A stretch of DNA of 64,000 bases from Fimbriimonas ginsengisoli Gsoil 348 (GTDB lineage: Bacteria > Armatimonadota > Fimbriimonadia > Fimbriimonadales > Fimbriimonadaceae): assembly GCF_000724625.1 (NCBI RefSeq), contig NZ_CP007139.1, forward strand, positions 496,001-560,000, given 5' to 3'. Position 1 is the first letter of the stretch. Each line of letters begins with the position of its first letter. The notes under the pieces are model-generated. The model made no database searches, was not told the origin of the DNA, and worked only from the letters and a program-made list of their open reading frames with translations. The translations under genes were made by a program, and so were the position numbers. Of the stretch, positions 1 through 64,000 are shown in pieces.

Positions 1-876
1 TACCTCTTCAATAAAAACGTTCGGCCCCTCGACCCCCACTCCTTCCTCGCCGATCTCGACCTCCAGCCGTTCCCAACGGTCGCCGAGCACCCAGTAGACA
101 TAAGGGGAAATCGAACCCGGTCCATCCCTGAACATGCCGCGAGTCGCGTGAATGAGCGGGCCTAGGGCTCCGAGGGCAGACGCCTTGGTAAGCGAAACCG
201 AGAGACTCTGGTGCCTCGCCGGTACCGCGACAAGGCGTCCATACGGCGGCTCGATCCCGAGAAACTTCGTTAATACCAAGGCGATGCTGGCAACAAAGTA
301 GTCGTCGCTGCTGAGAGAAACTATTTCGGCCTCGTCCGACACCTGGAATTCTCTTCGCTCTACGCCCGACGTAAGCATCACGTTCGTAAAGCCGATATCG
401 AATAGCTCTTCGAGCGGCACGCCATAGCCGGCCGCGCGCTCCGGGCTCACCGTCAAGATCTTGTCGGGAAGATCCACCGCCAAACACGTGATAAACCCGG
501 GCGCGACTTGCTTGGTGACGAGCATCGACGGATCGACGCTCTCCGCCGCGAAGAGGCGAACCCGCAGAATCGGGCGCACCTCCTCGAAGCTTGCCGGCAC
601 CTCGGCCTCGCTGTGCGCGCCGCGGATTCGGTCCAGAAACGGCTCGATTTCCGAGTCCCAGTCGTCCATCGGCATCTGATTACAGATCTGGGCCAGATTG
701 ACGATCCCATAAACCTTTCCGGAGGTGTCTCCAAGTTCCTTCCAAGACCCGGTTTCGAGGTCAAGTTCGTAGCGAACGGATGCGTTTTTCAGGGCTCGCT
801 CCAACCGCTCGACGAAAATGGCGAAACGCTCGGGCGAAAAGAAGGATGCCCACTCCGGGACTGGCGAGTCCGACAT
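1..876 (-). CDS. DUF1444-like protein, C-terminus beyond window edge
   Basis: An open frame of 292 codons runs from an ATG (complement of 874-876) leftward off the window, so the C-terminus is missing. The protein begins MSDSPVPEWASFFSPERFA and is acidic and soluble, with no signal peptide or membrane segment. Its segment order (an early Asn-rich helix, then PILRVRLFAAE, a later AVDLPDKILTV strand and LVAVPARHQSL) resembles the DUF1444 (YtpQ-type) family of unknown function; this is recognition by eye and tentative. It is divergent from rdgB with only 50 bases between the two starts, so the two promoters must overlap. Confidence 0.6.
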   Translation of the reverse strand, partial: MSDSPVPEWASFFSPERFAIFVERLERALKNASVRYELDLETGSWKELGDTSGKVYGIVNLAQICNQMPMDDWDSEIEPFLDRIRGAHSEAEVPASFEEVRPILRVRLFAAESVDPSMLVTKQVAPGFITCLAVDLPDKILTVSPERAAGYGVPLEELFDIGFTNVMLTSGVERREFQVSDEAEIVSLSSDDYFVASIALVLTKFLGIEPPYGRLVAVPARHQSLSVSLTKASALGALGPLIHATRGMFRDGPGSISPYVYWVLGDRWERLEVEIGEEGVGVEGPNVFIEEV

Positions 877-926
877 TCTCCAAGCGTACCGCCGCTAACA
901 GCGACCGGGTAGCCTCGCTGGCGCAC

Positions 927-1541
927 ATGCCTGGTCCAACGAAAACGCTGGTGATCGCCACCCACAACCGGAAAAAGGCCGGTGAGATGGTGACCATCCT
1001 CTCCCGCCGGTTCCCGCAGCTTGAATTACTAACCCTTGCCGATTTTGAAGGCGCTCCCGAGCCGGAAGAAACCGGCTCCACTTACCCGGAGAACGCCGCA
1101 ATCAAATCCGAGAGTGCGGCGGCGTTTACGGGCGAGTGGTCGTTGGCCGACGACGCTGGGCTGGAGATCGACCGCCTCGATGGCGCGCCCGGGCTATACA
1201 GCAAGCGCTTCGGCGGCGAGGATCTGCCGTTTCCCGAAAAGATGGCCAAGATCTTGTCCCTTTTGGCCGGCGAGGGGAGCCGCCGGGCTCGGTTTCGATG
1301 CTGCGTCGCCCTGACGTCGCCAACTGGCGAAACGAAGATTTTCGAAGCGACCTGTGAAGGAGCGATTGCCCAAGCTCCAAGCGGAGGCGGCGGATTCGGT
1401 TACGACCCGATCTTTCTGCCCGACGACGCCGACGGACGAACAATGGCCGATCTAACCGCCGATGAAAAGCATCGCATCAGCCACCGCGGAAAGGTGCTGG
1501 CGATGGTGGGCGACTACCTCGAAGCGGACGGTACCCTCTAA
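927..1541 (+). CDS. rdgB: XTP/dITP pyrophosphatase (RdgB/HAM1 family)
   Basis: Hydrolyses non-canonical purine nucleoside triphosphates (ITP, dITP, XTP) to monophosphates, cleaning the nucleotide pool; cytoplasmic. The 204-residue protein shows the family signature LVIATHNRKKAGEM near the N-terminus, the PENAAIKSES helix, LADDAGLEID with metal-binding acids, FGYDPIF, and the C-terminal KHRISHRGK base-recognition loop. The open frame extends upstream to 780 but the family match begins at the ATG at 927, which I use as start. It is followed after two bases by surE, another nucleotide-processing enzyme, so the pair is probably one transcript. Confidence 0.93.
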   Translation: MPGPTKTLVIATHNRKKAGEMVTILSRRFPQLELLTLADFEGAPEPEETGSTYPENAAIKSESAAAFTGEWSLADDAGLEIDRLDGAPGLYSKRFGGEDLPFPEKMAKILSLLAGEGSRRARFRCCVALTSPTGETKIFEATCEGAIAQAPSGGGGFGYDPIFLPDDADGRTMADLTADEKHRISHRGKVLAMVGDYLEADGTL

Positions 1542-1543
1542 CC

Positions 1544-2320
1544 GTGCGCATCTTGGTGACCAACGACGACGGGATCAGGGCTCCCGGAATCCGAATTCTG
1601 ACCGATGTCGCCAAGCGGTTCGGACTGGTAAAGGTGGTGGCGCCGGATCGCGAACGATCGGCATGCGGACACTCGATGACGATGCGCGACCCGTTGCGCG
1701 TAACCGAGTTCGAATGGGACGGCTGCGAAGCGTTCGAGGTGTCGGGAGTGCCGACGGACTGCGTCAATGTCGGTCTCTCCTTTGGCTGGCCGGACGGCTG
1801 CGATCTCATCCTCAGCGGCGTCAATAATGGCCCAAACCTCGGATTCGACGTCACGTATAGCGGTACGGTTGCAGCGGCAATGGAAGGGACCATCTTGGGG
1901 GTGCCGAGCATCGCCGTCAGCATGGCCTCCCTCGTGACTGGCGCTCCGATCCACTACGACACGGGTCTCGCTTGGCTGGAAGAAAACCTGGAGCGCCTGA
2001 TCCAAGCCCCAACCAAGCCTCTGACCTTCCTCAACGTGAACATCCCGAACGTCTCGGACCCGATCGAAATTCGCGGCATCCGCGCGACCCCGATGGGGCA
2101 GAGGGTCTACGTGAACCGAATCGAACGGCGAGACGACCCCTGGGGCCGGCCGTACTTCTGGCAAGGCGGAGTAACCGTCATGACCGCCGATCAGCCGGGA
2201 ACCGACGTCCAGGCGATTACGGAAGGGTTCGTCAGCGTCACCCCGGTCTCGCTCGATTGGACAGACTACGGCCATTTGGGGAGCTTGGAGCGGGCGATCA
2301 TTCCACGCCACGAAGTCTAA
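1544..2320 (+). CDS. surE: 5'-nucleotidase SurE
   Basis: Metal-dependent phosphatase that dephosphorylates nucleoside 5'- and 3'-monophosphates. The 258-residue protein starts at a GTG, giving MRILVTNDDG, in which the NDDG aspartates bind the divalent metal; SGVNNGPN supplies the other family motif, and the length fits SurE. The spacing of two bases from the rdgB stop implies translational coupling. A composite palindromic repeat follows the stop codon. Confidence 0.93.
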   Translation: MRILVTNDDGIRAPGIRILTDVAKRFGLVKVVAPDRERSACGHSMTMRDPLRVTEFEWDGCEAFEVSGVPTDCVNVGLSFGWPDGCDLILSGVNNGPNLGFDVTYSGTVAAAMEGTILGVPSIAVSMASLVTGAPIHYDTGLAWLEENLERLIQAPTKPLTFLNVNIPNVSDPIEIRGIRATPMGQRVYVNRIERRDDPWGRPYFWQGGVTVMTADQPGTDVQAITEGFVSVTPVSLDWTDYGHLGSLERAIIPRHEV

Positions 2321-2655
2321 GGCCTGTCGCGGGCCTAAGGGATGGGCGGCGGTAGCATCGCCTCCCAGGCGATGAACCATCGCTGACCGCCCTCCGATCC
2401 CTCCCGACGCCCCCGTCGGGCAGGGTCCCGCACCTGCGGGGCTTCTCACATCCGGGAAAGGCATCGGGGGTTTCCCGACCGATGGTCGGACCCTGCCCGA
2501 CGGCGCGTCGGGAGGGATCGCCAAGCCAGGCCTCGTAGGATTCAGTCCGTAGGGCAGTCGGATGACGTCACCGCTCTAGCTTCCTTCGTAACGCAACGCG
2601 GGCGCAGACTATCTTGTAGACGGTCTGCGCCCGCGAGGTGTCGGCTCACGGAGAG
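2321..2655. other. Intergenic region carrying composite palindromic repeat
   Basis: No convincing gene lies here. The stretch holds a small palindrome at 2356-2374 and a large nested inverted repeat at 2396-2519, described separately. The remaining sequence (about 2520-2655) shows no clear signal beyond a possible short hairpin with GGGCGCAGAC and GTCTGCGCCC arms at about 2600-2633, which could end the convergent hydroxylase transcript. Confidence 0.7.
2356..2519. repeat. Composite palindromic repeat, copy 1
   Basis: CATCGCCT and AGGCGATG form a perfect hairpin around CCC at 2356-2374. It is followed by a nested inverted repeat: outer arms GATCCCTCCCGACGC (2396-2410) and its complement (2505-2519), inner arms CCGTCGGGCAGGGTCC (2413-2428) and its complement (2488-2503). 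The same arrangement in the same order recurs at 22097-22257, with the arms conserved and the loop changed. Confidence 0.9.
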
Positions 2656-3540
2656 CTACGCTCGTCGAAGGAAGATTCTCGAGAAGAAGCTCTCGACGCT
2701 ACGCGACCACTTGTAGGCGCCCGCTTGCCAGCGGTCTAAGGTCGCCACCGGCCACAGCGGCTTCGGCAGCTTGGCGTCTTCGTAAGTCACCTCCGCCCCC
2801 AGGAGCGGAACCCGCTTCGGACGGTGGTGAGTTCGGAAGATGTGATCCCAGACGGCAAAGCCCCAGAGGCCGACCACCGCGACGTTCGCCGTGGGACGCC
2901 AGTGGTGCATGAGGTGAAAACCGTAGACGTGCCGAACGACGCGCCCGACGCGTCGGTGCTCCATCATCGGCTTCCAGAACTTGTCGTACGGCAGGTGCAT
3001 CACCTGGTGCCAAAGCTCGTAAGCGCTGTAGTAGATCGTCACCGAGAAAATCAGTGAGATCAGCGCCGGTTGGCTCGGGAACATTAATTTGGCCGGGACG
3101 CCGAGGAGAACGAAGAACATGCCGAGGAAGATCGCGATCGAGTACGCGGGGAACATCATCGACTCCTCTTGATGCTCCAGTTCCACCGGATACTCATTTG
3201 CAACCGCGACGAGCCGCTCCGGCTCGTTCGGAGAGACCGGGGCCTTCACGGAGGTCAGGCCGTGGTGGTGGGTGTGAGCCCGATGCATCGATTTCAAGAA
3301 CGGCAGCACTGCGGAATGCAGCAGATAGCGGTGGTAGAAATACTCGAAAAGGCTAAGGGGAATCCCGAATAGAAACGTCCACAGCAGGATAAGCCATGGG
3401 TGGCCGAGCTCCGAATTAAAGGTGCTTGGCGAAATCCATCGGAACAGAAGGAGAGCAGCTACAAGCTGCAAGCCCGTAAGAAGAAAAAAGCGGCCAAAGG
3501 GCACGTGGGCCGGGCTCGGAGTGGCAGCATTCTGTTCCAT
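2656..3540 (-). CDS. Sterol desaturase / fatty acid hydroxylase family protein
   Basis: Integral membrane di-iron oxygenase that hydroxylates or desaturates a lipid substrate; the substrate is unknown. The protein (about 294 residues) has several membrane segments and the family histidine boxes in order: HRYLLH, HRAHTHHH, HQVMH and HLMHH. The start is ambiguous. An AGGAGG Shine-Dalgarno lies 6 bases before a TTG (end 3546) and 12 before an in-frame ATG (end 3540); I list the ATG, but the TTG has the better spacing. It stands alone between convergent surE and the upstream RRM gene. Confidence 0.88.
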   Translation of the reverse strand: MEQNAATPSPAHVPFGRFFLLTGLQLVAALLLFRWISPSTFNSELGHPWLILLWTFLFGIPLSLFEYFYHRYLLHSAVLPFLKSMHRAHTHHHGLTSVKAPVSPNEPERLVAVANEYPVELEHQEESMMFPAYSIAIFLGMFFVLLGVPAKLMFPSQPALISLIFSVTIYYSAYELWHQVMHLPYDKFWKPMMEHRRVGRVVRHVYGFHLMHHWRPTANVAVVGLWGFAVWDHIFRTHHRPKRVPLLGAEVTYEDAKLPKPLWPVATLDRWQAGAYKWSRSVESFFSRIFLRRA

Positions 3541-3700
3541 ATTCAATTTGCACCTCCTGATGGTGCGGAGTGAGGTTCTCTCACGGCGGTCCTGGAGTTA
3601 TACCGAGTCGATGCCGGCTCGAACAACGATCCCTGACCCTGTTCTACATAGACTACGGTGCCTTCGAGAACCGAAGGCACCGCAGTTCACTCGGGCTACA

Positions 3701-4069
3701 TTACCAGCGGTTGCCGCGAGATTTTCCGCCGCCACCGCCGCCGCCGCTGCCACCGCCGTAGCCGCCACCGCCGCCACTTCGGCCACCGCCGCCACCACCG
3801 CCGTAGCCGCCGCCACCGCCGCCGCCACCACCGGATCGGGGCTCGCGAGGACGGGCCTCGTTGACGGTGAGAGTTCGCCCGTCAAGCGGGGAGTTGTGCT
3901 TGTCGGCAATCGCCGCCTCGAGCTGGTTCGGATCGACGTCGACGAAGCCGAAACCACGACCCTCGACGATACGAGCGTTGGTCGCTCCGTAAGCGCTGAA
4001 ATGCGCCGTGAGCTGATCTTCGGTCGCGGAGTACGGCAGGTTGCCGACGTAGAGTGTTTTGTTTGCCAT
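3701..4069 (-). CDS. RRM RNA-binding protein with glycine-rich tail
   Basis: Small RNA-binding protein like the cyanobacterial Rbp family, probably an RNA chaperone. One RRM fills residues 1-80, with RNP2 LYVGNL (6-11) and RNP1 RGFGFVDV (38-45). Residues about 79-115 are low-complexity Gly with scattered Tyr, Arg and Ser, followed by KSRGNRW. An AAGGAGG site precedes the ATG at good spacing. The Gly tract creates long antisense open frames on the plus strand that are not genes. Cold or stress regulation is common in the family but nothing here shows it directly. Confidence 0.92.
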   Translation of the reverse strand: MANKTLYVGNLPYSATEDQLTAHFSAYGATNARIVEGRGFGFVDVDPNQLEAAIADKHNSPLDGRTLTVNEARPREPRSGGGGGGGGGYGGGGGGGRSGGGGGYGGGSGGGGGGGKSRGNRW

Positions 4070-4189
4070 TTGAATGGCCTCCTTGATGTAGTAGTTCCGG
4101 TTCCGTCAGACAGAGAAATCGCGATAAGAACCGGCCGGAGGCTGCATTCCAAAAACGAAGACCAGACTTTGAAAGCGTAACATCTTATT

Positions 4190-5404
4190 TTACTCGACTG
4201 GCGATAGAACCGTTGCATTTGGCTCCCCCATCCGCCCCCCTGTAACGCTCGCCGGTTTCTTGGAAGAAGCCTCTAACGTAAACAAGAAGCGGGAACCGCA
4301 TCCTGGCTCCGACTCGGCCCAGACCCGCCCGCCGTGCCGCTCCACGATCCGCTTCACGTTGGCCAGGCCGATCCCGGTTCCTGGAAACTGCGATTCGGTG
4401 ACCAGCCTCTCAAAGGGCTGGAACAACTTTTCGACGTAACGCATGTCGAAGCCGATACCCTGGTCGCGGACGCAAAACGCCCCGCCTTGCTCCTGGCTCA
4501 CCGATACGAGACCCCCTTCGGGCGAGAACTTGCAGGCGTTGTTCAGGAGGTTCCACAACACAAACCGGACTAAGAATGGATCGCCGAATGCGTTTAGATC
4601 CGGCTGGACCTGAAATGTACATTTGACCGGCCCGTTTAGCGCCATCTCATCGATCACTTCTTGTGCGAGGTCCGACAGGTTGAACGAGACCGGACGCATT
4701 TCCGTGTGAGAAAGCCGGGACAGCTTCAGTAGGTCGTCAATGAGGGCGGCCAACCGGCTGGCCGCATCGCTTTGACGCTGAAGGTAGTACTGAGCCTGCT
4801 CGGGAAGGCCCGCCGAGTAATCCTGCACCAGCATCTGGCTCGTCGCGATGATGGCCCGCAGGGGTGCCCTCAAATCGTGGGAGATCGAGTAGTTGAATCC
4901 CTCCGCCTCGCGGTTCAGCCTTTCGAGCTCCGCGGTCCGCTCGGCAACCCTACCTTCCAGGGTCTCGTACAGATCCCGCACCTCGTATTGACGCCTTCTC
5001 GATCGAAGCGCGACCTGAACGGCGTTGACCAAGGTAATGGAACGCAAGGGGCGCTCCAGCAAGCTCACGTTCCCACTCGGTTCCAAACGTTGAACCAGAT
5101 TCCAAGTTTTCGCGGCGGCAGTTTCGCCTCCCGTCGTGAGGATGACGATCGGGATGTCGGACCAGGCGGGTTGCCTAGCCAGGGTGGTGCGCAACGCCTC
5201 TAAGGCGGTGCCAGAAAGACCCTCTTCCGTGACAATCGCCGCTCCACCACCTTCGGCGATCTTGGCGCAGAATTCCGCTATTGAGCCAACCGCCTCCGCC
5301 TCGATGTCGCGCTGACAGAGGATCGTGGCGATTAGATGACCATCTCGGCCGGTCGGAGCGAGGATTAGCACGCGTTCTTCAATGCGTGCGGTGGTGTCGA
5401 TCAT
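4190..5404 (-). CDS. Histidine kinase with N-terminal pseudo-receiver
   Basis: Sensor kinase of 404 residues. Residues 1-125 have a receiver-like fold pattern, but the phosphoacceptor position reads VTEEGL (Glu60-Glu61) and the usual N-terminal acidic pair is absent, so it should not be phosphorylated. A coiled coil (about 140-170) leads to the H-box SISHDLRAPLRA with His176, then an N-box (LLNNACKFSPEGG), DQGIGFD and GTGIGLAN ATP-binding motifs, as in phytochrome-type kinases. There is no transmembrane segment. The start overlaps the stop of the KaiC-like gene by ATGA (5401-5404), so the two are translationally coupled and probably work together. Partner response regulator not identified. 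Confidence 0.9.
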   Translation of the reverse strand: MIDTTARIEERVLILAPTGRDGHLIATILCQRDIEAEAVGSIAEFCAKIAEGGGAAIVTEEGLSGTALEALRTTLARQPAWSDIPIVILTTGGETAAAKTWNLVQRLEPSGNVSLLERPLRSITLVNAVQVALRSRRRQYEVRDLYETLEGRVAERTAELERLNREAEGFNYSISHDLRAPLRAIIATSQMLVQDYSAGLPEQAQYYLQRQSDAASRLAALIDDLLKLSRLSHTEMRPVSFNLSDLAQEVIDEMALNGPVKCTFQVQPDLNAFGDPFLVRFVLWNLLNNACKFSPEGGLVSVSQEQGGAFCVRDQGIGFDMRYVEKLFQPFERLVTESQFPGTGIGLANVKRIVERHGGRVWAESEPGCGSRFLFTLEASSKKPASVTGGRMGEPNATVLSPVE

Positions 5405-6906
5405 GGCGAAGTTCGGGAAACATCAATCGTGCTTTCTCTTGGAACGCCGGTAAATACGCCGTGCAGCGACTCGAGAGGAGGTCCAATTCCGATTCCGCCA
5501 TTCTCTCCCAACCGTAATTCTCGGATGGATCGATCATGTTGTCCACCCCGCCGTTTGACTACCGAGATAGCCTGCTTTAGGTGGCCTTCGAACTCATAAA
5601 GCCGGAAGAGGATGACGGTATCGGCCAAGTAGCTGACGTCTACGGGAGACGCCATGTTCGCCCCCAACATTCCATGCTGAGCGACAACCAGAATCGTGGA
5701 GATTCCCTGCTGCCCTAAGAACGACAAAAGCTCGTGAAGCTGCAGTATTAAAAACCGCTCTTCGGGCATGGCATTGAGGTAGCCATTCAGACTGTCGATT
5801 GCGACGATTTTCACCTCGCCGGACCGAACGTCTTCTCGCACTTGATGGATAAATTCTCCGGGAGTTAACTCGGCCGGATCGATGTGCTGGACGATTACAT
5901 GTCCTGATCGAACGTATTTCTCGAGGTCTATGCCGAGACCTCGACACCGTTTGTACAAGGTGCGCGGCGTCTCTTCAAACGAATATAACGCCGCCCGGTC
6001 CCCCCGTTCCGCCGCCGCAACTGCGTACCGAATGGCAATCGTTGACTTTCCTGCTCCCGCCGGACCGAGTAGTAAGGTGCTCACTCCCTCGTCCAACCCG
6101 CCTCCGAGCAGTTCGTCCAATGCCGCTACGCCGCTGCTAACCGAGTGGTTTCCTACCGACTGGCGGTGCTCCGCGGCGATCAGGCGAGGGTAAATCCGCA
6201 TTCCACCGGTGAGCATTCCGAGATCGTGGTATCCGCTTCTAAAAGACACGCCACGCAGCTTTTGAACGCGAAACCGACGACGGTCGACACCGAACGACGT
6301 CGGAAGCTGCTCCAAGAGGAGTACGCCGTGAGCGATGCTCTGCAGTTGCAAATCCCCCGGTTCCGACGTCTGGTCGTCTAGGAGAAGAACAGTGCACCGC
6401 TTGCCGGTGAAGTACTGCTTTAATGCCAGGATTTGCCGTCGATACCGTAACGCGTCCCGGGCAAGAAGTCGCATTTCGGAAAGGGAATCAAATACGGCAC
6501 GGCTCGGCTGAACCTGTTCGACGATTCCAATCAAAGCCTTGGTCGTTTCGGTGAGCTCCACCTCGGACGGATGAAAAACCGTATTCTCCGACTCGCCGTC
6601 GAGGAGGTCTTCCATCGCGGAAAGCTCGTACAAATCGATTCCGTCGAGCGTCCAGCCATGAGACTCGGCGACCATGGCCAATTCTTCTCGAGTTTCCGAG
6701 AGGGTGATGTAAAGCACCCTTTCCCCTAGGCGCACCCCTTCCATCAAGAACTGCAGCGCCAGCGTGGTCTTGCCCACGCCGGGGTCTCCCTGCACGAGGT
6801 ACAGCCGGTTCCGGGGCAGCCCGCCACCCAGAACATCATCGAGTCCGTCGACGCCAGTCGACGCGGTTTCAGTCCGTATTCCTGTGTCCATGCTCTCCCA
6901 AGCCAC
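5401..6906 (-). CDS. KaiC-like tandem RecA-fold ATPase
   Basis: Circadian-clock KaiC family protein, 501 residues, with two RecA-type domains. Walker A motifs are GDPGVGKTT (40-48) and GPAGAGKST (281-289). The second domain keeps the paired catalytic glutamates (SFEET, 311-312) whereas the first has LSET, only one Glu. The segment matching the KaiC CII phosphorylation loop reads DVSYLADTVIL (Ser425-Tyr426), so the serine is kept and the threonine is replaced by tyrosine. No kaiA or kaiB is present in the window. Alternative starts exist at Met1 and Met6. It is the first gene of the operon with the kinase at 4190-5404; a role in signal timing is inference. Confidence 0.92.
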   Translation of the reverse strand: MAWESMDTGIRTETASTGVDGLDDVLGGGLPRNRLYLVQGDPGVGKTTLALQFLMEGVRLGERVLYITLSETREELAMVAESHGWTLDGIDLYELSAMEDLLDGESENTVFHPSEVELTETTKALIGIVEQVQPSRAVFDSLSEMRLLARDALRYRRQILALKQYFTGKRCTVLLLDDQTSEPGDLQLQSIAHGVLLLEQLPTSFGVDRRRFRVQKLRGVSFRSGYHDLGMLTGGMRIYPRLIAAEHRQSVGNHSVSSGVAALDELLGGGLDEGVSTLLLGPAGAGKSTIAIRYAVAAAERGDRAALYSFEETPRTLYKRCRGLGIDLEKYVRSGHVIVQHIDPAELTPGEFIHQVREDVRSGEVKIVAIDSLNGYLNAMPEERFLILQLHELLSFLGQQGISTILVVAQHGMLGANMASPVDVSYLADTVILFRLYEFEGHLKQAISVVKRRGGQHDRSIRELRLGENGGIGIGPPLESLHGVFTGVPRESTIDVSRTSP

Positions 6907-7015
6907 TTAGACCAATTCGGCAGTTTATCCCCTAATTAGTCGTTGAGCGGTCGTTCGTTCTTAGGACAATACAGCCAAGATTTTGCTCCCGTCGATAGGG
7001 AAAGGGACTCATTCG

Positions 7016-7546
7016 TCACGGCTCTTCGTCGGCCTCGATCATCGTCGGTTCCTCCTCCTCGGGTGTCGGATCCCCGCTCTGCACCACCCGAACGATACAG
7101 CCTCGCATCTTCGGTTCTATGAACAGATAAACGGTCGTCCGGCCGGCGCGAACGATAGCGCACGCGGCCTGCCAATCGTCGATCACGATGTCGCGAAGCG
7201 ACCGGCGACGCTCTCCGCGCAACCAATACGACTCGAGGGCGTCCGGAGAGCCGTAGATGACGTTCACCTCCAGGTGGTCGCCAACCGCTCCGACAAGGTT
7301 CGAGAGCCGCGTATCCCAGTTCTGGAACGTTGCGTCTTCTTTGAAGAACCGGTTTCCGAACTGCGCGCGCGGGACTCCGAACGACTTCAGGAACAGCTTG
7401 TGCATGTGGCTGGGGACAAACGCCTCTTGGAACTCCTCGAACGCCGCGTCGGTCTCGGCCGCATCCATCTTGCGCGGCGTGGCCCAAAGCTTTTTCCAAC
7501 GATCGACACGGTTGTCAGGGGTAATGGTTTTTGTCGGCTTGGGCAT
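7016..7546 (-). CDS. Conserved hypothetical protein
   Basis: A 176-residue soluble protein, MPKPTKTITPDNRVDRWKKL at the start and a very acidic Pro/Glu tail. No domain recognised. The amino-acid balance and codon-position GC are those of a true gene, unlike the overlapping frames. It lies upstream of the KaiC-kinase pair on the same strand, with 110 bases between, and could belong to the same transcript. It has no signal peptide and no membrane segment. Confidence 0.65.
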   Translation of the reverse strand: MPKPTKTITPDNRVDRWKKLWATPRKMDAAETDAAFEEFQEAFVPSHMHKLFLKSFGVPRAQFGNRFFKEDATFQNWDTRLSNLVGAVGDHLEVNVIYGSPDALESYWLRGERRRSLRDIVIDDWQAACAIVRAGRTTVYLFIEPKMRGCIVRVVQSGDPTPEEEEPTMIEADEEP

Positions 7547-7662
7547 TCCCCAAGTTTAGTCGGTCGGATGGAGTGGTGACTGATCGACTGCTCCTTCGAC
7601 GACGTTGGGATCGTGCCCCCTTACATCTGCTACCGATACATCCGCGAGCTAGAGGGAATCTC

Positions 7663-8253
7663 CTAAGCTCGATCCAGCTTCAGTACCCGACCGATCGTTG
7701 CTACGATCTCTGATTCTGTGACTGGCTTGGTCAGGAAGTCGTCCATGCCGGCGGCAAGACACGCTTCTCGATCGCTTTGAGACGCATTGGCGGTCATGGC
7801 GATAATTGGGATACGAACCCCTTCGGACTCGCCCGCTCGAATCAAACCCGTCGCCTCGAAACCGTCTACGACCGGCATCTGGCAGTCCATGAAAATAAGG
7901 TCGTACCGATCTTCACTGGACATCTCCACCGCTTCTTTTCCATCGCCGGCGATCCGCACTTCCATCCCAAGGCCAGAGATTAGGCGGTGGGCCACGATCT
8001 GGTTCACCTCGTTATCCTCGGCGACGAGAACCTTCAGGTTCCGGTGCGCCAGGAGATCGCGCCGCACCTCACGGCTCTTCGGGGCGAACCCGACTCCGAG
8101 TATTTCCACCAATACCGAATGCAGCTTCTTCCGCTGAATCGGCTTCAGAAGCACACGAACCGCGTGCTCCGCGTCGCTCACCGCATCCCCCAACGGGGTG
8201 ATCACCAAGACCGGGAGTTGTGGAACCGCTAGGCGCGCGAACCTGCTCCACAT
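7663..8253 (-). CDS. Receiver domain fragment of broken hybrid kinase
   Basis: The frame encodes a response-regulator receiver: [18 protein letters not shown] holds the acidic pair, [16 protein letters not shown] the phosphoacceptor Asp, IIAMTANA and FLTKPV the switch Thr and Lys. The start given is an ATG at 8253 that would allow independent translation, but homology begins in this frame at about 8240, just after the kinase frame is lost, so it was probably once the C-terminal part of the upstream kinase. Confidence 0.72.
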
Positions 8254-9298
8254 CCTTCTTCGGGCAAGCCGCCTCAACGACGATAAGGCTGGGAATCCGC
8301 TCGATCTCGTCGAGACGCGAGACCACTTGGACGTCGAAGCCAAAACCGCGCAGGTTTTCCTCCAGCATCGAAAGATCCCGCGGATTTGTGACTGCGAGGA
8401 CGACGTGACGCTCGATGTTCTTGATGAACGGTGTTTCGTCGAGCGCCGGAGCCCCCCTTGCGAGATCGACCTCAAACCAGAACGTGGATCCCTTCCCGAG
8501 CATGCTCGTCAACCCGATGACGCCTCCCATCATCTCGATCAACCTCTTACTGATGGCGAGTCCCAAGCCCGTTCCGCCGAATCGCCGACTTGTCGAGCCG
8601 TCCGCCTGAGTGAAGCTCTCAAAAACGGCGACTTGTCGGTCGAGCGGGATTCCGATGCCCGTATCCGAAACTTCGACCCGGATCTTGACCACCTCCTCCG
8701 ATTCGGAGACCATGGAGACTTTAATGAGGACCTCGCCTTGCTCCGTGAACTTGATAGCGTTCCCCACCAGGTTGACGAGGAGTTGCCGGAGCCGGGTTTG
8801 ATCGCCGACAAGCCGCGGCGGAAACGCGAACGGAGCCGACACGTTCACCTCGACCCCATTGTCGTGCGCGCGCAAGGCAAGGGCCGCCGCCACCTCGTCG
8901 CACATTTGCACGAAGTCGAATTCGGCCGCCTCGAGCGTTAGCTTCCCGGCCTCGATCCTCGAGATGTCGAGCACGTTGCCGATAACGCCGAGCAGCGCGT
9001 CGCCCGAAACCCGGATCAGGTTGGCGTATTCGCGCTGCTCCAGACTGAGGTCGGTTTCGAGAAGGAGCGAGGCGATGCCGAGCACCCCGTTTAGGGGAGT
9101 GCGAATCTCATGACTGATGTTCGCGAGGAATTCGGTCTTTGCCTGGTTCGCGCTCTCCGCCTGCTCTTTTGCCTCTCGAAGCAGCTCCGATTCGCGCTTT
9201 GCGAAGTCGACTTCCTGCCTCAGGAGCGCCGTCCTGATTCCGGCATCGATCTCCTCATTTAACGACTCCTCGACGATAGTCAAGGCAATCCTGAGCAT
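8069..9298 (-). CDS. Histidine kinase fragment of broken hybrid kinase
   Basis: Encodes a coiled linker ([20 protein letters not shown]), an H-box [18 protein letters not shown], an N-box [17 protein letters not shown], and ATP-binding DTGIGIP and GGTGLGLAI, then the start of a degenerate receiver-like segment. After VEQV the frame departs from sense (about 8240) and runs on to a stop at 8069. The ATG at 9298 lies inside the end of the TPR gene (44-base overlap). That linker normally follows TPR repeats within one protein, so the overlap looks like a frameshift, although coupled translation from the ATG is possible. Confidence 0.8.
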
Positions 9299-10262
9299 CG
9301 CGGCCCGCTTCTTCCGGTAATCCCAACTCTTCGTAAACCTGAGCGAGATGTTTGCAAACGGTTCGGACGATGTTCTTAAGCGAAAGCGATTCGGCAACGG
9401 CTTTTGCCCGTTCGAGGCACACTCGCGCCTGCTCCGAATGGCCGAGCTTGAAATACGAGACGCCCAGCTCCTCCATCAGTCCGGCGACGAGGATCTGCCG
9501 GCCATGCCGCTCGGCTAGCTCTTCCACCTGCCGCACGATCGCCAGGACGCTGTCGATCTCGCCCGCGTGACTAAGCGCCACCGCCTTATTGCCGAGGAGG
9601 AACGCCCGCGATAGTTCCTGGCCAGGATCGGTAAGCGATGCCAACCCTTCGTCGACATAAGGAAGCGATTCGGCATAGCGGCCGAGGTCGTTCAGGCTCG
9701 CCGCGATGTTGTTACACATCGAAGATCGTCGGATGTCTGAGAGGTCGTTTCCAAACTCTCCCTTGACAAGCAGCGCATACTCCAGCGCTTTTTCCGGGTT
9801 CCGCACCCGACCGAACGAAGCGCTCTGGCTTAGAAGGACCTCCGCGATCTCGTCTCGGGATCCGTAACGGCGGGCGGTGCTTTCCGCCTCGGCCAAATAG
9901 GAAAACGCCGTCCGCGGATTCCCAATATGCAGATAGCAGCCGGAGAGGGCCAAGAGCGCCTGGGTCTTCTCGGAGAACGCATTCTCCCGATTACTGAGTT
10001 CGAGAGCCAAGTAGCCGGCTTCGATCGCTTCGTTGAGCCTTCCCGCCTCGCGGAGCATAACGCAAAGGTCACTGCTCGCTGCCGCCTCCGCGATCGGATT
10101 TCCGCCCGCTCTCGCCGCCTCGATCGCTTCCCGGGTCCGCTCGATGATCCGATCTGGCGATTCGTTCGCGGACGGCGCCGACCGGGGGAGAAACGGCGAT
10201 AAGGCATCCCGCTCGGTCACCGACGGCGGGTTATCGCTTCCATGCTTCACTGCCTCCACCAT
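9255..10262 (-). CDS. TPR-repeat protein, probably the N-terminal part of a hybrid kinase
   Basis: A 335-residue protein made mainly of tetratricopeptide repeats (for example [20 protein letters not shown] and [20 protein letters not shown]), for protein-protein contact. The last 20 residues (after YEELG) do not resemble TPR, while the overlapping frame gives [13 protein letters not shown] and then the linker typical of TPR-linked kinases. This supports a +1 shift at about 9310-9320. Upstream is the ROK kinase gene on the same strand. Confidence 0.8.
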
Positions 10263-10340
10263 CGAGTTTGACCATTATGATGACGCCCAGAGGTGGCCGA
10301 ACTAGGGTCGAACCTTGCGGTTTTCTCGTTTAAGCGCGCT

Positions 10341-11357
10341 TTAGGTCCGCGGCTCGAGAGCGAGAGCGGCCCCGCCCAGCATGCCCGCGTCTTCGATCTG
10401 TTCGGCGACGACGATTTTGGCGTCGCTGAAGAGCGAGGGAACCGCGACATTCCTCGCCGTCCGGATCGCCGGCTTCAGAAGAAGATCGCCCGCCTTGGCG
10501 ATTTGACCGCCGATTGCTACGATGTCGGGCGCGAAGATCGCGATGAAGTTGCCGATGCCAACCCCAAGCATTGTGCCTACCTCCTCCCAAACTTCAAGCG
10601 AAACCTCGTCGCCCTGCTCCGCCGCCTGCGAGATATGTTTGGGCGTTAGCTTCGAGAGATCCTCACCGACCATGTCGTTCAGGATCGTTTTCCTTCCCCG
10701 CCGAATTCGGTGCTGGGCTCGGCGGACGATCGCGTCGCGCTGGCAGTAGCTCTCCAGCGAACCGAATTCGCCTGAATTACACTCAGGCCCCTGATAATTC
10801 ACCACGGTGTGCCCGAGCTCGGCGCCCCCTTTGTTCCCGCCAAGCAGCACCAACGGCCCCCGGGCGTCGCCTTGAACGGAAATCGGAGCCATCACGACGC
10901 CGCCGCCGATGCCGGTTCCGATCGTGAGCATGACCAGGCATTTGGCCGAATTGCGTCCCGTGCCAAACTTGTACTCCCCTAGGGCGGCGAGGTTGGCGTC
11001 GTTCCCCATTCGGATGTTGAGTCCCGTCATCTTCGCCAGCGGGTCGCGAACTTCGACGTTCTCCCAGTACTTGAACACCCCGTTGACGTTCTCGCCAAAA
11101 TTCGGCGCCCACACGATCATTCCCCGCTCGTCGTCGACATGGCCGGGAATCGCGAGCCCCACTTCGGTCGGTTTCACCGCCGCGGTTGCGACCGCCTGCT
11201 GGATCGTGGCCGCGATGCTCGCTAAAATTGCCGGGGTTCCCTCTTGCGCCTTCGACGGATTGCTGTAACTTGGACCCGCCTCCGAACCGTCTTCATAGAA
11301 TGCGCCCGCGCGCACGTTAGTGCCGCCAAGGTCCACGCCGATTACACAACTGCTCAC
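10341..11357 (-). CDS. ROK family sugar kinase (glucokinase-like)
   Basis: Phosphorylates a hexose, probably glucose, with ATP in the cytoplasm. The 338-residue protein has the N-terminal phosphate-1 motif GVDLGGTNVRAG, catalytic NDANLAALGE, and the phosphate-2 region LTIGTGIGGGVV. The ROK zinc motif normally reads CxCGxxGCxE after the GHE-type histidine; here GAELGHTVV is kept but the following part reads ECNSGEFGSLE, so only one cysteine of the set remains and zinc binding is doubtful. No HTH domain, so it is a kinase and not a ROK repressor. Divergent from moxR. Confidence 0.9.
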   Translation of the reverse strand: MSSCVIGVDLGGTNVRAGAFYEDGSEAGPSYSNPSKAQEGTPAILASIAATIQQAVATAAVKPTEVGLAIPGHVDDERGMIVWAPNFGENVNGVFKYWENVEVRDPLAKMTGLNIRMGNDANLAALGEYKFGTGRNSAKCLVMLTIGTGIGGGVVMAPISVQGDARGPLVLLGGNKGGAELGHTVVNYQGPECNSGEFGSLESYCQRDAIVRRAQHRIRRGRKTILNDMVGEDLSKLTPKHISQAAEQGDEVSLEVWEEVGTMLGVGIGNFIAIFAPDIVAIGGQIAKAGDLLLKPAIRTARNVAVPSLFSDAKIVVAEQIEDAGMLGGAALALEPRT

Positions 11358-11452
11358 AGGCAGGGATTGTATCAGGACCTGATCATGCGGGTTTTGCGTA
11401 GAGTGAAATACGGGGGGAACGCATCTTCGCCCCTACTGCCACGGAGGAAGGA

Positions 11453-12403
11453 TTGACCATAACGGAGATCGCGTCGCACGCCCAGGCCATCATCGATGAA
11501 GTCGAGAGAGTCATTGTCGGAAAGAGGGGGACCGTCCGAAAAGCGGTTCTGACCCTGATGTGCGACGGCCACGTCCTGCTAGAGGACATTCCCGGCGTAG
11601 GTAAGACAACCTTGGCCAAGGCGCTCGCCAAGAGCATCGGCGGAGACTTCCGACGAATCCAGTTCACTCCGGACCTCCTTCCCTCGGACGTTACCGGCAG
11701 CTCGATTTTCAACCAACGAGAGAGCGAGTTCGAATTTCGCCCGGGTCCGGTCTTCGGCAACGTGGTGCTCGTGGACGAAATCAACCGTGCCACTCCCAAG
11801 ACTCAGTCCGCGCTTCTCGAAGCGATGGAAGAGAAGCAGGTCACCACCGATGGCGAAACCCGCCCGCTTCCCCGTCCGTTTTTCGTCATCGCCACGCAGA
11901 ACGCCATCGAGATGACCGGTACCTATCCGCTGCCGGAAGCCCAGCTCGATCGATTCTTTTCTCGCCTTTCCCTCGGCTATCCGGAGCGAGATGAGGAGGC
12001 CGCGATCCTCGGCCAACAGCAGGTCGCCCATCCGCTGGAGCTAGTGACGGAGGTCGTTTCGATGGCGACGCTTCAGGAGATCCAGACCGCAGTTCGAGAC
12101 GTCTTCGTGCATGACACGATTCGACACTACATCGTGGACGTAGTCCGCGCCACTCGCGAAAGCAACCAATTTTTGATGGGCGCGTCACCGCGCGGCTCGC
12201 TTCACTTGATGCGGGCGGCCCAGGCAAATGCCGCGCTTTCCGGACACGATTTCGTGCGGCCGGACGACGTGAAGGAGATGGCGAGCGCGGTTCTCGGACA
12301 CCGCGTGCTTCCCCGATCCGAGTTGCGGGCAAAAGGACTCACCACCGAGGAAGTCATCCAGCAGCTCCTCGACCGCGTCTCCGCTCCGGTTCCCGTGGCG
12401 TAG
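11453..12403 (+). CDS. MoxR family AAA+ ATPase
   Basis: AAA+ chaperone-like ATPase that helps assemble or mature partner proteins, usually together with DUF58 and transglutaminase proteins, as here. 316 residues with Walker A DIPGVGKTTLAK, Walker B VVLVDEINRA and sensor-1 VIATQNAIE. The start is a TTG at 11453, supported by a GGAGGAA ribosome site five bases upstream; no ATG fits. It is the first gene of a four-gene operon running to holA at 16791. Confidence 0.93.
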   Translation: MTITEIASHAQAIIDEVERVIVGKRGTVRKAVLTLMCDGHVLLEDIPGVGKTTLAKALAKSIGGDFRRIQFTPDLLPSDVTGSSIFNQRESEFEFRPGPVFGNVVLVDEINRATPKTQSALLEAMEEKQVTTDGETRPLPRPFFVIATQNAIEMTGTYPLPEAQLDRFFSRLSLGYPERDEEAAILGQQQVAHPLELVTEVVSMATLQEIQTAVRDVFVHDTIRHYIVDVVRATRESNQFLMGASPRGSLHLMRAAQANAALSGHDFVRPDDVKEMASAVLGHRVLPRSELRAKGLTTEEVIQQLLDRVSAPVPVA

Positions 12404-12408
12404 CCTTC

Positions 12409-13611
12409 ATGAGAAACGTAGCCGGCTACGCGCTCACGATTTCGGCGGGGTTCATGGCCCTGGTGGCGATCATGCTCGATTCGCCCGCGCTCTTTTATAT
12501 GAGCACGGCGCTGATCGCTACCATCCTCGCCTGTCGGCTTCAGGCGTGGCTCGCCGTGAAAGGGCTGCGATTCGAGCGCGGCGCGCCGGAGAGCGTTCGG
12601 GTCGGCGATCTCGTCACTGTCGACATCACGGTGTGGAGCGACCGTCGGATTCGCCGGCCGTTGGTAACGGTCGTCGACAACCTTCCCAACAACATGCCGG
12701 TCGCCGACCGCACCATCTCGCTGCCGATCGCTCCCGCCTTCGATCTCCCGATCGAGACGCAGTACCAGTTCCGCCCTTTGAAACGAGGGCGCTACCGTTG
12801 GACCGGCCTATTGGTGGAAGGGACCGACGCCCTTGGCCTCGCTACCCGAATCAAGGAATACGGAACGACGCCGGCGGAGATGACGGTGCTCCCCCGCCCG
12901 TTCCCGGTCTCCATCGACATTCCTACCGCCGCGGGTTGGGGGATCAGCGAAGCCGAGAGCGGGCAAACCCGGGGCGCCGGTTTGGAGCCGCGCGGCGTTC
13001 GTGAGTATGCGAGCGGCGACTCGCTACGGCACGTCCATTGGCGCTCGACGGCGAAGACCGGCCAACTCCTGGTGAAGGAGTTCGAGGCCGGCACCCATGC
13101 TTCGGCCGCGTTTCTCTTCCAGCTCACGAAAGGCTCCGATATCGGAGGCCCGGTGCACAGCACCCTGGAGGCGATGTGCGGGCACGTCGTGTTCCTCGCC
13201 GAGATGTTCCTCCGGCAAGGTGCTCACGTTGAATTTCCCCTCTTGGAGACCGGACGATCTTTTGCCTCGCACGGAGAGCGCTCGAACGAGATCTACGAGC
13301 TCCTTGCCGGCTTGGAGGCCGACCAGACGACCGCCGTATCCGACGGCGTCGCTGCCGCCGCGGCGGACTTGCCTCCCGGAAGCATTCTGTTCGTGCTCTT
13401 ATCGGTAAGGGACCCGCGGCTTCCGGCCATGATCACGCATGTGGCAGGCCGCGGACTCGCGGTAGTTCCGCTTCTCTACGATCCTCGACGCCTGGTGGCC
13501 GCCGGACGATTCGAGTCCGCGGCGATGCCGGAGTATGTGCAAGCGCTCCGATCCGCCGGCACCCACCCGATTCTTATGCCAACGGAGGCCCCGAATGACG
13601 CGGACCGGTGA
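12409..13611 (+). CDS. DUF58 membrane-associated protein
   Basis: Second gene of the MoxR operon. The 400-residue protein has two N-terminal membrane segments (about residues 5-45), a beta-rich domain, and the DUF58 signature near residues 195-220, GVREYASGDSLRHVHWRSTA. The C-terminal half has the von Willebrand A-like fold pattern. Role unknown; MoxR/DUF58 pairs are linked to cell-envelope or stress functions. Its stop overlaps the next start by 17 bases. Confidence 0.9.
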   Translation: MRNVAGYALTISAGFMALVAIMLDSPALFYMSTALIATILACRLQAWLAVKGLRFERGAPESVRVGDLVTVDITVWSDRRIRRPLVTVVDNLPNNMPVADRTISLPIAPAFDLPIETQYQFRPLKRGRYRWTGLLVEGTDALGLATRIKEYGTTPAEMTVLPRPFPVSIDIPTAAGWGISEAESGQTRGAGLEPRGVREYASGDSLRHVHWRSTAKTGQLLVKEFEAGTHASAAFLFQLTKGSDIGGPVHSTLEAMCGHVVFLAEMFLRQGAHVEFPLLETGRSFASHGERSNEIYELLAGLEADQTTAVSDGVAAAAADLPPGSILFVLLSVRDPRLPAMITHVAGRGLAVVPLLYDPRRLVAAGRFESAAMPEYVQALRSAGTHPILMPTEAPNDADR

Positions 13612-15721
13612 AAGAGACCTAAGCCGGATCGGCGCTATCGATTACATTTTAATGACGCTGGGCAGTTGCCTCGCCGGCTACTCCGGCGGCATGTCGGCCG
13701 GCCTTCCGACCGTCGGCATTTTTGTCGCGGTGGGAATCATCATCGGCGCGGTCGTGAGCTACGCCGTTCGCGTTTCACTCATCCGCAGCCCGGTCATCAA
13801 GCTTGACGGCTGGCTCTACACCTGCTGCGTCCTCAGCGCCTTCGCCTTCGGGAATCGGCTCCAGGGGCTTATGCCGGAAGGGGGCTTTCCGATCGACGTC
13901 GCCGCGGCGGGCTGGCTCTCCTGGATGCTGATCCTCGGCTCTTTCTTCACCTGGCAAGACACGACGCTCCTGTTCCAGGCGATTCCGTCGATCGCGATGT
14001 TCGGGCTTGCCGGCGTTTACGACACGTTCCGCGGCGTCACGTTCGCCTTCTTCGGATTTCTTCTCTGCCTCGCGACTCTCTTCGCCCGCGCCCACCGGCG
14101 CTCGATGCTTCGTCAGGCCGCCGACTCGGGTTACTTTACGCGCGGTTTGGCCCCCGGCACCCCCACCCCGTCGGTGGAAACCACACCCGGCCTGGCGTTA
14201 AAAATGGAACAAGGCCCTTGGCGCTGGATCGCCGGACCGGGCTGGGCGCTGGCGAGTGCGTTTGCGGTGGTCTTGATCAGTCTCCTGGGCGCTCCCGTCA
14301 TCAAGGAGTCGATGAAGGCGTCGGGACTTTCCGGCTTCGTGAAGGTGCAAGTGCCCCGAAGTCTTCAGCAGAAGGCGATTCCCCCTGCCGCCGCCAGCGC
14401 GATGACCGAGAACCCTGGCGGCAGCGTGAGCATCGCTCAGGGGCAAAACAACCTGACCAGCGATCCGATTTTCGAAGCCAAGATGGACACGAATCGCTAC
14501 CTACGGATGGCGACGTACGACCTCTATCTATTGCATCGATGGGACAATAACTTCCACGCCACCCAGTTCGAGAAGACCGACGACGTCAACGCGGAATCGC
14601 TGGGGCAAATGAGGGTCAACGTAAAGCCGATCGATTTCGAGATTCGCCTGCGACGGCCCGTCCTAAAGTCGGTTCCGGTGCCGGGATTTGTCATGGGATG
14701 GAAAGGGGCGCCCCCCGTCATGGATGGTCCGGATGGAAGATCGGTCATCACCGGAATGCCGGAAAACCAAACGTTTAAGGGTCGGTCGCAGGTTATCGAC
14801 GATTCCGCCAGGCCTCCGACGGAAGCGGTGCACGACCTTCCCCACGTTTTCCAACAAACCATTGCGGGCTCCGAGGGACTCAGCGAGCGAACCAAGGAGC
14901 TTGTCCGCCAGGTTACGGCGGGCGCCAAGAACGACTACGAACGGGCCGAGGCGATCCGAAGAGCCGTCGCGGACCGGATCGTTTACAACATCGACGCCGA
15001 TGCGGTGCCGAGCGATAAAGACCCGGTGGACTACGTTCTCTTCGAAAAGAACGAAGGGTACTGCGACGTATACGCGACCTGCATGACGATGCTGGCGCGA
15101 GCCGCCGGGATCCCTGCTCGATACGTGATCGGCTACCTTCCGGAAGCCGCCAACGTGGACGCGGCCGGCAACTATGTCGTGCTCGATTCCGACCTCCACG
15201 CCTGGTCGGAGTTGTTCTTCAAGGACTATGGCTGGGTCATTTTCGATGCGACCGACGGAGCCCGGGCCGTTCCCGGACATGAGAGAGGAAAGGCAAACAA
15301 GGCTCCTCCGTTACTAGAAAGGGCTTGGGTCCGGGCGGCGCTCGATATCACGATGGCGGTGCTTGCGCTGGGGGGCTTAGCCCTGATTCTACGTTCCATG
15401 GGGATGCGGCAACGATCCCGAACTCCTCGAAAGGATCTGGAACGGGAGTACGTCCACTTCACCCGTTTATTGGAGCGGACCGGAAGGACGCGAAGGGAGA
15501 TGAGCCGGACGCCGGACGAGTTCTTGGCGCTCGTTCGCCCGCGCCTCGGTACGGCGGCCGATGCCGCGGCGGAAATCAATCGGCGGTTCGTACGGTTGAT
15601 GTTTTCGCCCGTGGGCGCGACCGAGGAAGACGTCGTGCGGATGCGAGCAGATCTGCGAAACTTAGGACAGATGCTTCGTAACGTTCCCCCTCCCCCGAAG
15701 GAGCGCACCCGTCGTCCATGA
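13595..15721 (+). CDS. Transglutaminase-like membrane protein
   Basis: 708 residues. The N-terminal part has several membrane helices, then an extracytoplasmic transglutaminase-core domain with the Cys-His-Asp triad visible at about Cys490 (EGYCDVYATC), His535 (SDLHAWSE) and Asp551 (VIFDATDG). Another membrane helix (about 580-600) precedes a cytoplasmic C-terminal DUF4129-like tail. The start at 13595 (MTRTGERDLSR) has a GGAGG site upstream; the frame extends earlier but that part is the DUF58 gene in another frame. The family partners with MoxR and DUF58. Substrate unknown. Confidence 0.9.
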   Translation: MTRTGERDLSRIGAIDYILMTLGSCLAGYSGGMSAGLPTVGIFVAVGIIIGAVVSYAVRVSLIRSPVIKLDGWLYTCCVLSAFAFGNRLQGLMPEGGFPIDVAAAGWLSWMLILGSFFTWQDTTLLFQAIPSIAMFGLAGVYDTFRGVTFAFFGFLLCLATLFARAHRRSMLRQAADSGYFTRGLAPGTPTPSVETTPGLALKMEQGPWRWIAGPGWALASAFAVVLISLLGAPVIKESMKASGLSGFVKVQVPRSLQQKAIPPAAASAMTENPGGSVSIAQGQNNLTSDPIFEAKMDTNRYLRMATYDLYLLHRWDNNFHATQFEKTDDVNAESLGQMRVNVKPIDFEIRLRRPVLKSVPVPGFVMGWKGAPPVMDGPDGRSVITGMPENQTFKGRSQVIDDSARPPTEAVHDLPHVFQQTIAGSEGLSERTKELVRQVTAGAKNDYERAEAIRRAVADRIVYNIDADAVPSDKDPVDYVLFEKNEGYCDVYATCMTMLARAAGIPARYVIGYLPEAANVDAAGNYVVLDSDLHAWSELFFKDYGWVIFDATDGARAVPGHERGKANKAPPLLERAWVRAALDITMAVLALGGLALILRSMGMRQRSRTPRKDLEREYVHFTRLLERTGRTRREMSRTPDEFLALVRPRLGTAADAAAEINRRFVRLMFSPVGATEEDVVRMRADLRNLGQMLRNVPPPPKERTRRP

Positions 15722-16791
15722 GCACCTATGAAAAAGCGCTCCGCTCCCGTGTGATCCTCGTTGCCGGAGATGAGGATGTGTTGCGCCGGGAGGCGCTCAC
15801 CGGCCTGCTGGGCGAAGCCGCAGTCCTGCCAGACGATTTCGATCTGGAAACGTTCGCCGGGGACGCCTCGAATCCGGGTGACTGGGCCGCTTCGGCCGGC
15901 ACCTCCCCATTTCTCGCCGATCGCCGGACCGTCGTGGTTCGACACCTCCTCCGTTGCGACGTGGACCGGCTCAAGGGTACCGATTTATCTAAGCTTCCCC
16001 CATCAAGCCTACTCATTCTTGTTGCAGACGACGAAGGTGGCTCGGACGACCGCATTCAAAAAGCCAAAACCCAACGCAAAGCATGGGAGAAAGTCGTCAA
16101 TGCCGCGGGAGGTTCGATCGTCGCTTGTGACGCAAACCCCAAAACCGTTCGAGATAACGTCAAGAAGCGGGCCACATCTTTAGGCAAATTGATGAGCGAC
16201 AAGGCGATCGACACGCTCGTCGAAATGACCGGCGGCAGCCTCAGCCGGGCGCTGGACGAAATGGAGAAGATCGTCCTCTTCACCACGGGGCAGGAGCAGA
16301 TCCGGGAGTCGGACGTTAGGAGCGTCGTCGTTCCGTCCCGCGACTGGAACGTTTTTAAGATGGTCGATGCGATCCTTGCCGGAGATGTGGCGGAGGCGCT
16401 CCGGCAGCTCCGAACTCTGGTCGGATCGGCGACGAAGGCGGAGGACGCCGCTTTCTCCAGGATTTTGCCGACCGTCAACCGCTCGCTTCGGCTGCTTTGG
16501 CAGGGACGGCTCTGCATCGACGCCGGCTGTTCACCAAGCAATGCCCCCGAAACCGTCCGAGCGATGTTCCCCGACCGCCCAAATCTAAGTGCCGAACAGC
16601 CTTATCGGCAGGGGCTCGTAATGACCACCGCCCGACGAATCACATTGGCCCGCCTGGAAAGATGCTTCGCCATCCTCGCCGACACCGATGCCCGCCTCAA
16701 AGGGGCTTTGGATGGGTTCAGTGGCATCGAAACCCTGGAGCGGATGGTGCTCGAAATGGCCGAGGCGACGGCCCCCCGCCGCGCCGCCTAG
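15718..16791 (+). CDS. holA: DNA polymerase III delta subunit
   Basis: Clamp-loader subunit that opens the sliding clamp. The 357-residue protein has the HolA arrangement: an N-terminal degenerate AAA+ domain (VILVAGDEDVLRREAL), the middle region with MTGGSLSRALDEMEKIVLFT, and the helical C-terminal collar part ending in ERMVLEMAEA. It overlaps the transglutaminase stop by ATGA (15718-15721), placing a replication gene at the end of the MoxR operon. Confidence 0.85.
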   Translation: MSTYEKALRSRVILVAGDEDVLRREALTGLLGEAAVLPDDFDLETFAGDASNPGDWAASAGTSPFLADRRTVVVRHLLRCDVDRLKGTDLSKLPPSSLLILVADDEGGSDDRIQKAKTQRKAWEKVVNAAGGSIVACDANPKTVRDNVKKRATSLGKLMSDKAIDTLVEMTGGSLSRALDEMEKIVLFTTGQEQIRESDVRSVVVPSRDWNVFKMVDAILAGDVAEALRQLRTLVGSATKAEDAAFSRILPTVNRSLRLLWQGRLCIDAGCSPSNAPETVRAMFPDRPNLSAEQPYRQGLVMTTARRITLARLERCFAILADTDARLKGALDGFSGIETLERMVLEMAEATAPRRAA

Positions 16792-16868
16792 CTGCAACCC
16801 TCGTGCGCCCAAATCGCGCGTTCGTGAGAATGTGCTCCTTCGGCGTATCCTGAACGGCAAACTTTCCT

Positions 16869-17852
16869 ATGTCTATCGTTCCCCTCTTTTTCGGCTTGCT
16901 CCTGAAGAGCCAAGCGCTCGACGTTCAGTTGATTCGCGGGCGCGTCCAAGCCCTCGAAGCCGGTTTACGACACGGCAGCATCGGCGTTGCGGTAACCGAC
17001 TTGCGGACGGGAGAGTCGTGGGCGTATCACGGTGACTCGCGGTTTCCGATGCAATCGGTATTTAAGCTCCCCCTCGGAATTGCGGTCTTGGATGCGGTGG
17101 ATCGCCGTGAGCATTCGCTAGATACACGTATCATGGTGGGCTGGCAGCATCTCAGTGTGCCGATGAGCGTTATCAACGATCGCTTTAGCGGCCACGCTCG
17201 GCCTTATTCGGTGGCGGAACTGCTAGAGCTTGCCGTGGGGGTTAGCGACAATACCGCTGCCGACCTCCTTCTTAGTATGATGGGCGGTCCGCAAAAGGTG
17301 ACGGCGAGGCTGAAGAGAATGGGAATCAATGGCATCCGCGTCGACCGATTCGAGCGTCAACTTCAAGTTGAGAACGTCGGCCTCCCCGGCTTCAACCCAG
17401 AGTTGACTTCCGAGGGCGGTTTTCTAAAGGCGCTAAGTCGGGTGCCGGGTGATCGGGCCGAGGCGGCGATGAAGAAATACTTGGCCGACCCTCGAGACAC
17501 CGCGACCCCGAACGGGATGGTGGATCTGCTGGCCGGATTGCAACGCGGCCGGTTTTTGTCGCCCGCATCCCGAGAGCGGCTGTTGAGGATCATGACCGCC
17601 TCGACGACCGGCCCTAACCGGCTGAAGGCAGGCTTACCGAAAGGTTCGACGCTCGCTCACAAAACCGGAACCGGGCGCGAGATCCTCGGCATCTGCGGGG
17701 CGATTAACGATGTCGGAATCGCGACGCTACCCGGAGGGCGAAAGCTCGCCATCGCCGTCTTCCTCTCGGGTACCTCGGGGACGAAGACAACCCGTGAGAG
17801 GATCATCGCCAACGTCGCCCGGGCCGTTACCGACTCCACCGGACGCATCTAG
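16869..17852 (+). CDS. Class A beta-lactamase family serine hydrolase
   Basis: Probable secreted serine beta-lactamase, 327 residues with an N-terminal hydrophobic segment. Motifs: SVFK (Ser63-Lys66, Ambler S70xxK), SDN at 126-128, KTG at 265-267, and RFERQLQ at 160-166, where Glu162 matches the deacylating Glu166 and Gln166 replaces Asn170. The omega loop closes at DPRDTATP (207-214). About 40 residues lie between these points instead of about five, so there is a large loop insertion. Activity on beta-lactams is not certain. Confidence 0.88.
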   Translation: MSIVPLFFGLLLKSQALDVQLIRGRVQALEAGLRHGSIGVAVTDLRTGESWAYHGDSRFPMQSVFKLPLGIAVLDAVDRREHSLDTRIMVGWQHLSVPMSVINDRFSGHARPYSVAELLELAVGVSDNTAADLLLSMMGGPQKVTARLKRMGINGIRVDRFERQLQVENVGLPGFNPELTSEGGFLKALSRVPGDRAEAAMKKYLADPRDTATPNGMVDLLAGLQRGRFLSPASRERLLRIMTASTTGPNRLKAGLPKGSTLAHKTGTGREILGICGAINDVGIATLPGGRKLAIAVFLSGTSGTKTTRERIIANVARAVTDSTGRI

Positions 17853-17891
17853 CATCTTTAGGAGTGCGCGAAGCTCTTCGCCCCAAACGAC

Positions 17892-17918
17892 ATCCCTCCA
17901 GAAACTTTCTGGAGGGAT
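17892..17918. repeat. Perfect 13-bp palindromic hairpin
   Basis: ATCCCTCCAGAAA at 17892-17904 and its exact complement at 17906-17918 face each other around one base. It lies between the convergent beta-lactamase and FHA genes and could act as a two-way terminator. The ATCCCTCC arm resembles the outer arms of the composite repeat at 2396 and 22137. Confidence 0.85.
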
Positions 17919-17930
17919 CCATCGCTGAAA

Positions 17931-18416
17931 CTAGTCGGCCGTTCCCGCCGCACTCGCCGGAGTTAGATGAAACACGAACCGGGCATTACCAAGCGCGACT
18001 TCCTGGCCGTCGCGCAGATCGGCCGTCTCAACCCGCTCGAAGTCGTCGTTCAACACGAATGTTCCGTTGCTCGAGCCGAGGTCGGTAACGCGCCACACGC
18101 CATCCTCGTACGTGAACTTCGCGTGTTTGCGCGAAACATAGGACCCTTCCGGCAGCGAGCCAAGGTCGACGTCGATCGGGCCTACTGCCGGATCGAAGCG
18201 GCCCGCAATCGACGGCGGGTTCAGCGGGAACTCGATGTCGGTCTCCGCGCCACTCCGTTTAAGGACGAGCTTCGCGAAGCCCCCCTGCGGAGTTGGAAGG
18301 TCCGCGTAGTGGGAAGTTGAGCCATCGCTGGCGGCATCGGTCTGCGGTTGATCCGCGATCGCGGCGTGATCGTCAGTGGCCATCGCCGTCCCATTGTTCT
18401 GAACATCGTCCGTCAT
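17931..18416 (-). CDS. FHA domain protein
   Basis: Phosphothreonine-binding protein of 161 residues. The first 45 residues are disordered and Ala/Asp-rich; residues about 48-150 form an FHA domain with the conserved GSYVSRKHAKF and TDLGSSNGTFV motifs (Ser-Arg-Lys-His and Ser-Ser-Asn-Gly-Thr). The start overlaps the symporter stop by ATGA, so it is translated with the transporter and may report on a phosphorylated partner. No Ser/Thr kinase is present in the window. Confidence 0.9.
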   Translation of the reverse strand: MTDDVQNNGTAMATDDHAAIADQPQTDAASDGSTSHYADLPTPQGGFAKLVLKRSGAETDIEFPLNPPSIAGRFDPAVGPIDVDLGSLPEGSYVSRKHAKFTYEDGVWRVTDLGSSNGTFVLNDDFERVETADLRDGQEVALGNARFVFHLTPASAAGTAD

Positions 18417-19903
18417 GCTTTACCTTTCCTCCTGCCTATGGCCTCACCGAGGCCGAGAACTAGCGCCGAGATTACCAACCCCGGAAGCAGCGTGCCAACG
18501 CTAAATGTAAAAGCATTCGCTTGCTGCGACTCCGGGATCGGCGGCAGTGCAAATTTCCACCCGTCGCCAATCCGTATCCATGCGACCTCTTGAAAGAGGT
18601 TTTTCGTTCGCTGAGTGTAAAAGAGCCAGCCGAAAGACACCCCAAAAGCAATAATCATGGAGGTGACGACCGAGCTTGGGCTAAATCGCTCCCGTTTTCC
18701 ATAGGCGGCGGCGACCGGGATGAGCATCGCCCCAATCACGCACCCGCTCCATGCGTACCAGAGCGCGACGACGCTCTGGATCTGCCATGCGAGCGCGATC
18801 GCGGCGAGACAAACAATTACGAATCCGGCTCGCGTCCAATTCTTAATCTCTTTGTCCGTGAGACTTGAAATGCGGCCGACGATCTCCCGTCCGAAGCTTG
18901 CGCCACCTACGAGCGTGTAGCCAACCATCGCCGAGGTGATCGTGCCCAGCATTCCGCACAGGAAAACGGCCTTGAGCCCAGGTGGCAGAACGAGTTGTCC
19001 GAGTTCGGGGAAGATGGCGAGGGTGTCGGTGGGGAGCGGCTTCAGCAGCGCCAGGGCGTACATGCCGGTTGTGATCGACAGAACGTCGAATAGGAACCAG
19101 AAACCTACGGAGACAAGAACCCCTTTGCGGCCGGTGTCGGGACTCGCGGCGCTCGCAACCCTTTGGTGAAAGCCAGGGTCGACCAAGGTCCAGGCTCCGA
19201 GAATGAAGAACGAGACGATTGCGGGCCAAGCCTGACCGCCGGTAAAGGTCAAGAGCTTCTTATCTTCGATGGTGGCAAATGTGGCTGCGGGCGGGTGGTG
19301 AATGAGACACCAACCAACGATGACGCCGAATCCCACGTACATCATCAGAAACGCCAGGATGCCCGCGCGGACGTCGGCAAGCAACCCGCCCTTGTACAGG
19401 AACAGAGTTCCGGCGATCGTGGCGACGACGATTGAAAGCTCTTTGCCCCATCCGGTGAACTGTTGAACGAGTACGCCCAGCATCAGAACATGGGCGGCCG
19501 GTACGGCGAGGAGAAAAACGAGAATGGCGGCGGTAAGGCCTGCATTCTTTCCCCACCGGGAAGCGATCCGCTCGGGCAGCGAGATCTGCTCCGCCCCCCG
19601 AACCTTTGGCGCCAGCCAAAAAGCGTAGATAAGGGCGAAAACGTAGTACGGGATGCCGATGAGAAGCCATGTTCCGAAGCCGTAGTAGCTCACCGACTCG
19701 CCGACACCCAGGATGCCGCCGTACCAGGTGCTGACGAGGGTGGCGACGAATACCGGCAACGTAAGCGTTCGTCCGGCGGCGAGGAATTGAAGTACCGAGC
19801 TTTCCCGCACTCGCGCGCTGAAGCCGAGCGCAAGGATCGCCCCGACGAAGAGTACGACCACGACGATGTCGAGCGGGCTCAGAGTCAGCGTGGCGATCGG
19901 CAT
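18413..19903 (-). CDS. Sodium:solute symporter (SSS family)
   Basis: Membrane transporter of 496 residues with about 13 hydrophobic helices. It shows the SSS N-terminal pattern (LGFSARVRESSVLQFLAAGR and LVSTWYGGILGVGES) and a Na+-site-like GTITSAMVGYTLVG segment. The substrate cannot be told from sequence. It is the first gene of a two-gene operon with the FHA protein. Confidence 0.9.
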   Translation of the reverse strand: MPIATLTLSPLDIVVVVLFVGAILALGFSARVRESSVLQFLAAGRTLTLPVFVATLVSTWYGGILGVGESVSYYGFGTWLLIGIPYYVFALIYAFWLAPKVRGAEQISLPERIASRWGKNAGLTAAILVFLLAVPAAHVLMLGVLVQQFTGWGKELSIVVATIAGTLFLYKGGLLADVRAGILAFLMMYVGFGVIVGWCLIHHPPAATFATIEDKKLLTFTGGQAWPAIVSFFILGAWTLVDPGFHQRVASAASPDTGRKGVLVSVGFWFLFDVLSITTGMYALALLKPLPTDTLAIFPELGQLVLPPGLKAVFLCGMLGTITSAMVGYTLVGGASFGREIVGRISSLTDKEIKNWTRAGFVIVCLAAIALAWQIQSVVALWYAWSGCVIGAMLIPVAAAYGKRERFSPSSVVTSMIIAFGVSFGWLFYTQRTKNLFQEVAWIRIGDGWKFALPPIPESQQANAFTFSVGTLLPGLVISALVLGLGEAIGRRKGKA

Positions 19904-19969
19904 CGTGTTGATTGTGTCTTACTGGCTCGGATTGAGGGCTCGGGTAGGCGCTTTCACCAGGTTTGAATT

Positions 19970-20065
19970 CAGGGGCGGGCCGCCCCTGAGACCCACGGGC
20001 GAGCCGCCAGTGCCACTCGAAAAACGGGAGGCCGGTCTGGAGACCAGCGGTCCGGGAGAGGGATT
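19970..20065. repeat. Cluster of short palindromic repeats
   Basis: Between the divergent symporter and isomerase genes lie CAGGGGCGGGCCGCCCCTG (19970-19988, near-perfect palindrome), a half-copy of the ACGGGC / AGTGCCAC type at 19992-20017, and GGTCTGGAGACC followed by AGCGGTCCG at 20033-20053, the last shared with the hairpin at 37637-37704. Confidence 0.75.
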
Positions 20066-20083
20066 GGATAATCTGAAACCCTC

Positions 20084-20824
20084 ATGTCGATCCCGATTGC
20101 GCTTCAGATCTATTCCGTCCGTCAAGACGCCGAAAAGGACCTTTTCGGTGTGCTGAAAGAGGTGGCTCGGATGGGCTACGCCGGCGTCGAGTTCGCCGGC
20201 TACTACGGCCACGACGCCGCCGAGATCCGGAAGGTGCTGGACGACCTCGGGCTGAAGGCGGAGGGGACGCATACCGGCATCCATGAGCTTTCGGACGACC
20301 GAATCGGGGCAACGATCGACGTGCACCACGCCTTGGGGGCGAACTTCGTGATCGTGCCCTGGCTGCCCGAAGACGCTCGGAACTCGGTTGACGCTTGCAA
20401 GGCCACGGGCGACAAGCTTACGGCGATCTCCGAGAAGCTCCGCGGGGCCGGCCTGCGAGCCGGTTTCCATGCCCACGAGGGGGATATGCACCCGATCGAC
20501 GGGGGGAAAAGCGCCTGGTATCTGTTGGCCGACGCGACCCCGGCCGACTTCATCATGCAGTACGACACCTCGAACGGCATGGCCGGCGGCGCCGATCCGG
20601 TCCAACCTATTCTCGATCTGCCCGGCCGAAGCGCTTCGGTTCACCTAAAGGAAGCGAACGACCTGATCATCGGCGAAGGCCCGATCCCTTGGGATGGCGT
20701 CTTCAAAGCCTCCGAAGGAGTTGGCGGCGTCGAGTGGTACGTCGTCGAGCACGAAGCCCCCACTGGCAACGCCATGCAGTCCGTCGAGCTCTGCCTCGCC
20801 AGCCTGCGCCGAATGGGTAAGTAG
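20084..20824 (+). CDS. Sugar phosphate isomerase/epimerase (xylose isomerase-like TIM barrel)
   Basis: 246-residue AP-endonuclease-2/xylose-isomerase fold protein. It opens IALQIYSVRQDAEKDLFGVL, typical of the sugar phosphate isomerase/epimerase group, and carries metal-ligand candidates in GFHAHEGDM, QYDTSNG, SVHLKEAND and the C-terminal VEHEAP. No signal peptide, so cytoplasmic. Substrate unknown (inosose or hydroxypyruvate relatives are possible). It stands alone, after a repeat cluster. Confidence 0.85.
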   Translation: MSIPIALQIYSVRQDAEKDLFGVLKEVARMGYAGVEFAGYYGHDAAEIRKVLDDLGLKAEGTHTGIHELSDDRIGATIDVHHALGANFVIVPWLPEDARNSVDACKATGDKLTAISEKLRGAGLRAGFHAHEGDMHPIDGGKSAWYLLADATPADFIMQYDTSNGMAGGADPVQPILDLPGRSASVHLKEANDLIIGEGPIPWDGVFKASEGVGGVEWYVVEHEAPTGNAMQSVELCLASLRRMGK

Positions 20825-20900
20825 CGACCGGACTTCGTAGCACGGGGGCCCAGCGTTCGAGCCCGACCCTAAAGCTCCGACAGATGGGTACCTTCAAGGA

Positions 20901-21740
20901 ATGACAGAGTCAACTCACCTCCGCATCCCGATTCGTAGCGACAAGCTAGGTTTGGATGTGGAGGTTCGGGCGCTGGTGGCGAGCGTCGAGACGGAATTTC
21001 AGCGGGTCGATATCGTCGATACCGATGTGTTCGGCCGTGTGCTCTTGCTCGACGGGCATGTTCAGCTTTCATCCATGGACGAGCGCGCGTATCACGAGTC
21101 GCTCGTTCAGATTCCGCTTCTAAACCTTTCCAATCCGAAGAACGCGCTGGTCGTGGGCGGAGGGGATGGCGGCGTCATTCGCGAGCTTTGCCGCCATGTC
21201 AGCCTGGAGCACATCGACATCGCGGAGATCGACGCGGGTGTCGTCGAGGCTTGCCGGACGTTCATGCCCGAACTCAGCGCAGGTGCGTTCGACGACCCCC
21301 GCGTTCACCTTCACATCACGGACGCTTTCGATTTCGTGAAGCGCTCTTCGCGAAAGTACGACCTGATCGTGGTCGACAGCACCGACGTCTACGAGGACGA
21401 AGAAGGGGCGCTCAGTGAGCAGCTCTTCACCGACACGTTCTACAAAGATTGTCGGAACGCCCTGGCTGCCGACGGGATTGTGGTGACGCAGGCCGACAAC
21501 CTCGTCTTCTGTCCCTACTCCCTTGAGCACATCGCGGCGATGTTCGGAAAGGTCTTCCCTCATGTCGGCTCCTACCAAGCCATCGTCCCTTCGTTCGGAG
21601 GGTTTTCGGGTTTTTGCTATGGCTCGAATGGCCGCGGGCTGAAGTCGCGGTTCGCTGAGTTGGCCCCATCCCCGATCAACTCAGTGTATTTGAACGAGGC
21701 GACGTACAATCTGGCCTTCACCCCATTGCGGTTTGGATGA
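20901..21740 (+). CDS. speE: Polyamine aminopropyltransferase (spermidine synthase)
   Basis: Transfers aminopropyl from decarboxylated S-adenosylmethionine to putrescine. The 279-residue protein has the family core: LLLDGHVQLSSMDERAYHE with the putrescine-side acids, the nucleotide-binding LVVGGGDGGVIRELC, the acidic strand IDIAEIDAGVVEACR, and the gate-region DLIVVDSTD. It is cytoplasmic. The decarboxylase speD is 24 kb away at 45347, not adjacent. Confidence 0.93.
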   Translation: MTESTHLRIPIRSDKLGLDVEVRALVASVETEFQRVDIVDTDVFGRVLLLDGHVQLSSMDERAYHESLVQIPLLNLSNPKNALVVGGGDGGVIRELCRHVSLEHIDIAEIDAGVVEACRTFMPELSAGAFDDPRVHLHITDAFDFVKRSSRKYDLIVVDSTDVYEDEEGALSEQLFTDTFYKDCRNALAADGIVVTQADNLVFCPYSLEHIAAMFGKVFPHVGSYQAIVPSFGGFSGFCYGSNGRGLKSRFAELAPSPINSVYLNEATYNLAFTPLRFG

Positions 21741-21774
21741 GGCTATGGCGCACCTACGTGCGCCTGGGAAGATC

Positions 21775-22016
21775 GCCCTTACAGAGGGTGGGCCATTGTG
21801 TTCGGAGTTTTCTTGAGCGCCTAAGGATGTGAGGAGTGGACTTTTGGCGTTTCGGACCGGAGTCCCTCTCCCCCGGTTCACCTTCGTTCCTCAGGTTCAC
21901 CGACCCCTCTCGCGAGCGGAGAGGGATAGGACGTTGTGGCGTTTGAGTCGGTCGGGGCTTCGATTCTTTTGCGGGTCCAGAACTGAACGTCACAATGGCC
22001 CACCCTCTGTCAGGGC
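21775..22016. mobile_element. MITE-like element with 26-bp terminal inverted repeats
   Basis: The left end 21775-21800 and right end 21991-22016 are inverted copies matching at 25 of 26 positions, including a perfect 20-bp block (21781-21800 against 21991-22010). The 190-base interior has no gene but contains CCCTCTC / GAGAGGG hairpin arms near 21901-21931. No transposase frame and no clear target duplication can be seen, so the mobile origin is inference. Confidence 0.6.
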
Positions 22017-22096
22017 TCGGGTGCCCCTCGTCTCATTCCAGGGCTGCGCCCTTCGCTTTAGATGGTCGCCCGTACCGGGCTAAATGCGCGACGTTG

Positions 22097-22257
22097 CATC
22101 GGCTCCCAGCCGATGAACCCTCGCCGACCGCCCTCAGATCCCTCCCCACCCGCCGTCGGGCAGGGTCCCGCGTCAGCGGGGCTTCCCGTTCCGAGAAACG
22201 TGTAGGGGATGCCCGGCCGGTGGCCGGACCCTGCCCGACGGCGCGTCGGGAGGGATC
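22097..22257. repeat. Composite palindromic repeat, copy 2
   Basis: The small hairpin with arms CATCGGCT and AGCCGATG around CCC (22097-22115) is followed by a nested inverted repeat at 22137-22257 that begins GATCCCTCC and ends GGAGGGATC, with inner arms based on CCGTCGGGCAGGGTCC. Order and spacing match copy 1 at 2356-2519. Confidence 0.9.
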
Positions 22258-22340
22258 AATAGCAACCAGACTTCGTTCAGACGGCCCCTGGAGGTTTGCG
22301 ACTGCACCCAGCCGACGACCGGATACCCGCAGTCCCAATC

Positions 22341-23579
22341 CTATGGCTTTGGAGAGCGAAGATATTCGGCTAATTCGTGAAGCTCGACGTCCGTTAGCTT
22401 GGGAAATGCCGGCATGGTGGAGTCGGGCTTCACGGACTGCGGGTTGTGGATATAGCGGACGTAGTAGTCGGAGTCGTTGTGGCGTTGCCAGGATTTCGTC
22501 AGCGTCGGTCCGCCGCTTCCCGAGGCGCCGTCTTTGCCGTGGCAATCCGCGCAACCCACTTTGTTGAATGCCGCCCGGCCGCGCTCGGCCATCGCCTTGT
22601 CGATATTCGTCGCCGGTTGCCCACTGCCGGACGCGTTCGCCACCGGATCGCGAGTGCCTGTGAGAGGGGCGAACGAACCGGCGAACCCAAGCGCCCCCAC
22701 GATCAATAGGAGCCCGGCACCCGCCAGAATCCCGCGCACCCAGGCGAGCGAGATCCGTTTCCCGATGAACGGGAGCAGGAAAAGGAATCCGACTAAAAGG
22801 CCGGGAAGCAAGATCGCCCCGATCCACCCGGCGCTACTCGACGCACGCTCAAACAGCCGCATCGCGCCATGCAGCGGCCACACATACCAGCTCACCTTGT
22901 CGGCAAACGCATCGAAATCGGCTGGAGTAGCGATCGATCCAAAGGGCGAGGGAACCGCGAAAGCCAACGACGCCGCGAGGGCGGCGGGAAGAATCAAGAG
23001 GATGCGGGCGGGCGAACTCTCCCGCGGCCGCCCGGCAAACCAAATTGCAGGTGCTATGAGTGCCAGGACCGGTACAGCCAAGTGGTGAAGCGAATACCAG
23101 ATCCCGAGCGTTCCCTCGTTGAAACCGTTGCCGCCGAGCATCGCTTTCGCCATCGAAGGACCCACGACTGGCGCACGAGCCGCGATGCCGGCCTCGATCG
23201 CGGCCGTCTGAACGCCGTGGCGATCGTAAGGGAGAAGATTGCCGGTTAATTGGAAGCCGAGCGCCGCCAACAAAATGAGGAGCGAGCCGATGTACCTTCG
23301 CCCGTTAGGTGGCCGGAAGTCCCCGAGCCAGGTTGACGCCGCCACATGAAGTGCGGCCTGTAGGATCAGCAGCGCGCTTCCCCAGTAATGGAATCCCTGG
23401 AGAAAACGGAGCCCCCCTCCGGAGTGCATCGCCGCCACATCCGAATGGGCCAGCGCGGGCTGACCATGATAGGCAAACGAGAGAACCAGCCCCGCAAAGA
23501 GCTGTAAAACGAGGTGGAGAGCCAGTCCGGCCCCCGAACTCCAAAGCAACCGATCGGTTCGAGCCGTCGTACCCTCCAT
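22341..23579 (-). CDS. Cytochrome b / cytochrome c fusion protein
   Basis: Respiratory quinol-oxidising-type membrane protein, about 412 residues from the ATG at 23579. The N-terminal half resembles cytochrome b, with the helix-B haem histidines in FHYWGSALLILQAALH (14 apart) and a helix-D site in WYSLHHLAVPV, but the second helix-D histidine expected about 14 residues on is not seen. After more membrane helices, a C-terminal periplasmic cytochrome c domain has the haem site CADCH and a later methionine in DSTMPAFPKL. No Rieske gene is nearby. Upstream in-frame starts (23591, 23630) are less likely. Confidence 0.87.
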   Translation of the reverse strand: MEGTTARTDRLLWSSGAGLALHLVLQLFAGLVLSFAYHGQPALAHSDVAAMHSGGGLRFLQGFHYWGSALLILQAALHVAASTWLGDFRPPNGRRYIGSLLILLAALGFQLTGNLLPYDRHGVQTAAIEAGIAARAPVVGPSMAKAMLGGNGFNEGTLGIWYSLHHLAVPVLALIAPAIWFAGRPRESSPARILLILPAALAASLAFAVPSPFGSIATPADFDAFADKVSWYVWPLHGAMRLFERASSSAGWIGAILLPGLLVGFLFLLPFIGKRISLAWVRGILAGAGLLLIVGALGFAGSFAPLTGTRDPVANASGSGQPATNIDKAMAERGRAAFNKVGCADCHGKDGASGSGGPTLTKSWQRHNDSDYYVRYIHNPQSVKPDSTMPAFPKLTDVELHELAEYLRSPKP

Positions 23580-23650
23580 GGATCTTCGCATCAGTCTACA
23601 AGAGACGCGGTGGGGCCTCGGGAAGTACAATCGATTTTTTGGAAGGAACC

Positions 23651-24895
23651 TTGCGGCAACGGCACACGAAACTGGACGAAAGCAAGCTGGGCGAAGATAG
23701 CGTCGACCAGATGATCGTCCTTGCCGAGCGACTGCGCGAAGCGAGTGGCGGCGAAATTGACGAGTCCGCGATTCAGGCCGTGGCCGAGGCGACCGGGGCT
23801 CCGCTCGAATATGTCCGCCTCGCGGTCAAGCTTCGAACCGAGAAAGAAAAGCACGGATTTCTAGCGACCGTCCGCTCTCAGTTTTTCACCCTCGAGCCGC
23901 AAACCCGCCGCTTCGTGATAGCCGGTTTGACCGCCTCCGGGTGCGCGCTGCTAATCGACATCGAAAAACGGATTGCGCTGAGCACCGGTCAGCCTTTCAA
24001 TCGAGTTTTCTCCATGCTGGCGCTCTGCCTTGCCGGCGTCGGTCTTTATAACATCGGCATCTCCCGGGACACTCGGCAGGCGGCAATCTCCGGCGCCATC
24101 TTCGGCGCCGGTTACTGCCTAATGCAGTCAGTGTTTGGTTTGCTCCTTGGATTGCGTATGTACAGTCCGCCGGAGCTGATGGTGGTGATGGCCATCGCCG
24201 GAGCCGTAATGGGCGCGGCGATCCAGAAGATCGTCGAGCGTAATCGAGAAAAGCTTGGCCTAAAGGACCCGGTCCAAGAACGACAAGAGCTCCTCCGCCA
24301 GCTCCACCACTTGCGCGAAAAGCTCCACACCGGCGAGCAGAGCCTCACGTTTGTAAGCGTCGACATCGTCGGTTCGACACGGCTCAAGCAGCAGGCGGAT
24401 CCGCTGGCCGTCGAGTACACCTTCAACGAGTATCTGCACTTCGTCGAGCGGGTCACCACCCGGTACGGAGGCCGAGTCCATTCCACGGCCGGCGACGGCG
24501 TGATCAGTGCGTTCGATAGCCCAAGTCAGGCTTTCTTGGCCGCCAAAAATATCCAGACCGAGATCTTGGAGCTCAACACCTTCCGAAATAAGATCGGTTC
24601 GCCCATCGTTCTGCGATGCGGAATGCACACTGGCACCGTGGTTACCCCTGAAGCGGGGGACGTGACGAGCCTGAACTTCGCCGATGTGATCGACATCGCC
24701 TCCCATCTCCAGAAAGTGGCCCCTCCCGGAGGAATCGCGGTGAGCGATATGACCGCGCATCACCTGCCCGGTGGCCCCGACTCGGTGGGAACGACTCGGG
24801 TGGAGGCGCACGACACGCGTGGCGTGGTGTGGTCTCCTCGCACCTCCTTAACTGCCGCATCGCTTAACGCCCCGCCGTTACCTAACCAGGCTTAG
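23651..24895 (+). CDS. Membrane-bound class III adenylate/guanylate cyclase
   Basis: Makes cAMP or cGMP. From a probable TTG start at 23651 (GGAAGG four bases upstream) the protein has about 414 residues: a soluble N-terminal helical part, several membrane helices, a short coiled coil, and a class III cyclase domain with metal-binding VSVDIVGSTRL and STAGDGVISAFDSP aspartates and the CGMHTGTVV strand. The open frame extends upstream to 23309 but overlaps the divergent cytochrome gene and reads as noise. An ATG at 23711 is another start. Substrate residues were not assigned. Confidence 0.85.
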   Translation: MRQRHTKLDESKLGEDSVDQMIVLAERLREASGGEIDESAIQAVAEATGAPLEYVRLAVKLRTEKEKHGFLATVRSQFFTLEPQTRRFVIAGLTASGCALLIDIEKRIALSTGQPFNRVFSMLALCLAGVGLYNIGISRDTRQAAISGAIFGAGYCLMQSVFGLLLGLRMYSPPELMVVMAIAGAVMGAAIQKIVERNREKLGLKDPVQERQELLRQLHHLREKLHTGEQSLTFVSVDIVGSTRLKQQADPLAVEYTFNEYLHFVERVTTRYGGRVHSTAGDGVISAFDSPSQAFLAAKNIQTEILELNTFRNKIGSPIVLRCGMHTGTVVTPEAGDVTSLNFADVIDIASHLQKVAPPGGIAVSDMTAHHLPGGPDSVGTTRVEAHDTRGVVWSPRTSLTAASLNAPPLPNQA

Positions 24896-24913
24896 GCGCG
24901 TCCGAAGGTTTAC

Positions 24914-25684
24914 ATGGAAACCTCGCAACGACGCGTGTTTTTCCAGGAAGAGGCCTTCCAACGCGCCTGGTCCGATCCGGGACCTCGGCGGCGCTGGTTT
25001 GGTCGCGTCCATCCACGTCCGGAAGCGCTGACGGAGGCCGCCCATTTCCTTGCCGGCGCTTTGGTGCGGGAAGATTTCCACCTATTCCACAACGGAGGGG
25101 TGCCTCTGCTGGAGAGGCGGACTGGCGATCTCGTGGAGGAGATCATCCTTCGCCCCGCGCCACATTACGACGGGCTGCCGTACCTCCCGATCACCGTTCA
25201 GCTTCACCTAAGCCACACCCGTCTTGCCACGGTTCGACGGCAATATTGGCGGCGGGGAGGGCTGGCTCCGCACGTGGTGGCAACGGGAAACCTGGGGCAG
25301 CTCGAATTACCGCCGTGCTGGGTGATCTGGCATCTCGGCACGGACACTCAGATCCTTCGCGGCCTCGTCGACTGGACGGAACGGCTAGCGATCCCCTGGT
25401 TCGGAGGCTTCCACCACGCGATCGAACTGCACGGACGCCTCGCCGACGGCTGCGTTCCCTTGGTCCGTACCGACACCGCTTTGGAGCTGATGCTTGCCCA
25501 CTACGGCGCCATCGAAGCGTCGGTATTTCTGGAGCGCAGTCTACGGAGCGAACGAGGCCTAGAAAGCGCGGTGATGGCCGAGATCCAGCGCATCCGCGCC
25601 AATCGAGCCCCCCTCGGATTCGAGGACGACGTAGTACACAACCTCGCCGTAGTCGCCTCGAGCTTCAAGTTGTTGGGCAGCTAA
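24914..25684 (+). CDS. Hypothetical protein
   Basis: A 256-residue soluble protein starting METSQRRVFFQEEAFQRAW, 18 bases after the cyclase stop and therefore probably co-transcribed with it. No signal peptide or membrane segment, and no domain I recognise. It is rich in Leu, His and Arg, with blocks such as YLPITVQLHLSHTRLATVRR and WFGGFHHAIELHG. The composite repeat at 25687 directly follows its stop. Confidence 0.7.
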   Translation: METSQRRVFFQEEAFQRAWSDPGPRRRWFGRVHPRPEALTEAAHFLAGALVREDFHLFHNGGVPLLERRTGDLVEEIILRPAPHYDGLPYLPITVQLHLSHTRLATVRRQYWRRGGLAPHVVATGNLGQLELPPCWVIWHLGTDTQILRGLVDWTERLAIPWFGGFHHAIELHGRLADGCVPLVRTDTALELMLAHYGAIEASVFLERSLRSERGLESAVMAEIQRIRANRAPLGFEDDVVHNLAVVASSFKLLGS

Positions 25685-25686
25685 CC

Positions 25687-25840
25687 GTGGCACGGGCTTC
25701 CAGCCCGTGTGTCTCACGACCATCCTGATCGTGTAAACGTAGCATCGGCTCCCAGCCGATGAACCTGCGACCCTTCGGGTCATGAGCATCCGCCAAGGGC
25801 AGGATGCTCTTGGGACCCACTGGCTAGAAGCCAGTGCCAC
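25687..25840. repeat. Multi-hairpin composite repeat (GTGGCAC type), copy 1
   Basis: Begins GTGGCACGGGCTTCCAGCCC and ends with CAGTGCCAC. It contains in order four hairpins: CACGGGC/GCCCGTG, ACGACCATCCTGATCGT, CATCGGCT/AGCCGATG around CCC, CCAAGGGC..GCTCTTGG, then CACTGGCT..AGCCAGTG. The outer GTGGCAC and GTGCCAC are also inverted. The same order is seen at 39785-39940. Confidence 0.9.
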
Positions 25841-25895
25841 GTCCTCGCTGTAACTTTCAACAATCAGTGAAAGAAGCGGGTACAATGAACGCGTC

Positions 25896-27065
25896 ATGGC
25901 TCTTACGCCCGATCGGGTTCTTGGCGCAGAACTGCTTCCTCTGTACGAAAAAGTACAAAACCAAGAGCGGCTAAGCCGCGAGGATGGGCTGCTGCTTTGC
26001 ACGACGCCGAACCTCACCGGGGTCGGCTACCTCGCGAACATCGTACGAGAGCGCAAGCACGGAGCGAAGACGTATTACGTGCGCAACCAGCACGTCAACT
26101 ACACGAACATCTGCAACAAGTTCTGTAAGTTCTGCTCGTTCTATGCCAAGAAGGGGGGCCCCGCCCCCTACCAGATGAGCTTGGCGGAAGTGCGCGAGCG
26201 GCTCGAGCGCCACCGCGACGTTCCGCTCACCGAGATCCACATGGTCGGCGGCATCAACCCGCGCCTACCGTATTCGTACTATCTCGACCTCGTCCGAACC
26301 GTAAAGGAGGTCCGCCCCGGTGTTCACGTCAAAGCGTTCACCGCCGTGGAGATCGTGGAAATCGCCCGGCAGGGGAAGGTGACCGTGGACCAAGCGCTCG
26401 CCGACCTTATCGAAGCCGGCCTCGACTCACTGCCCGGCGGCGGCATCGAAATACTGAGCGACCGCGTGCATAGCGAGCTCTTCGGCAAGAAGCTGAACGG
26501 CGAAGAGTGGAAGGACGTCGCCCGCGCCGCCGCGAAACTCGGCCTGAAGCAGTACGCCACGATGCTCTACGGCCACATCGAGACCGATGAGGAGCGCGTC
26601 GACCACCTTATCCAGATCCGGGAGTTGCAAGACGAGACGGGCCACTTCCTCACCATGACTCCCCTCAGCTTCCATCCGGAGGCGACCGAGCTCGAGCATA
26701 TCGCCGGGCCGACCGGCGACGATGACCTGCGAAACATCGCGGTTAGCCGGTTGATGCTCGATAATTTCGATCACATCAAGAGTTTCTGGATCATGAACAC
26801 GGTGCCGATCACGCAGATGGCGCTGTGGTACGGCGCGGACGACGCCGACGGGTTGGTGCAGGAATACGAGATCACCTACAAGGCGGGCGAGTTCGGCAAC
26901 AAGCGGCAATACTTGACTGCCGAAAACATGATCCGCATGATTCAGGAAGCCGGTCGAATTCCGGTAGAACGCGACTCCCTGTATCACGAAATCACCAGCG
27001 ACCAGCTCGAAAGCACCGTTCGTGCGCCTCGAAGTTTGACCGCTCTTCCGATGGCTGCCGTTTAA
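25896..27065 (+). CDS. mqnE: Aminofutalosine synthase (radical SAM, menaquinone via futalosine)
   Basis: Radical-SAM enzyme joining 3-[(1-carboxyvinyl)oxy]benzoate to an adenosyl radical in the futalosine route to menaquinone. 389 residues. The cluster motif is CNKFCKFC (Cys73, Cys77, Cys80), preceded by YYVRNQHVNYTNI and followed by EIHMVGGINPRLPY and SLPGGGIEI, all typical of MqnE and its CofH/MqnC relatives. MqnE is favoured over MqnC by the start and by the NHVNYTNIC block. The other mqn genes are not in the window. Confidence 0.88.
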   Translation: MALTPDRVLGAELLPLYEKVQNQERLSREDGLLLCTTPNLTGVGYLANIVRERKHGAKTYYVRNQHVNYTNICNKFCKFCSFYAKKGGPAPYQMSLAEVRERLERHRDVPLTEIHMVGGINPRLPYSYYLDLVRTVKEVRPGVHVKAFTAVEIVEIARQGKVTVDQALADLIEAGLDSLPGGGIEILSDRVHSELFGKKLNGEEWKDVARAAAKLGLKQYATMLYGHIETDEERVDHLIQIRELQDETGHFLTMTPLSFHPEATELEHIAGPTGDDDLRNIAVSRLMLDNFDHIKSFWIMNTVPITQMALWYGADDADGLVQEYEITYKAGEFGNKRQYLTAENMIRMIQEAGRIPVERDSLYHEITSDQLESTVRAPRSLTALPMAAV

Positions 27066-27112
27066 GAGAAACGATTACTTGACGGGAAGTCTCCGGCGGG
27101 TTATAACGGGCT

Positions 27113-28645
27113 GTGCGTTTTGTCTCTATCTTTGCCCTTTCGTCGGCCGCTCTAGCGGCATGCGTCGTCGCTACCGGTTGCGGAAATGGCGGCGGGATCA
27201 ACTACCTCTCCGCCGGATGGAAATCGTACGGCGGCAATCCTCAGCACACCGCGATGTCTCACGATGGGACTCAGCCGCTGAAGCGGGTTCTCTGGTCGGC
27301 GCCGATCGACCTCAATCCGCAGTATTCCGGCTCGTCGCTGCTGATCCACTACGGCTGCCCGCTGATCAGCGCGCTCGACACGGTCGTCCTAACCGTCAAG
27401 ACCGGCGCCGCCGGCGGCTTCCGCGTAGAAGGGCGGGAGTTGAAGACCGGAAAGGTGAAATGGACCGAAGACACGGACTACATCCTGCCGAACCATAACT
27501 GGACTCCGCCGGTCGGATCGGCGATCGTGGGCATCATGGGCTTGGTCACCCCGGCGGGAGGCGGCACCCTCATGTATCGCGCTTCGGTGGACGAGAAGCA
27601 GTCGATGGTGAGTCGAATGTCGTTCTACGGTACATCGCTATACGAGGCGCACAAGGACGAGTTCGACCAGAACGTCCGCATCTGCACCCCGATCACGGTG
27701 GACGAGGCGGGAAGCATCTACTTCGGCTTCAAGGTGTACGGACCGAATGCGGCCAATCTCACCAGCGGATACGCGAAGATCAACAGCGCGGGCAAAGGCT
27801 CCTGGGTGAGCGCCCAGACCCTTTCCGGCGACGAGAACGCGCCCCAAGCGGCGATGAACTGCGCGCCCGCCATCAGCAACGACGGCAAAATCATGTACGT
27901 CGCGGTAAACAATGGCGGCTTCAGCGGAGGCTATCTCGTGTCGGTCGACACCGCGACGATGAAGATGAAGAACCGGGTGAGACTGGTCGACCCGAAGAGC
28001 GGTAATCCTTCGATCGTTCCCGACGACGGCACTGCGACCCCGATGGTCGGCCCGGACGGCGACGTTTACTACGGCGTCCTTGAGAATCCGTTCGGTGAGA
28101 ACCACTTCCGCGGCTTCCTCCAGCACTTCGACAAGACCCTGAACGTTACGAAGACACCGGGCGCATTCGGCTGGGACGACACTCCCTCCGTGGTGCCGAG
28201 TTCCGCCGTGAAGGCTTACCACGGCACGTCCAAGTACCTCATCTTGGCCAAGTACAACAACTATGCCGGCGCTGGCGGCGACGGAGCGAACCGAGTTGCG
28301 ATCCTCGACCCGAATGCGTCGGCCGTCGAGTCGATCTCCGGGGTGACGACCATGAAGGAAGTGATTTCGGTCCTGGGCGCCACCAAAGACAGCGAGTTCC
28401 CGAACAGTCCGAACGCAGTTCGCGAGTGGTGCATCAATACCGCCGCGATCGACGTGAAAGGGCGAGCGGCGATCGTCAACAACGAGGACGGCAAGTGTTA
28501 CCGCTGGAACTTCGACACGAACACGTTGTCGGAGACGATGCGGCTCACGAGCGGCGTCGGTGAGGCCTACACCCCCACCATCGTGTCGCGACACGGCGAA
28601 AGCTTCGCCATCAACAACGCCCGCGTCTACGTACTCGGAAGGTAG
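27113..28645 (+). CDS. Secreted PQQ-like beta-propeller lipoprotein
   Basis: 510 residues. It starts at a GTG and carries a lipoprotein signal, MRFVSIFALSSAALAACVVA then TGC at the lipobox. The body has repeated blocks like SGGYLVSVDTATMKMKNRVR and DGDVYYGVLENPF that fit a beta-propeller of the PQQ-enzyme type without the catalytic residues. Function unknown, probably an outer-surface or periplasmic protein. A strong terminator follows 12 bases after the stop. Confidence 0.82.
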   Translation: MRFVSIFALSSAALAACVVATGCGNGGGINYLSAGWKSYGGNPQHTAMSHDGTQPLKRVLWSAPIDLNPQYSGSSLLIHYGCPLISALDTVVLTVKTGAAGGFRVEGRELKTGKVKWTEDTDYILPNHNWTPPVGSAIVGIMGLVTPAGGGTLMYRASVDEKQSMVSRMSFYGTSLYEAHKDEFDQNVRICTPITVDEAGSIYFGFKVYGPNAANLTSGYAKINSAGKGSWVSAQTLSGDENAPQAAMNCAPAISNDGKIMYVAVNNGGFSGGYLVSVDTATMKMKNRVRLVDPKSGNPSIVPDDGTATPMVGPDGDVYYGVLENPFGENHFRGFLQHFDKTLNVTKTPGAFGWDDTPSVVPSSAVKAYHGTSKYLILAKYNNYAGAGGDGANRVAILDPNASAVESISGVTTMKEVISVLGATKDSEFPNSPNAVREWCINTAAIDVKGRAAIVNNEDGKCYRWNFDTNTLSETMRLTSGVGEAYTPTIVSRHGESFAINNARVYVLGR

Positions 28646-28657
28646 CAAAAAGAAAAA

Positions 28658-28693
28658 CCCCGCGCGGCCCTTGGCCGCGCGGGGTTTTTTTTT
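28658..28693. terminator. Bidirectional Rho-independent terminator
   Basis: A perfect 12-bp GC stem (CCCCGCGCGGCC at 28658-28669 and its complement at 28673-28684, loop CTT) is followed by nine T on the plus strand (28685-28693) and preceded by an A-rich run that serves the minus strand. It separates the convergent lipoprotein and yajQ genes and should stop both transcripts. Confidence 0.96.
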
Positions 28694-28695
28694 GC

Positions 28696-29193
28696 TTAGC
28701 GGAAGTTGACGAAGTCGACCGGGAAGTCCAGGTCGAGCCCCTTTACGAACGCCATCGCCTTTTGAAGGTCGTCCTTCGATTTGCTGCTGACGCGAACTTC
28801 CTCGCCTTGAATCTGCGACTGAACCTTCAGCGCTTTGTTATCGCGGATCTGCTTGGTCAAGGCCTTCGCCTTGTCCTGCTCGATCCCCTGCTTGAGGTTG
28901 AGCTTGCACTTGACGCTGATGCCGGCCCCTGGCTCGATCTTGCCCCACTCGATGCTGCGAGCATCGATCCCGCGCTTGATGAGCTTGCTGAAGACGATGT
29001 CCTGAAGCTGCTGCATCCGGAACTCGTCGTCGGCGATCAACGAAACATCGTCCTTGTCGTGGACGATCTCACATTTGGTCCCCTTGAGATCGTATCGATT
29101 GGCCAGTTCTTTCTCGGCCTGGCCGATCGCGTTCTTGACCTCCATCTTGTCAGCGCGCGAAACGATGTCGAAGCTAAACTCGGTGACCGCCAT
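28696..29193 (-). CDS. yajQ: YajQ family cyclic-di-GMP-binding protein
   Basis: 165 residues, the usual YajQ length. Signature blocks: FDIVSRADKMEVKNAIGQAE at the start, IADDEFRMQQLQDI, and KSKDDLQKAMAFVKGLDLDFPVDFVNFR at the end (quoted in part). The family has two ferredoxin-like domains; members bind c-di-GMP or nucleotides. Its start overlaps the preceding stop by one base (TAATG at 29191-29195), so it is coupled to the gene upstream and ultimately to dxs. Confidence 0.93.
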   Translation of the reverse strand: MAVTEFSFDIVSRADKMEVKNAIGQAEKELANRYDLKGTKCEIVHDKDDVSLIADDEFRMQQLQDIVFSKLIKRGIDARSIEWGKIEPGAGISVKCKLNLKQGIEQDKAKALTKQIRDNKALKVQSQIQGEEVRVSSKSKDDLQKAMAFVKGLDLDFPVDFVNFR

Positions 29194-29525
29194 TAAGCTT
29201 TCTCCAAGTCCGTGCCTTGCACGAGAACGACGTAGTTCGCGGTGAACTCCATCTCCTCTTTGGTGAGCTGCTTTTTCTGCTCTTCGGAGGTATCGCGTTG
29301 GAAGCGGTCGCGCATGCGCTGGTTCGCCTGCTCGTGTACCTGCTTGGTTACCGGGGTCATGCTGTCGGGGTCGACGCGCACCGCTACCTCGTTGTGCTCA
29401 TAGACGTTCTGAATCGTCCCTACGAGCCCCACCATGTGGTCGTAGTACCGATTCTTCTTTCGGTCTTCATCGGTGACGGGACGCGACACCACGCGCACAC
29501 GGTCGCCCTCTTTCCATTTCGACAT
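29193..29525 (-). CDS. Small KOW/SH3-like hypothetical protein
   Basis: 110 residues, MSKWKEGDRVRVVSRPVTDE at the start, with later MVGLVGTIQNVYEHNEVAVRVD. These two strands look like a KOW or SH3-type barrel found in RNA-binding proteins; the C-terminal part is a charged helix. Cytoplasmic. It lies between dxs (9 bases upstream) and yajQ, all on one strand, so it is probably one operon. Confidence 0.75.
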   Translation of the reverse strand: MSKWKEGDRVRVVSRPVTDEDRKKNRYYDHMVGLVGTIQNVYEHNEVAVRVDPDSMTPVTKQVHEQANQRMRDRFQRDTSEEQKKQLTKEEMEFTANYVVLVQGTDLEKA

Positions 29526-29534
29526 AAGCTAATT

Positions 29535-31427
29535 TTACCGGCTTGGAGCCTTTACTAACCGAACAGCCTCGGCGATCACCGCCGCGGCGCAGAGTCCGCA
29601 CTCTTCCCGTAAGATCGGCTGAGTCCCGTGCTCGACGAACGAGTCGGGCAAAGCGATCAACCGGTGCGGAATTCCCCCCATGCCGGCGTCGTGGAGCGCA
29701 TTCCGGCATGCTTCTCCGAAGCCACCCGATCGCATGTTCTCTTCGATCGTAATGAGCCGCTTCGTCTTGGAGACGGAGCCGATAAGTGTCTCCGAGTCCA
29801 GCGGACGAAGGAAACGAGCGTTGATGACGGTCGCCTCGATCCCCTGCGCGGCCAAGCCCGCCGCCGCCTCGTAGGCGACGCTTACCATGGACCCTACCGC
29901 CGAGATCGTGAGGTCCTTTCCCTCCCGAATGACTTCCGACTTGCCGAGAGCGATCGAGGTGCGCGACTCCGGCAGCCGTTCGTCGCTGGAACCTCGCGGG
30001 TAGCGAACGGCGGTAGGACCGGCGTCGTACTTGGCCATCCAATGGGTCATCTCGCGAAGCTCGGTCGTGTCGCGGGGCGCCAGGATCGTCATATTGGGCA
30101 ACGGCGACAAGTACGATAAGTCGAAGACTCCGTGGTGGGTCGGGCCGTCGTCCCCCACAAGCCCCGCTCGATCGAGGAAGAACCGCACCGGGAGCTTTTG
30201 CAGGCAGACGTCGTGCAGGACCTGGTCATAGGCCCGCTGGAGGAACGTCGAGTAGATCGCGCAGAACGGCCGCATGCCGCCGGCGGCGAGACCCGCGGCG
30301 AACGTCACCGCGTGCTGTTCGGCGATACCCACGTCATAGTAGCGGTCCGGGAATTTCTTGGCGTAGCCGGCGAGGCCGGTTCCATCGGGCATTGCCGCCG
30401 TGATGGCGACCACCTTAGGGTCCTCTTCCGCGCATTCGATGGTGGCGTCGCCGAATGCCTGGGTGAAGGTCACCGGCCCCGCCGCCTTGACCATCTCGCA
30501 CGCCGCGAGGTCGAACGGCACCACCCCGTGCCACTTGCGGGCATCTTCCTCGGCCACCTCGTACCCCTTTCCTTTCACCGTGATGGCGTGAACGAAGACC
30601 GGGTAGTTCATATCGCGCACATTGCGGAAGACTTCCAGCAAAGTGGGAAGGTCATGCCCGTCCACCGGACCTATATATTCGAAACCGATCTCCTCGAAGA
30701 TCGTGCCCGTTTCCAGGGGGGCTAGGTAGTGGGTAATGCCGTGGCGAAGTCCGTCCGCGGCGCGAACCGCGGGCTCACCTAGGCGTTCGATAGCAACCTT
30801 GGCTTTTCTCGCGAGATTTTGGACGAGGGGGCGGGAACGAAGCTTGGCTAGATAATTCGTCAGCGCGCCGACGTTCGGGGCGATCGACATGCGATTGTCG
30901 TTCAGCACCACGCAAAGGTCGGTTCCCAACTCCCCGGCATGGTTGAGCGCTTCCCAGCTCATGCCGCTGGCAATGGCGGCGTCTCCGGCCACCGCGATGA
31001 CCTTCTCGGTCGTCCCTTGCCGGTCACGCGCGGCGGCAAAACCCATGGCAGCGGAGATCGCGGTCCCGGCATGGCCCGCGCCGAAGACGTCCAGCTCGTG
31101 CTCTTCGCGCCTAAGAAAGCCGCTCAAGCCCTTGTGCTTGCGCAAGGTGTCGAACCGGGGCAGGCGTCCCGTGAGCAATTTATGCGGATACGCTTGGTGG
31201 CCCGTATCCCACACCACCTTATCCGGCGGGATGTTGTACGACGCGTACATCGCCACCGTGAGCTCCACCGTGCCAAGGTTCGAGCTAAGGTGCCCCCCGG
31301 TTCGGCTCACGTTTTGCAGGATCGCCTGGCGAACCTCGTTGGCGAGATCCCGAAGCTCTTTATCGCTGAAGCGGTGAAGGTCCGACGGCTGGACGATTTG
31401 GGAGAGGTGCTGAAATGCGGAATCCAT
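29535..31427 (-). CDS. dxs: 1-deoxy-D-xylulose-5-phosphate synthase
   Basis: Thiamine-diphosphate enzyme joining pyruvate and glyceraldehyde 3-phosphate, first step of the MEP isoprenoid route. 630 residues. Motifs: RTGGHLSSNLGTVELT near the start, WDTGHQAYPHKLLTGR, the ThDP site VAGDAAIASGMSWEALNHAG, the FVHAITVKGKGYEVAE block, the transketolase pyrimidine part with DVGIAEQHAVTFAAG, and the C-terminal GGFGEACRNAL. First gene of an operon with the KOW-like protein and yajQ. Confidence 0.96.
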   Translation of the reverse strand: MDSAFQHLSQIVQPSDLHRFSDKELRDLANEVRQAILQNVSRTGGHLSSNLGTVELTVAMYASYNIPPDKVVWDTGHQAYPHKLLTGRLPRFDTLRKHKGLSGFLRREEHELDVFGAGHAGTAISAAMGFAAARDRQGTTEKVIAVAGDAAIASGMSWEALNHAGELGTDLCVVLNDNRMSIAPNVGALTNYLAKLRSRPLVQNLARKAKVAIERLGEPAVRAADGLRHGITHYLAPLETGTIFEEIGFEYIGPVDGHDLPTLLEVFRNVRDMNYPVFVHAITVKGKGYEVAEEDARKWHGVVPFDLAACEMVKAAGPVTFTQAFGDATIECAEEDPKVVAITAAMPDGTGLAGYAKKFPDRYYDVGIAEQHAVTFAAGLAAGGMRPFCAIYSTFLQRAYDQVLHDVCLQKLPVRFFLDRAGLVGDDGPTHHGVFDLSYLSPLPNMTILAPRDTTELREMTHWMAKYDAGPTAVRYPRGSSDERLPESRTSIALGKSEVIREGKDLTISAVGSMVSVAYEAAAGLAAQGIEATVINARFLRPLDSETLIGSVSKTKRLITIEENMRSGGFGEACRNALHDAGMGGIPHRLIALPDSFVEHGTQPILREECGLCAAAVIAEAVRLVKAPSR

Positions 31428-31623
31428 GTTGCCCCTACTGTCTGGTACGAGTGAACAGGGTGATTCGTTGTTCGGTTCCTCGCACTACCTCGTCACCATA
31501 CGGCCTATTGCTAGACGATCCTGTTAACTCTGCGCAATAATGCAGACCTGGTTACCGAATTCGGCGGGCGGGAAACATTCGAAGGCCGACCCGCATCTAA
31601 TCACGGCGGCGGATAGAGAGCAG

Positions 31624-32055
31624 ATGGCGACCGAACCGAAAACGATACTCCTTGTCGAGGACAACGCAGACGATGAGCAGCTAACGCTGCGGGCTATGCG
31701 CCAGAGCGAAGTCCCGAACATTATCCGGGTCGCCCGAGACGGCGCGGAGGCGATTGACCACCTCTTCGGCGCAGGCGCCGGCAAGCGTTTGCCCGATTTG
31801 GTGCTGCTCGACCTAAAGCTCCCGAAGATCTCCGGGTTGGAAGTGCTGCAGCGGATTCGTTCCGAACCCACGACAAAGACTTTGCCGATCGTGGTTCTCA
31901 CGTCCTCCGACGAAGAGCGCGACATCGTCGAAAGCTACAGCCTGGGAGCGAACAGCTATATCCGAAAGCCGGTCGACTTCGACGAGTTCATCGACGCCGT
32001 GAAGCAGCTTGGCCTTTACTGGCTGTCGATGAACCGCACGATGCGGAACGGCTAG
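31624..32055 (+). CDS. Single-domain response regulator (Rcp1-like)
   Basis: 143 residues, one receiver domain, no output domain. Acidic pair in VEDNADDEQL, phosphoacceptor Asp in VLLDLKLPKISG, switch Thr in VVLTSSDEE and Lys in YIRKPVDFDEF. The sequence LTLRAMRQSEVPN.. and IDHLFGAGAG is the Rcp1 type that partners phytochrome-like kinases. The start is the ATG at 31624 (MATEPKTILLVEDN); the frame extends further but without a ribosome site. The kinase at 4190 is of the fitting class but 26 kb away. Its stop overlaps the convergent next gene by four bases. Confidence 0.9.
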   Translation: MATEPKTILLVEDNADDEQLTLRAMRQSEVPNIIRVARDGAEAIDHLFGAGAGKRLPDLVLLDLKLPKISGLEVLQRIRSEPTTKTLPIVVLTSSDEERDIVESYSLGANSYIRKPVDFDEFIDAVKQLGLYWLSMNRTMRNG

Positions 32056-32477
32056 TCGATCTCGAGCGATCGGAATCGCTTCTCCGTAGCGTCCATTCCT
32101 TCCGTCAGAATCGCGTAGGCGCGGTGGACGCGACGGTGGATTTCCTCCGCTTGCTTCGCTTCCGCGGAACCCTCCGGAAAATTTGCCGGATCCGTTCGCT
32201 TGATGATCCGGTCGAACGACTTCCGAATGTCCGCAAAAGTCGCTTCGGTGCCGACCCCCATCACCTGGCACGCCCAGTCGGTATCGGAGACCGTCGCCGG
32301 CGGGAAGGTACTTCCCGAGGCGGGGCTGGCGGCATTAGCGGCGGGGCGAGGGGCGGGAGCGTCTAACGCGTCGGAGAGCTCGCGCTCGGCGTCCGAGAGC
32401 TCGACTCCATGGATCCGCTCCCATTCTCGATTTACGTAGCCACGAAGGACGTCGTAAGCCCGCTTGCCGGTGCTCAT
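32052..32477 (-). CDS. DnaJ-like protein without HPD motif
   Basis: 141 residues. The C-terminal 75 have the J-domain helical pattern (WACQVMGVGTEATFADIRKS and AEEIHRRVHRAYAILTEG) but the loop reads IKRTDPANFPEG, so the Hsp70-activating His-Pro-Asp is lost. The N-terminal half is a charged helix followed by a Pro/Ala-rich linker. Probably a J-like scaffold, not an active DnaJ cochaperone. Convergent with the response regulator; the two stop regions overlap by four bases. Confidence 0.75.
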   Translation of the reverse strand: MSTGKRAYDVLRGYVNREWERIHGVELSDAERELSDALDAPAPRPAANAASPASGSTFPPATVSDTDWACQVMGVGTEATFADIRKSFDRIIKRTDPANFPEGSAEAKQAEEIHRRVHRAYAILTEGMDATEKRFRSLEID

Positions 32478-32498
32478 AGACCGATGAGTGTACCGGCT

Positions 32499-33203
32499 CT
32501 ATGGCCCGAGCACTTGCTCCGCCTCGTCATACGTGACGCTTAGCGCCTTCAAGCGCCCGATCGTGGCCCGAAGCTCGTCGTCCTGGCCCGCGGCGGCCGC
32601 ACGCTCCCCGGAAGCGCCGACGGTGAGCCGCGCTTTCATCTCCGAAAGAGCGGCCTCCGCTTGGCGAACCCCGGCGTCGATTCGAGTAAGCGCTTCCTCT
32701 ACCGTCGAGTAATGCGAGACTTCGAGTTTTCGTGCTTCGGCCGCGCCGGCGAGAGAGCTCTTCTCTTCCTCGCTCGTGGCTGCCGACATCCGTTCGTCCA
32801 ACGAAGCCACCTCCCGCTCGGCGCTCGATCGTCCGCGCAACGTCCGCTTGAGCTCCCCTCGGGCGGCGAGCGCTCGCGCAATTTGGTCTCGAATCCGTCG
32901 AGCCTCGGTGATCGCCTCCCGACCGACCGTTCGGATCACCGCCGACTCCTTGTTTCGGTCGACGAGCTCTTCGATCTCGTTCGTAAGCCGTCGAATGGGA
33001 CCGAACATCGTCCGCGATTCCGGGTCCAGGGTATCCGTCGGGTCTTGGGCGCGCAGCACGGCGGTTTGGCGCATCGCGCCAAGGGCGAGAGTCGCGACCC
33101 AAGCGATCAGCGCGATGATTCCCAGTGGAACCTGGCCAAGAACAAAAAGCACGATTCCGGCCAGAAGCGCGGCGAGGGGGACCGGCTTAACGAATTCCTT
33201 CAT
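32499..33203 (-). CDS. Membrane-anchored coiled-coil protein
   Basis: 234 residues. Two closely spaced N-terminal membrane helices (about residues 9-45: ALLAGIVLFVLG and GIIALIAWVATLALG) are followed by a long cytoplasmic alpha-helical region rich in Arg, Glu and Ala, with a predicted coiled coil from about 65 to 220. No recognised family; similarity in style to phage-shock-protein-A-like helices is possible but unproven. It lies between the J-like gene and the porin-like gene on the same strand. Confidence 0.7.
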   Translation of the reverse strand: MKEFVKPVPLAALLAGIVLFVLGQVPLGIIALIAWVATLALGAMRQTAVLRAQDPTDTLDPESRTMFGPIRRLTNEIEELVDRNKESAVIRTVGREAITEARRIRDQIARALAARGELKRTLRGRSSAEREVASLDERMSAATSEEEKSSLAGAAEARKLEVSHYSTVEEALTRIDAGVRQAEAALSEMKARLTVGASGERAAAAGQDDELRATIGRLKALSVTYDEAEQVLGP

Positions 33204-33209
33204 GCTTCC

Positions 33210-34100
33210 TCAGATCTTGAACCGAACCTCGGCGCCCAGATCCCAAAGCCGGGCGTCTCGGAATCGAATGAACGGCTGCAGGATTACATTCTCCGTCAGC
33301 TCTACCGATCCCCTAACCCGAAAGAAGGTGAGCTGAGAGCTTGCGTCTTTCGTGTAGCCAAAAGTGAGCCAGTCGAGCGGCCTTTGACTTACCGTCACGT
33401 TAAAGTCAAAAATCGTGTGGTCGCCATCCGACTTGGTAGCGCCCTGACGGAAGTGAACCGCTTCCGCCTGGAGGAAAAAGCGCCCGAGCAGCCGGGATGC
33501 GTCGATTCCGTAAACCTGCTCCCAGCCATGCCCCAGCCCGCCGGTATCCTCCGGCCGCCGGATTTGGGTAAGCGACGTCCCGTTAATCCCCCAGTGCCGT
33601 CCGATGGCAAAACTTCCGCCGAGTGCCCGGCTCCCTACGTGAGCCATAACCCCTCGCTGGCGTTCGCTCCCTGAATCGCAAACCATGAAGGTCATTGGAA
33701 TCCCTTCCAAAATCTGAGTCGTGTCGGCTCGCGCCCCGATCACGCTATCCCGAAGGATCTCGCCGGTACCGAACGGCATGTACTGCTTACCGATCCGCCA
33801 AATCCCCTCATCCTGAACGTACGCCTCGTCGAGCTGGTCGGGGTCTCCGTCGTGGGGAATCCGCTGGATCTTCTGGGAAATGAATCCGGTGAAGCCGGGT
33901 TCTAGCGAGAACCGAAGCGAAGCCGTACTGTGCCGTCCGAAAAGCGAATAATAGCGAAATGCGGTAGGACCCGCCTGGGTCACTCGGTAGCTCCCCAGTA
34001 CATCGAGCCGAATCCTAACGTCGGGTACCTGCGCGGTGGCGCTGGCCAGTAGAGCTAAGGCGGCCAGGGCAGTGAATAATCCGCGGCCAGCTCGTGGCAC
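33210..34100 (-). CDS. Outer-membrane beta-barrel-like protein
   Basis: About 296 residues from a GTG at 34100, which gives MPRAGRGLFTALAALALLAS and then ATAQ, a good signal peptide. The remainder has alternating hydrophobic strands ending in RFRDARLWDLGAEVRFKI, a C-terminal pattern of outer-membrane barrels. It may be a porin-like protein. The start lies inside a GTGGCAC-type repeat (GTGGCACGGGC), so the repeat has supplied or overlaps the translation start; an open frame upstream to 34244 is repeat sequence. Moderate confidence in start. Confidence 0.65.
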   Translation of the reverse strand: MPRAGRGLFTALAALALLASATAQVPDVRIRLDVLGSYRVTQAGPTAFRYYSLFGRHSTASLRFSLEPGFTGFISQKIQRIPHDGDPDQLDEAYVQDEGIWRIGKQYMPFGTGEILRDSVIGARADTTQILEGIPMTFMVCDSGSERQRGVMAHVGSRALGGSFAIGRHWGINGTSLTQIRRPEDTGGLGHGWEQVYGIDASRLLGRFFLQAEAVHFRQGATKSDGDHTIFDFNVTVSQRPLDWLTFGYTKDASSQLTFFRVRGSVELTENVILQPFIRFRDARLWDLGAEVRFKI

Positions 34101-34152
34101 GGGCGGCCCGCCCCTGTCCGGTGTCCACGTAGCGTCGGCGCCCTCGCCGATG
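34093..34152. repeat. GTGGCAC-type and GTAGCGTCGGC-type palindromic repeats
   Basis: GTGGCACGGGCGGCCCGCCCC at 34094-34113 is followed by ACGTAGCGTCGGCG CCC TCGCCGATG at 34127-34152. The latter is the same unit as 49247-49273 and 63953-63979 (reverse). They lie just upstream of, and partly inside, the 5' end of the porin-like gene. Confidence 0.8.
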
Positions 34153-34153
34153 A

Positions 34154-34229
34154 TCCGGACTCCCTCACCCCCAACCCCCTCTCCCTCGTCGGGCACATGC
34201 ATCCCGAGGAGGGAGAGGGGGCTCCGGAT
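34154..34229. repeat. Nested palindrome between hisS and porin-like gene
   Basis: Outer arms ATCCGGA (about 34154-34160) and TCCGGAT (34223-34229), inner 13-bp perfect arms starting CCCCCTCTCCCTC (34175-34187) and its complement (34209-34221). It forms a hairpin in the 3' region of hisS. Confidence 0.8.
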
Positions 34230-34240
34230 TGCTTGCTTGA

Positions 34241-35500
34241 TCACCCCGGTAGCCCCTTGAGGTGGAGGGCGATGTCGGGTCGGGAGACTTCGGTTTGTTC
34301 GCCGGTTTCAAGCACCTTCACCTGTACGGTCCCTTTCGACAATTCTTCGTCACCAAGGATAAGGGCGAGGCGCGCGCCGGTTTTGTCGGCTTGCCTAAAC
34401 TGCGACTTTAGCGACTTACCGTCGATATCCGTCAGCACCGAGAGACCGGCCGCGCGAAGCTCGCGGGCGAGCCCGAGGGCCGGCTCGTACGCTTCCTTGG
34501 TTGCCTGAACGATAAACGCGTCCAAGCGATCCGGTTCGAAAACCACGCCGTCGGCCTCGACCGCCAGCAAGGTTCGCTCAACCCCGATGCCGACGCCGAC
34601 ACTGGGAGTGGGCGCGCCGCCAAGCTCCTTCACCAGGTTGTCGTACCGTCCGCCTCCGCAGATGGAGCTCTGAGACCCTAGCCCTTCGTGCTGGATTTCG
34701 AAAACCGTTTCGGTGTAGTAGTCGAGACCGCGAACGATGTCTGGACGCACCTGGAACCGAACCCCGGCATCGGTGAGAAGTTGCTGGAGCCGATCGAAAT
34801 TGCTACTGCATTCCTCTTCTAGGTAGTCGGTAATTGGCGGTAGGCCGAGCAGAGCCGCCTGAACCTCGGCAGACTTGCTGTCCAGCAAACGAAGCGGGTT
34901 TTTGCGGGCGATGGCGACCGTGGTCTCATCTTGGGCGGCGAGGTAACTCGCCATATGCTCCAGGATCGCATCCCGGTATCGCTCTCGGCAGCCGTCGCGA
35001 CCGATGGAGTTGACCATCACCGTCAAACCCGCCAGCCCGCAAGCCTCGAAGAAACGGTAGGTCACCTCGATGATCTCGGCGTCGGCCGCGGGGGAGGAGG
35101 AACCGATCAATTCCAGGCCGAACTGGTGGAGCTCGCGCAGACGCCCTTTCTGGGGACGGCTATACCGGAAGCAAGGCGTCACGTACATCAGGCGCGTCAC
35201 GGTGCCCGGCGGGCAAAGCGAGTGCTCGATCACCGCCCGCATCGCAGGCGCGGTACCTTCGGGTTTGAGGGTGATGTTGCGCCCCCCCTTGTCTTCGAAG
35301 TTGTACATCTCCTTCGTAACGATGTCGCTCGTCTCACCCGCCGTGCGAGTGAAGAGCTCCGTATCTTCGAAGGTAGGCGTTCGCAGCTCATGGTAGCCGT
35401 ATCTCCGCGTCAAATCGCGGAATATCGACTCCAGACGCTGCCACCTCGGCGCGTCGCTCGGAAGCACATCTTCAGTGCCACGGGGAGCTTGAAAGCGCAT
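34241..35500 (-). CDS. hisS: Histidyl-tRNA synthetase
   Basis: Class II aminoacyl-tRNA synthetase charging tRNA-His. 419 residues from the ATG at 35500; a TTG six bases earlier is an alternative. Motif 1 includes the FEDTELFTRTAGE block; motif 2 reads FRYSRPQKGRLRELHQFGLE; the histidine-binding VRGLDYYTETVFEI block and motif 3 SVGVGIGVERTL are clear. A C-terminal anticodon-binding domain (about 330-419) ends the protein. Confidence 0.95.
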   Translation of the reverse strand: MRFQAPRGTEDVLPSDAPRWQRLESIFRDLTRRYGYHELRTPTFEDTELFTRTAGETSDIVTKEMYNFEDKGGRNITLKPEGTAPAMRAVIEHSLCPPGTVTRLMYVTPCFRYSRPQKGRLRELHQFGLELIGSSSPAADAEIIEVTYRFFEACGLAGLTVMVNSIGRDGCRERYRDAILEHMASYLAAQDETTVAIARKNPLRLLDSKSAEVQAALLGLPPITDYLEEECSSNFDRLQQLLTDAGVRFQVRPDIVRGLDYYTETVFEIQHEGLGSQSSICGGGRYDNLVKELGGAPTPSVGVGIGVERTLLAVEADGVVFEPDRLDAFIVQATKEAYEPALGLARELRAAGLSVLTDIDGKSLKSQFRQADKTGARLALILGDEELSKGTVQVKVLETGEQTEVSRPDIALHLKGLPG

Positions 35501-35517
35501 GAGCAATAGGGTACCGG

Positions 35518-35598
35518 GTTGGGCGTTGGAAGTCTTGGATTAGCAGAACACGGTTACGCCAAGGTTAATGCCCAACGCCTCAACGCCTAACGCCCAAC
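35518..35598. repeat. GTTGGGCGTTGG palindromic repeat near asd stop
   Basis: GTTGGGCGTTGG at 35518-35529 is mirrored by CCCAACGCC and AACGCCCAACGCC blocks at 35570-35592, the latter overlapping the end of asd. A second locus of the same type is at 42282-42320. Confidence 0.75.
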
Positions 35599-36596
35599 GC
35601 CAACTCGGCTATCTGCACTGCGTTCAGCGCGGCACCTTTCAAGAGTTGGTCGCCGGTGATAAACATGCTGATCGCATGGGGATTGCTGAGGTCTTGTCGG
35701 ATTCGGCCGACGAGAACGTCCCCCTGGCCGCTGGCGTCGAGCGGGGTTGGGAAGCGGTTGCCGGCTCGGTCGTCGATCACACGAACGCCCGGGGCGACGG
35801 AGAGAGCCTCGCGGACAGCCTCCACACTCGGCGCAGGACCCTCGAATTCGACGGTCACCGACTCGGAATGAGCCCGCAGGATTGGAACTCGAACGCAAGT
35901 CACGTTTAGCTTGAGGTTCGGTAAACCAAGAATTTTCCGGCTCTCGGCGATCACCTTCACCTCCTCTTCGTTGTAACCGTCCTCGTTGATCGGGGTGTTG
36001 TGGCTGAAAAGGTTGAAGGCGTATCGCGTCCCAAGGTGGCTCGGATCCGGTTCTTCCCCACAAATGACTTTTCGGGTCTCCTCTTCCAGCAGTCGCATCA
36101 TCGCCGCGCCGCCGCCGCTTGCGCTCTGGTAGGTGCTCACGATCAGACGGTCGAGCTTTCCGAGCTTCTGAAGCGGATTTACGGCGACGAGCAGAATGAT
36201 CGCCGTACAATTCGGAACCGCGACGATCCTCGACTCGGGCGTCATCGCGCATCCGTTTACTTCCGGCACCACCAGCGGAACCGCCGGATCCATGCGAAAA
36301 GCGCTCGAATTATCGACGACCAGAGCCCCGGCCGCCACCGCCGCTGGGGCGAGAGCGCGCGACCTGCTTGCTCCGGCGCTAAAAAAGGCGACGTCGACGC
36401 CTTCGAACGCCTCCGGCGTCGCCTCTTCAACGGCTATGTCCTCGCCCTTGAAAAGATAGGTTTTACCCACCGACCTTTCACTTGCGAGGAGCTTGAGGGA
36501 GGCGACGGGGAAGTCGCGTTCGACGAATAGGCGGAGAAACTCTTGCCCGACGGCCCCGGTGGCGCCAACCACCGCGACGGAGTATCCAGTCTTCAC
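35580..36596 (-). CDS. asd: Aspartate-semialdehyde dehydrogenase
   Basis: Reduces aspartyl phosphate to aspartate semialdehyde, feeding lysine, threonine, methionine and diaminopimelate synthesis. 338 residues. NADP-binding VAVVGATGAVGQEFLRLF at the N-terminus, FFSAGASRSR, the catalytic Cys in VAVPNCTAI, substrate-binding STYQSASGGG, and the His/Arg pattern RVPILRAHSESV. The C-terminus ends EIAELALGV. Divergent from the AraC regulator with a palindromic site between. Confidence 0.95.
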   Translation of the reverse strand: MKTGYSVAVVGATGAVGQEFLRLFVERDFPVASLKLLASERSVGKTYLFKGEDIAVEEATPEAFEGVDVAFFSAGASRSRALAPAAVAAGALVVDNSSAFRMDPAVPLVVPEVNGCAMTPESRIVAVPNCTAIILLVAVNPLQKLGKLDRLIVSTYQSASGGGAAMMRLLEEETRKVICGEEPDPSHLGTRYAFNLFSHNTPINEDGYNEEEVKVIAESRKILGLPNLKLNVTCVRVPILRAHSESVTVEFEGPAPSVEAVREALSVAPGVRVIDDRAGNRFPTPLDASGQGDVLVGRIRQDLSNPHAISMFITGDQLLKGAALNAVQIAELALGVRR

Positions 36597-36635
36597 TTCC
36601 TAAGGTAGTACCCGGAAATATGAAATTAGGAGCGT

Positions 36636-36661
36636 GGTATTGCGCAACCGGTCGCAATACC
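36636..36661. promoter_or_regulatory. Palindromic operator candidate between asd and AraC gene
   Basis: GGTATTGCG at 36636-36644 and CGCAATACC at 36653-36661 are exact inverted arms around eight bases, extended outward by matching CG. The site lies between divergent starts, so it is not a terminator and is well placed to control one or both genes. Confidence 0.7.
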
Positions 36662-36711
36662 TCGCGGCACGTTGATGTACACTCATTCGGGTTTGCATTG
36701 GGAGAGATTGC

Positions 36712-37629
36712 GTGCGCGCCGACGGGAACGAACCGATCATTGAGTTAAATTTCGACTGTGGCGCCTCCGGTGCGCTTAAGCGCACGGACGTGGGCGGCAT
36801 GACCTACGTTCGCCACGAGGTTCTCACGGCGAACGTTTTGCGTACTGCCACCGGCTACATCAATGTGCCGCAAGGGATGAATGCGCTCTGCATCAATCTC
36901 AAAGGCACCTTGATCGCACGAGCCGGAGTGCAGGGGCGCCTCGTTCTGTGTCCGCCGCGCAGCCTCACCTATATCCGTGGCACGCGCCTCATCGTGCAGG
37001 CGGCCCGTGGCGAGCACCATTCGGTCCTTCTTTCGTGGCAGAGCAACGTCACGTCGCTGCTCGATGCGTGGATTCAGAGCCGGCACGTGAGGAACGCGGT
37101 CGGGCCGCAACGGACCGTCGCGTGCAAGCCGATCGATCCACATTTCAAGGGTGCGATCGAGCGCTTCGAACGCGCGGTTGCAAATCCATCCGAGATCCTG
37201 GAGCCGATGGTGGTCTCCGTGATCTACGAAATCGTGTCGCGGCTGATGATCGGAATGGATCAGGTGCAGCTCGCTGCCGTTCCGACCGATTTGCCAGAGA
37301 CAATCAAAGAGCTGGTCGTCGAGGTCCGAGGCAATCCGGCCGCCGGCTGGCCACTGAAGGAAGCCGCTAGCAAGGCGGGCTACTCGCCGTTCCACTTCTC
37401 GCGGGTCTTTAAGAACTTGGTCGGCTACGGCTTCCACGAGTACGTGGATCGCTGCCGAACCGAGTGCTCGGTGGAAATGCTGGTCACGACCGATCACGCG
37501 GTGGACCTAGTCGCCTCGACTTGCGGTTTCGGCACCACCCAAGGGCTGCGGGAATCCGTCAAGGAATACCTCGGCCTCGTCCCCTCCGAACTCCGAGCCA
37601 TCCCCGAAGACCCTGGCGACAATCTGTAG
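36712..37629 (+). CDS. AraC family transcriptional regulator
   Basis: 305 residues from a GTG start. The N-terminal 200 residues are an unrecognised sensor domain; the C-terminal part has two HTH motifs (PLKEAASKAGYSPFHFSRVF with a second in HAVDLVASTCGFGTTQGLRE) ending in a KEYLGLVPSELR helix, the AraC/XylS signature. It is divergent from asd across a perfect 9-bp inverted repeat. A 25-bp-arm palindrome follows its stop. Confidence 0.9.
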   Translation: MRADGNEPIIELNFDCGASGALKRTDVGGMTYVRHEVLTANVLRTATGYINVPQGMNALCINLKGTLIARAGVQGRLVLCPPRSLTYIRGTRLIVQAARGEHHSVLLSWQSNVTSLLDAWIQSRHVRNAVGPQRTVACKPIDPHFKGAIERFERAVANPSEILEPMVVSVIYEIVSRLMIGMDQVQLAAVPTDLPETIKELVVEVRGNPAAGWPLKEAASKAGYSPFHFSRVFKNLVGYGFHEYVDRCRTECSVEMLVTTDHAVDLVASTCGFGTTQGLRESVKEYLGLVPSELRAIPEDPGDNL

Positions 37630-37636
37630 CCGTGGC

Positions 37637-37704
37637 CGGACCGCTGCTCTCCAGAGCGGCCTTCCGAAAATTCCCCGGCGGCCGCTCTGGAGAGCAGCGG
37701 TCCG
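37637..37704. repeat. Hairpin repeat with perfect 25-bp arms
   Basis: Arms 37637-37661 and 37680-37704 are exact inverted copies (GACCGCTGCTCTCCAGAGCG core) around an 18-base loop, following the AraC stop. A half-related AGCGGTCCG block occurs at 20045-20053. Acts at least as a strong RNA hairpin after the regulator gene. Confidence 0.9.
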
Positions 37705-37749
37705 CCGGATTTCTGATCACCCCAATGCAACCTCGCAACAATCGCTCCG

Positions 37750-37771
37750 TATAATTAGACACTTGGCTAAT
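37750..37771 (+). promoter_or_regulatory. Promoter -10 and autorepressor operator of sdpR-like operon
   Basis: A consensus TATAAT -10 is at 37750-37755 with a weak -35 (GCAACC, 17-base spacer). The exact inverted pair ATTAG (37754-37758) and CTAAT (37767-37771), eight bases apart, overlaps the -10 and the likely start. ArsR-type repressors bind such pairs and SdpR represses its own operon in Bacillus, so this is a good operator candidate. Confidence 0.65.
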
Positions 37772-37785
37772 ATTCGAATCAACTC

Positions 37786-38070
37786 ATGATGGATGAAGCG
37801 TTTAAGGCGATGGCGGACCCGACTCGGAGAAAGATTCTCCGAATGCTGGGCGAGCGGGAGATGGCGGCAGGCGAAATCGCTTCGCGGTTCGAGATCTCCG
37901 CTCCGTCCATGTCGCATCACTTCAACGTTCTCAAGGCGGCCGACCTGATCGTTGGCCGTCGCGAGGGACAACAGATCGTCTACACGCTGAACACGACCGT
38001 GGTTCAGGACCTGATGGCGATGTTCATCGATTTATTCGGACCAAATGAGCCAAGCGGAGAAGAAGAATGA
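37786..38070 (+). CDS. ArsR/SdpR family autorepressor
   Basis: 94 residues, a winged-HTH repressor: DPTRRKILRMLGEREMAAGE, recognition helix SAPSMSHHFNVLKAADLI and wing RREGQQIVYTLN. No metal-binding cysteines, and the gene is joined to an SdpI-like membrane protein by ATGA overlap, as in the Bacillus sdpRI operon where membrane SdpI captures SdpR when the toxin is bound. No sdpC toxin gene is seen here. Confidence 0.9.
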   Translation: MMDEAFKAMADPTRRKILRMLGEREMAAGEIASRFEISAPSMSHHFNVLKAADLIVGRREGQQIVYTLNTTVVQDLMAMFIDLFGPNEPSGEEE

Positions 38071-38708
38071 ATACGCGTCAGAGCCTGCTCGCCCAGGCAT
38101 TTTTGCTCGTTGCGACTGGGTTGTACAGTCGATCCCTCGCCGGCACGCTAGCCAGTGTGGTACCGACGCACTGGGGCATCGATGGCAAGCCGGATGCCTA
38201 CGGCAGTCCGGCGTTCGCCCTCTGGTTCGGCCCGATCGCGGTTGCGTTTATGATGGTTCTGACCTGGGCTCTTCCGCGACTGTCCCCCAAGCAATTTGAA
38301 GTCGACCGGTCCGAAAAGACCTACGGGATGCTCATGTTCATGATCGCACTGTTGATGGCGGTTCTCCACGTGGTGATTCTCAAGGCGACGGCCGGAGCAA
38401 AATTCCCGATGGACCGAGCGATGATGGTCGTATTGGGTCTCTTCTGCACCTTCTTCGGTAACCAAATGGGTCGTGTTCGGCGAAACTTCTACATGGGTGT
38501 TCGGACGCCTTGGACCCTGGCAAGCGAGCGAGTTTGGGACCTCACCCACCGGCACGCCGCCTCCCTCTGGTTCTTCGGAGGGCTCGTAGTCGCCGCCCTC
38601 GCCTTGATCGGGATCCCATTCGGAATCACGTTCACCCTCTTCATGCTCATCATGCTCTGGCCGGTCTTCGACTCCTACCTTCTCTACCGTCGGTATGAAG
38701 GTAAGTAA
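38067..38708 (+). CDS. SdpI/DUF1648 family membrane protein
   Basis: 213 residues with about six membrane helices. The N-terminal part holds the DUF1648 signature VPTHWGIDGKPDAYGSPAF; the C-terminal part matches SdpI, RRNFYMGVRTPWTLASERVW and WDLTHRHAASLWFFGG. In Bacillus SdpI gives immunity to the SdpC killing factor and holds SdpR at the membrane. Coupled to the repressor (ATGA 38067-38070). Here it may be an envelope-stress or immunity protein; no partner toxin seen. Confidence 0.9.
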   Translation: MNTRQSLLAQAFLLVATGLYSRSLAGTLASVVPTHWGIDGKPDAYGSPAFALWFGPIAVAFMMVLTWALPRLSPKQFEVDRSEKTYGMLMFMIALLMAVLHVVILKATAGAKFPMDRAMMVVLGLFCTFFGNQMGRVRRNFYMGVRTPWTLASERVWDLTHRHAASLWFFGGLVVAALALIGIPFGITFTLFMLIMLWPVFDSYLLYRRYEGK

Positions 38709-38710
38709 CA

Positions 38711-39742
38711 CTATGAGCTCTTTACCGCCCGACCCAGCCGTTCCAACGCGCCGACGGTTTGCTCAAACGAGAGGCAGGCATCGGTAACGCTCACGCCGTA
38801 AACGGGCGGATCGTGCCGCCCTTCGTGAAGGTACGACTCGATCATTACCGCAAAGACTTCCTTCATTCCCGATTCGAGGTACCCGGCAACCGTCTCGGCG
38901 TTGTCCACTTGCTTGAGATGATTCTTCTGACTATTGCCGTGGCTTAGGTCGACCATGACCCGGCCCGGCAAACCCTCCTTGACCAGCTTCTCCGACGACT
39001 CTCGAATGCTCGTCTCGTCCATGTTCGGCTTGGCGCCCCCTCGAAGGACGAGGTGGCACGTTGGGTTTCCCGAAGTTCTTACGAAGGCGGAGACGCCATC
39101 TTTCGTCGCGCCGGGAAACCAGTGGGGACTCGCGGCGGTCTTGATCGCGTCGAGCGCCGGCCTCACCCTCCCATCGGTCGCGTTCTTGAATCCGACCGGC
39201 ATCGAGAGGCCGGAGGCCATCTCGCGGTGGAGTTGGCTTTCGGTGGTTCGGGCGCCAACGCATCCCCACGCGACGAGGTCGGCGTAATGTTGCGGAATCG
39301 ACGTATCGAGGAATTCGCAGGCGGCGGGCAAGCCAAGCTCGGCCACATGGGCAAGGAGACCACGCGCCAGGCGGAGCCCCTCGTTCGCTCGTCCGGAGCC
39401 GTCCATCCGCGGGTCGTTGATAAGCCCCTTCCAACCGACCGTCGTCCGCGGCTTTTCGAAGTAGCAACGCATGACGATGATCAGCTCGTCTTTGAGCCTT
39501 TCCGAGACTTCCTTTAGCCGCTCCGCATACTCGCGAGCCCCTTTAACATCGTGGATCGAGCAGGGCCCGACCACGACCACTAACCTGGGATCGTCTCCCG
39601 CCAGTGCCGCCTCGATCGCCGCTCGGCTCTCCGCCACCACCTCCGATGCCCCATCGGTCAGGGGAATCTCTTCATGGAGAATCGCGGCGGGAAGCAGCGG
39701 CCGAACCTCCAACACCCGGAGGTCATCCGTTCTACGTGTCAT
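38711..39742 (-). CDS. aroG: 3-deoxy-7-phosphoheptulonate synthase (type I DAHP synthase)
   Basis: First step of the shikimate pathway, joining phosphoenolpyruvate and erythrose 4-phosphate. 343 residues of the AroFGH type: VVVGPCSIHDVKGAREYAER, MRCYFEKPRTTVGWKGL, DPRMDGSGRANEGL, SGLSMPVGFKNATDG and VMVDLSHGNSQKNHLKQ. It is convergent with the sdpI-like gene (three bases between stops). Confidence 0.95.
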   Translation of the reverse strand: MTRRTDDLRVLEVRPLLPAAILHEEIPLTDGASEVVAESRAAIEAALAGDDPRLVVVVGPCSIHDVKGAREYAERLKEVSERLKDELIIVMRCYFEKPRTTVGWKGLINDPRMDGSGRANEGLRLARGLLAHVAELGLPAACEFLDTSIPQHYADLVAWGCVGARTTESQLHREMASGLSMPVGFKNATDGRVRPALDAIKTAASPHWFPGATKDGVSAFVRTSGNPTCHLVLRGGAKPNMDETSIRESSEKLVKEGLPGRVMVDLSHGNSQKNHLKQVDNAETVAGYLESGMKEVFAVMIESYLHEGRHDPPVYGVSVTDACLSFEQTVGALERLGRAVKSS

Positions 39743-39784
39743 CTGACCATCAGTTTGACAGGGTTCGCAATTGCCAGTTTGAAC

Positions 39785-39940
39785 GTGGCACGGGCTTCCA
39801 GCCCATGCGTATCACGACCATCCTGGTCGTGTAAACGCAGCATCGGCCCCCAGCCGGTGAACCCTAACGACCATCTTGGTCGTGAAAGAACGCCAAGGGC
39901 AGGATGCCCTTGGGCCCTACTGGCAAGATGCCAGTGCCAC
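39785..39940. repeat. Multi-hairpin composite repeat (GTGGCAC type), copy 2
   Basis: Same order of hairpins as 25687-25840: GTGGCACGGGCTTCCAGCCC, ACGACCATCCTGGTCGT, CATCGGC/GCCGGTG around CCCCA, an extra ACGACCATCTTGGTCGT, CCAAGGGC..GCCCTTGG, ACTGGC..GCCAGT and final GTGCCAC. Differences are often paired across stems, as expected when hairpin structure is kept. Confidence 0.9.
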
Positions 39941-39944
39941 GCGG

Positions 39945-40352
39945 CTACTCCGTCACCGACAAATCGGCGTTTCCGCCGTCGCCGCCGGGCTTATTGTCCG
40001 CGCCGAGCGTGCTTACGGTAAACCTACCGTTCCTCGAAAGCTGATACCGGTACGGACGCCCCCACGGATCCTTGGGAATTGCTCCGCGGAAGTACGGGCC
40101 GTGCCAGCCGCGTGCCTGCGGTGGGCTCTTCTCAAGCGCGGCAAGTCCCTCTTGAGTTGTCGGGAAGTGTCCACAGTCGAGCTTATAAGCATCCAAAGCG
40201 TTGCGGATATTTTGCAGGTCCGTCGTTGCCAGCCGAGGCCCGGCAAGCTCCCGATAGGAGATAAAAGGCCAAACCATTAGCCCCACGATCACCAATACCA
40301 GCACGAGAAGCGGCACGGTGACGAACAGCAAGACGAACAGCTTGCGACTCAT
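39945..40352 (-). CDS. GspG-like type II secretion protein without prepilin site
   Basis: 135 residues. The C-terminal part fits the GspG major pseudopilin globular domain: ATTDLQNIRNALDAYKLDCG, FPTTQEGLAAL, GPYFRGAIPKDPWGRPYRY and a final GADNKPGGDGGNADL, which are the calcium-loop motifs. The N-terminus has a membrane helix (LFVLLFVTVPLLVLVLVIVG) but lacks the G-FTLIE prepilin peptidase site, so it would stay membrane anchored. No other type II genes are nearby. Adjacent to a composite repeat. Confidence 0.82.
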   Translation of the reverse strand: MSRKLFVLLFVTVPLLVLVLVIVGLMVWPFISYRELAGPRLATTDLQNIRNALDAYKLDCGHFPTTQEGLAALEKSPPQARGWHGPYFRGAIPKDPWGRPYRYQLSRNGRFTVSTLGADNKPGGDGGNADLSVTE

Positions 40353-40471
40353 CTGCTCTCCAGTACGTCTTCGGCTATTCCCTTCCCTCCCGGCCTTCCA
40401 TAGGCGCCATTGCCGGTAGGGACGTCGAGCAATGCAAAACGATCAGTGGAAAGATCCGTAGACTCTATCCA

Positions 40472-41404
40472 ATGGACAAAAGGCGGCTCGGCAACAGCGA
40501 TCTGGAGATCACCCGAATCGGCATAGGAGCGTGGGCTATCGGTGGCTCGGGGTACGCGTTCGCTTGGGGCGATCAGGACGACGATCAGTCGATTCTCGCC
40601 ATCCAGCGAGCTCTCGACCACGGGATCAACTGGATCGATACCGCCGCGGTCTATGGGCTCGGCCATTCCGAGGAGATCGTCGCCAAGGCGATCCGAGGCA
40701 TGGAGCAGAAGCCGTACGTCTTCACCAAATGCGAGCGAGCCTGGGACGAATCGGGCGCCATCACCCCTTCCCTAAAGGCGCAGTCGATTCGCAACGAGTG
40801 CGAAGCCTCCCTTCGCCGGCTCAAGACCGACGTAATCGATCTGTACCAAATCCACTGGCCGCAACCGGAAGAGGATATCGAAGAAGGTTGGACGACCATG
40901 GCCGAGCTCCAAAAAGAGGGCAAAGTCCGCTGGATCGGGGTTTCGAACTTCAACGTCGAGCAGATGAAACGGGCTCTCGCGATCGCACCGATTACCTCCC
41001 TGCAGCCACCCTATTCCGCGATCCGGCGCGACGCGGAAGCGGAGATCCTCCCGTTCTGCCTTGAAAATGGAATCGGCGCCATCGTCTATTCGCCGATGGG
41101 TTCCGGGTTACTTACCGGCTCCATGACCCGAGAGCGGATCGCGTCGCTGCCTGCCGACGACTGGCGCAGTCGCGGCGCCGCCTTCCAGGAGCCGCTGCTA
41201 ACCCAGAACCTGGCGGTGGCGGATAAGTTCCGATCTATCGCCGCCACGCACGGTCTCTCCGCCGGCGAAGCCGCCATCGCCTGGACCCTGCACAATCCCG
41301 CCGTGACCGCCGCGATCGTCGGAATCCGACATCCAGATCAAGTCACCGGCATCATCGGTGGCGCGGACCTAAGGTTAACAGAAGCCGAGTTTGCCGAAAT
41401 CTAG
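40472..41404 (+). CDS. Aldo/keto reductase
   Basis: 310 residues, an NAD(P)H-dependent oxidoreductase of the AKR superfamily with the tetrad Asp and Tyr in WIDTAAVYGLGHSEE, Lys in YVFTKC and His in IYQIHWP (the DLYQIHWPQP block), plus WIGVSNFNVEQ and the NADP-binding AAIVGIRHPDQV. Substrate unknown. Single gene divergent from the GspG-like gene. Confidence 0.92.
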   Translation: MDKRRLGNSDLEITRIGIGAWAIGGSGYAFAWGDQDDDQSILAIQRALDHGINWIDTAAVYGLGHSEEIVAKAIRGMEQKPYVFTKCERAWDESGAITPSLKAQSIRNECEASLRRLKTDVIDLYQIHWPQPEEDIEEGWTTMAELQKEGKVRWIGVSNFNVEQMKRALAIAPITSLQPPYSAIRRDAEAEILPFCLENGIGAIVYSPMGSGLLTGSMTRERIASLPADDWRSRGAAFQEPLLTQNLAVADKFRSIAATHGLSAGEAAIAWTLHNPAVTAAIVGIRHPDQVTGIIGGADLRLTEAEFAEI

Positions 41405-41471
41405 CGGCCCTCGTCTTTTTCATGTCCATGTATCATGGTCTCCGCCTGCCGCCTCATTTATCGGCAGGAAC

Positions 41472-42275
41472 ATGAAAAAACAATTAGCTCTCCTCTCAAC
41501 TCTCCTCATCGCCGCCGCTGCCCATGCCGGAATTTCGGACCGGATCTACGACTTCAACGATGCGTTCTACAAAGCGAACGGCATCGATGTTGCCAAACTC
41601 GGCGGCCGTAAGGTAGCGCCCTCGGCCAGCTCGGTCGTCGACAAATCGCTTTTCCCTTGGCAGAGCGAGTCGCGGATCATCGGGCTGTCCGGCGGCTACA
41701 ACGCTTCGGGAAGCCCAAGCTTCTTCGCGGTGCTCGCGGGGGCCGGTCCCGATGTCTTCACAGCCGACGCCGCCGGCAAGCGGGCGAGGAAGATTGCCGA
41801 CAGCTACGTCGAATACCTCTTCCCGTCCCAAGGAACCGATCCGGCCGGACTCGGAGCGCTTCGTCAAGCCGTCGTTCTGGATACCAGCCATGGCTACTTC
41901 AGCAACGACCCGCTCGGGATTTGGCTTCACACCTGGGTCAGCTACACCGACAAAGCGTTCAAGACGAAGGACGGCCAGAAGATGCTCGCCGAACTCAAGG
42001 CAAAGAACGGACTTGCCAAAGACGGCACGCCCATCATTAAGCGAACCTCCGAGATCGACAACCTCTTCAGGAAAGGATTCGTTACCAAAACGACAAGGAA
42101 CGACGGTCTCCGCTATGCCATCTGCCCGGTGATGAAGGATCCGCGCAACGGCGCGATCACGAAAGACTCGTTTCTGAACTACACGAAGTTCGCCGACGGC
42201 TCGCCCGTCGAGCCGATCTTCCTTAGTAGCTTCAACAACTTGCAGCAATACGGAGACTGGTCAAGGACTCCGTAG
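41472..42275 (+). CDS. Secreted hypothetical protein
   Basis: 267 residues from the ATG at 41472, with a signal peptide MKKQLALLSTLLIAAAAHAG. The mature protein starts with ISDRIYDFNDAFYKANGID and has no domain I recognise. Convergent with the barrel-like gene at 42336; a GTTGGGCGTTG palindrome separates them. An open frame upstream to 41391 overlaps the end of the reductase. Confidence 0.75.
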   Translation: MKKQLALLSTLLIAAAAHAGISDRIYDFNDAFYKANGIDVAKLGGRKVAPSASSVVDKSLFPWQSESRIIGLSGGYNASGSPSFFAVLAGAGPDVFTADAAGKRARKIADSYVEYLFPSQGTDPAGLGALRQAVVLDTSHGYFSNDPLGIWLHTWVSYTDKAFKTKDGQKMLAELKAKNGLAKDGTPIIKRTSEIDNLFRKGFVTKTTRNDGLRYAICPVMKDPRNGAITKDSFLNYTKFADGSPVEPIFLSSFNNLQQYGDWSRTP

Positions 42276-42281
42276 GGGATA

Positions 42282-42320
42282 GGCGTTGGGCGTTGAGGTA
42301 GATCCACAACGCCCAACGCC
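42282..42320. repeat. GGCGTTGGGCGTTG hairpin between convergent genes
   Basis: GGCGTTGGGCGTTG (42282-42295) and its exact complement (42307-42320), 11-base loop. A second locus is at 35518-35598. Suited to act as a two-way terminator, although without a strong T-tract. Confidence 0.8.
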
Positions 42321-42335
42321 CTAACGCCAGGGAAC

Positions 42336-42878
42336 CTAGAACCTCTTGCCGACCGTGATAAACAACGGCGTCGGCGACGGGCCGATGAGAAGCCCCCCTT
42401 CGACGAAGAAGTCCGTAAGCGGGAAGTTCCAGCCTCCGAGCAGCTTCGCGCCCAACCCGCTCTTGTGATCGCCATTGTTGTCCGAGAAATAGTAGGTCGG
42501 ACCGAGGCCGAAATAACCTCCCAGCGCCAGAGTTTGAACTCCCAACACCGAAACAGCGTTTCCACGCCGATCTTTTCCAAAGCCGCTGGGCTTGCCCCAA
42601 ACCTCGGCATCGATCCGAATCGCCGGCAACGGCAGCAGCGGAACGTTGAACATGACGTCGACGCCCGCGTTCACCATAAACTCGTTCCACTGCCCTCCGC
42701 CGATTCTGATGCCGACTTTCGGCTTGATGAAGTTCAGCGCGGCGTTGGTGACGGCGCCCACCTGGGTGCCGCCGTAAGTCACGTTGAGCGTCTCGGGACG
42801 CGTCCCTTCGTTGGAGGCAAGGGCGCTTCCTGCGAGGGCGGCCACGGCGATGAGGGTTGTCGTTCGAGTTAGGTTCAC
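42336..42878 (-). CDS. Secreted beta-barrel-like protein
   Basis: 180 residues with signal peptide MNLTRTTTLIAVAALAGSAL and cleavage after ALA. The mature part has amphipathic strands with Gly (LALGGYFGLGPTYYF, GLLIGPSPTPLFITVGKRF), ending in an aromatic residue as outer-membrane barrels do. Function unknown. Confidence 0.7.
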   Translation of the reverse strand: MNLTRTTTLIAVAALAGSALASNEGTRPETLNVTYGGTQVGAVTNAALNFIKPKVGIRIGGGQWNEFMVNAGVDVMFNVPLLPLPAIRIDAEVWGKPSGFGKDRRGNAVSVLGVQTLALGGYFGLGPTYYFSDNNGDHKSGLGAKLLGGWNFPLTDFFVEGGLLIGPSPTPLFITVGKRF

Positions 42879-42957
42879 AGTTCCTCCGGATCCGCTCGGT
42901 AGATGGAGCGGACCCTTAGTGTCTCACGAAATTAAGCGCCGATGGAGTTCCGGCGAC

Positions 42958-44694
42958 TTATCGTGGCCCTACATCCACGAAGAACGCCTGGGGGTGATCG
43001 GCCGCGGTAGCCACGACGGAAGTGGTGCTCGTCAGCAGGTTAACCACGAGGATCTGGTTGGGAGAGTTCGCCGTGGCCAAAAGGTGATCGTCGTCTATTG
43101 ACCATCTCAGAAGGTTCTGAGTGGTCATCCCGGGCACCGCAGTTGCGCTGCCTCCGGTAATGGGCAAGATCATCCATCCCGCGGCGGTGCCGCCCAACTG
43201 CTTGTAAAGCACCTTGGTTCCGGATGGGCTGAAGCGCGCCTGCTGAGCGAACGAATCGACACCCGCAAGGATGTGTTCACCACCTGAGTCGAAGACCACA
43301 AGGCCGTTCGGCGAATTGGCCAGAACCTGACCCGACGACCCGACATCCATGGCTCGGAGGATTGTCGGCACATCCGACGCAAGCCGGTTATTGGTCGCGA
43401 TCACCACCGGCGCGACGCCGGTCCGGTACAAAATCAGCCGGTCGCGAGCATGGATGCCGGCTCCCGTTTCCGCTTCCTGGGTGGAGATCACTACATCGGT
43501 TCCATGGCCCGGGTGAATCGACCGCATTGCTATGATCGAGTCGTACCTCCAACCCGCGTCGGGAGTGACGTCGTACAGATGCGACGACGTCTGCGTGGCC
43601 GCATCGAAACGGGTGACGTACCAATGCGGCGTAGTGAATTCCAAGCCGAGGAAGCTGTGATCGTCGATCCGGTATGAATCCTCGAACAGGCGTTGGTTTC
43701 CCGTAATCAGCGCCGTGTAGAGAAGTTGTTCGCCGGACCCGGACGGAACGTAGACGTTGAGGTCGTTATCGTTCGTCCCCTCACGGTTCTTTTCCTCGAT
43801 GTAATAGACGGAGGGCGAGTCGGCTGGATAGTAAAGCGCGAAGGTGCCGAGTGTGTTGCTGTGGGCAGTCGCCGTGAAGTGGACGGCGTCCGCCACGGTC
43901 GTCAGTTGAACCCACGCGGCGTCCGCGTTCATCTTGTAGAAAATTCTGGTTTGCGGACGCACCGCCTCGGGCACTGCCGAAGCGGGGTACGAGATGGTCA
44001 ACGCGATGGGTGAGGCAGTGTGCAGATCGACGTCGCTTGACCCCAGGTCGAAGCTCGAGCTCGGTACCTCGACCCAGCCACTGGGCGGGGTGAAGGAAGT
44101 GGGGGTTTCTCGGGCTTGCACTTCCACCGGCGTGGTCACCGCCGATGCCGGAAGGACGACGGAGAGGCTCTCCAAGCTGAAGGCGCCACCCGCGCTCGTC
44201 CAATTCCAGCCGCTTCCCGCTGGGTAGAAGAGAGCGTAACTGGAGAATCCGTTGATGGATGCCGAGGCACTATGCGTGCCGGGATCGACGGCGGTATCGA
44301 CAGCCGTCCACGTCGAAGCGCCGTCCGCCATTCGATAGATCTTCAGTGACGAAACGGATCCTGCCGGCACTGATCCAGCCACGTAGGAGAGCCGAAGCGT
44401 TGCCGCGGACGCAAAGTCGACATGCGCGAACGCATAGCCGACGCCCGCGTAGGTTTGACCCGTTGGCGGGTGGGCGGGGTTGCCGATCGGGGCTACCGTC
44501 ACGACCTTATCGCCGGCGACCGCCCCAGCAGGGAGGATAAGGGTTGCCCGCCCGTCCGAGGTAGTGAACGTTCCTCCCGCGACGGGAAGGGTCCAACTCT
44601 GGGCAACGGGTTGAGCGTGGGCCCCCGAACCCGCACAACCCGCAATCCAGAGCAGCGTCAATAGCGGCAGTAAGAACCCAATCAATCTTCTCAT
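42958..44694 (-). CDS. Lipoprotein with ZU5-like domains and propeller tail
   Basis: 578 residues with a lipobox (LLWIAGC). Residues about 35-120 and 165-280 resemble ZU5 domains (GGTFTTSDGRATLILPAGAV and AFSLESLSVVLPASAVTTPV), followed by a C-terminal part with WD/propeller-like repeats (SPSGTKVLYKQLGG, SIDDDHLLATANSP). Surface-exposed protein of unknown role. It overlaps nothing; 80 bases separate its stop from the barrel-like gene start. Confidence 0.75.
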   Translation of the reverse strand: MRRLIGFLLPLLTLLWIAGCAGSGAHAQPVAQSWTLPVAGGTFTTSDGRATLILPAGAVAGDKVVTVAPIGNPAHPPTGQTYAGVGYAFAHVDFASAATLRLSYVAGSVPAGSVSSLKIYRMADGASTWTAVDTAVDPGTHSASASINGFSSYALFYPAGSGWNWTSAGGAFSLESLSVVLPASAVTTPVEVQARETPTSFTPPSGWVEVPSSSFDLGSSDVDLHTASPIALTISYPASAVPEAVRPQTRIFYKMNADAAWVQLTTVADAVHFTATAHSNTLGTFALYYPADSPSVYYIEEKNREGTNDNDLNVYVPSGSGEQLLYTALITGNQRLFEDSYRIDDHSFLGLEFTTPHWYVTRFDAATQTSSHLYDVTPDAGWRYDSIIAMRSIHPGHGTDVVISTQEAETGAGIHARDRLILYRTGVAPVVIATNNRLASDVPTILRAMDVGSSGQVLANSPNGLVVFDSGGEHILAGVDSFAQQARFSPSGTKVLYKQLGGTAAGWMILPITGGSATAVPGMTTQNLLRWSIDDDHLLATANSPNQILVVNLLTSTTSVVATAADHPQAFFVDVGPR

Positions 44695-44980
44695 TCAAAA
44701 TACACCGAGGGGCATTATAGAGAAACTGTGCCGCAATAGCCATGAACTCCGAAAAAGGGGAGCGATACTGAGGGGACTCTAACGGCTTACTATGCCCGCG
44801 GCCTTAAGGCTCGGGCCGGTTCGGTCGCTCTTTTCCGGTACCGAGGCCATGAGTAGATCGAGCCTCCAAGCTCGGATTTCTCAGCAAAAGGAAGCTATTT
44901 TTCCTCCAATCCTCCAATCGGTGAACTGCCGCAAGCGAAAGTGGAGTCGTATAACCCGTGCCCCAGGCAACGGATCTCGA

Positions 44981-45009
44981 TTGACACAGGGGGGAGGGTT
45001 AGGTATTAT
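44981..45009 (+). promoter_or_regulatory. Near-consensus sigma-70 promoter upstream of speD
   Basis: TTGACA at 44981-44986 and TATTAT at 45004-45009 are separated by exactly 17 bases: six of six and five of six consensus positions. Transcription should start near 45016. This is among the best promoter matches in the window. Confidence 0.85.
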
Positions 45010-45015
45010 CCCCCC

Positions 45016-45090
45016 TGCGTCACGGGTGACCGTGGGGCGGCTACGGTAGGGATTCTCTACCTTAGGAGAAAACCTCTTAGTTGAAGCGGT
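45016..45090 (+). ncRNA. Candidate structured leader RNA of speD
   Basis: Just after the predicted start are CACGG-GTGA-CCGTG (45021-45034), a five-bp stem closed by a GNRA-type loop, then GGTAG/CTACC (45045-45061), then AGG..CCT. No known riboswitch or ncRNA motif was recognised, so this is only a candidate. Confidence 0.35.
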
Positions 45091-45346
45091 TAGATGCGCA
45101 ACTGCCGGATGGAACGAATGAATAAGCCCCGACTTGCCCCCAGCGGCAAGAGCACTCCTCGGGAGATTTCCTCCGCGCTTCAGCTACAGTTCGTCGGGTT
45201 TTCCGCGCAAGAGCTATCTTGTGTCTGCGCAACGGTTATCGGTGAGGTCTACGTGATTGGCAAACTCCTTCATCCCAGTTAGCAACCTTCTGGCTTGCTC
45301 CCTCGTTTTCGGCGCTATCGCCGCCCCCTCAGCCCTCGGTCAGCCG

Positions 45347-45883
45347 ATGGCGTGGTTACGCCGCCTTTTCGGCCGTAAATCGTTTAACGCCGTCGCGGAG
45401 CCAATGGCTCCGCGAGTCGAAACCGATTCCGGGTGGACGCTCATCCACGCGGACGATATAGCGGCGTTCGAAGCGTGGCTCGGCAAGGACGAGACCGGAC
45501 TTCCCTTCCGCCCCGGCGAAGAAGCTTCCCTCGGCTCGCACCTGCTCATCGAGCTCTTCGGCTGTCGCGGCGATATGCTGAAGTACGAAGACCACGTGGG
45601 CGACGCGATGCGCGCGGCCGCGGTCGAGAGCAAAGCGACGGTCGTGGAGCAATCGTTCCACGAGTTCAAGCCGTACGGCGTCAGCGGCGCCGTCATCATC
45701 CAGGAGTCGCACTACACGATTCACACCTGGCCCGAGCACGGCTACGCAGCCGTCGACCTTTTCTACTGCGGCGGCACGGTGCAAGTGCACCGAGCGGTCG
45801 AGGTGCTCCGCGAGCGCTTCCAACCCGAGCGCATCAAGTTCCTCGTCGTCCGACGTGGACTCCAAAGCGAAGTAGAAAGGTAA
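45347..45883 (+). CDS. speD: S-adenosylmethionine decarboxylase proenzyme (SpeD)
   Basis: Pyruvoyl-dependent enzyme that makes decarboxylated AdoMet, the aminopropyl donor for SpeE (20901). The core matches class 1B: SLGSHLLIELFGC and then GVSGAVIIQESHYTIHTWPE, where the Glu-Ser bond is cleaved and the serine becomes pyruvoyl, then YAAVDLFYCGG. From the ATG at 45347 it has 178 residues, about 60 longer at the N-terminus than usual (MAWLRRLFGRKSFNAV). A TTG at 45257 would add 30 residues that resemble a signal peptide, which would not suit this cytoplasmic enzyme. Confidence 0.9.
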   Translation: MAWLRRLFGRKSFNAVAEPMAPRVETDSGWTLIHADDIAAFEAWLGKDETGLPFRPGEEASLGSHLLIELFGCRGDMLKYEDHVGDAMRAAAVESKATVVEQSFHEFKPYGVSGAVIIQESHYTIHTWPEHGYAAVDLFYCGGTVQVHRAVEVLRERFQPERIKFLVVRRGLQSEVER

Positions 45884-45885
45884 GT

Positions 45886-45926
45886 CCGAAAAGTAGCATC
45901 GGCTCCCAGCCGATGCTACTTTTCGG
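45886..45926. repeat. Perfect 19-bp-stem palindrome (terminator-like)
   Basis: CCGAAAAGTAGCATCGGCT (45886-45904), loop CCC, and its exact complement (45908-45926). It is the CATCGGCT unit enlarged with flanking arms, sits between convergent speD and the Uma2 gene, and includes the Uma2 stop codon (45916-45918). Confidence 0.93.
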
Positions 45927-46503
45927 GAGCCAACAGATCGGAAACGGGAACCGAAGGAGCTCCTTCGAACGCGGGAGGAATCTCTTCGCCGGCTTCGAAG
46001 ATTCGGGTTTCCGCGTACGCTCCGCTCTCCGGCCGAGAGAAGACCTCCACTCGGGAACGGCTTAAGTCGACGATCCAATACACCGGCACGGCTGCTGCCG
46101 CGTAAATTGGACCCTTAATTTTTCGGTCCATCGCCAGGGTCGAGTCTGAAACTTCTACGATCAGCAAGGCTTGATCGGCGGTTGGATGACCCCTCCGCAT
46201 ACGCAACGAACCCTTGAGAACCTTCAAGTCGGGCTCTGGCGAGTCCTGCCCAATGATCAATGGATTTTGAATGGACGTGTGAAATCGTTCTGGGTCGAGA
46301 GACCGAAATGCCATCAACAGCGCGTCGACGGCGAATGCATGCGGCCAATTTTGTCCTATCTTTTCGTATAACTCGCCATCCAAAATCTCGTAGCGCGAGG
46401 ACTTGTCGACGACCCCAGCATTGATGGCTTCTTGTAAAGCTTCGGGATTCCACCGAAGGCGTTGGCTTCCATCTTCCTCCACCCGTCCCATTAAGCTGGC
46501 CAT
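45916..46503 (-). CDS. Uma2/DUF820 family protein (restriction-endonuclease-like fold)
   Basis: 195 residues. Family motifs: YEILDGELYEKIG near the start, then EPDLKVLKG, ALLIVEVSDSTLAMDRKIKG and VPVYWIVDLSRSRVEV, with the Asp/Glu/Lys arrangement of the PD-(D/E)xK nuclease fold. Biological role unknown; the family is abundant in cyanobacteria and related genomes. Its stop codon lies within a perfect palindrome. Confidence 0.9.
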   Translation of the reverse strand: MASLMGRVEEDGSQRLRWNPEALQEAINAGVVDKSSRYEILDGELYEKIGQNWPHAFAVDALLMAFRSLDPERFHTSIQNPLIIGQDSPEPDLKVLKGSLRMRRGHPTADQALLIVEVSDSTLAMDRKIKGPIYAAAAVPVYWIVDLSRSRVEVFSRPESGAYAETRIFEAGEEIPPAFEGAPSVPVSDLLAPEK

Positions 46504-46580
46504 AGCGTCATTCTACGCCCGGCCGCGCGACAAAACGAAGTTCATACCGCGAACTAGCCTCTTCGGAATAAGGAGCATTT

Positions 46581-46603
46581 AAGGTTCTCCTCCAGAGAAC
46601 CTT
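46581..46603. promoter_or_regulatory. Inverted repeat upstream of phosphoesterase gene
   Basis: AAGGTTCTC (46581-46589) and GAGAACCTT (46595-46603) are exact arms around CTCCA, and a third partial GAGAACG follows at once (46606-46612). It is 32 bases before the ATG at 46635 and lies between divergent genes, so a repressor or attenuator role is possible. Confidence 0.6.
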
Positions 46604-46634
46604 CTGAGAACGTCGAACCGCCTATGCTAGACGA

Positions 46635-49244
46635 ATGCTCGCTCTCCTGATCGCGGCCCTCGCCGCGCAGTCGCCTCAACTTCCGTTATTCGCTCCCGCC
46701 GGACTCGACCCCGCGCGGGTCGTGCCGGGTGGGACGTCGATTCTCCCGAACGGCCGTCTGCTTACGCCAGGGGGAGAGCGGCTCTACACCGGCGAGGATC
46801 TTTGGCACATCACGGTTAACCCATCCGGCGACAGCGTCATCGGGTTCAACGACGGTGGGCTGACCTCGCACAGCGGGTTTCGTAGCGGCGTCCGCGTTCG
46901 CAAAGCGGTGGCGGTCAAGGGACTGGCTCCTGCGGGGCGGTTCACGCCGGACGGGCAAAAGCTCGTCGTGTCGCTCGGCGACGACGGCGCCATCGGCATC
47001 CTCGACCCGTTCAGCTTCGAAAGGGCAAAAACGATCGACCTGAACGTCGGCGGGGTGAAAGACACCTACATCGTCGACTTGCTTCTCACGAAAGACGGGG
47101 AGACCGCTTACGCGCTTGACGTTGCCAACCAGCAGCTTGTCACCGTCGACCTCAAAGCCGGAGTCGTTCGCGACCGCAAGAAAGCGGGACGGCAGCCATA
47201 CGCCCTCGCGATGAACGAGGACGGAACCCGGATCTACGTGGCCAATATCGGCCTATTCGACTACTCGGTCGTGGGCAGCGTCGTGGGTGGCAAGCCAAAG
47301 GGAATCAGCCGCCCCCCTTATGAGTTTCCCGGCAAAGAGAGCGAGGACGGGGTCGAGTTCGAAGGAAAGAAGATCCCCGGCCTCGGCAGCCCGTTGGTTC
47401 CGGATGCGCAGTCGATCTCCATGTACTCGGTGAGCGGCGGGATTCCGAGCTTCGTCAAGAGCGCCAAGAGCGGCCTCCTCATCCATGCTCCCGCGGATAG
47501 CGGCAAAGCCGTGGGCGGAAGCGCGCCGAACGCTCTCCTGGTTCGAGGCGGCCGCCTCTATGTGAGCAACGCGAACAGCGACACCGTCCAGGTCTTCGAC
47601 GGAAGCGACCTCAAGACCCTTTCCACATTCCGCCTCACCCCCACCCCGTTGGTCTCCCGGTTAAGGGGCGTCATCCCGAGCGGAATGGCGATGGACAAAG
47701 CGGGTAAGCGGCTTTACGTTTGCGAGAGCGGACTCAATGCGGTCGCGGTTCTAGATCCTCGCAGCGGCAAAGTCCTCGGACAAATTCCCACCGGCTGGTT
47801 CCCCATGGAGGTCACCCTTTGGGAGGACCAGTTCCTGCTGATCGCCGACCAGAAGGGGATCGGGCGCGGACCGCGCGGACCGCTAAGCGGCCGCCCCGCG
47901 AACGACGACCGAACCGGCCTGCCCGATATGCCCGGCATGATTCATCGCGTGCCGGTTCCCACCGACGCCGAGCTCCCCGAGCTCACGCAAAAGGTGCTGG
48001 CCAACAACGGCCTGGTGCCCAGCCATCGCCCCCTGCCCAACTTCCCCAAGGAAATCGAATACGTGGTCTTCATCACGAAGGAGAACCACACCTTCGACGG
48101 CATCTTCGGTGGGATGAAGGGGGTCGAAGGTCAGCCGGAATACGCGCAATTCGGCATGAACGGCTGGATCGCCGAGAAAGGGAGGAGCGAGCGGCTTCCG
48201 ATCATGCCGAACCATATCCGCCTCGCCGAGCAGTTCGGCATCAGCGATAACTTCTACATGGAGCCTCAGGCGAGCGGCGACGGCCACCGCTGGCTCGTCG
48301 GCGTCTATCCGTCGTTGTGGAGCACGCGGCTGTTCTACGCAGGATGGGATTTCCGTTTGAACAATGATGCCAAGGGACGCCTCGTCCCGTACGGCTCGAA
48401 CGGATCGCAGATTCCGGAGGACTACTTGGAGAACGGCTCCCTTTGGGAGCACCTCGACCGGAACAAGATCTCTTTCCGGAACTACGGCGAAGGGTTCGAG
48501 TTTCCAGGCGTCGGCGAAGACGAACCCGAGAGCCGAACCGGCGCGGTCGAGGTGGTCAACTACCCGATGCCGAAGGCGCTCATGAGCAACACCTGCTTCG
48601 ATTTCCCGATCTTCAACACCAACATCCCGGACATCGCTCGAGTCGACTGGTTCAAAGAAGATATCGAGAAGAACTACCGCAGCAAAGGGAAACCGCTTCC
48701 CAAGTTCATCAACATTGCCCTCTGCAACGACCACGGCGACCGCGCCCGACTGGCCGCCGGCTACCCGTACGTCTGCAGCTACATGGCCGACAACGACTTA
48801 GCCTTGGGCCGGACCGTGGAGTACCTCTCCCACACTCCCGAGTGGAAAAAGATGGCGATCTTCGTCACCCAAGACGATTCCGGCGGAGACAACGATCATA
48901 TCGACCGGCACCGCAGCTTCGTCCTCGCGATCTCCCCCTACGCGAAGCGAGGTTACGTCGCCCACGAGCACACCAGCATCATGTCGATCATCCGATCGAT
49001 CTACTCGATCTTCGGCCTCGGCCCCAACAACCTCTTCGACGCGATGGCGACGCCGCTCGACGAGATGTTCACCACCACCCCCGACTTCACCCCCTACACC
49101 CACGTCCCGGTCGACCCACGGGTCTTCAAGCCCGAGGCTACGATGGACCCGTCCGACCCAACCTTCAAAAAGCGGCGCGGCCTAAAAAGCGTCCGAATGG
49201 ACGACCCCAAGTTCCTCGACTGGATGAACAACCGAGGGAAATAG
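46635..49244 (+). CDS. Secreted beta-propeller phosphoesterase
   Basis: 869 residues, with a short signal peptide MLALLIAALAAQSPQ. Residues about 20-400 form a surface-layer-type beta-propeller (DGTRIYVANIGLFDY, AGKRLYVCESGLNAV). The C-terminal 450 fit the phosphoesterase/acid phosphatase family: VVFITKENHTFDGIFG with a metal-ligand Glu-Asn, NHIRLAEQFGISDNFY, INIALCNDHGDRARL and FVTQDDSGGDNDHIDRHR. It is periplasmic or extracellular and may release phosphate from lipid or phosphonate esters; exact substrate unknown. Confidence 0.9.
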   Translation: MLALLIAALAAQSPQLPLFAPAGLDPARVVPGGTSILPNGRLLTPGGERLYTGEDLWHITVNPSGDSVIGFNDGGLTSHSGFRSGVRVRKAVAVKGLAPAGRFTPDGQKLVVSLGDDGAIGILDPFSFERAKTIDLNVGGVKDTYIVDLLLTKDGETAYALDVANQQLVTVDLKAGVVRDRKKAGRQPYALAMNEDGTRIYVANIGLFDYSVVGSVVGGKPKGISRPPYEFPGKESEDGVEFEGKKIPGLGSPLVPDAQSISMYSVSGGIPSFVKSAKSGLLIHAPADSGKAVGGSAPNALLVRGGRLYVSNANSDTVQVFDGSDLKTLSTFRLTPTPLVSRLRGVIPSGMAMDKAGKRLYVCESGLNAVAVLDPRSGKVLGQIPTGWFPMEVTLWEDQFLLIADQKGIGRGPRGPLSGRPANDDRTGLPDMPGMIHRVPVPTDAELPELTQKVLANNGLVPSHRPLPNFPKEIEYVVFITKENHTFDGIFGGMKGVEGQPEYAQFGMNGWIAEKGRSERLPIMPNHIRLAEQFGISDNFYMEPQASGDGHRWLVGVYPSLWSTRLFYAGWDFRLNNDAKGRLVPYGSNGSQIPEDYLENGSLWEHLDRNKISFRNYGEGFEFPGVGEDEPESRTGAVEVVNYPMPKALMSNTCFDFPIFNTNIPDIARVDWFKEDIEKNYRSKGKPLPKFINIALCNDHGDRARLAAGYPYVCSYMADNDLALGRTVEYLSHTPEWKKMAIFVTQDDSGGDNDHIDRHRSFVLAISPYAKRGYVAHEHTSIMSIIRSIYSIFGLGPNNLFDAMATPLDEMFTTTPDFTPYTHVPVDPRVFKPEATMDPSDPTFKKRRGLKSVRMDDPKFLDWMNNRGK

Positions 49245-49642
49245 CACCCGTAGCGTCGGCGCCCTCGCCGATGAACCGAACGTACGTTTCCCAGTATGGA
49301 AAAGTCGGACGATCCCTCCAGACGGCGTGTGGAGGGTCGCTGCCGGCGTTTGCCGATCAAAGCCCAACCGGGGATAGTGGTCACCAACCAAATAGATTGA
49401 CAATCCAGATTCGCCCGTAGCCCGGGGATTTATCCCCGGCAGAACCTTGAACCGCGGCTAAAGCCACGGGCTACGGGTGAAATCAGGCAAGAGGAATGAA
49501 GCCTAATTTGTCCGCGACCACAATCCCCGGGTTACGCGCACTTGTGCTTGACGGTCTACTCTGCGCCTCAGCTCAGTGACGTATTTTCTGCTTGCCCGCA
49601 CGGGGACAAGGCCATAGGATAATCTGACCTAAGGCACCAGGA
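49245..49642. other. 398-base gene-free region with three palindrome types
   Basis: Contains the GTAGCGTCGGC unit (49247-49273), a GATCCCTCCA / TGGAGGG hairpin (49311-49340) and a GTAGCCCGGGG repeat (49414-49477). The rest (49478-49642) shows no clear gene; a GATAAT -10-like element at about 49615 could serve the STAND gene. Confidence 0.75.
49414..49477. repeat. GTAGCCCGGGGAT palindrome
   Basis: Outer arms CCCGTAGCCCG (49414-49424) and CGGGCTACGGG (49467-49477); inner hairpins CCGGGGATTTATCCCCGG (49422-49439) and GCGGCTAAAGCCACG (49454-49468). A shorter member is at 61853-61888. Confidence 0.9.
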
Positions 49643-51502
49643 ATGAGTACCGAGAAGCAGAAGCACGCCGAGGGGTCGATGCGCACCCTGATCGAGACGA
49701 CGCACGGCGTCGAATCGGTGGCGCTGGTCGGCGAGGGAGTTAAAGAACTGCTGGAACACGACGGCCTCCTCGACGCCGTCAACGAATTCTTGTCGAACGC
49801 CGCCCTCCCCACCATCGGCACCCTTTCGGTCGCCGTCCCTGGGCTCCACGTGGTCACCCCTCTTATCGCCTTTCTGCTGTACCGAAAGGCTAAACGAAAG
49901 CAGGCGGCGTCAGCGGAAGAGAGGCGGCGCTTTGAGGAAGAGGAAAGGGCCGAGCACGGGCGGATCGTGAGTTATTTGCAAGCACTGTCCGATCCAGCGC
50001 TTCGGGCGGATGAGGCTCGAGCCCGCGAGCAGATCCGCTACCTCGTCGGAAGCGCCGCTAAGAAAGAGGACGTTTGGGATGTCTCGCAAAAGCTCGACCG
50101 CCTTCTCACGCTAAGCCGAGAGCAGGTTAATGCGATAGAAGCAGCGCCAGTCCCAGCTGATTTCTCGTCCTTCCTGCACGAACTGCCCACGCTCGTCGAC
50201 GAGATTGCGGGACTGCGGGAGGACGTAAAGGCAGTCGCCGCAAAGCAAGACGAACAACTACGCATTTTGCGAAAGCTCCAGCCTGCGCCGACCGCCGACT
50301 GGCGCATCCCCGTCCCCAGCGCCTACTTCACGGGTCAAGACAGGTACCTGGAAGACCTCAGGAAGATCCTCGACGCCGGCGAAACCGGAGGTATCACCCA
50401 GCCGACCGGCCTTCGCGGTTTTGGCGGCATCGGCAAAACCGAGCTCGCCCTCGCCTATGCCCAGCGCAACCGCGACCGGTACGACATCGGCTACTTCATC
50501 GTCGCGGAGAGCCTTTCCGCCCTCGACTTCGGGCTGGCGAAGATCGCCGATCCCAAGTTGTCCAACGAGGCCACCCAGGAGCAGATCGGGCCGCTCAAGG
50601 CCGAAGCGCTTCACAAGCTTGGCCGCACCGAGCGAGCCCTGATCGTGTTCGACAACGTCGACGAGATCGTCGGAACCGGCGAGTTCCAGCAGGTCCTCGC
50701 GGCCCTGCCCCAAGCCCATGTCCTCCTCACCTGCCGCCACCGCGGAATGGGCGACCACATCCGCGAGCTCGAAATCACGAAGATGGACGTGAGCGTCGGC
50801 GCGCTGTACGTCCTTCGCCTCGGCCTCGGAAATGAGAAGGCGGGGCCTTGGGAATGGAACGAATTTTCGGACTCGGACCGAGAGCACGCCCGCCTCATCG
50901 CAGAGGAGCTCGACGGCTTGCCGCTCGCGCTCCACCACGCGGGGAGCGCGATCCGCAGCGAAGGGTTGACCGTCGCCGAGTTCCTCGCCGACTATCGAAA
51001 TAACCGGGTCCGCATCCTCGGCAACCGGGGCAAGCCGACCGCCACCACTCACCCGGACTCCGCCCAAGTCACTGTCATTCGCGCCCTCGAGAGGCTCCGA
51101 GAAAACGATCCCGCGGCCGCTGAGCTGGTCCTCTGCTGCGCCTTCCTCGCCCCGGACGCGATCTCGGAGGACCTGTTCACCAAGAAGATGGTAACGATGC
51201 GAGAGCCGTTGGCGAGCGATCTCGCCCGATTCGCGGCTATTCGATCCGCCGCCCTAGCTTCCGCGCTCATCGAGCGCGTACCCACGGATGGCCGCCTCGT
51301 CATCCACCGCGTAACTCAGGCGGTACTTCAAGACTCCGACCATGTTGACGCCGCTTCGCGACTCGGCGAGATCACGAACAACGCGGTAATCAACCTTTAC
51401 CGAGCCGGCCGGTACCGAGACGCGATCGCCCATGCAGAGTTCGCCTCCAGCGAGCGCACCCGTCTACTTGGCGACACCACCCGGACACCCTCACGAGCAT
51501 GA
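49643..51502 (+). CDS. STAND NTPase (NB-ARC, NLR-like) with N-terminal membrane segment
   Basis: 619 residues. Residues about 50-80 carry a hydrophobic helix (TIGTLSVAVPGLHVVTPLIA) and a basic stretch, so the N-terminus may act at the membrane. A coiled coil (about 90-210) leads to an NB-ARC ATPase: P-loop GFGGIGKTE (259-267), Walker B LIVFDNVD (333-340), sensor-like LLTCRHRG and GLPLALHHAG. The frame ends after LLGDTTRTPSRA, where one base is missing compared with the repeat consensus LLGDTHPDTLTSM, and the TGA overlaps the next ATG (ATGA, 51499-51502). The TPR sensor part therefore continues in another frame. Class members defend against phage in other bacteria; that role is inference. Confidence 0.85.
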   Translation: MSTEKQKHAEGSMRTLIETTHGVESVALVGEGVKELLEHDGLLDAVNEFLSNAALPTIGTLSVAVPGLHVVTPLIAFLLYRKAKRKQAASAEERRRFEEEERAEHGRIVSYLQALSDPALRADEARAREQIRYLVGSAAKKEDVWDVSQKLDRLLTLSREQVNAIEAAPVPADFSSFLHELPTLVDEIAGLREDVKAVAAKQDEQLRILRKLQPAPTADWRIPVPSAYFTGQDRYLEDLRKILDAGETGGITQPTGLRGFGGIGKTELALAYAQRNRDRYDIGYFIVAESLSALDFGLAKIADPKLSNEATQEQIGPLKAEALHKLGRTERALIVFDNVDEIVGTGEFQQVLAALPQAHVLLTCRHRGMGDHIRELEITKMDVSVGALYVLRLGLGNEKAGPWEWNEFSDSDREHARLIAEELDGLPLALHHAGSAIRSEGLTVAEFLADYRNNRVRILGNRGKPTATTHPDSAQVTVIRALERLRENDPAAAELVLCCAFLAPDAISEDLFTKKMVTMREPLASDLARFAAIRSAALASALIERVPTDGRLVIHRVTQAVLQDSDHVDAASRLGEITNNAVINLYRAGRYRDAIAHAEFASSERTRLLGDTTRTPSRA

Positions 51503-52132
51503 GCAACCTCGCTGTTATCTACTCGGCGATGGGAAGGCACGACGACGCGCTCCGGCTTCAGGAGGAGACGGTCGCGGCTGAAAAGGTCGCGCTAGGAGAT
51601 CGGCACCCGGAAACCCTCACGAGCATGAACAACCTCGCCGAGACCTACCGGGCGATGGGGAGGCCCGACGACGCGCTCCGGCTTCAGGAGGAGACCCTCG
51701 CGGCGCGCAAGGTCGCGCTAGGAGATCGGCACCCGGAAACCCTCACGAGCATGAACAACCTCGCCGAGACCTACTCGGCGATGGGGAGGCATGACGACGC
51801 GCTCCAGCTTGAGGAGGAGACGCTCGCGGCAAGCAAGATCGTGCTCGGAGACCGGCACCCGGACACCCTCACGAGCATGAGCAACCTCGCTGTTATCTAC
51901 TCGGCGATGGGAAGGCACGACGACGCGCTCCGGCTTCAGGAGGAGACGGTCGCGGCTGAAAAGGTCGCGCTAGGAGATCGGCACCCGGAAACCCTCACGA
52001 GCATGAACAACCTCGCCGAGACCTACCGGGCGATGGGGAGGCCCGACGACGCGCTCCGGCTTCAGGAGGAGACCCTCGCGGCGCGCAAGGTCGCGCTAGG
52101 AGATCGGCACCCGGAAACCCTCACGAGCATGA
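51478..52132 (+). repeat. 277-bp perfect direct repeat within TPR tract
   Basis: Bases 51478-51754 recur identically at 51856-52132, 378 bases (three 42-codon units) apart. The intervening unit is also very similar. Such identity means a recent duplication of TPR units and makes repeat-number change by recombination likely. Confidence 0.9.
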
Positions 52133-52311
52133 GCAACCTCGCCATGACCTACAATACGTTGGGCCGGCAAGACGAAGCGCTTATCCTTTACGAACGGGCC
52201 GTGTCGGGATTTGAGGCGGCGTTAGGCAAGGACCACCCGAACTCTCGAATTGTCCGAGACAACTTCGAGATATGCCGCGCCAGGAAGCGAGACCGCGGGG
52301 ATGGCGGGTGA
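51499..52311 (+). CDS. TPR (kinesin-light-chain-like) domain, out of frame with the STAND ATPase
   Basis: 270 residues of about six 42-residue repeats of the form ALGDRHPETLTSMNNLAETY, a tetratricopeptide type seen after NB-ARC domains, where it senses the trigger. The upstream ATPase frame meets it through one missing base at about 51476-51478. As written, translation could still occur by stop-start coupling at ATGA (51499-51502), giving a separate sensor protein. The last repeat (MTYNTLGRQDEALILYERA) is the most diverged. Confidence 0.85.
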   Translation: MSNLAVIYSAMGRHDDALRLQEETVAAEKVALGDRHPETLTSMNNLAETYRAMGRPDDALRLQEETLAARKVALGDRHPETLTSMNNLAETYSAMGRHDDALQLEEETLAASKIVLGDRHPDTLTSMSNLAVIYSAMGRHDDALRLQEETVAAEKVALGDRHPETLTSMNNLAETYRAMGRPDDALRLQEETLAARKVALGDRHPETLTSMSNLAMTYNTLGRQDEALILYERAVSGFEAALGKDHPNSRIVRDNFEICRARKRDRGDGG

Positions 52312-52405
52312 TGTTTGAGGACCGCCGCTTCTCCCTACTTCCGCAGGACGTGTAGCCGGCACCTTCGCGTGCCGCGCCCCCGCCCCGCGACGGTCGGCCC
52401 AAATC

Positions 52406-53008
52406 TCAGGAAGCGTGCTTCTGAAGTTTCAAGAGCAAATCGTAGGTGACCTCATCCAAGAAAATCCGCTTGACGAAGAACTTGACCTTGTCTTCCTCTT
52501 TCATCGAATCTTTCTTGGTTTGGTCGAGCACCAGGTCGAGCGAGTTCGCCATCACCTTCTTCTGGCCATCGTCGAAGACCCCTTTCGTCGCCTCCACAAA
52601 CTCGTCGGTCATCTCCGCGGTCGCGATCTGGCGGCGGATCCCCATGGCGCGCATCAGCTTTGCGGCCTCGACCTGCAGCTCCTTCGGCGGATACTCACCC
52701 TTGTCGATCCCGTTATTGACCGCGTCCTCCAGCTTCTTGGCGATCTTCGCGAGGTCGTCGTCTTCCAGCGAACGAATCTGCTTCTCCTTGGCGCGCGCCC
52801 TCTCCAGCGCGGTAAGAATCGGCCCGTATTGATCCTTCCTCAGGGTTAGCGGGAGGATCTGGATGAGCATGTCGACTTGGCGAATGCGAATGATCGCCCG
52901 GTCGCTGTCCGCGGCCTTCGGAGTCGTCAGCGGGGGAGTCGATATCTGGGCGGTTGCGCTGGCGCCGAGTGCGAAGAGAAGGCCGAAACTAAGGAGAAGG
53001 TGCTTCAT
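52406..53008 (-). CDS. Secreted helical hypothetical protein
   Basis: 200 residues with signal peptide MKHLLLSFGLLFALGASATA. The mature protein is Lys/Asp/Glu-rich and largely helical (LEDAVNNGIDKGEYPPKELQ), with no family recognised. It is probably periplasmic. Overlaps the end of the membrane protein upstream (52989-53008). Confidence 0.7.
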   Translation of the reverse strand: MKHLLLSFGLLFALGASATAQISTPPLTTPKAADSDRAIIRIRQVDMLIQILPLTLRKDQYGPILTALERARAKEKQIRSLEDDDLAKIAKKLEDAVNNGIDKGEYPPKELQVEAAKLMRAMGIRRQIATAEMTDEFVEATKGVFDDGQKKVMANSLDLVLDQTKKDSMKEEDKVKFFVKRIFLDEVTYDLLLKLQKHAS

Positions 53009-53381
53009 CGGAGGTATTTCCTAGGTGATTCAATGGTTCTGACGGTTCGGCACGATCCCGCGTTACCGCTTCATGCGCCAAGCTCACCAGGAGGGCGGTA
53101 GCCAACGTTTGAGTATGAACGTATCCAAGCCCCGCCACGGCTACCGTGGCCCAAGCCCAGGCAACCAACCCGGACGGTGTGGTCGCTTTCGCCGAAGCCA
53201 TTCCCAGGAGCAGCCCAAGCAGCGCCGCCGCCGGTATCGCGAAGAGGGCGGCCGCCACGAGCCCGCGTTTCAAGCGGGGAATGCCGTAAGCCCAAACCCT
53301 AATCGTGCCCGCCCGCCGTGTCTGCCAAACCGCATAGGCAACCCACAGCAGGAAACACAAAAAGGTTTGAAACCAAATCAC
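52989..53381 (-). CDS. Small membrane protein
   Basis: 130 residues with three hydrophobic helices (about 1-18, 43-62 and 75-98) and a short acidic tail. Its stop overlaps the start of the secreted helical protein by 20 bases, so the two are read together. No function recognised. Confidence 0.6.
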   Translation of the reverse strand: MIWFQTFLCFLLWVAYAVWQTRRAGTIRVWAYGIPRLKRGLVAAALFAIPAAALLGLLLGMASAKATTPSGLVAWAWATVAVAGLGYVHTQTLATALLVSLAHEAVTRDRAEPSEPLNHLGNTSDEAPSP

Positions 53382-53477
53382 CGGTAACGAGAATACACGA
53401 GCCGCCCCGGCCTCCCGCCCAGACCCCGAGCAAAGCGAAAACGCCCCGCCACCCCGAAAAGGTAAGGTTCCCCTGCC

Positions 53478-54398
53478 TTGATTCTCGTTTTCGGTACCGT
53501 CTGCCTCGATCGTATCCGCCGGATTCCCGCCCTACCCGGCCCCGGCACGTACGTGGAAATCGAATCTGAAACCACCTTACTGGGTGGCGAAGCCGCGAAT
53601 ACCGCCGCCGCGCTCACCTCCTGGGGGGCAGATGTGCGACTCTGCGGCAATCCGTTGGGCGAGGGACCCGAGGCCGACTACCTCCGAGCGCTTCTGGAGC
53701 AGCGCTCGCTCGTCGTCGAAGCCGCCGGAGAGCCGCCTCCGCGATTTCGAACGCCGGTTTGCGATATCTACGTGACGCCCGACGGCGATCGAACGATGTT
53801 CGGCCTCGGTTTCTCGGCAATGGAGCCGGTCTTCGATCCCAAGCTGTTGCCCCTGATTCGAGGGGAGTGGTTTACCGCCGAACCCAATATGGGCGGCGTG
53901 TCCCGGCAAGCCGCTCGAGCCGCGTTGGGGGCCGGGATGAAGGTCTATCTCATGGATTTCATCCGTGACGATGACCCGGTGGCGCCAGGATCTATCTGGC
54001 AATCCAGTACCGACTGGGCCGGATTCCGCGGCGACGTCGTGAGAAACACCGAGTGGGTGCGACGCCTCGTCGATCGTACCGGTTGCTTCGCAATCCTCAG
54101 CGACGGCCCGAACGGCCTCGTCGCCGGCTCGCCCGAGCTAGAGGTGCGAGCTTATCCTCCCTTCCCCTCTCCCCCAATCGTCGACACCACCGGCGCCGGC
54201 GACATGTTCCGCGCCGCCATGCTCTACGGCCTGAGCCAAGATTGGCCCATCGGCCGTTCCCTAGCCTTCGCCGCCGCCTCTGGCTCCCTAAGCGTCCGCT
54301 CCCTAGGCGCCACATCCCTCATCGCGTCAATCGACGAGATCAACGACTTAGTGTCCAGCCACCCAGGAATCGCCCAACAATACGCCGAAGCCGTCTAG
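53478..54398 (+). CDS. PfkB family carbohydrate kinase
   Basis: 306 residues from a TTG start at 53478. PfkB signature 2 is clear: VDTTGAGDMFRAA with the anion-hole GAGD, and signature 1 is recognisable in GGEAANTAAAL. It phosphorylates a sugar or nucleoside with ATP; substrate unknown (ribokinase-like length). Single gene between the convergent/divergent small genes. Confidence 0.9.
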   Translation: MILVFGTVCLDRIRRIPALPGPGTYVEIESETTLLGGEAANTAAALTSWGADVRLCGNPLGEGPEADYLRALLEQRSLVVEAAGEPPPRFRTPVCDIYVTPDGDRTMFGLGFSAMEPVFDPKLLPLIRGEWFTAEPNMGGVSRQAARAALGAGMKVYLMDFIRDDDPVAPGSIWQSSTDWAGFRGDVVRNTEWVRRLVDRTGCFAILSDGPNGLVAGSPELEVRAYPPFPSPPIVDTTGAGDMFRAAMLYGLSQDWPIGRSLAFAAASGSLSVRSLGATSLIASIDEINDLVSSHPGIAQQYAEAV

Positions 54399-54440
54399 CC
54401 GCGTAGTACCCACTCGTTCAGGTTAGCCCCGCTCGCGGTC

Positions 54441-54734
54441 CTACTTCCTCGACACCCCTTCGTCGCCGCTATCGGCGTGGCTTAGCGAATTGTGCGAATC
54501 GGAGCTCCCCCCGTCCGCACCATCCTCTCGCCCGCGGTTTCGCTCGTACGAAGGCCCCCTTTGACCTTTGGGATCCCGATGCGCGATCTCGGCCGCCTCC
54601 TGCTCCCGCTCATCGAGCGGAGCCGGCTCGACGCCGCCCGGGCTGGGAGCGTTGCCCGGGATATAGGGATCGTCCCCAGACGGGCCGTCGCCCCCACCCG
54701 TCGAACGTAGCACCTTGCCGTCGGTATCCGCCAT
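54441..54734 (-). CDS. Small disordered hypothetical protein
   Basis: 97 residues from an ATG whose last base overlaps the stop of the preceding gene (TGATG, 54732-54736). Composition is Gly, Asp, Glu, Pro and Ser rich (DEREQEAAEIAHRDPKGQRG), so it is probably disordered; no family recognised. Cotranscribed with the small membrane protein upstream. Confidence 0.6.
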   Translation of the reverse strand: MADTDGKVLRSTGGGDGPSGDDPYIPGNAPSPGGVEPAPLDEREQEAAEIAHRDPKGQRGPSYERNRGREDGADGGSSDSHNSLSHADSGDEGVSRK

Positions 54735-55012
54735 CAGTAATCCATTTCTCGCTGCGCCCGCGCGATCTTGTTGTAGAGCCCAAAGGCCAGGAAGGTCGGC
54801 GCCAGTAGACCAATGAAGATCCCAGCATGTTTCTTCCCGGTCATCTCGCAAACGAGCGCCGTTCCGATGCTGGCGATCGCCGCGACGAGAAAGGTGTCGG
54901 AGGGGATACGCGCCGCCTGGTCCTCGACGGCATGGGTCGCCCGGGTTGCGCTGATACCCAAGCGTCCAACGCTCTCTTTCGCCCGATCTAAGGTCACTGA
55001 ACCGTTTAACAT
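54734..55012 (-). CDS. Small membrane protein
   Basis: 92 residues with a mostly hydrophobic C-terminal half containing two helices (TFLVAAIASIGTALVC and AGIFIGLLAPTFLAFGLYNK). The N-terminal part is a charged helix (LDRAKESVGRLGI). Function unknown. First gene of the pair with the disordered protein. Confidence 0.7.
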   Translation of the reverse strand: MLNGSVTLDRAKESVGRLGISATRATHAVEDQAARIPSDTFLVAAIASIGTALVCEMTGKKHAGIFIGLLAPTFLAFGLYNKIARAQREMDY

Positions 55013-55176
55013 CTCATACTTCCTTTCCGGCCAAACCGTTGATTTCGAAGAAAATAGCCGGCGTGTATGGATGGGACGACATCCGTCTAGTCACCTGTTC
55101 CCGTGGCAATGCTTTGGAAGGACAATGGGCCTTTTCCCTAGATTCAGGCTCACCGGATACCGATAATAGAGGATAG

Positions 55177-55956
55177 ATGGCAAATGCCGATCCCACACGT
55201 AACGTCCGGCATGCGGTTCGTGCGCTGCTTCCGGCGCGGCCCGTGCTCACCGGAAACCGGCGCTTAGTGCGGTTTGTGGCATTTGCCCTCGTGTCGTTGC
55301 TCGTCGTCATCCTTTCCCTCTCCCTCCTCAGCGCGATCGGAGCCCCCCGCTACCTTGGAATCGGCGTCGTGCTGCTTTGGATGGCGTTCTTGGGCTTTGG
55401 CTCCCCGACGGTGCTCATCCTTCGAGCCAGGGAGGACGATGAGAAACGGCGTCAAATTCGGCAATGGGAATCCGATCCCCGCCGGCTTGCGGTGGAACGA
55501 CTCGGCTTTGATCTCGTCGCCGGTCGGGTGACGCCCGGCCTCACTCCTCGAGACCTTACGGCTCTCGACGATGCCGCCGCCAACTGGCGACAGTCTCGCG
55601 ATACCTTGGAAACGCTCACTTGGGCACGCGGCCCCTTGGCGGAGCTTCGATCCAGCTTGCGAAAGCGCTCGGACGACGCAATGCTGAACCTGCTCGCCGA
55701 AGCCGGCGTTGGCCATTCGCTCGGCCCGTCTCCATTTCTCATCGAGCGCGCTCGAGAGCTTTTCACCGAAATCGGGGCCGAGGCAAGCGAAATGGCTCGA
55801 AACTATTGCCCGACGACGCTTCTCGCCACCGACACCTCGCTCGAGTCGCTACGCGAGGATCTCGATAAGCTGCGCCTTCTGCGCCAGGCCTACACCATCG
55901 CCGAGCGGGCGATCGCCGAGGCGCTTCCGGTGGAGAGTCCCGAAGAGCAAGTCTGA
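55177..55956 (+). CDS. Membrane-anchored helical hypothetical protein
   Basis: 259 residues. Two neighbouring membrane helices (about 30-55 and 58-82; FVAFALVSLLVVILSLSL and GIGVVLLWMAFLGFG) then a cytoplasmic helical region to the end. No family recognised. Style is like the coiled-coil protein at 32499 but no sequence match was noted. Confidence 0.68.
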   Translation: MANADPTRNVRHAVRALLPARPVLTGNRRLVRFVAFALVSLLVVILSLSLLSAIGAPRYLGIGVVLLWMAFLGFGSPTVLILRAREDDEKRRQIRQWESDPRRLAVERLGFDLVAGRVTPGLTPRDLTALDDAAANWRQSRDTLETLTWARGPLAELRSSLRKRSDDAMLNLLAEAGVGHSLGPSPFLIERARELFTEIGAEASEMARNYCPTTLLATDTSLESLREDLDKLRLLRQAYTIAERAIAEALPVESPEEQV

Positions 55957-56013
55957 TTCTTGCATTTGCTGAAACGATTCTCCAATCGAGGGCCGCGATT
56001 TATTGGCCAGGCC

Positions 56014-56043
56014 TTGGCATTTTTCCTTCATTGCGCTTACACT
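56014..56043 (+). promoter_or_regulatory. Promoter of lacI-type regulator
   Basis: TTGGCA at 56014-56019 and TACACT at 56038-56043, spacer 18 bases, five of six and four of six consensus positions. The start is expected near 56050, at the palindrome described next. Confidence 0.6.
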
Positions 56044-56049
56044 GAATTT

Positions 56050-56068
56050 GTTTCGAATAAGTCGAAAC
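56050..56068. promoter_or_regulatory. Perfect 7-bp operator palindrome before lacI
   Basis: GTTTCGA (56050-56056) and TCGAAAC (56062-56068) are exact inverted arms with a five-base centre ATAAG. The site sits at the likely transcription start and 10 bases before the ATG at 56079, which lacks a clear Shine-Dalgarno. Autorepression is likely. Confidence 0.72.
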
Positions 56069-56078
56069 GGTTCGACCA

Positions 56079-57089
56079 ATGGCGGCGACGATCAAAGATC
56101 TGGCGAGGAAGCTGAATCTCAGCACAAGCACGATTAGCTACGCACTCAATAACGGGCCCAAGCCCGTTAGCGAAGAGGTGCGGGTTCGTGTCTTCGAGGC
56201 TGCGCGCGAAATGGGGTACCGGACGAACCGTCTGGCTCAATCGCTCGCCAGTCGGCGCACCAACACGATCGGCGTAGTCCTCCCTTGCACCGTGCGCGAC
56301 GTGATCCTCGCGCCGTTTGTCCATCTCGCGCTCAACGGCATCGTCAACGCCGCCGAGGAAACCCACCTCGATGTTGCGCTCCTCACCGCTTACGATCGGA
56401 CGGACCCGACCCAATATATCGATCTGGCCAAAGACTCTCGCGTCGACGGCGTGATCTACTTGGTCCCCCGAATCGCGACGTCGATGCCGTCGCCGGGAAC
56501 GCCGCTCGCGATCGTAAGCTCCTCCGCTTGTGGCGTGGAGCCGGCATTTATCGCCGACAACGCCGGAGGCATCCGCGAGGCGGTGCGGCACCTCATTTCA
56601 CTCGGCCACCGCCGCATCGGGCACATCCGCGGAAGCTACCGGACGACGGACGGAGATGAGCGTGAAGACGCCTACCGCGCCGAAATGGCGGCCCATGGAC
56701 TCCCCGTCGACCCGCGGCATGTGGAATGCGGCGACTTCCTGGCCGAGCCGGGCGCGGAAGCGGCCCGAAAAATCCTCGACGCACCCTTAAGGCCAACCGC
56801 CATCCTTTGCGCCAACGACGAAAGCGCGCGAGGCCTATACGCCGTTTGTCGCGAAAGGGGAATCCGTATCCCAGAAGACCTTAGCGTCATCGGATTCGAC
56901 GATAGCGCGACCGCCGAACAACTCCGTCCGCAGTTGACATCGGTTCGTCAGCCGATCGAAGAAATGAGCTTCGCGGCGTTCCTCGCCGTCGTAGCCCAGG
57001 CTCGGGGCGAGTTCGCTTCCGGCCGTCAATTTGCCACTGGCTTGGTTATGCGGGGGTCAACCGCACCCCCGAAGGAGAACGTATCATGA
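56079..57089 (+). CDS. LacI family transcriptional regulator
   Basis: 336 residues. N-terminal HTH and hinge helix are typical ([20 protein letters not shown], then [13 protein letters not shown]), followed by a periplasmic-binding-protein fold with effector strands ([32 protein letters not shown] and LSVIGFDDS). The sugar effector is unknown. Its last four bases overlap the start of the pseudopilin gene (57086-57089), a regulator-structural gene pairing common in this phylum by my recollection. A perfect operator lies 10 bases upstream. Confidence 0.93.
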
Positions 57090-57889
57090 CTCATCGTAGA
57101 GCATTCACTCTCATCGAGCTGTTGGTTGTTATCGCGATTATCGCGATTCTAGCCGCCATCCTTTTCCCGGTCTTCGCCCAGGCGAAATTAGCCGCGAAAA
57201 AGACGCAGTCGACCTCAAACGAAAAGCAGATCAACCTTGGTTTGCAGATGTATGAGAACGACTACGACGACACCATCCCTCAATCACAGTACGGCGTCGA
57301 CGACTTCCAAGTTAGTTGGGCCGCTATGATTTACCCTTACATCAAGAACGGTACGTCCGCCGTCAACAAGAACTCCGGCGTCTTCCAGGCCTGGGGCGAG
57401 GACGGACTCTGGAAGGTGCCCGGGTTCCCGGTCCCCCAGAGCTTCAACTACGGCGTCCACCTTGATCTCTTCCCCGATAACTGGGGTTCCACAAACCCTG
57501 GCCGCCGAACCTACTCGAACTCGGTCATCGACGCTCCTTCCGACAAGATCATTCTCGTCGAGAAGGGCAAGACCGAAGCGACCTGGGGCTGGTGCTACTT
57601 CACGAGTTGGGAGTGGGACTGGACCGCCGGCGTCGGCATGAACAACGGCCAGCCGACCAACGACCGTTCCGAGGTCGCCTCGAACTTCGACTGCGACGGC
57701 GCGGGGACGGCCGGAGCCGTGTGGGCCGGATGCGGCATGCATCCGCGCTACCGGTTCAACCGAACCGGCAACATGGCGTTTGCGGACGGACACGTAAAGG
57801 CGATGCCGAAAGGCTCGCTGAAGTTCTTCAAGAACATTTACGTTGCCGGCGTGGGCGACTTCGGCAGTCAATCCTGGTATCCGTACTAG
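57086..57889 (+). CDS. Prepilin-type pseudopilin (DUF1559-like)
   Basis: 267 residues. The N-terminus [20 protein letters not shown] is a classical type IV pilin/pseudopilin processing site and helix. The rest is a DUF1559-like periplasmic domain. The C-terminal repeat usually carries an H-x9-DG box; here the place of His is Phe ([14 protein letters not shown]), with a later GH. It is coupled to LacI by ATGA overlap. Probably an extracellular or envelope pseudopilin expressed with sugar use. A hairpin follows the stop. Confidence 0.92.
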
Positions 57890-57903
57890 GATCTTTCGAG
57901 ACC

Positions 57904-57930
57904 TTCCCTCGGGCATTGTGCCCGAGGGAA
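57904..57930 (+). terminator. Perfect 12-bp hairpin after pseudopilin
   Basis: TTCCCTCGGGCA (57904-57915), loop TTG, and its exact complement (57919-57930), 15 bases after the stop. There is no T-tract, so it may be an mRNA-stabilising or attenuating hairpin rather than a full terminator. Confidence 0.75.
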
Positions 57931-57987
57931 CTCCGTTCCGCCGACGGTAGCCTGCCGCGGCATTAATTCAGTTTACAAGGAGCCTGG

Positions 57988-58203
57988 ATGACCAAATATA
58001 AACTCTTCGCCGCCGCCCTCTTATCCCTACCCCTCTTCGGTTGTGGAGCGGAAGACGATGGCAAAGTCCTGACCGCCGACCAGCAGCGGTCAATGATGGA
58101 ACAAACCCAGAAAAACAACCCCAACATGCCGCCCGAAGCAAAAGCCGCCCAGGCCCGAATGGCTCAGCTCGGCTCAAACATGGCCGACAAAAAAGGAAAG
58201 TAG
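57988..58203 (+). CDS. Small lipoprotein
   Basis: 71 residues. The signal ends in a lipobox: MTKYKLFAAALLSLPLFGC, with Cys19. The mature part is short, helical and Met/Gln-rich (QQRSMMEQTQKNNPNMPPEA). AAGGAG lies at good distance before the ATG. It follows the lacI-pseudopilin pair after the hairpin, so it may share that transcript. Function unknown. Confidence 0.75.
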   Translation: MTKYKLFAAALLSLPLFGCGAEDDGKVLTADQQRSMMEQTQKNNPNMPPEAKAAQARMAQLGSNMADKKGK

Positions 58204-58217
58204 CCCCGAGGCCCCAC

Positions 58218-58240
58218 GTGGCACGGGCGGCAAGCCCGTG
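58218..58240. repeat. GTGGCACGGGC palindrome
   Basis: GTGGCACGGGCGGC and AAGCCCGTG give a short hairpin, followed by CGCCCGCCCCTG. It is a further scattered member of the GTGGCAC type, between convergent lipoprotein and PhyH genes. Confidence 0.8.
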
Positions 58241-58340
58241 TGTATCGGGGGCGCCCGCCCCTGTCAAAAGCTCAGCCGAAGATTACGAATATATCCCTCG
58301 AGATCGCCTTCCGTTTGCCATCTTTCCCGCTTCCCGAAAC

Positions 58341-59171
58341 TCAGTGCGGACGCATTGGCTGCGCGGTACCGCAGGGGCCGGAGCCGGTGGCTCCTTGGAT
58401 TTCTACTTTGTCGCCGTCGAACGTCTCCATCGCGATGCCGTACCACTTCCCCACTTCCTCGCTGGATAGCGGCACGTAGTGGAAGATCAGCGACCGCCGG
58501 AACCGGGTCGCGCTGCTGTTTGGCGATGAGCCGTGGATGATGCTGCCGTTGAAGAAGAGCACGTCGCCCGCCTTCAAGTCCACGTGCACCGCCGACATCC
58601 CCTCCGGCGGGGCAACGAAATCGGTCGTGAACGAGATCGAGGCATCCGCTTGCGACGGGCAGGCGATCTCCAGATCCTGCGAGCCGGGCACGACCTTCAT
58701 GCCGCCGTTCTCGAAGTCGGCATCGTCGATCGCGAGCCACGCCGCCATGCACGTTCCCGGCTTCACACGCAGGTAGTAGTTGTCCTGGTGCAGTTCCTGC
58801 CCCCGCGCCATCGGCGGCTTGAAGTAGAACATGCTCTGAACCGCCACCGGCTCGTCCCCCATAAATGCTCGCAGGTACGGCCGCAGCCGGGGGTCCAGCA
58901 TGTACTTCTTCGCCACTGGGCCAACCGGCAGCTCCGGATGGAAATGGGGCTGCATCATCCGCGGATAGAAGCGCAGCGGGTCGTCCGGCGTGTACTCGCC
59001 GCGCCCGCCGACGATCTCCGAGAGCCCTTCGACCGGCCCGTTCGCATTCATCTCCATGAACGTCTCGCGAATTTCCGCGACCTCTTCCGGAGTGAAGAGG
59101 TCGCGGGCGACGAAGTAGCCGTCACGGCTCCCGGCATCGAATTCGGCGGCTAAGCGGTCGGTGGCGATCAT
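58341..59171 (-). CDS. Phytanoyl-CoA dioxygenase (PhyH) family protein
   Basis: Fe(II)/2-oxoglutarate oxygenase, about 276 residues from ATG 59171 (MIATDRLAAEFD); the ATG at 59180 is also possible, and upstream frame to 59342 is not credible because it overlaps the divergent gene. Metal site HQD in RGQELHQDNYYLR, distal His in SIIHGSSPN, and the 2-oxoglutarate Arg in ATRFRRSLIFHYVP. Substrate unknown; it lies beside carbohydrate genes. Confidence 0.87.
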   Translation of the reverse strand: MIATDRLAAEFDAGSRDGYFVARDLFTPEEVAEIRETFMEMNANGPVEGLSEIVGGRGEYTPDDPLRFYPRMMQPHFHPELPVGPVAKKYMLDPRLRPYLRAFMGDEPVAVQSMFYFKPPMARGQELHQDNYYLRVKPGTCMAAWLAIDDADFENGGMKVVPGSQDLEIACPSQADASISFTTDFVAPPEGMSAVHVDLKAGDVLFFNGSIIHGSSPNSSATRFRRSLIFHYVPLSSEEVGKWYGIAMETFDGDKVEIQGATGSGPCGTAQPMRPH

Positions 59172-59214
59172 GTCTCCCATTGTACAAAACGGTGGACTAT
59201 AGTGGCAGCATCCC

Positions 59215-61803
59215 ATGCTTGCCGCCCTCGCTCTCACCGCAATGCTGGCCGCCCAAAACCCGATCCTCGCCGGATTCAAAGACGTCCCGCCCGAGTCGCG
59301 AATGCGCATGTACTTCCGGGTCTTCGGCCCGGCTTGGACCAAGCCGGAAATCGACGCTCACCTGGACGACGCCAAACAAGCCGGGCTGGGCGGCCTCGTG
59401 GCGTACTTCATGTACCCGGTCGCCATCGACGACGTGGCGCGCGGCATCGTCAACCAACGCTTCGGCAGCCCGGAATTCCTGTCGACTTTTGCCTACGCCG
59501 CGGCAGAAGCCCGGAGGCGCCAGCTCCGGTTCGGAGTGAACGGCGGCACGGGCTGGCCATTCGGCGGCCCCTCGGTGACACCTGCCGACGCGGCGAAGAA
59601 GCTTATCGAAGTGGTTGTTCCGAACGGCAAGCCTGTACCCACCCTAAAGCCGAACGAGCGACTCATCGCCACTTCCGGCAACCGGCTCTATATCGAGACC
59701 CCTACCGGGCAGAACGTGAAGCGAGCCGCCTTTGGAGCGGAGGGCCTGGTTCTGGATCATTTCAACGAAGGCGCGCTCACCCGCTGGTTGGAGGCGAACG
59801 TGCGCCCGATCCTGGATCAATCCAAGGGGAACGTGGACGCCCTCGGTTGCGACAGTCTCGAGGTCTACAGCGCGAACTGGGCAAGCGATCTGCCCGCGCA
59901 GTTCAAGCGCCGGCGCGGTTACGAGCTGATCCCGAAGCTGCCCCAGGCCTTCTCCGACAAGAGCCCCGAGGGGGATGCCGTGCGCTTCGACTATTGGCGA
60001 ACGCTGATGGAGCTCACGGCGGAGCGGTTCACCAAACCGCTCGGCGACTGGTCCCGAAAGCACCGCGTCAAGTTGGAAATGGAGGCGTACGGAACGCCAC
60101 CCAATCCGATGTCGGCCTACCGATCCATCGACGTCCCCACCGGTGAGCACTACGAATGGCGCGGCTTCTCCGTGCAGAAGTACGTCGCCTCCGCCGCCCA
60201 CATGGCACGAAAAAACGTCATCGGTTCCGAAGCCTGGACCTGGCTCGGCCTCCCCAACCGCCTCGGCGACACCCTTAGCGACCTCAAGGTCGTCACCGAC
60301 ATGACCCTCCTCGGCGGGTGCAACGACCTCACGGGAGTCGATTTCGCCTACTCGCCGAAGTCCGCCGGGCAGCCGGGCTGGGTTCCCTACTACGGTCCTT
60401 ACATGAACCGGAACAACCCGCAATGGCTTGCCTTTCCCGGGCTGGTGGAGTACGTCAACCGATGTCAATGGATGCTGCGGCAAGGGAAGCCGAAGGTGAG
60501 CGTCGCCGTGTACCTGCCGGTCGAGGATGTCCTCGCGCACGGCGGCATGGACCAGATGCTGCTCGACTTCCTGGTCCGCGATCACTTCGTTACCGGAAAG
60601 GCGACAAGCGAATTCGGCCTCCAAAACGCCCTGAAGCATGGCTCGGCGCTACTCCAAGGCATCTTCTCCCACGGGTTCGACTACGACGGCATCGACTTCT
60701 TCGCGATGAACGACATCGCCAGAGTTTCGGGCTCCAACCTTACCGCCGGAACCTCTTCGTATCACACCGTGGTGCTCCCAAATCTTCAGACGATGGAGCT
60801 TTCCGCGCTGCGTAAAGTCCACCGCTTCGCCGAAGCGGGGGGACTGGTGATCGCAGTGGTTCAAGTCCCGATCGCCCCCGCCGGAGCGACATCGGAGGCG
60901 GAGCGTGCGGAGTTCCAGCGGTTGGTCGAGGAAGTCTTCGGATCGCGTCCGGTAGCCTGGGAGCGCCACCCCTGTGGCAAGGGGCTCGGCGTACTCCTGC
61001 CGCGAGACGAGGAGGTAGGGGCGTTCTTGGCCCGAGCGAAGAGACCCCAGATCGTAATGGAGCCGGTTCCGGAGACCGTCGGCTTCGTCCAGCGATCGCT
61101 GCCTGGCCTGGACATCTACTTCTTGGCAAACGTCGACTCCCAACCCGTTTCGCTAAAGGTCAGGTTCCCCGGCGCAGGCGCAAAGCCAGTCGAGTTTTGG
61201 GACCCGAAGTCGGGCAGGTCGTGGCGGCTTCTGCCCGGAGCGTCCGGCATGTTCGGCGTCTCGCTGTCGGCCCGAGGATCGGCTTTCTTGGTGGTCGGCG
61301 CTGCCACGGCCTCCGAACCTCTCCCAGCCGAACCGCAAGACGAAATCGCCTGGGAGCCCGAGTGGCAGATCTCTTTCCAAGGTCCGGACGCCCCTGCCAG
61401 CTTCTCCAGCCGGGAGCTGAAGCCGTGGCCGGATCCCCACTTCTCCGGCGTCGCCACTTACCAGACTAAGCTGATCTGGAACCGCCCCAGTTCAACCGTT
61501 TCCCTCGCGTTCGATGAGGTCCGCGAAGCGGCCGAGGTCCTGGTTAATGGCCATCACGCGGCGTATGTGTGGTCGCCTCCCTACGAGGCGGAGATCGGCA
61601 AGTTCCTGAGGCGCGGCTCGAACGACATCGAAGTCAAGGTCGCCAACCTACCACTCAACCGGTTCCTCGGCTTGCCCGATGAAGACCTAGGGCCACTCCG
61701 GGCCAAATACGGCAACCGCTTCCCCGCTCCGGGCGAAAAGAACCAGGTCAAAACCCCACCCCCTGCCGGTCTTATCGGCCGCGTCCACTTACGGGTTCGG
61801 TAG
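59215..61803 (+). CDS. GH106-like alpha-L-rhamnosidase
   Basis: 862 residues with signal peptide MLAALALTAMLAAQNP. The catalytic part is of GH106 type: FKDVPPESRMRMYFRVFGPA, then GGLVAYFMYPVA, GVNGGTGWPFGG, and the acid-like DSLEVYSANW near residue 220, then EAYGTPP. The C-terminus has a galactose-binding-like strand set (EVLVNGHHAAYVWSPPYEAE). It would hydrolyse rhamnosides in secreted or periplasmic space. It is divergent from the PhyH gene across only about 43 bases. Confidence 0.85.
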   Translation: MLAALALTAMLAAQNPILAGFKDVPPESRMRMYFRVFGPAWTKPEIDAHLDDAKQAGLGGLVAYFMYPVAIDDVARGIVNQRFGSPEFLSTFAYAAAEARRRQLRFGVNGGTGWPFGGPSVTPADAAKKLIEVVVPNGKPVPTLKPNERLIATSGNRLYIETPTGQNVKRAAFGAEGLVLDHFNEGALTRWLEANVRPILDQSKGNVDALGCDSLEVYSANWASDLPAQFKRRRGYELIPKLPQAFSDKSPEGDAVRFDYWRTLMELTAERFTKPLGDWSRKHRVKLEMEAYGTPPNPMSAYRSIDVPTGEHYEWRGFSVQKYVASAAHMARKNVIGSEAWTWLGLPNRLGDTLSDLKVVTDMTLLGGCNDLTGVDFAYSPKSAGQPGWVPYYGPYMNRNNPQWLAFPGLVEYVNRCQWMLRQGKPKVSVAVYLPVEDVLAHGGMDQMLLDFLVRDHFVTGKATSEFGLQNALKHGSALLQGIFSHGFDYDGIDFFAMNDIARVSGSNLTAGTSSYHTVVLPNLQTMELSALRKVHRFAEAGGLVIAVVQVPIAPAGATSEAERAEFQRLVEEVFGSRPVAWERHPCGKGLGVLLPRDEEVGAFLARAKRPQIVMEPVPETVGFVQRSLPGLDIYFLANVDSQPVSLKVRFPGAGAKPVEFWDPKSGRSWRLLPGASGMFGVSLSARGSAFLVVGAATASEPLPAEPQDEIAWEPEWQISFQGPDAPASFSSRELKPWPDPHFSGVATYQTKLIWNRPSSTVSLAFDEVREAAEVLVNGHHAAYVWSPPYEAEIGKFLRRGSNDIEVKVANLPLNRFLGLPDEDLGPLRAKYGNRFPAPGEKNQVKTPPPAGLIGRVHLRVR

Positions 61804-61852
61804 GACCGCCGGTCTCATGGTCATTGACGAAATAAGCTGACTGTCTTCACCC

Positions 61853-61888
61853 GCCCGTAGCCCGGGGATAAGTCCCCGGGCTACGGGC
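61853..61888. repeat. Perfect GTAGCCCGGGGA palindrome
   Basis: GCCCGTAGCCCGGGGA (61853-61868), loop TAAG, and its exact complement (61873-61888). It shares its arms with the longer element at 49414-49477. It lies in the 3' region of the convergent GH106-like and NEVWN genes. Confidence 0.92.
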
Positions 61889-61969
61889 AAGCTAAATGTA
61901 ATTTGAATCTGTGATTGACCGTCAGACCGGCCCGTTTTCGCGTGCGGGTCCGGATGGAAGAAATGAGGG

Positions 61970-63913
61970 CTATCTGGGAGTTACTTGCACCTGAGCGGAG
62001 GGCGGGGTTTGAGTTTCCCCAAAGCTGCCTACCACGTAGTAGGTGTAAGACACCCCTGACTTCAGTCGGCGGTGGCGGAATTTAGGCTCTTTGAGATTTC
62101 TTGCGGCGACGATGAAGTTGCCGCCGGTCGTGTACCAGACGGTGTACTTCGCACCGGGACGCTTTTGCCAAGTAAGCGTAACTTCGCCGGGCCCGGGCCT
62201 CGCTTTTAGGTGGGAGATGGGAAGAATCTGCATCCCATGTGATAACTCGTCGCCCGGGTTGTTGATGTTCACGACCTTGATAGGTCCAGTCATCTCGTAA
62301 ATCGCCTTGAACTTTGGCGTATCCAAGTGAGCGAGATCCTCGGTAGCTCCCCAGCAACCGAAGCGGCTGGCAGAGCTCGACAAAGCGAAGTACGTCGCGA
62401 TGTCCCCGCCGAGCCCATAGAAATGATCGAGGAAGTGGTGGAGAACCAGCTCCTTCATTTGGGGCAAACGGTTCGCCCGGATCCGGTTACCGATGTTCGT
62501 GGGATCGCCCCCTCCGTTATCAGGCCCCGCCTCGTACGCCGCGAGTTTCAACCCGTACTTGGTCGCGATCGCTTTGAGTTGCTTGGTGTAGGCGCGTCCC
62601 GCCAGACTATCCTGCCGCATCGCCTCCAGCACCTCCTCCGGAGTCGCCGTTTTGGCGGCGCCCTGGTCGTTCATATAAGCGGTTTCCGCCATCGCATAGA
62701 AGTAGCTCTTCGGCGCGCCGTACGTCTTCTCCATCCAACCCAATACCTCGTCGTACCAGGCCGGCTGAATTGTCCATGCCGCATAGATGGGCCGGATGCG
62801 GTTCTGCAGCGACCCCGCTCCAAAAACCGATTCGAAGATCTTGGCGATCTGGTAGAGCCGCTGGGCATGGCGGCGGCGCGACCATTGCTCCTGGTCGGTC
62901 GAGCCGTCGCGGTTGAGCGGCGAGTTCCCTTGCCCCACCTCGTCCACCGCCGCCAGCTTGTTCCAGATGTATTGGGAGAACCCAAAGTTCCAGACCTCGT
63001 TGCTGTGCTCGACGTAGATCTTCAGTTTCGGATCGAGGTCCCGCTTCAGCATCTGGGCGAGTTGGTAAATGTAGCTCGACTTGTCGTCGGGCGAAGCGCC
63101 GGTGGCGGAGACCGGGATGTTAATCCACAGATCTTTGTGGGTTAAATTGGCGAGCTGGACGATGTACTCCCAAGCGACCCCGTGGGTCCCTGGCCGTAGC
63201 CCTTCCATCCCTTGGCTCGCATCGGTCGGCCAAGTGCGGTCTTCCCAGCGAATGAGGTGGTGGCCGCGATCGCCGTAGTAGCCGGCTTGGTAGTTGGTAT
63301 CCAACCAGCCCATCGTCCGCAAATACGAGAACGGCTGCAGCGCCTTGAGAAAGTCTTTGGTGAAGACCTCGTGGGTATCCGCCGGATACCCAGGCCGGAT
63401 CAAGCGAAGACCCGTGATGCCGCTCAAGGGAGGCGACCAGCTATCGCGTTGAGTATGTGTGAAAGCGAGAATGATCAGGTTCGGCGCGCCCTTTGGCAGG
63501 ATGACTTCGGCCCGACTGGTGTTGCGGCTCGGGTCGTATGTCAGGCCCCGAACCTGGACGGGCGATCCCCCGGTGGGCGCCACGTCCGCCTTGCCTAGAA
63601 ACGACAGGTGATACGTTCCGCTTTCGTCCGGCTGGTAATGGTCCGGATCGTCCATCGGCGGCGCCCACGCCATCGTCGGGCGGTCGTCCATGAGGACAGT
63701 GAAACCGTCCCCTTTCGGCCACCCGCTCTCGTCGGTCGGCACCGGCTTGTCGCCGCCAATCTGCTGGAAAGGCCGAAGCCGCTTGGCGATATCGACGAAC
63801 GCGCTCGGATGGTCGCTAACTTCTACGCCCAAGGGGCCGATGAGCGGCCGCTGGGGAGCGGCGCCCGAGCAGGAGGACACGAGCGCCACGAAAGCCACCA
63901 ACGTCTGGATCAT
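61970..63913 (-). CDS. Secreted glycosidase-like protein (NEVWN motif, FnIII C-terminus)
   Basis: 647 residues with a signal peptide MIQTLVAFVALVSSCSGA (possible lipobox SSC). The central part has a TIM-barrel glycoside hydrolase look: FLRTMGWLDTN.. and HSNEVWNFGFSQY, where Glu could be the acid, followed by KLAAYEAGPDNGG with a possible nucleophile Glu. The last 90 residues read as fibronectin type III. Function is probably polysaccharide binding or cleavage; exact family not assigned. A LacI-like operator lies before it. Confidence 0.75.
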   Translation of the reverse strand: MIQTLVAFVALVSSCSGAAPQRPLIGPLGVEVSDHPSAFVDIAKRLRPFQQIGGDKPVPTDESGWPKGDGFTVLMDDRPTMAWAPPMDDPDHYQPDESGTYHLSFLGKADVAPTGGSPVQVRGLTYDPSRNTSRAEVILPKGAPNLIILAFTHTQRDSWSPPLSGITGLRLIRPGYPADTHEVFTKDFLKALQPFSYLRTMGWLDTNYQAGYYGDRGHHLIRWEDRTWPTDASQGMEGLRPGTHGVAWEYIVQLANLTHKDLWINIPVSATGASPDDKSSYIYQLAQMLKRDLDPKLKIYVEHSNEVWNFGFSQYIWNKLAAVDEVGQGNSPLNRDGSTDQEQWSRRRHAQRLYQIAKIFESVFGAGSLQNRIRPIYAAWTIQPAWYDEVLGWMEKTYGAPKSYFYAMAETAYMNDQGAAKTATPEEVLEAMRQDSLAGRAYTKQLKAIATKYGLKLAAYEAGPDNGGGDPTNIGNRIRANRLPQMKELVLHHFLDHFYGLGGDIATYFALSSSASRFGCWGATEDLAHLDTPKFKAIYEMTGPIKVVNINNPGDELSHGMQILPISHLKARPGPGEVTLTWQKRPGAKYTVWYTTGGNFIVAARNLKEPKFRHRRLKSGVSYTYYVVGSFGETQTPPSAQVQVTPR

Positions 63914-63918
63914 GCCTA

Positions 63919-63947
63919 AGGTTAACGCGTTTACATCGTAATGTCAA
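63919..63947 (-). promoter_or_regulatory. Promoter with LacI-like operator before NEVWN gene
   Basis: On the minus strand TTGACA (complement 63942-63947) and TAACCT (63919-63924) are 17 bases apart. Between and over them GTTAACGCGTTTAC (63921-63934) is a near-perfect palindrome (six of seven pairs) of the AACGCGTT-centred LacI family type. Confidence 0.75.
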
Positions 63948-63952
63948 GGGGT

Positions 63953-63979
63953 CATCGGCGAGGACGCCGACGCTACGGG
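63953..63979. repeat. GTAGCGTCGGC palindrome, reverse orientation
   Basis: CATCGGCGAGGACGCCGACG continuing to CTACGGG is the reverse complement of the unit at 49247-49273 with one base different. It is upstream of the NEVWN promoter. Confidence 0.85.
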
Positions 63980-64000
63980 CGGACCACTCATGCCACGATA

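Follow-up and report, generated by a model that had tools for sequence, protein, structure and literature searches.

A KaiC-like ATPase and a predicted pseudo-receiver kinase in Fimbriimonas ginsengisoli, one more member of a widespread two-gene signalling module

The window studied here (a whole stretch of 64,000 nucleotides from Fimbriimonas ginsengisoli Gsoil 348) encodes a KaiC-like double ATPase and, directly after it, a histidine kinase whose N-terminal domain is predicted to be a pseudo-receiver with a CheY-like fold (Table 1). The pair belongs to a two-gene signalling module that is widespread and has been described before, and the pairing is near-obligate over several phyla: a KaiC of the same clade lies directly upstream of the pseudo-receiver in 53 of 55 loci, usually overlapping it. 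We consider it fairly probable that the two proteins form an input module for two-component signalling that depends on KaiC and has no KaiA or KaiB of its own, in which the state of KaiC switches the kinase via the pseudo-receiver. KaiC proteins are frequent outside cyanobacteria and few of them have been explained, and strict pairing with one pseudo-receiver provides a concrete candidate partner and interface for a whole KaiC clade. As far as the literature covered here shows, the predicted receiver fold, the reciprocity of the pairing, the family-wide state of the pocket and the exchange of the kinase for a SpoIIE phosphatase add to the description given in 2011 (De Luca et al., PMC3164672).

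Table 1. Positions of the pair, of its parts and of the other Kai loci of the same genome (positions in the window unless a locus is named).
Feature	Position	Strand	Remarks
Histidine kinase, 404 aa	4190..5404	-	N-terminal pseudo-receiver (predicted), coiled linker, HisKA, HATPase_c
HATPase_c domain, aa 274-379	4268..4585	-	N, G1 and G2 boxes present
HisKA dimerisation/phosphoacceptor domain, aa 170-232	4709..4897	-	His176 intact (SHDLRAPL)
Pseudo-receiver domain, aa about 9-138	4989..5380	-	Predicted CheY-like fold
ATGA overlap of kinase start codon and KaiC stop codon	5401..5404	-	Four bases
KaiC-like double ATPase (CI + CII)	5401..6906	-	501 aa from GTG; family match and alignment
kaiC (Ser-Ser site), kaiB and PAS histidine kinase	L011:4634-7936; contig 2736.6-2739.9 kb	-	Tight cluster
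Third double-domain KaiC (Ser-Phe site), then PAS histidine kinase	L012:4198-7021		Kinase without pseudo-receiver

The ATPase, its kinase and the other Kai genes of the genome

Pfam family PF06745 matches the KaiC-like protein in two stretches (8.7e-69), with Walker A motifs at aa 40 (CI) and aa 281 (CII); the start of the open reading frame is ambiguous, being either GTG at 6906 or ATG at 6891 (496 aa). When the protein was aligned to a KaiC of known structure, its CI pair read Ser70-Glu71 (Ser in place of Glu77, Glu78 kept), its CII pair Glu311-Glu312 (Glu318/319, both kept) and its phosphosite pair Ser425-Tyr426 (Ser431 kept, Tyr in place of Thr432). The first-pass annotation, which was made by a model from the sequence alone, had described these points correctly: a KaiC-like ATPase that keeps the serine, carries Tyr at the second phosphosite and has lost one CI catalytic Glu. 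With Ser-Tyr at 431/432 and Ser-Glu at CI the protein departs from canonical KaiC, and its score with the circadian KaiC model TIGR02655 is 159.3 bits, below the equivalog cut-off of 546.25 bits; we therefore regard it as a KaiC relative and not as a clock protein.

Domain analysis found no C-terminal receiver in the window kinase. The overlap between its start and the stop of kaiC, which had also been called from the letters, is present as described and points to translational coupling of the two genes; in Ramlibacter, kaiC and the kinase gene are cotranscribed (PMC3164672). Chance or misread open reading frames were ruled out as a source of the pair by strong family matches and by conservation. 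Elsewhere in the window (7663-10262, minus strand), a protein with TPR, HisKA, HATPase and receiver domains apparently runs through three overlapping frames, a pattern suggestive of frameshifts that are either genuine or assembly indels.

The first reading had described the pair as being without KaiA or KaiB. This holds for KaiA, as a profile search with PF07688 found no match in the genome (the control was positive in Synechococcus only). For KaiB it holds at the locus, where no kaiB lies beside the pair, but not for the genome, which has a kaiB (91.7 bits) behind a different kaiC. Three double-domain KaiC genes are present in all, each followed by a kinase, and kaiB belongs to another of them than that of the window. 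Among ten examined genomes with the pair, kaiB was found in five (this genome and four of the nine others) and in none of the other five; since half of the examined pair-bearing genomes break the rule, we do not treat absence of kaiB from the genome as defining.

The N-terminal domain of the kinase

No Pfam family matched the N-terminal domain of the window kinase, and a sequence profile search with this domain matched receivers weakly (best 4.8e-4). An AlphaFold2 model built from eight sequences is CheY-like, with five beta-alpha units in receiver order and a mean pLDDT of 84.8. Comparison of the predicted domain with known structures (Foldseek and VIA-align) gave receivers throughout the matches shown: the best was PleD (Z 16.2, rmsd 2.3, 137 aligned), the D55E mutant of HupR gave Z 15.4 (rmsd 2.2, 133 aligned), and neither KaiB nor SasA was among the structural matches listed. 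In Ramlibacter the corresponding domain, RtaNt, was noted to be weakly similar to both receivers and SasA/KaiB and was suggested to be KaiB/SasA-like (PMC3164672). The predicted model of the window domain, which is likened to RtaNt by description only, has receiver topology and does not support that suggestion; for the N-terminal domain of the pair, present data, and the model in particular, favour a receiver over a KaiB/SasA-like fold.

The pocket of the window domain is degenerate, with Ala16-Pro17 where the acidic pair belongs, Glu60 in place of the phospho-Asp and Arg118 in place of the Lys. Having neither acidic pair nor phospho-Asp nor Lys, it falls outside the catalytically competent receivers (PF00072). 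Alignment places Glu60 and Glu61 at the phospho-Asp position and the residue after it, in agreement with the Glu-Glu reported there by the first-pass annotation, and there is no receiver Asp at the neighbouring aligned positions of the window domain. The motifs QPxWSD and ERP are conserved in the pseudo-receiver.

The first eight sequences, in which TEE is invariant, came from a search with the peptide pattern GAAIVTEE, and the site was therefore recounted on 46 loci obtained mostly by profile and tblastn searches. Across these 46 family members the Asp site holds Glu in 34, Asp in 4, His in 3, Ser in 2, Ile in 2 and Gln in 1, and an acidic residue (Glu or Asp) follows it in 45; the Lys is replaced by Arg in 45 and the acidic pair is lost. 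Judged from these residues, the family rule would be the loss of phosphorylation, of which Glu at the Asp site is merely the commonest case, and Glu as an obligatory phospho-mimic across the family was rejected. The view of this Glu as a natural phospho-mimic is thereby weakened, and so is the proposed likeness to the pseudo-receivers of CikA and KaiA, the profile search showing no specific kinship with them.

Pairing across loci and the enzyme behind the pseudo-receiver

The peptide-pattern search yielded seven relatives, spread over Acidobacteriota, Planctomycetota, Alpha- and Deltaproteobacteria; each of them has KaiC directly upstream. A tblastn search gave 227 plasmid records; 17 of the 18 that were opened had intact genes, and in 17 of these 17 a KaiC-type ATPase lay directly upstream (called by annotation or, in unannotated records, by open reading frame match). 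Further pseudo-receiver loci were added by profile searches of genomes, while a fragment with no intact open reading frame (L048) was left out of the counts and G157 (38.8 bits) was placed below the family. The two exceptions to adjacency differ in kind: one genome (G068) keeps both the clade KaiC and the pseudo-receiver gene, on different contigs, and the other (G682) has a pseudo-receiver kinase and no KaiC of this clade.

Profile searches of sampled genomes found the clade KaiC and the pseudo-receiver in the same 10 of 291 genomes of the host phylum and in the same 12 of 190 genomes of the class of Lichenibacterium; nine further genomes with KaiC matches at 32-37% identity had no such pseudo-receiver. 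Fisher's test on the host-phylum table gives p of about 1e-18, which is too optimistic given the relatedness of the genomes, and the co-occurrence is partly shared inheritance because the genes are usually adjacent. Among near relatives the pair is sporadic (3 of 61). Long frames in four loci (L089, L092, L094 and L124), considered as natural KaiC-receiver fusions, are overlapping frames.

The KaiC clade itself is uniform in its key residues. Phosphosite pairs in 45 members are SY (24), TY (15), SF (5) and TF (1), so that the first site is Ser or Thr and the second Tyr or Phe in every one of them; all 41 members with data have Ser or Ala in place of the first CI Glu, and all 43 scored for the CII pair have Asp-Glu or Glu-Glu there. 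Because the second site is aromatic throughout, no member of the clade is likely to run a canonical two-site Ser/Thr clock, and the range in which to look for its real function is narrower. The first-pass annotation had proposed surveys of the gene pair and of the Ser-Tyr position; the former supports a conserved pair, with adjacency at nearly all loci and identical genome sets in the two sampled groups, and the latter shows an aromatic second site behind Ser or Thr. In the KaiC tree the clade has a support of 98/96, with the window protein not firmly placed inside it, and the label of the host phylum changes at least twice, making some transfer between phyla likely.

The enzyme joined to the pseudo-receiver varies. 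In 45 proteins the domains behind it include HisKA (33), HWE/HisKA_2 (6), HisKA_3 (1) and SpoIIE phosphatase (3), often with PAS domains, and 27 of the 45 also have a normal receiver (PF00072). In the three SpoIIE cases (PF07228; L056:610-1839, L057:718-1947 and L059:721-1941), which belong to a single family of the host phylum, the phosphatase is fused to the pseudo-receiver, the kinase is absent and the gene lies behind a KaiC of the same clade. Since the enzyme varies behind a constant pseudo-receiver, we infer that the pseudo-receiver, and not the kinase, is the partner of KaiC; this is the best argument for the proposed interface, and the exchange distinguishes the part that KaiC touches from the activity under its control. 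On the wider proposal, that the pseudo-receiver may be a general KaiC-docking adaptor through which one KaiC clade would drive any enzyme attached to it, be it a histidine kinase of one of several classes or a SpoIIE-type phosphatase, our judgement is evenly balanced. If true, KaiC would be a plug-in regulator of both two-component and partner-switching pathways.

The pair is common on large plasmids, rhizobial and other (L031-L047), and in L042 it adjoins repC. Single-domain response regulators flank it in Sinorhizobium meliloti (L045:4059-4448) and Phyllobacterium (L046:996-1364), where they are likely phosphotransfer targets; the pseudo-receivers of these two loci have His at the phospho-Asp site.

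Proposed working, alternatives and related systems

In the working that we propose, the KaiC-like double ATPase would presumably form a ring and would read the state of the cell by turning over ATP and by being phosphorylated on a single serine. The bound nucleotide and the phosphorylation of Ser425 would decide whether KaiC docks on the N-terminal pseudo-receiver of the kinase, which would itself take no phosphate and would act as a docking and switch domain. The state of KaiC would then pass via the coiled linker to HisKA and alter kinase or phosphatase activity (control presumably running in this direction), the target being a response regulator probably encoded elsewhere. The most likely role would be to report an energy or stress state rather than to measure time. 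This explanation is weakened by the one genome that has a pseudo-receiver kinase without such a KaiC.

The pair was proposed in 2011 as a simple timer, an ancestral hourglass, and the first-pass annotation returned to this idea of a two-protein timer. For Ramlibacter, De Luca et al. envisaged a slow rise and decay of KaiC phosphorylation that the kinase reads out once per day, and KaiC does keep at least one phosphorylatable residue, an output kinase is always at hand, and a KaiA-less hourglass in Prochlorococcus is cited as a precedent in PMC3164672. Yet Tyr or Phe at the second site in all 45 clade members rules out a sequential Ser/Thr cycle, and the presence of the pair in 3 of 61 near relatives is sporadic. 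The first CI catalytic Glu, which is part of the clock's slow ATPase, is moreover replaced in all 41 members with data, and we regard an hourglass as unlikely and its revival for the window pair as unsupported. Nor does the kaiB elsewhere in the genome do much for a KaiB-KaiC system with its genes at separate chromosomal sites, in which the window KaiC would work with this separate KaiB: although kaiB occurs in half of the examined pair-bearing genomes, the one here lies between its own kaiC (Ser-Ser) and its own kinase and the other half have none, making such an arrangement quite improbable.

We find it highly improbable that Glu60 is a constitutively "on" phospho-mimic that locks the kinase in one state, with KaiC acting independently. 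Replacing Asp by Glu can imitate the phosphorylated state of some receivers (PMC12632262), and the Asp site most often holds Glu (34 of 46), but His, Ser, Ile, Gln and Asp occupy the same site in otherwise intact members, the neighbouring acidic residue and the Arg (45 of 46 each) are better kept than the Glu, and the strict pairing with KaiC would be left unexplained.

CikA and KaiA resemble the window pair in having a pseudo-receiver tied to the Kai system, that of CikA controlling a histidine kinase. CikA consists of a GAF domain, HisKA/HATPase and a C-terminal pseudo-receiver that binds KaiB, whereas the window pseudo-receiver is N-terminal and its kinase has no GAF domain. SasA is likened to the window kinase in that KaiC drives it by way of the N-terminal domain, which in SasA is a KaiB-like thioredoxin fold and in the window, according to the predicted model, a receiver fold.

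A literature search found no paper naming both Armatimonadetes and KaiC. The closest description is that of De Luca et al. (PMC3164672), who reported the pair in Ramlibacter and others: a KaiC with an SY, TY or SF site is systematically followed by a specific kinase, and there is no kaiB nearby or elsewhere in such genomes. The window pair resembles Rta_04330/Rta_04340 of Ramlibacter tataouinensis ("dark-blue" kaiC group) in its double-domain KaiC, in the kinase directly after it and in the lack of an adjoining kaiB; it likewise has an SY site and a kinase with a family-specific N-terminal domain, the one shared by the 55 loci, and differs in the predicted CheY-like fold of that domain and in that its genome carries a kaiB elsewhere. 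In Methylobacterium extorquens, KaiC2 (kaiC2-kaiR2 cluster) is phosphorylated on Ser426 in vivo (Iguchi et al. 2018) and is a negative regulator of UV resistance, as summarised in PMC8069551. Like the window pair, the AM1 strain combines a kaiB-less kaiC with a regulator and has a single conserved Ser, and the membership of KaiC2 may be supposed by analogy because of this single serine and the missing kaiB; its output runs through LabA, a difference from the window pair.
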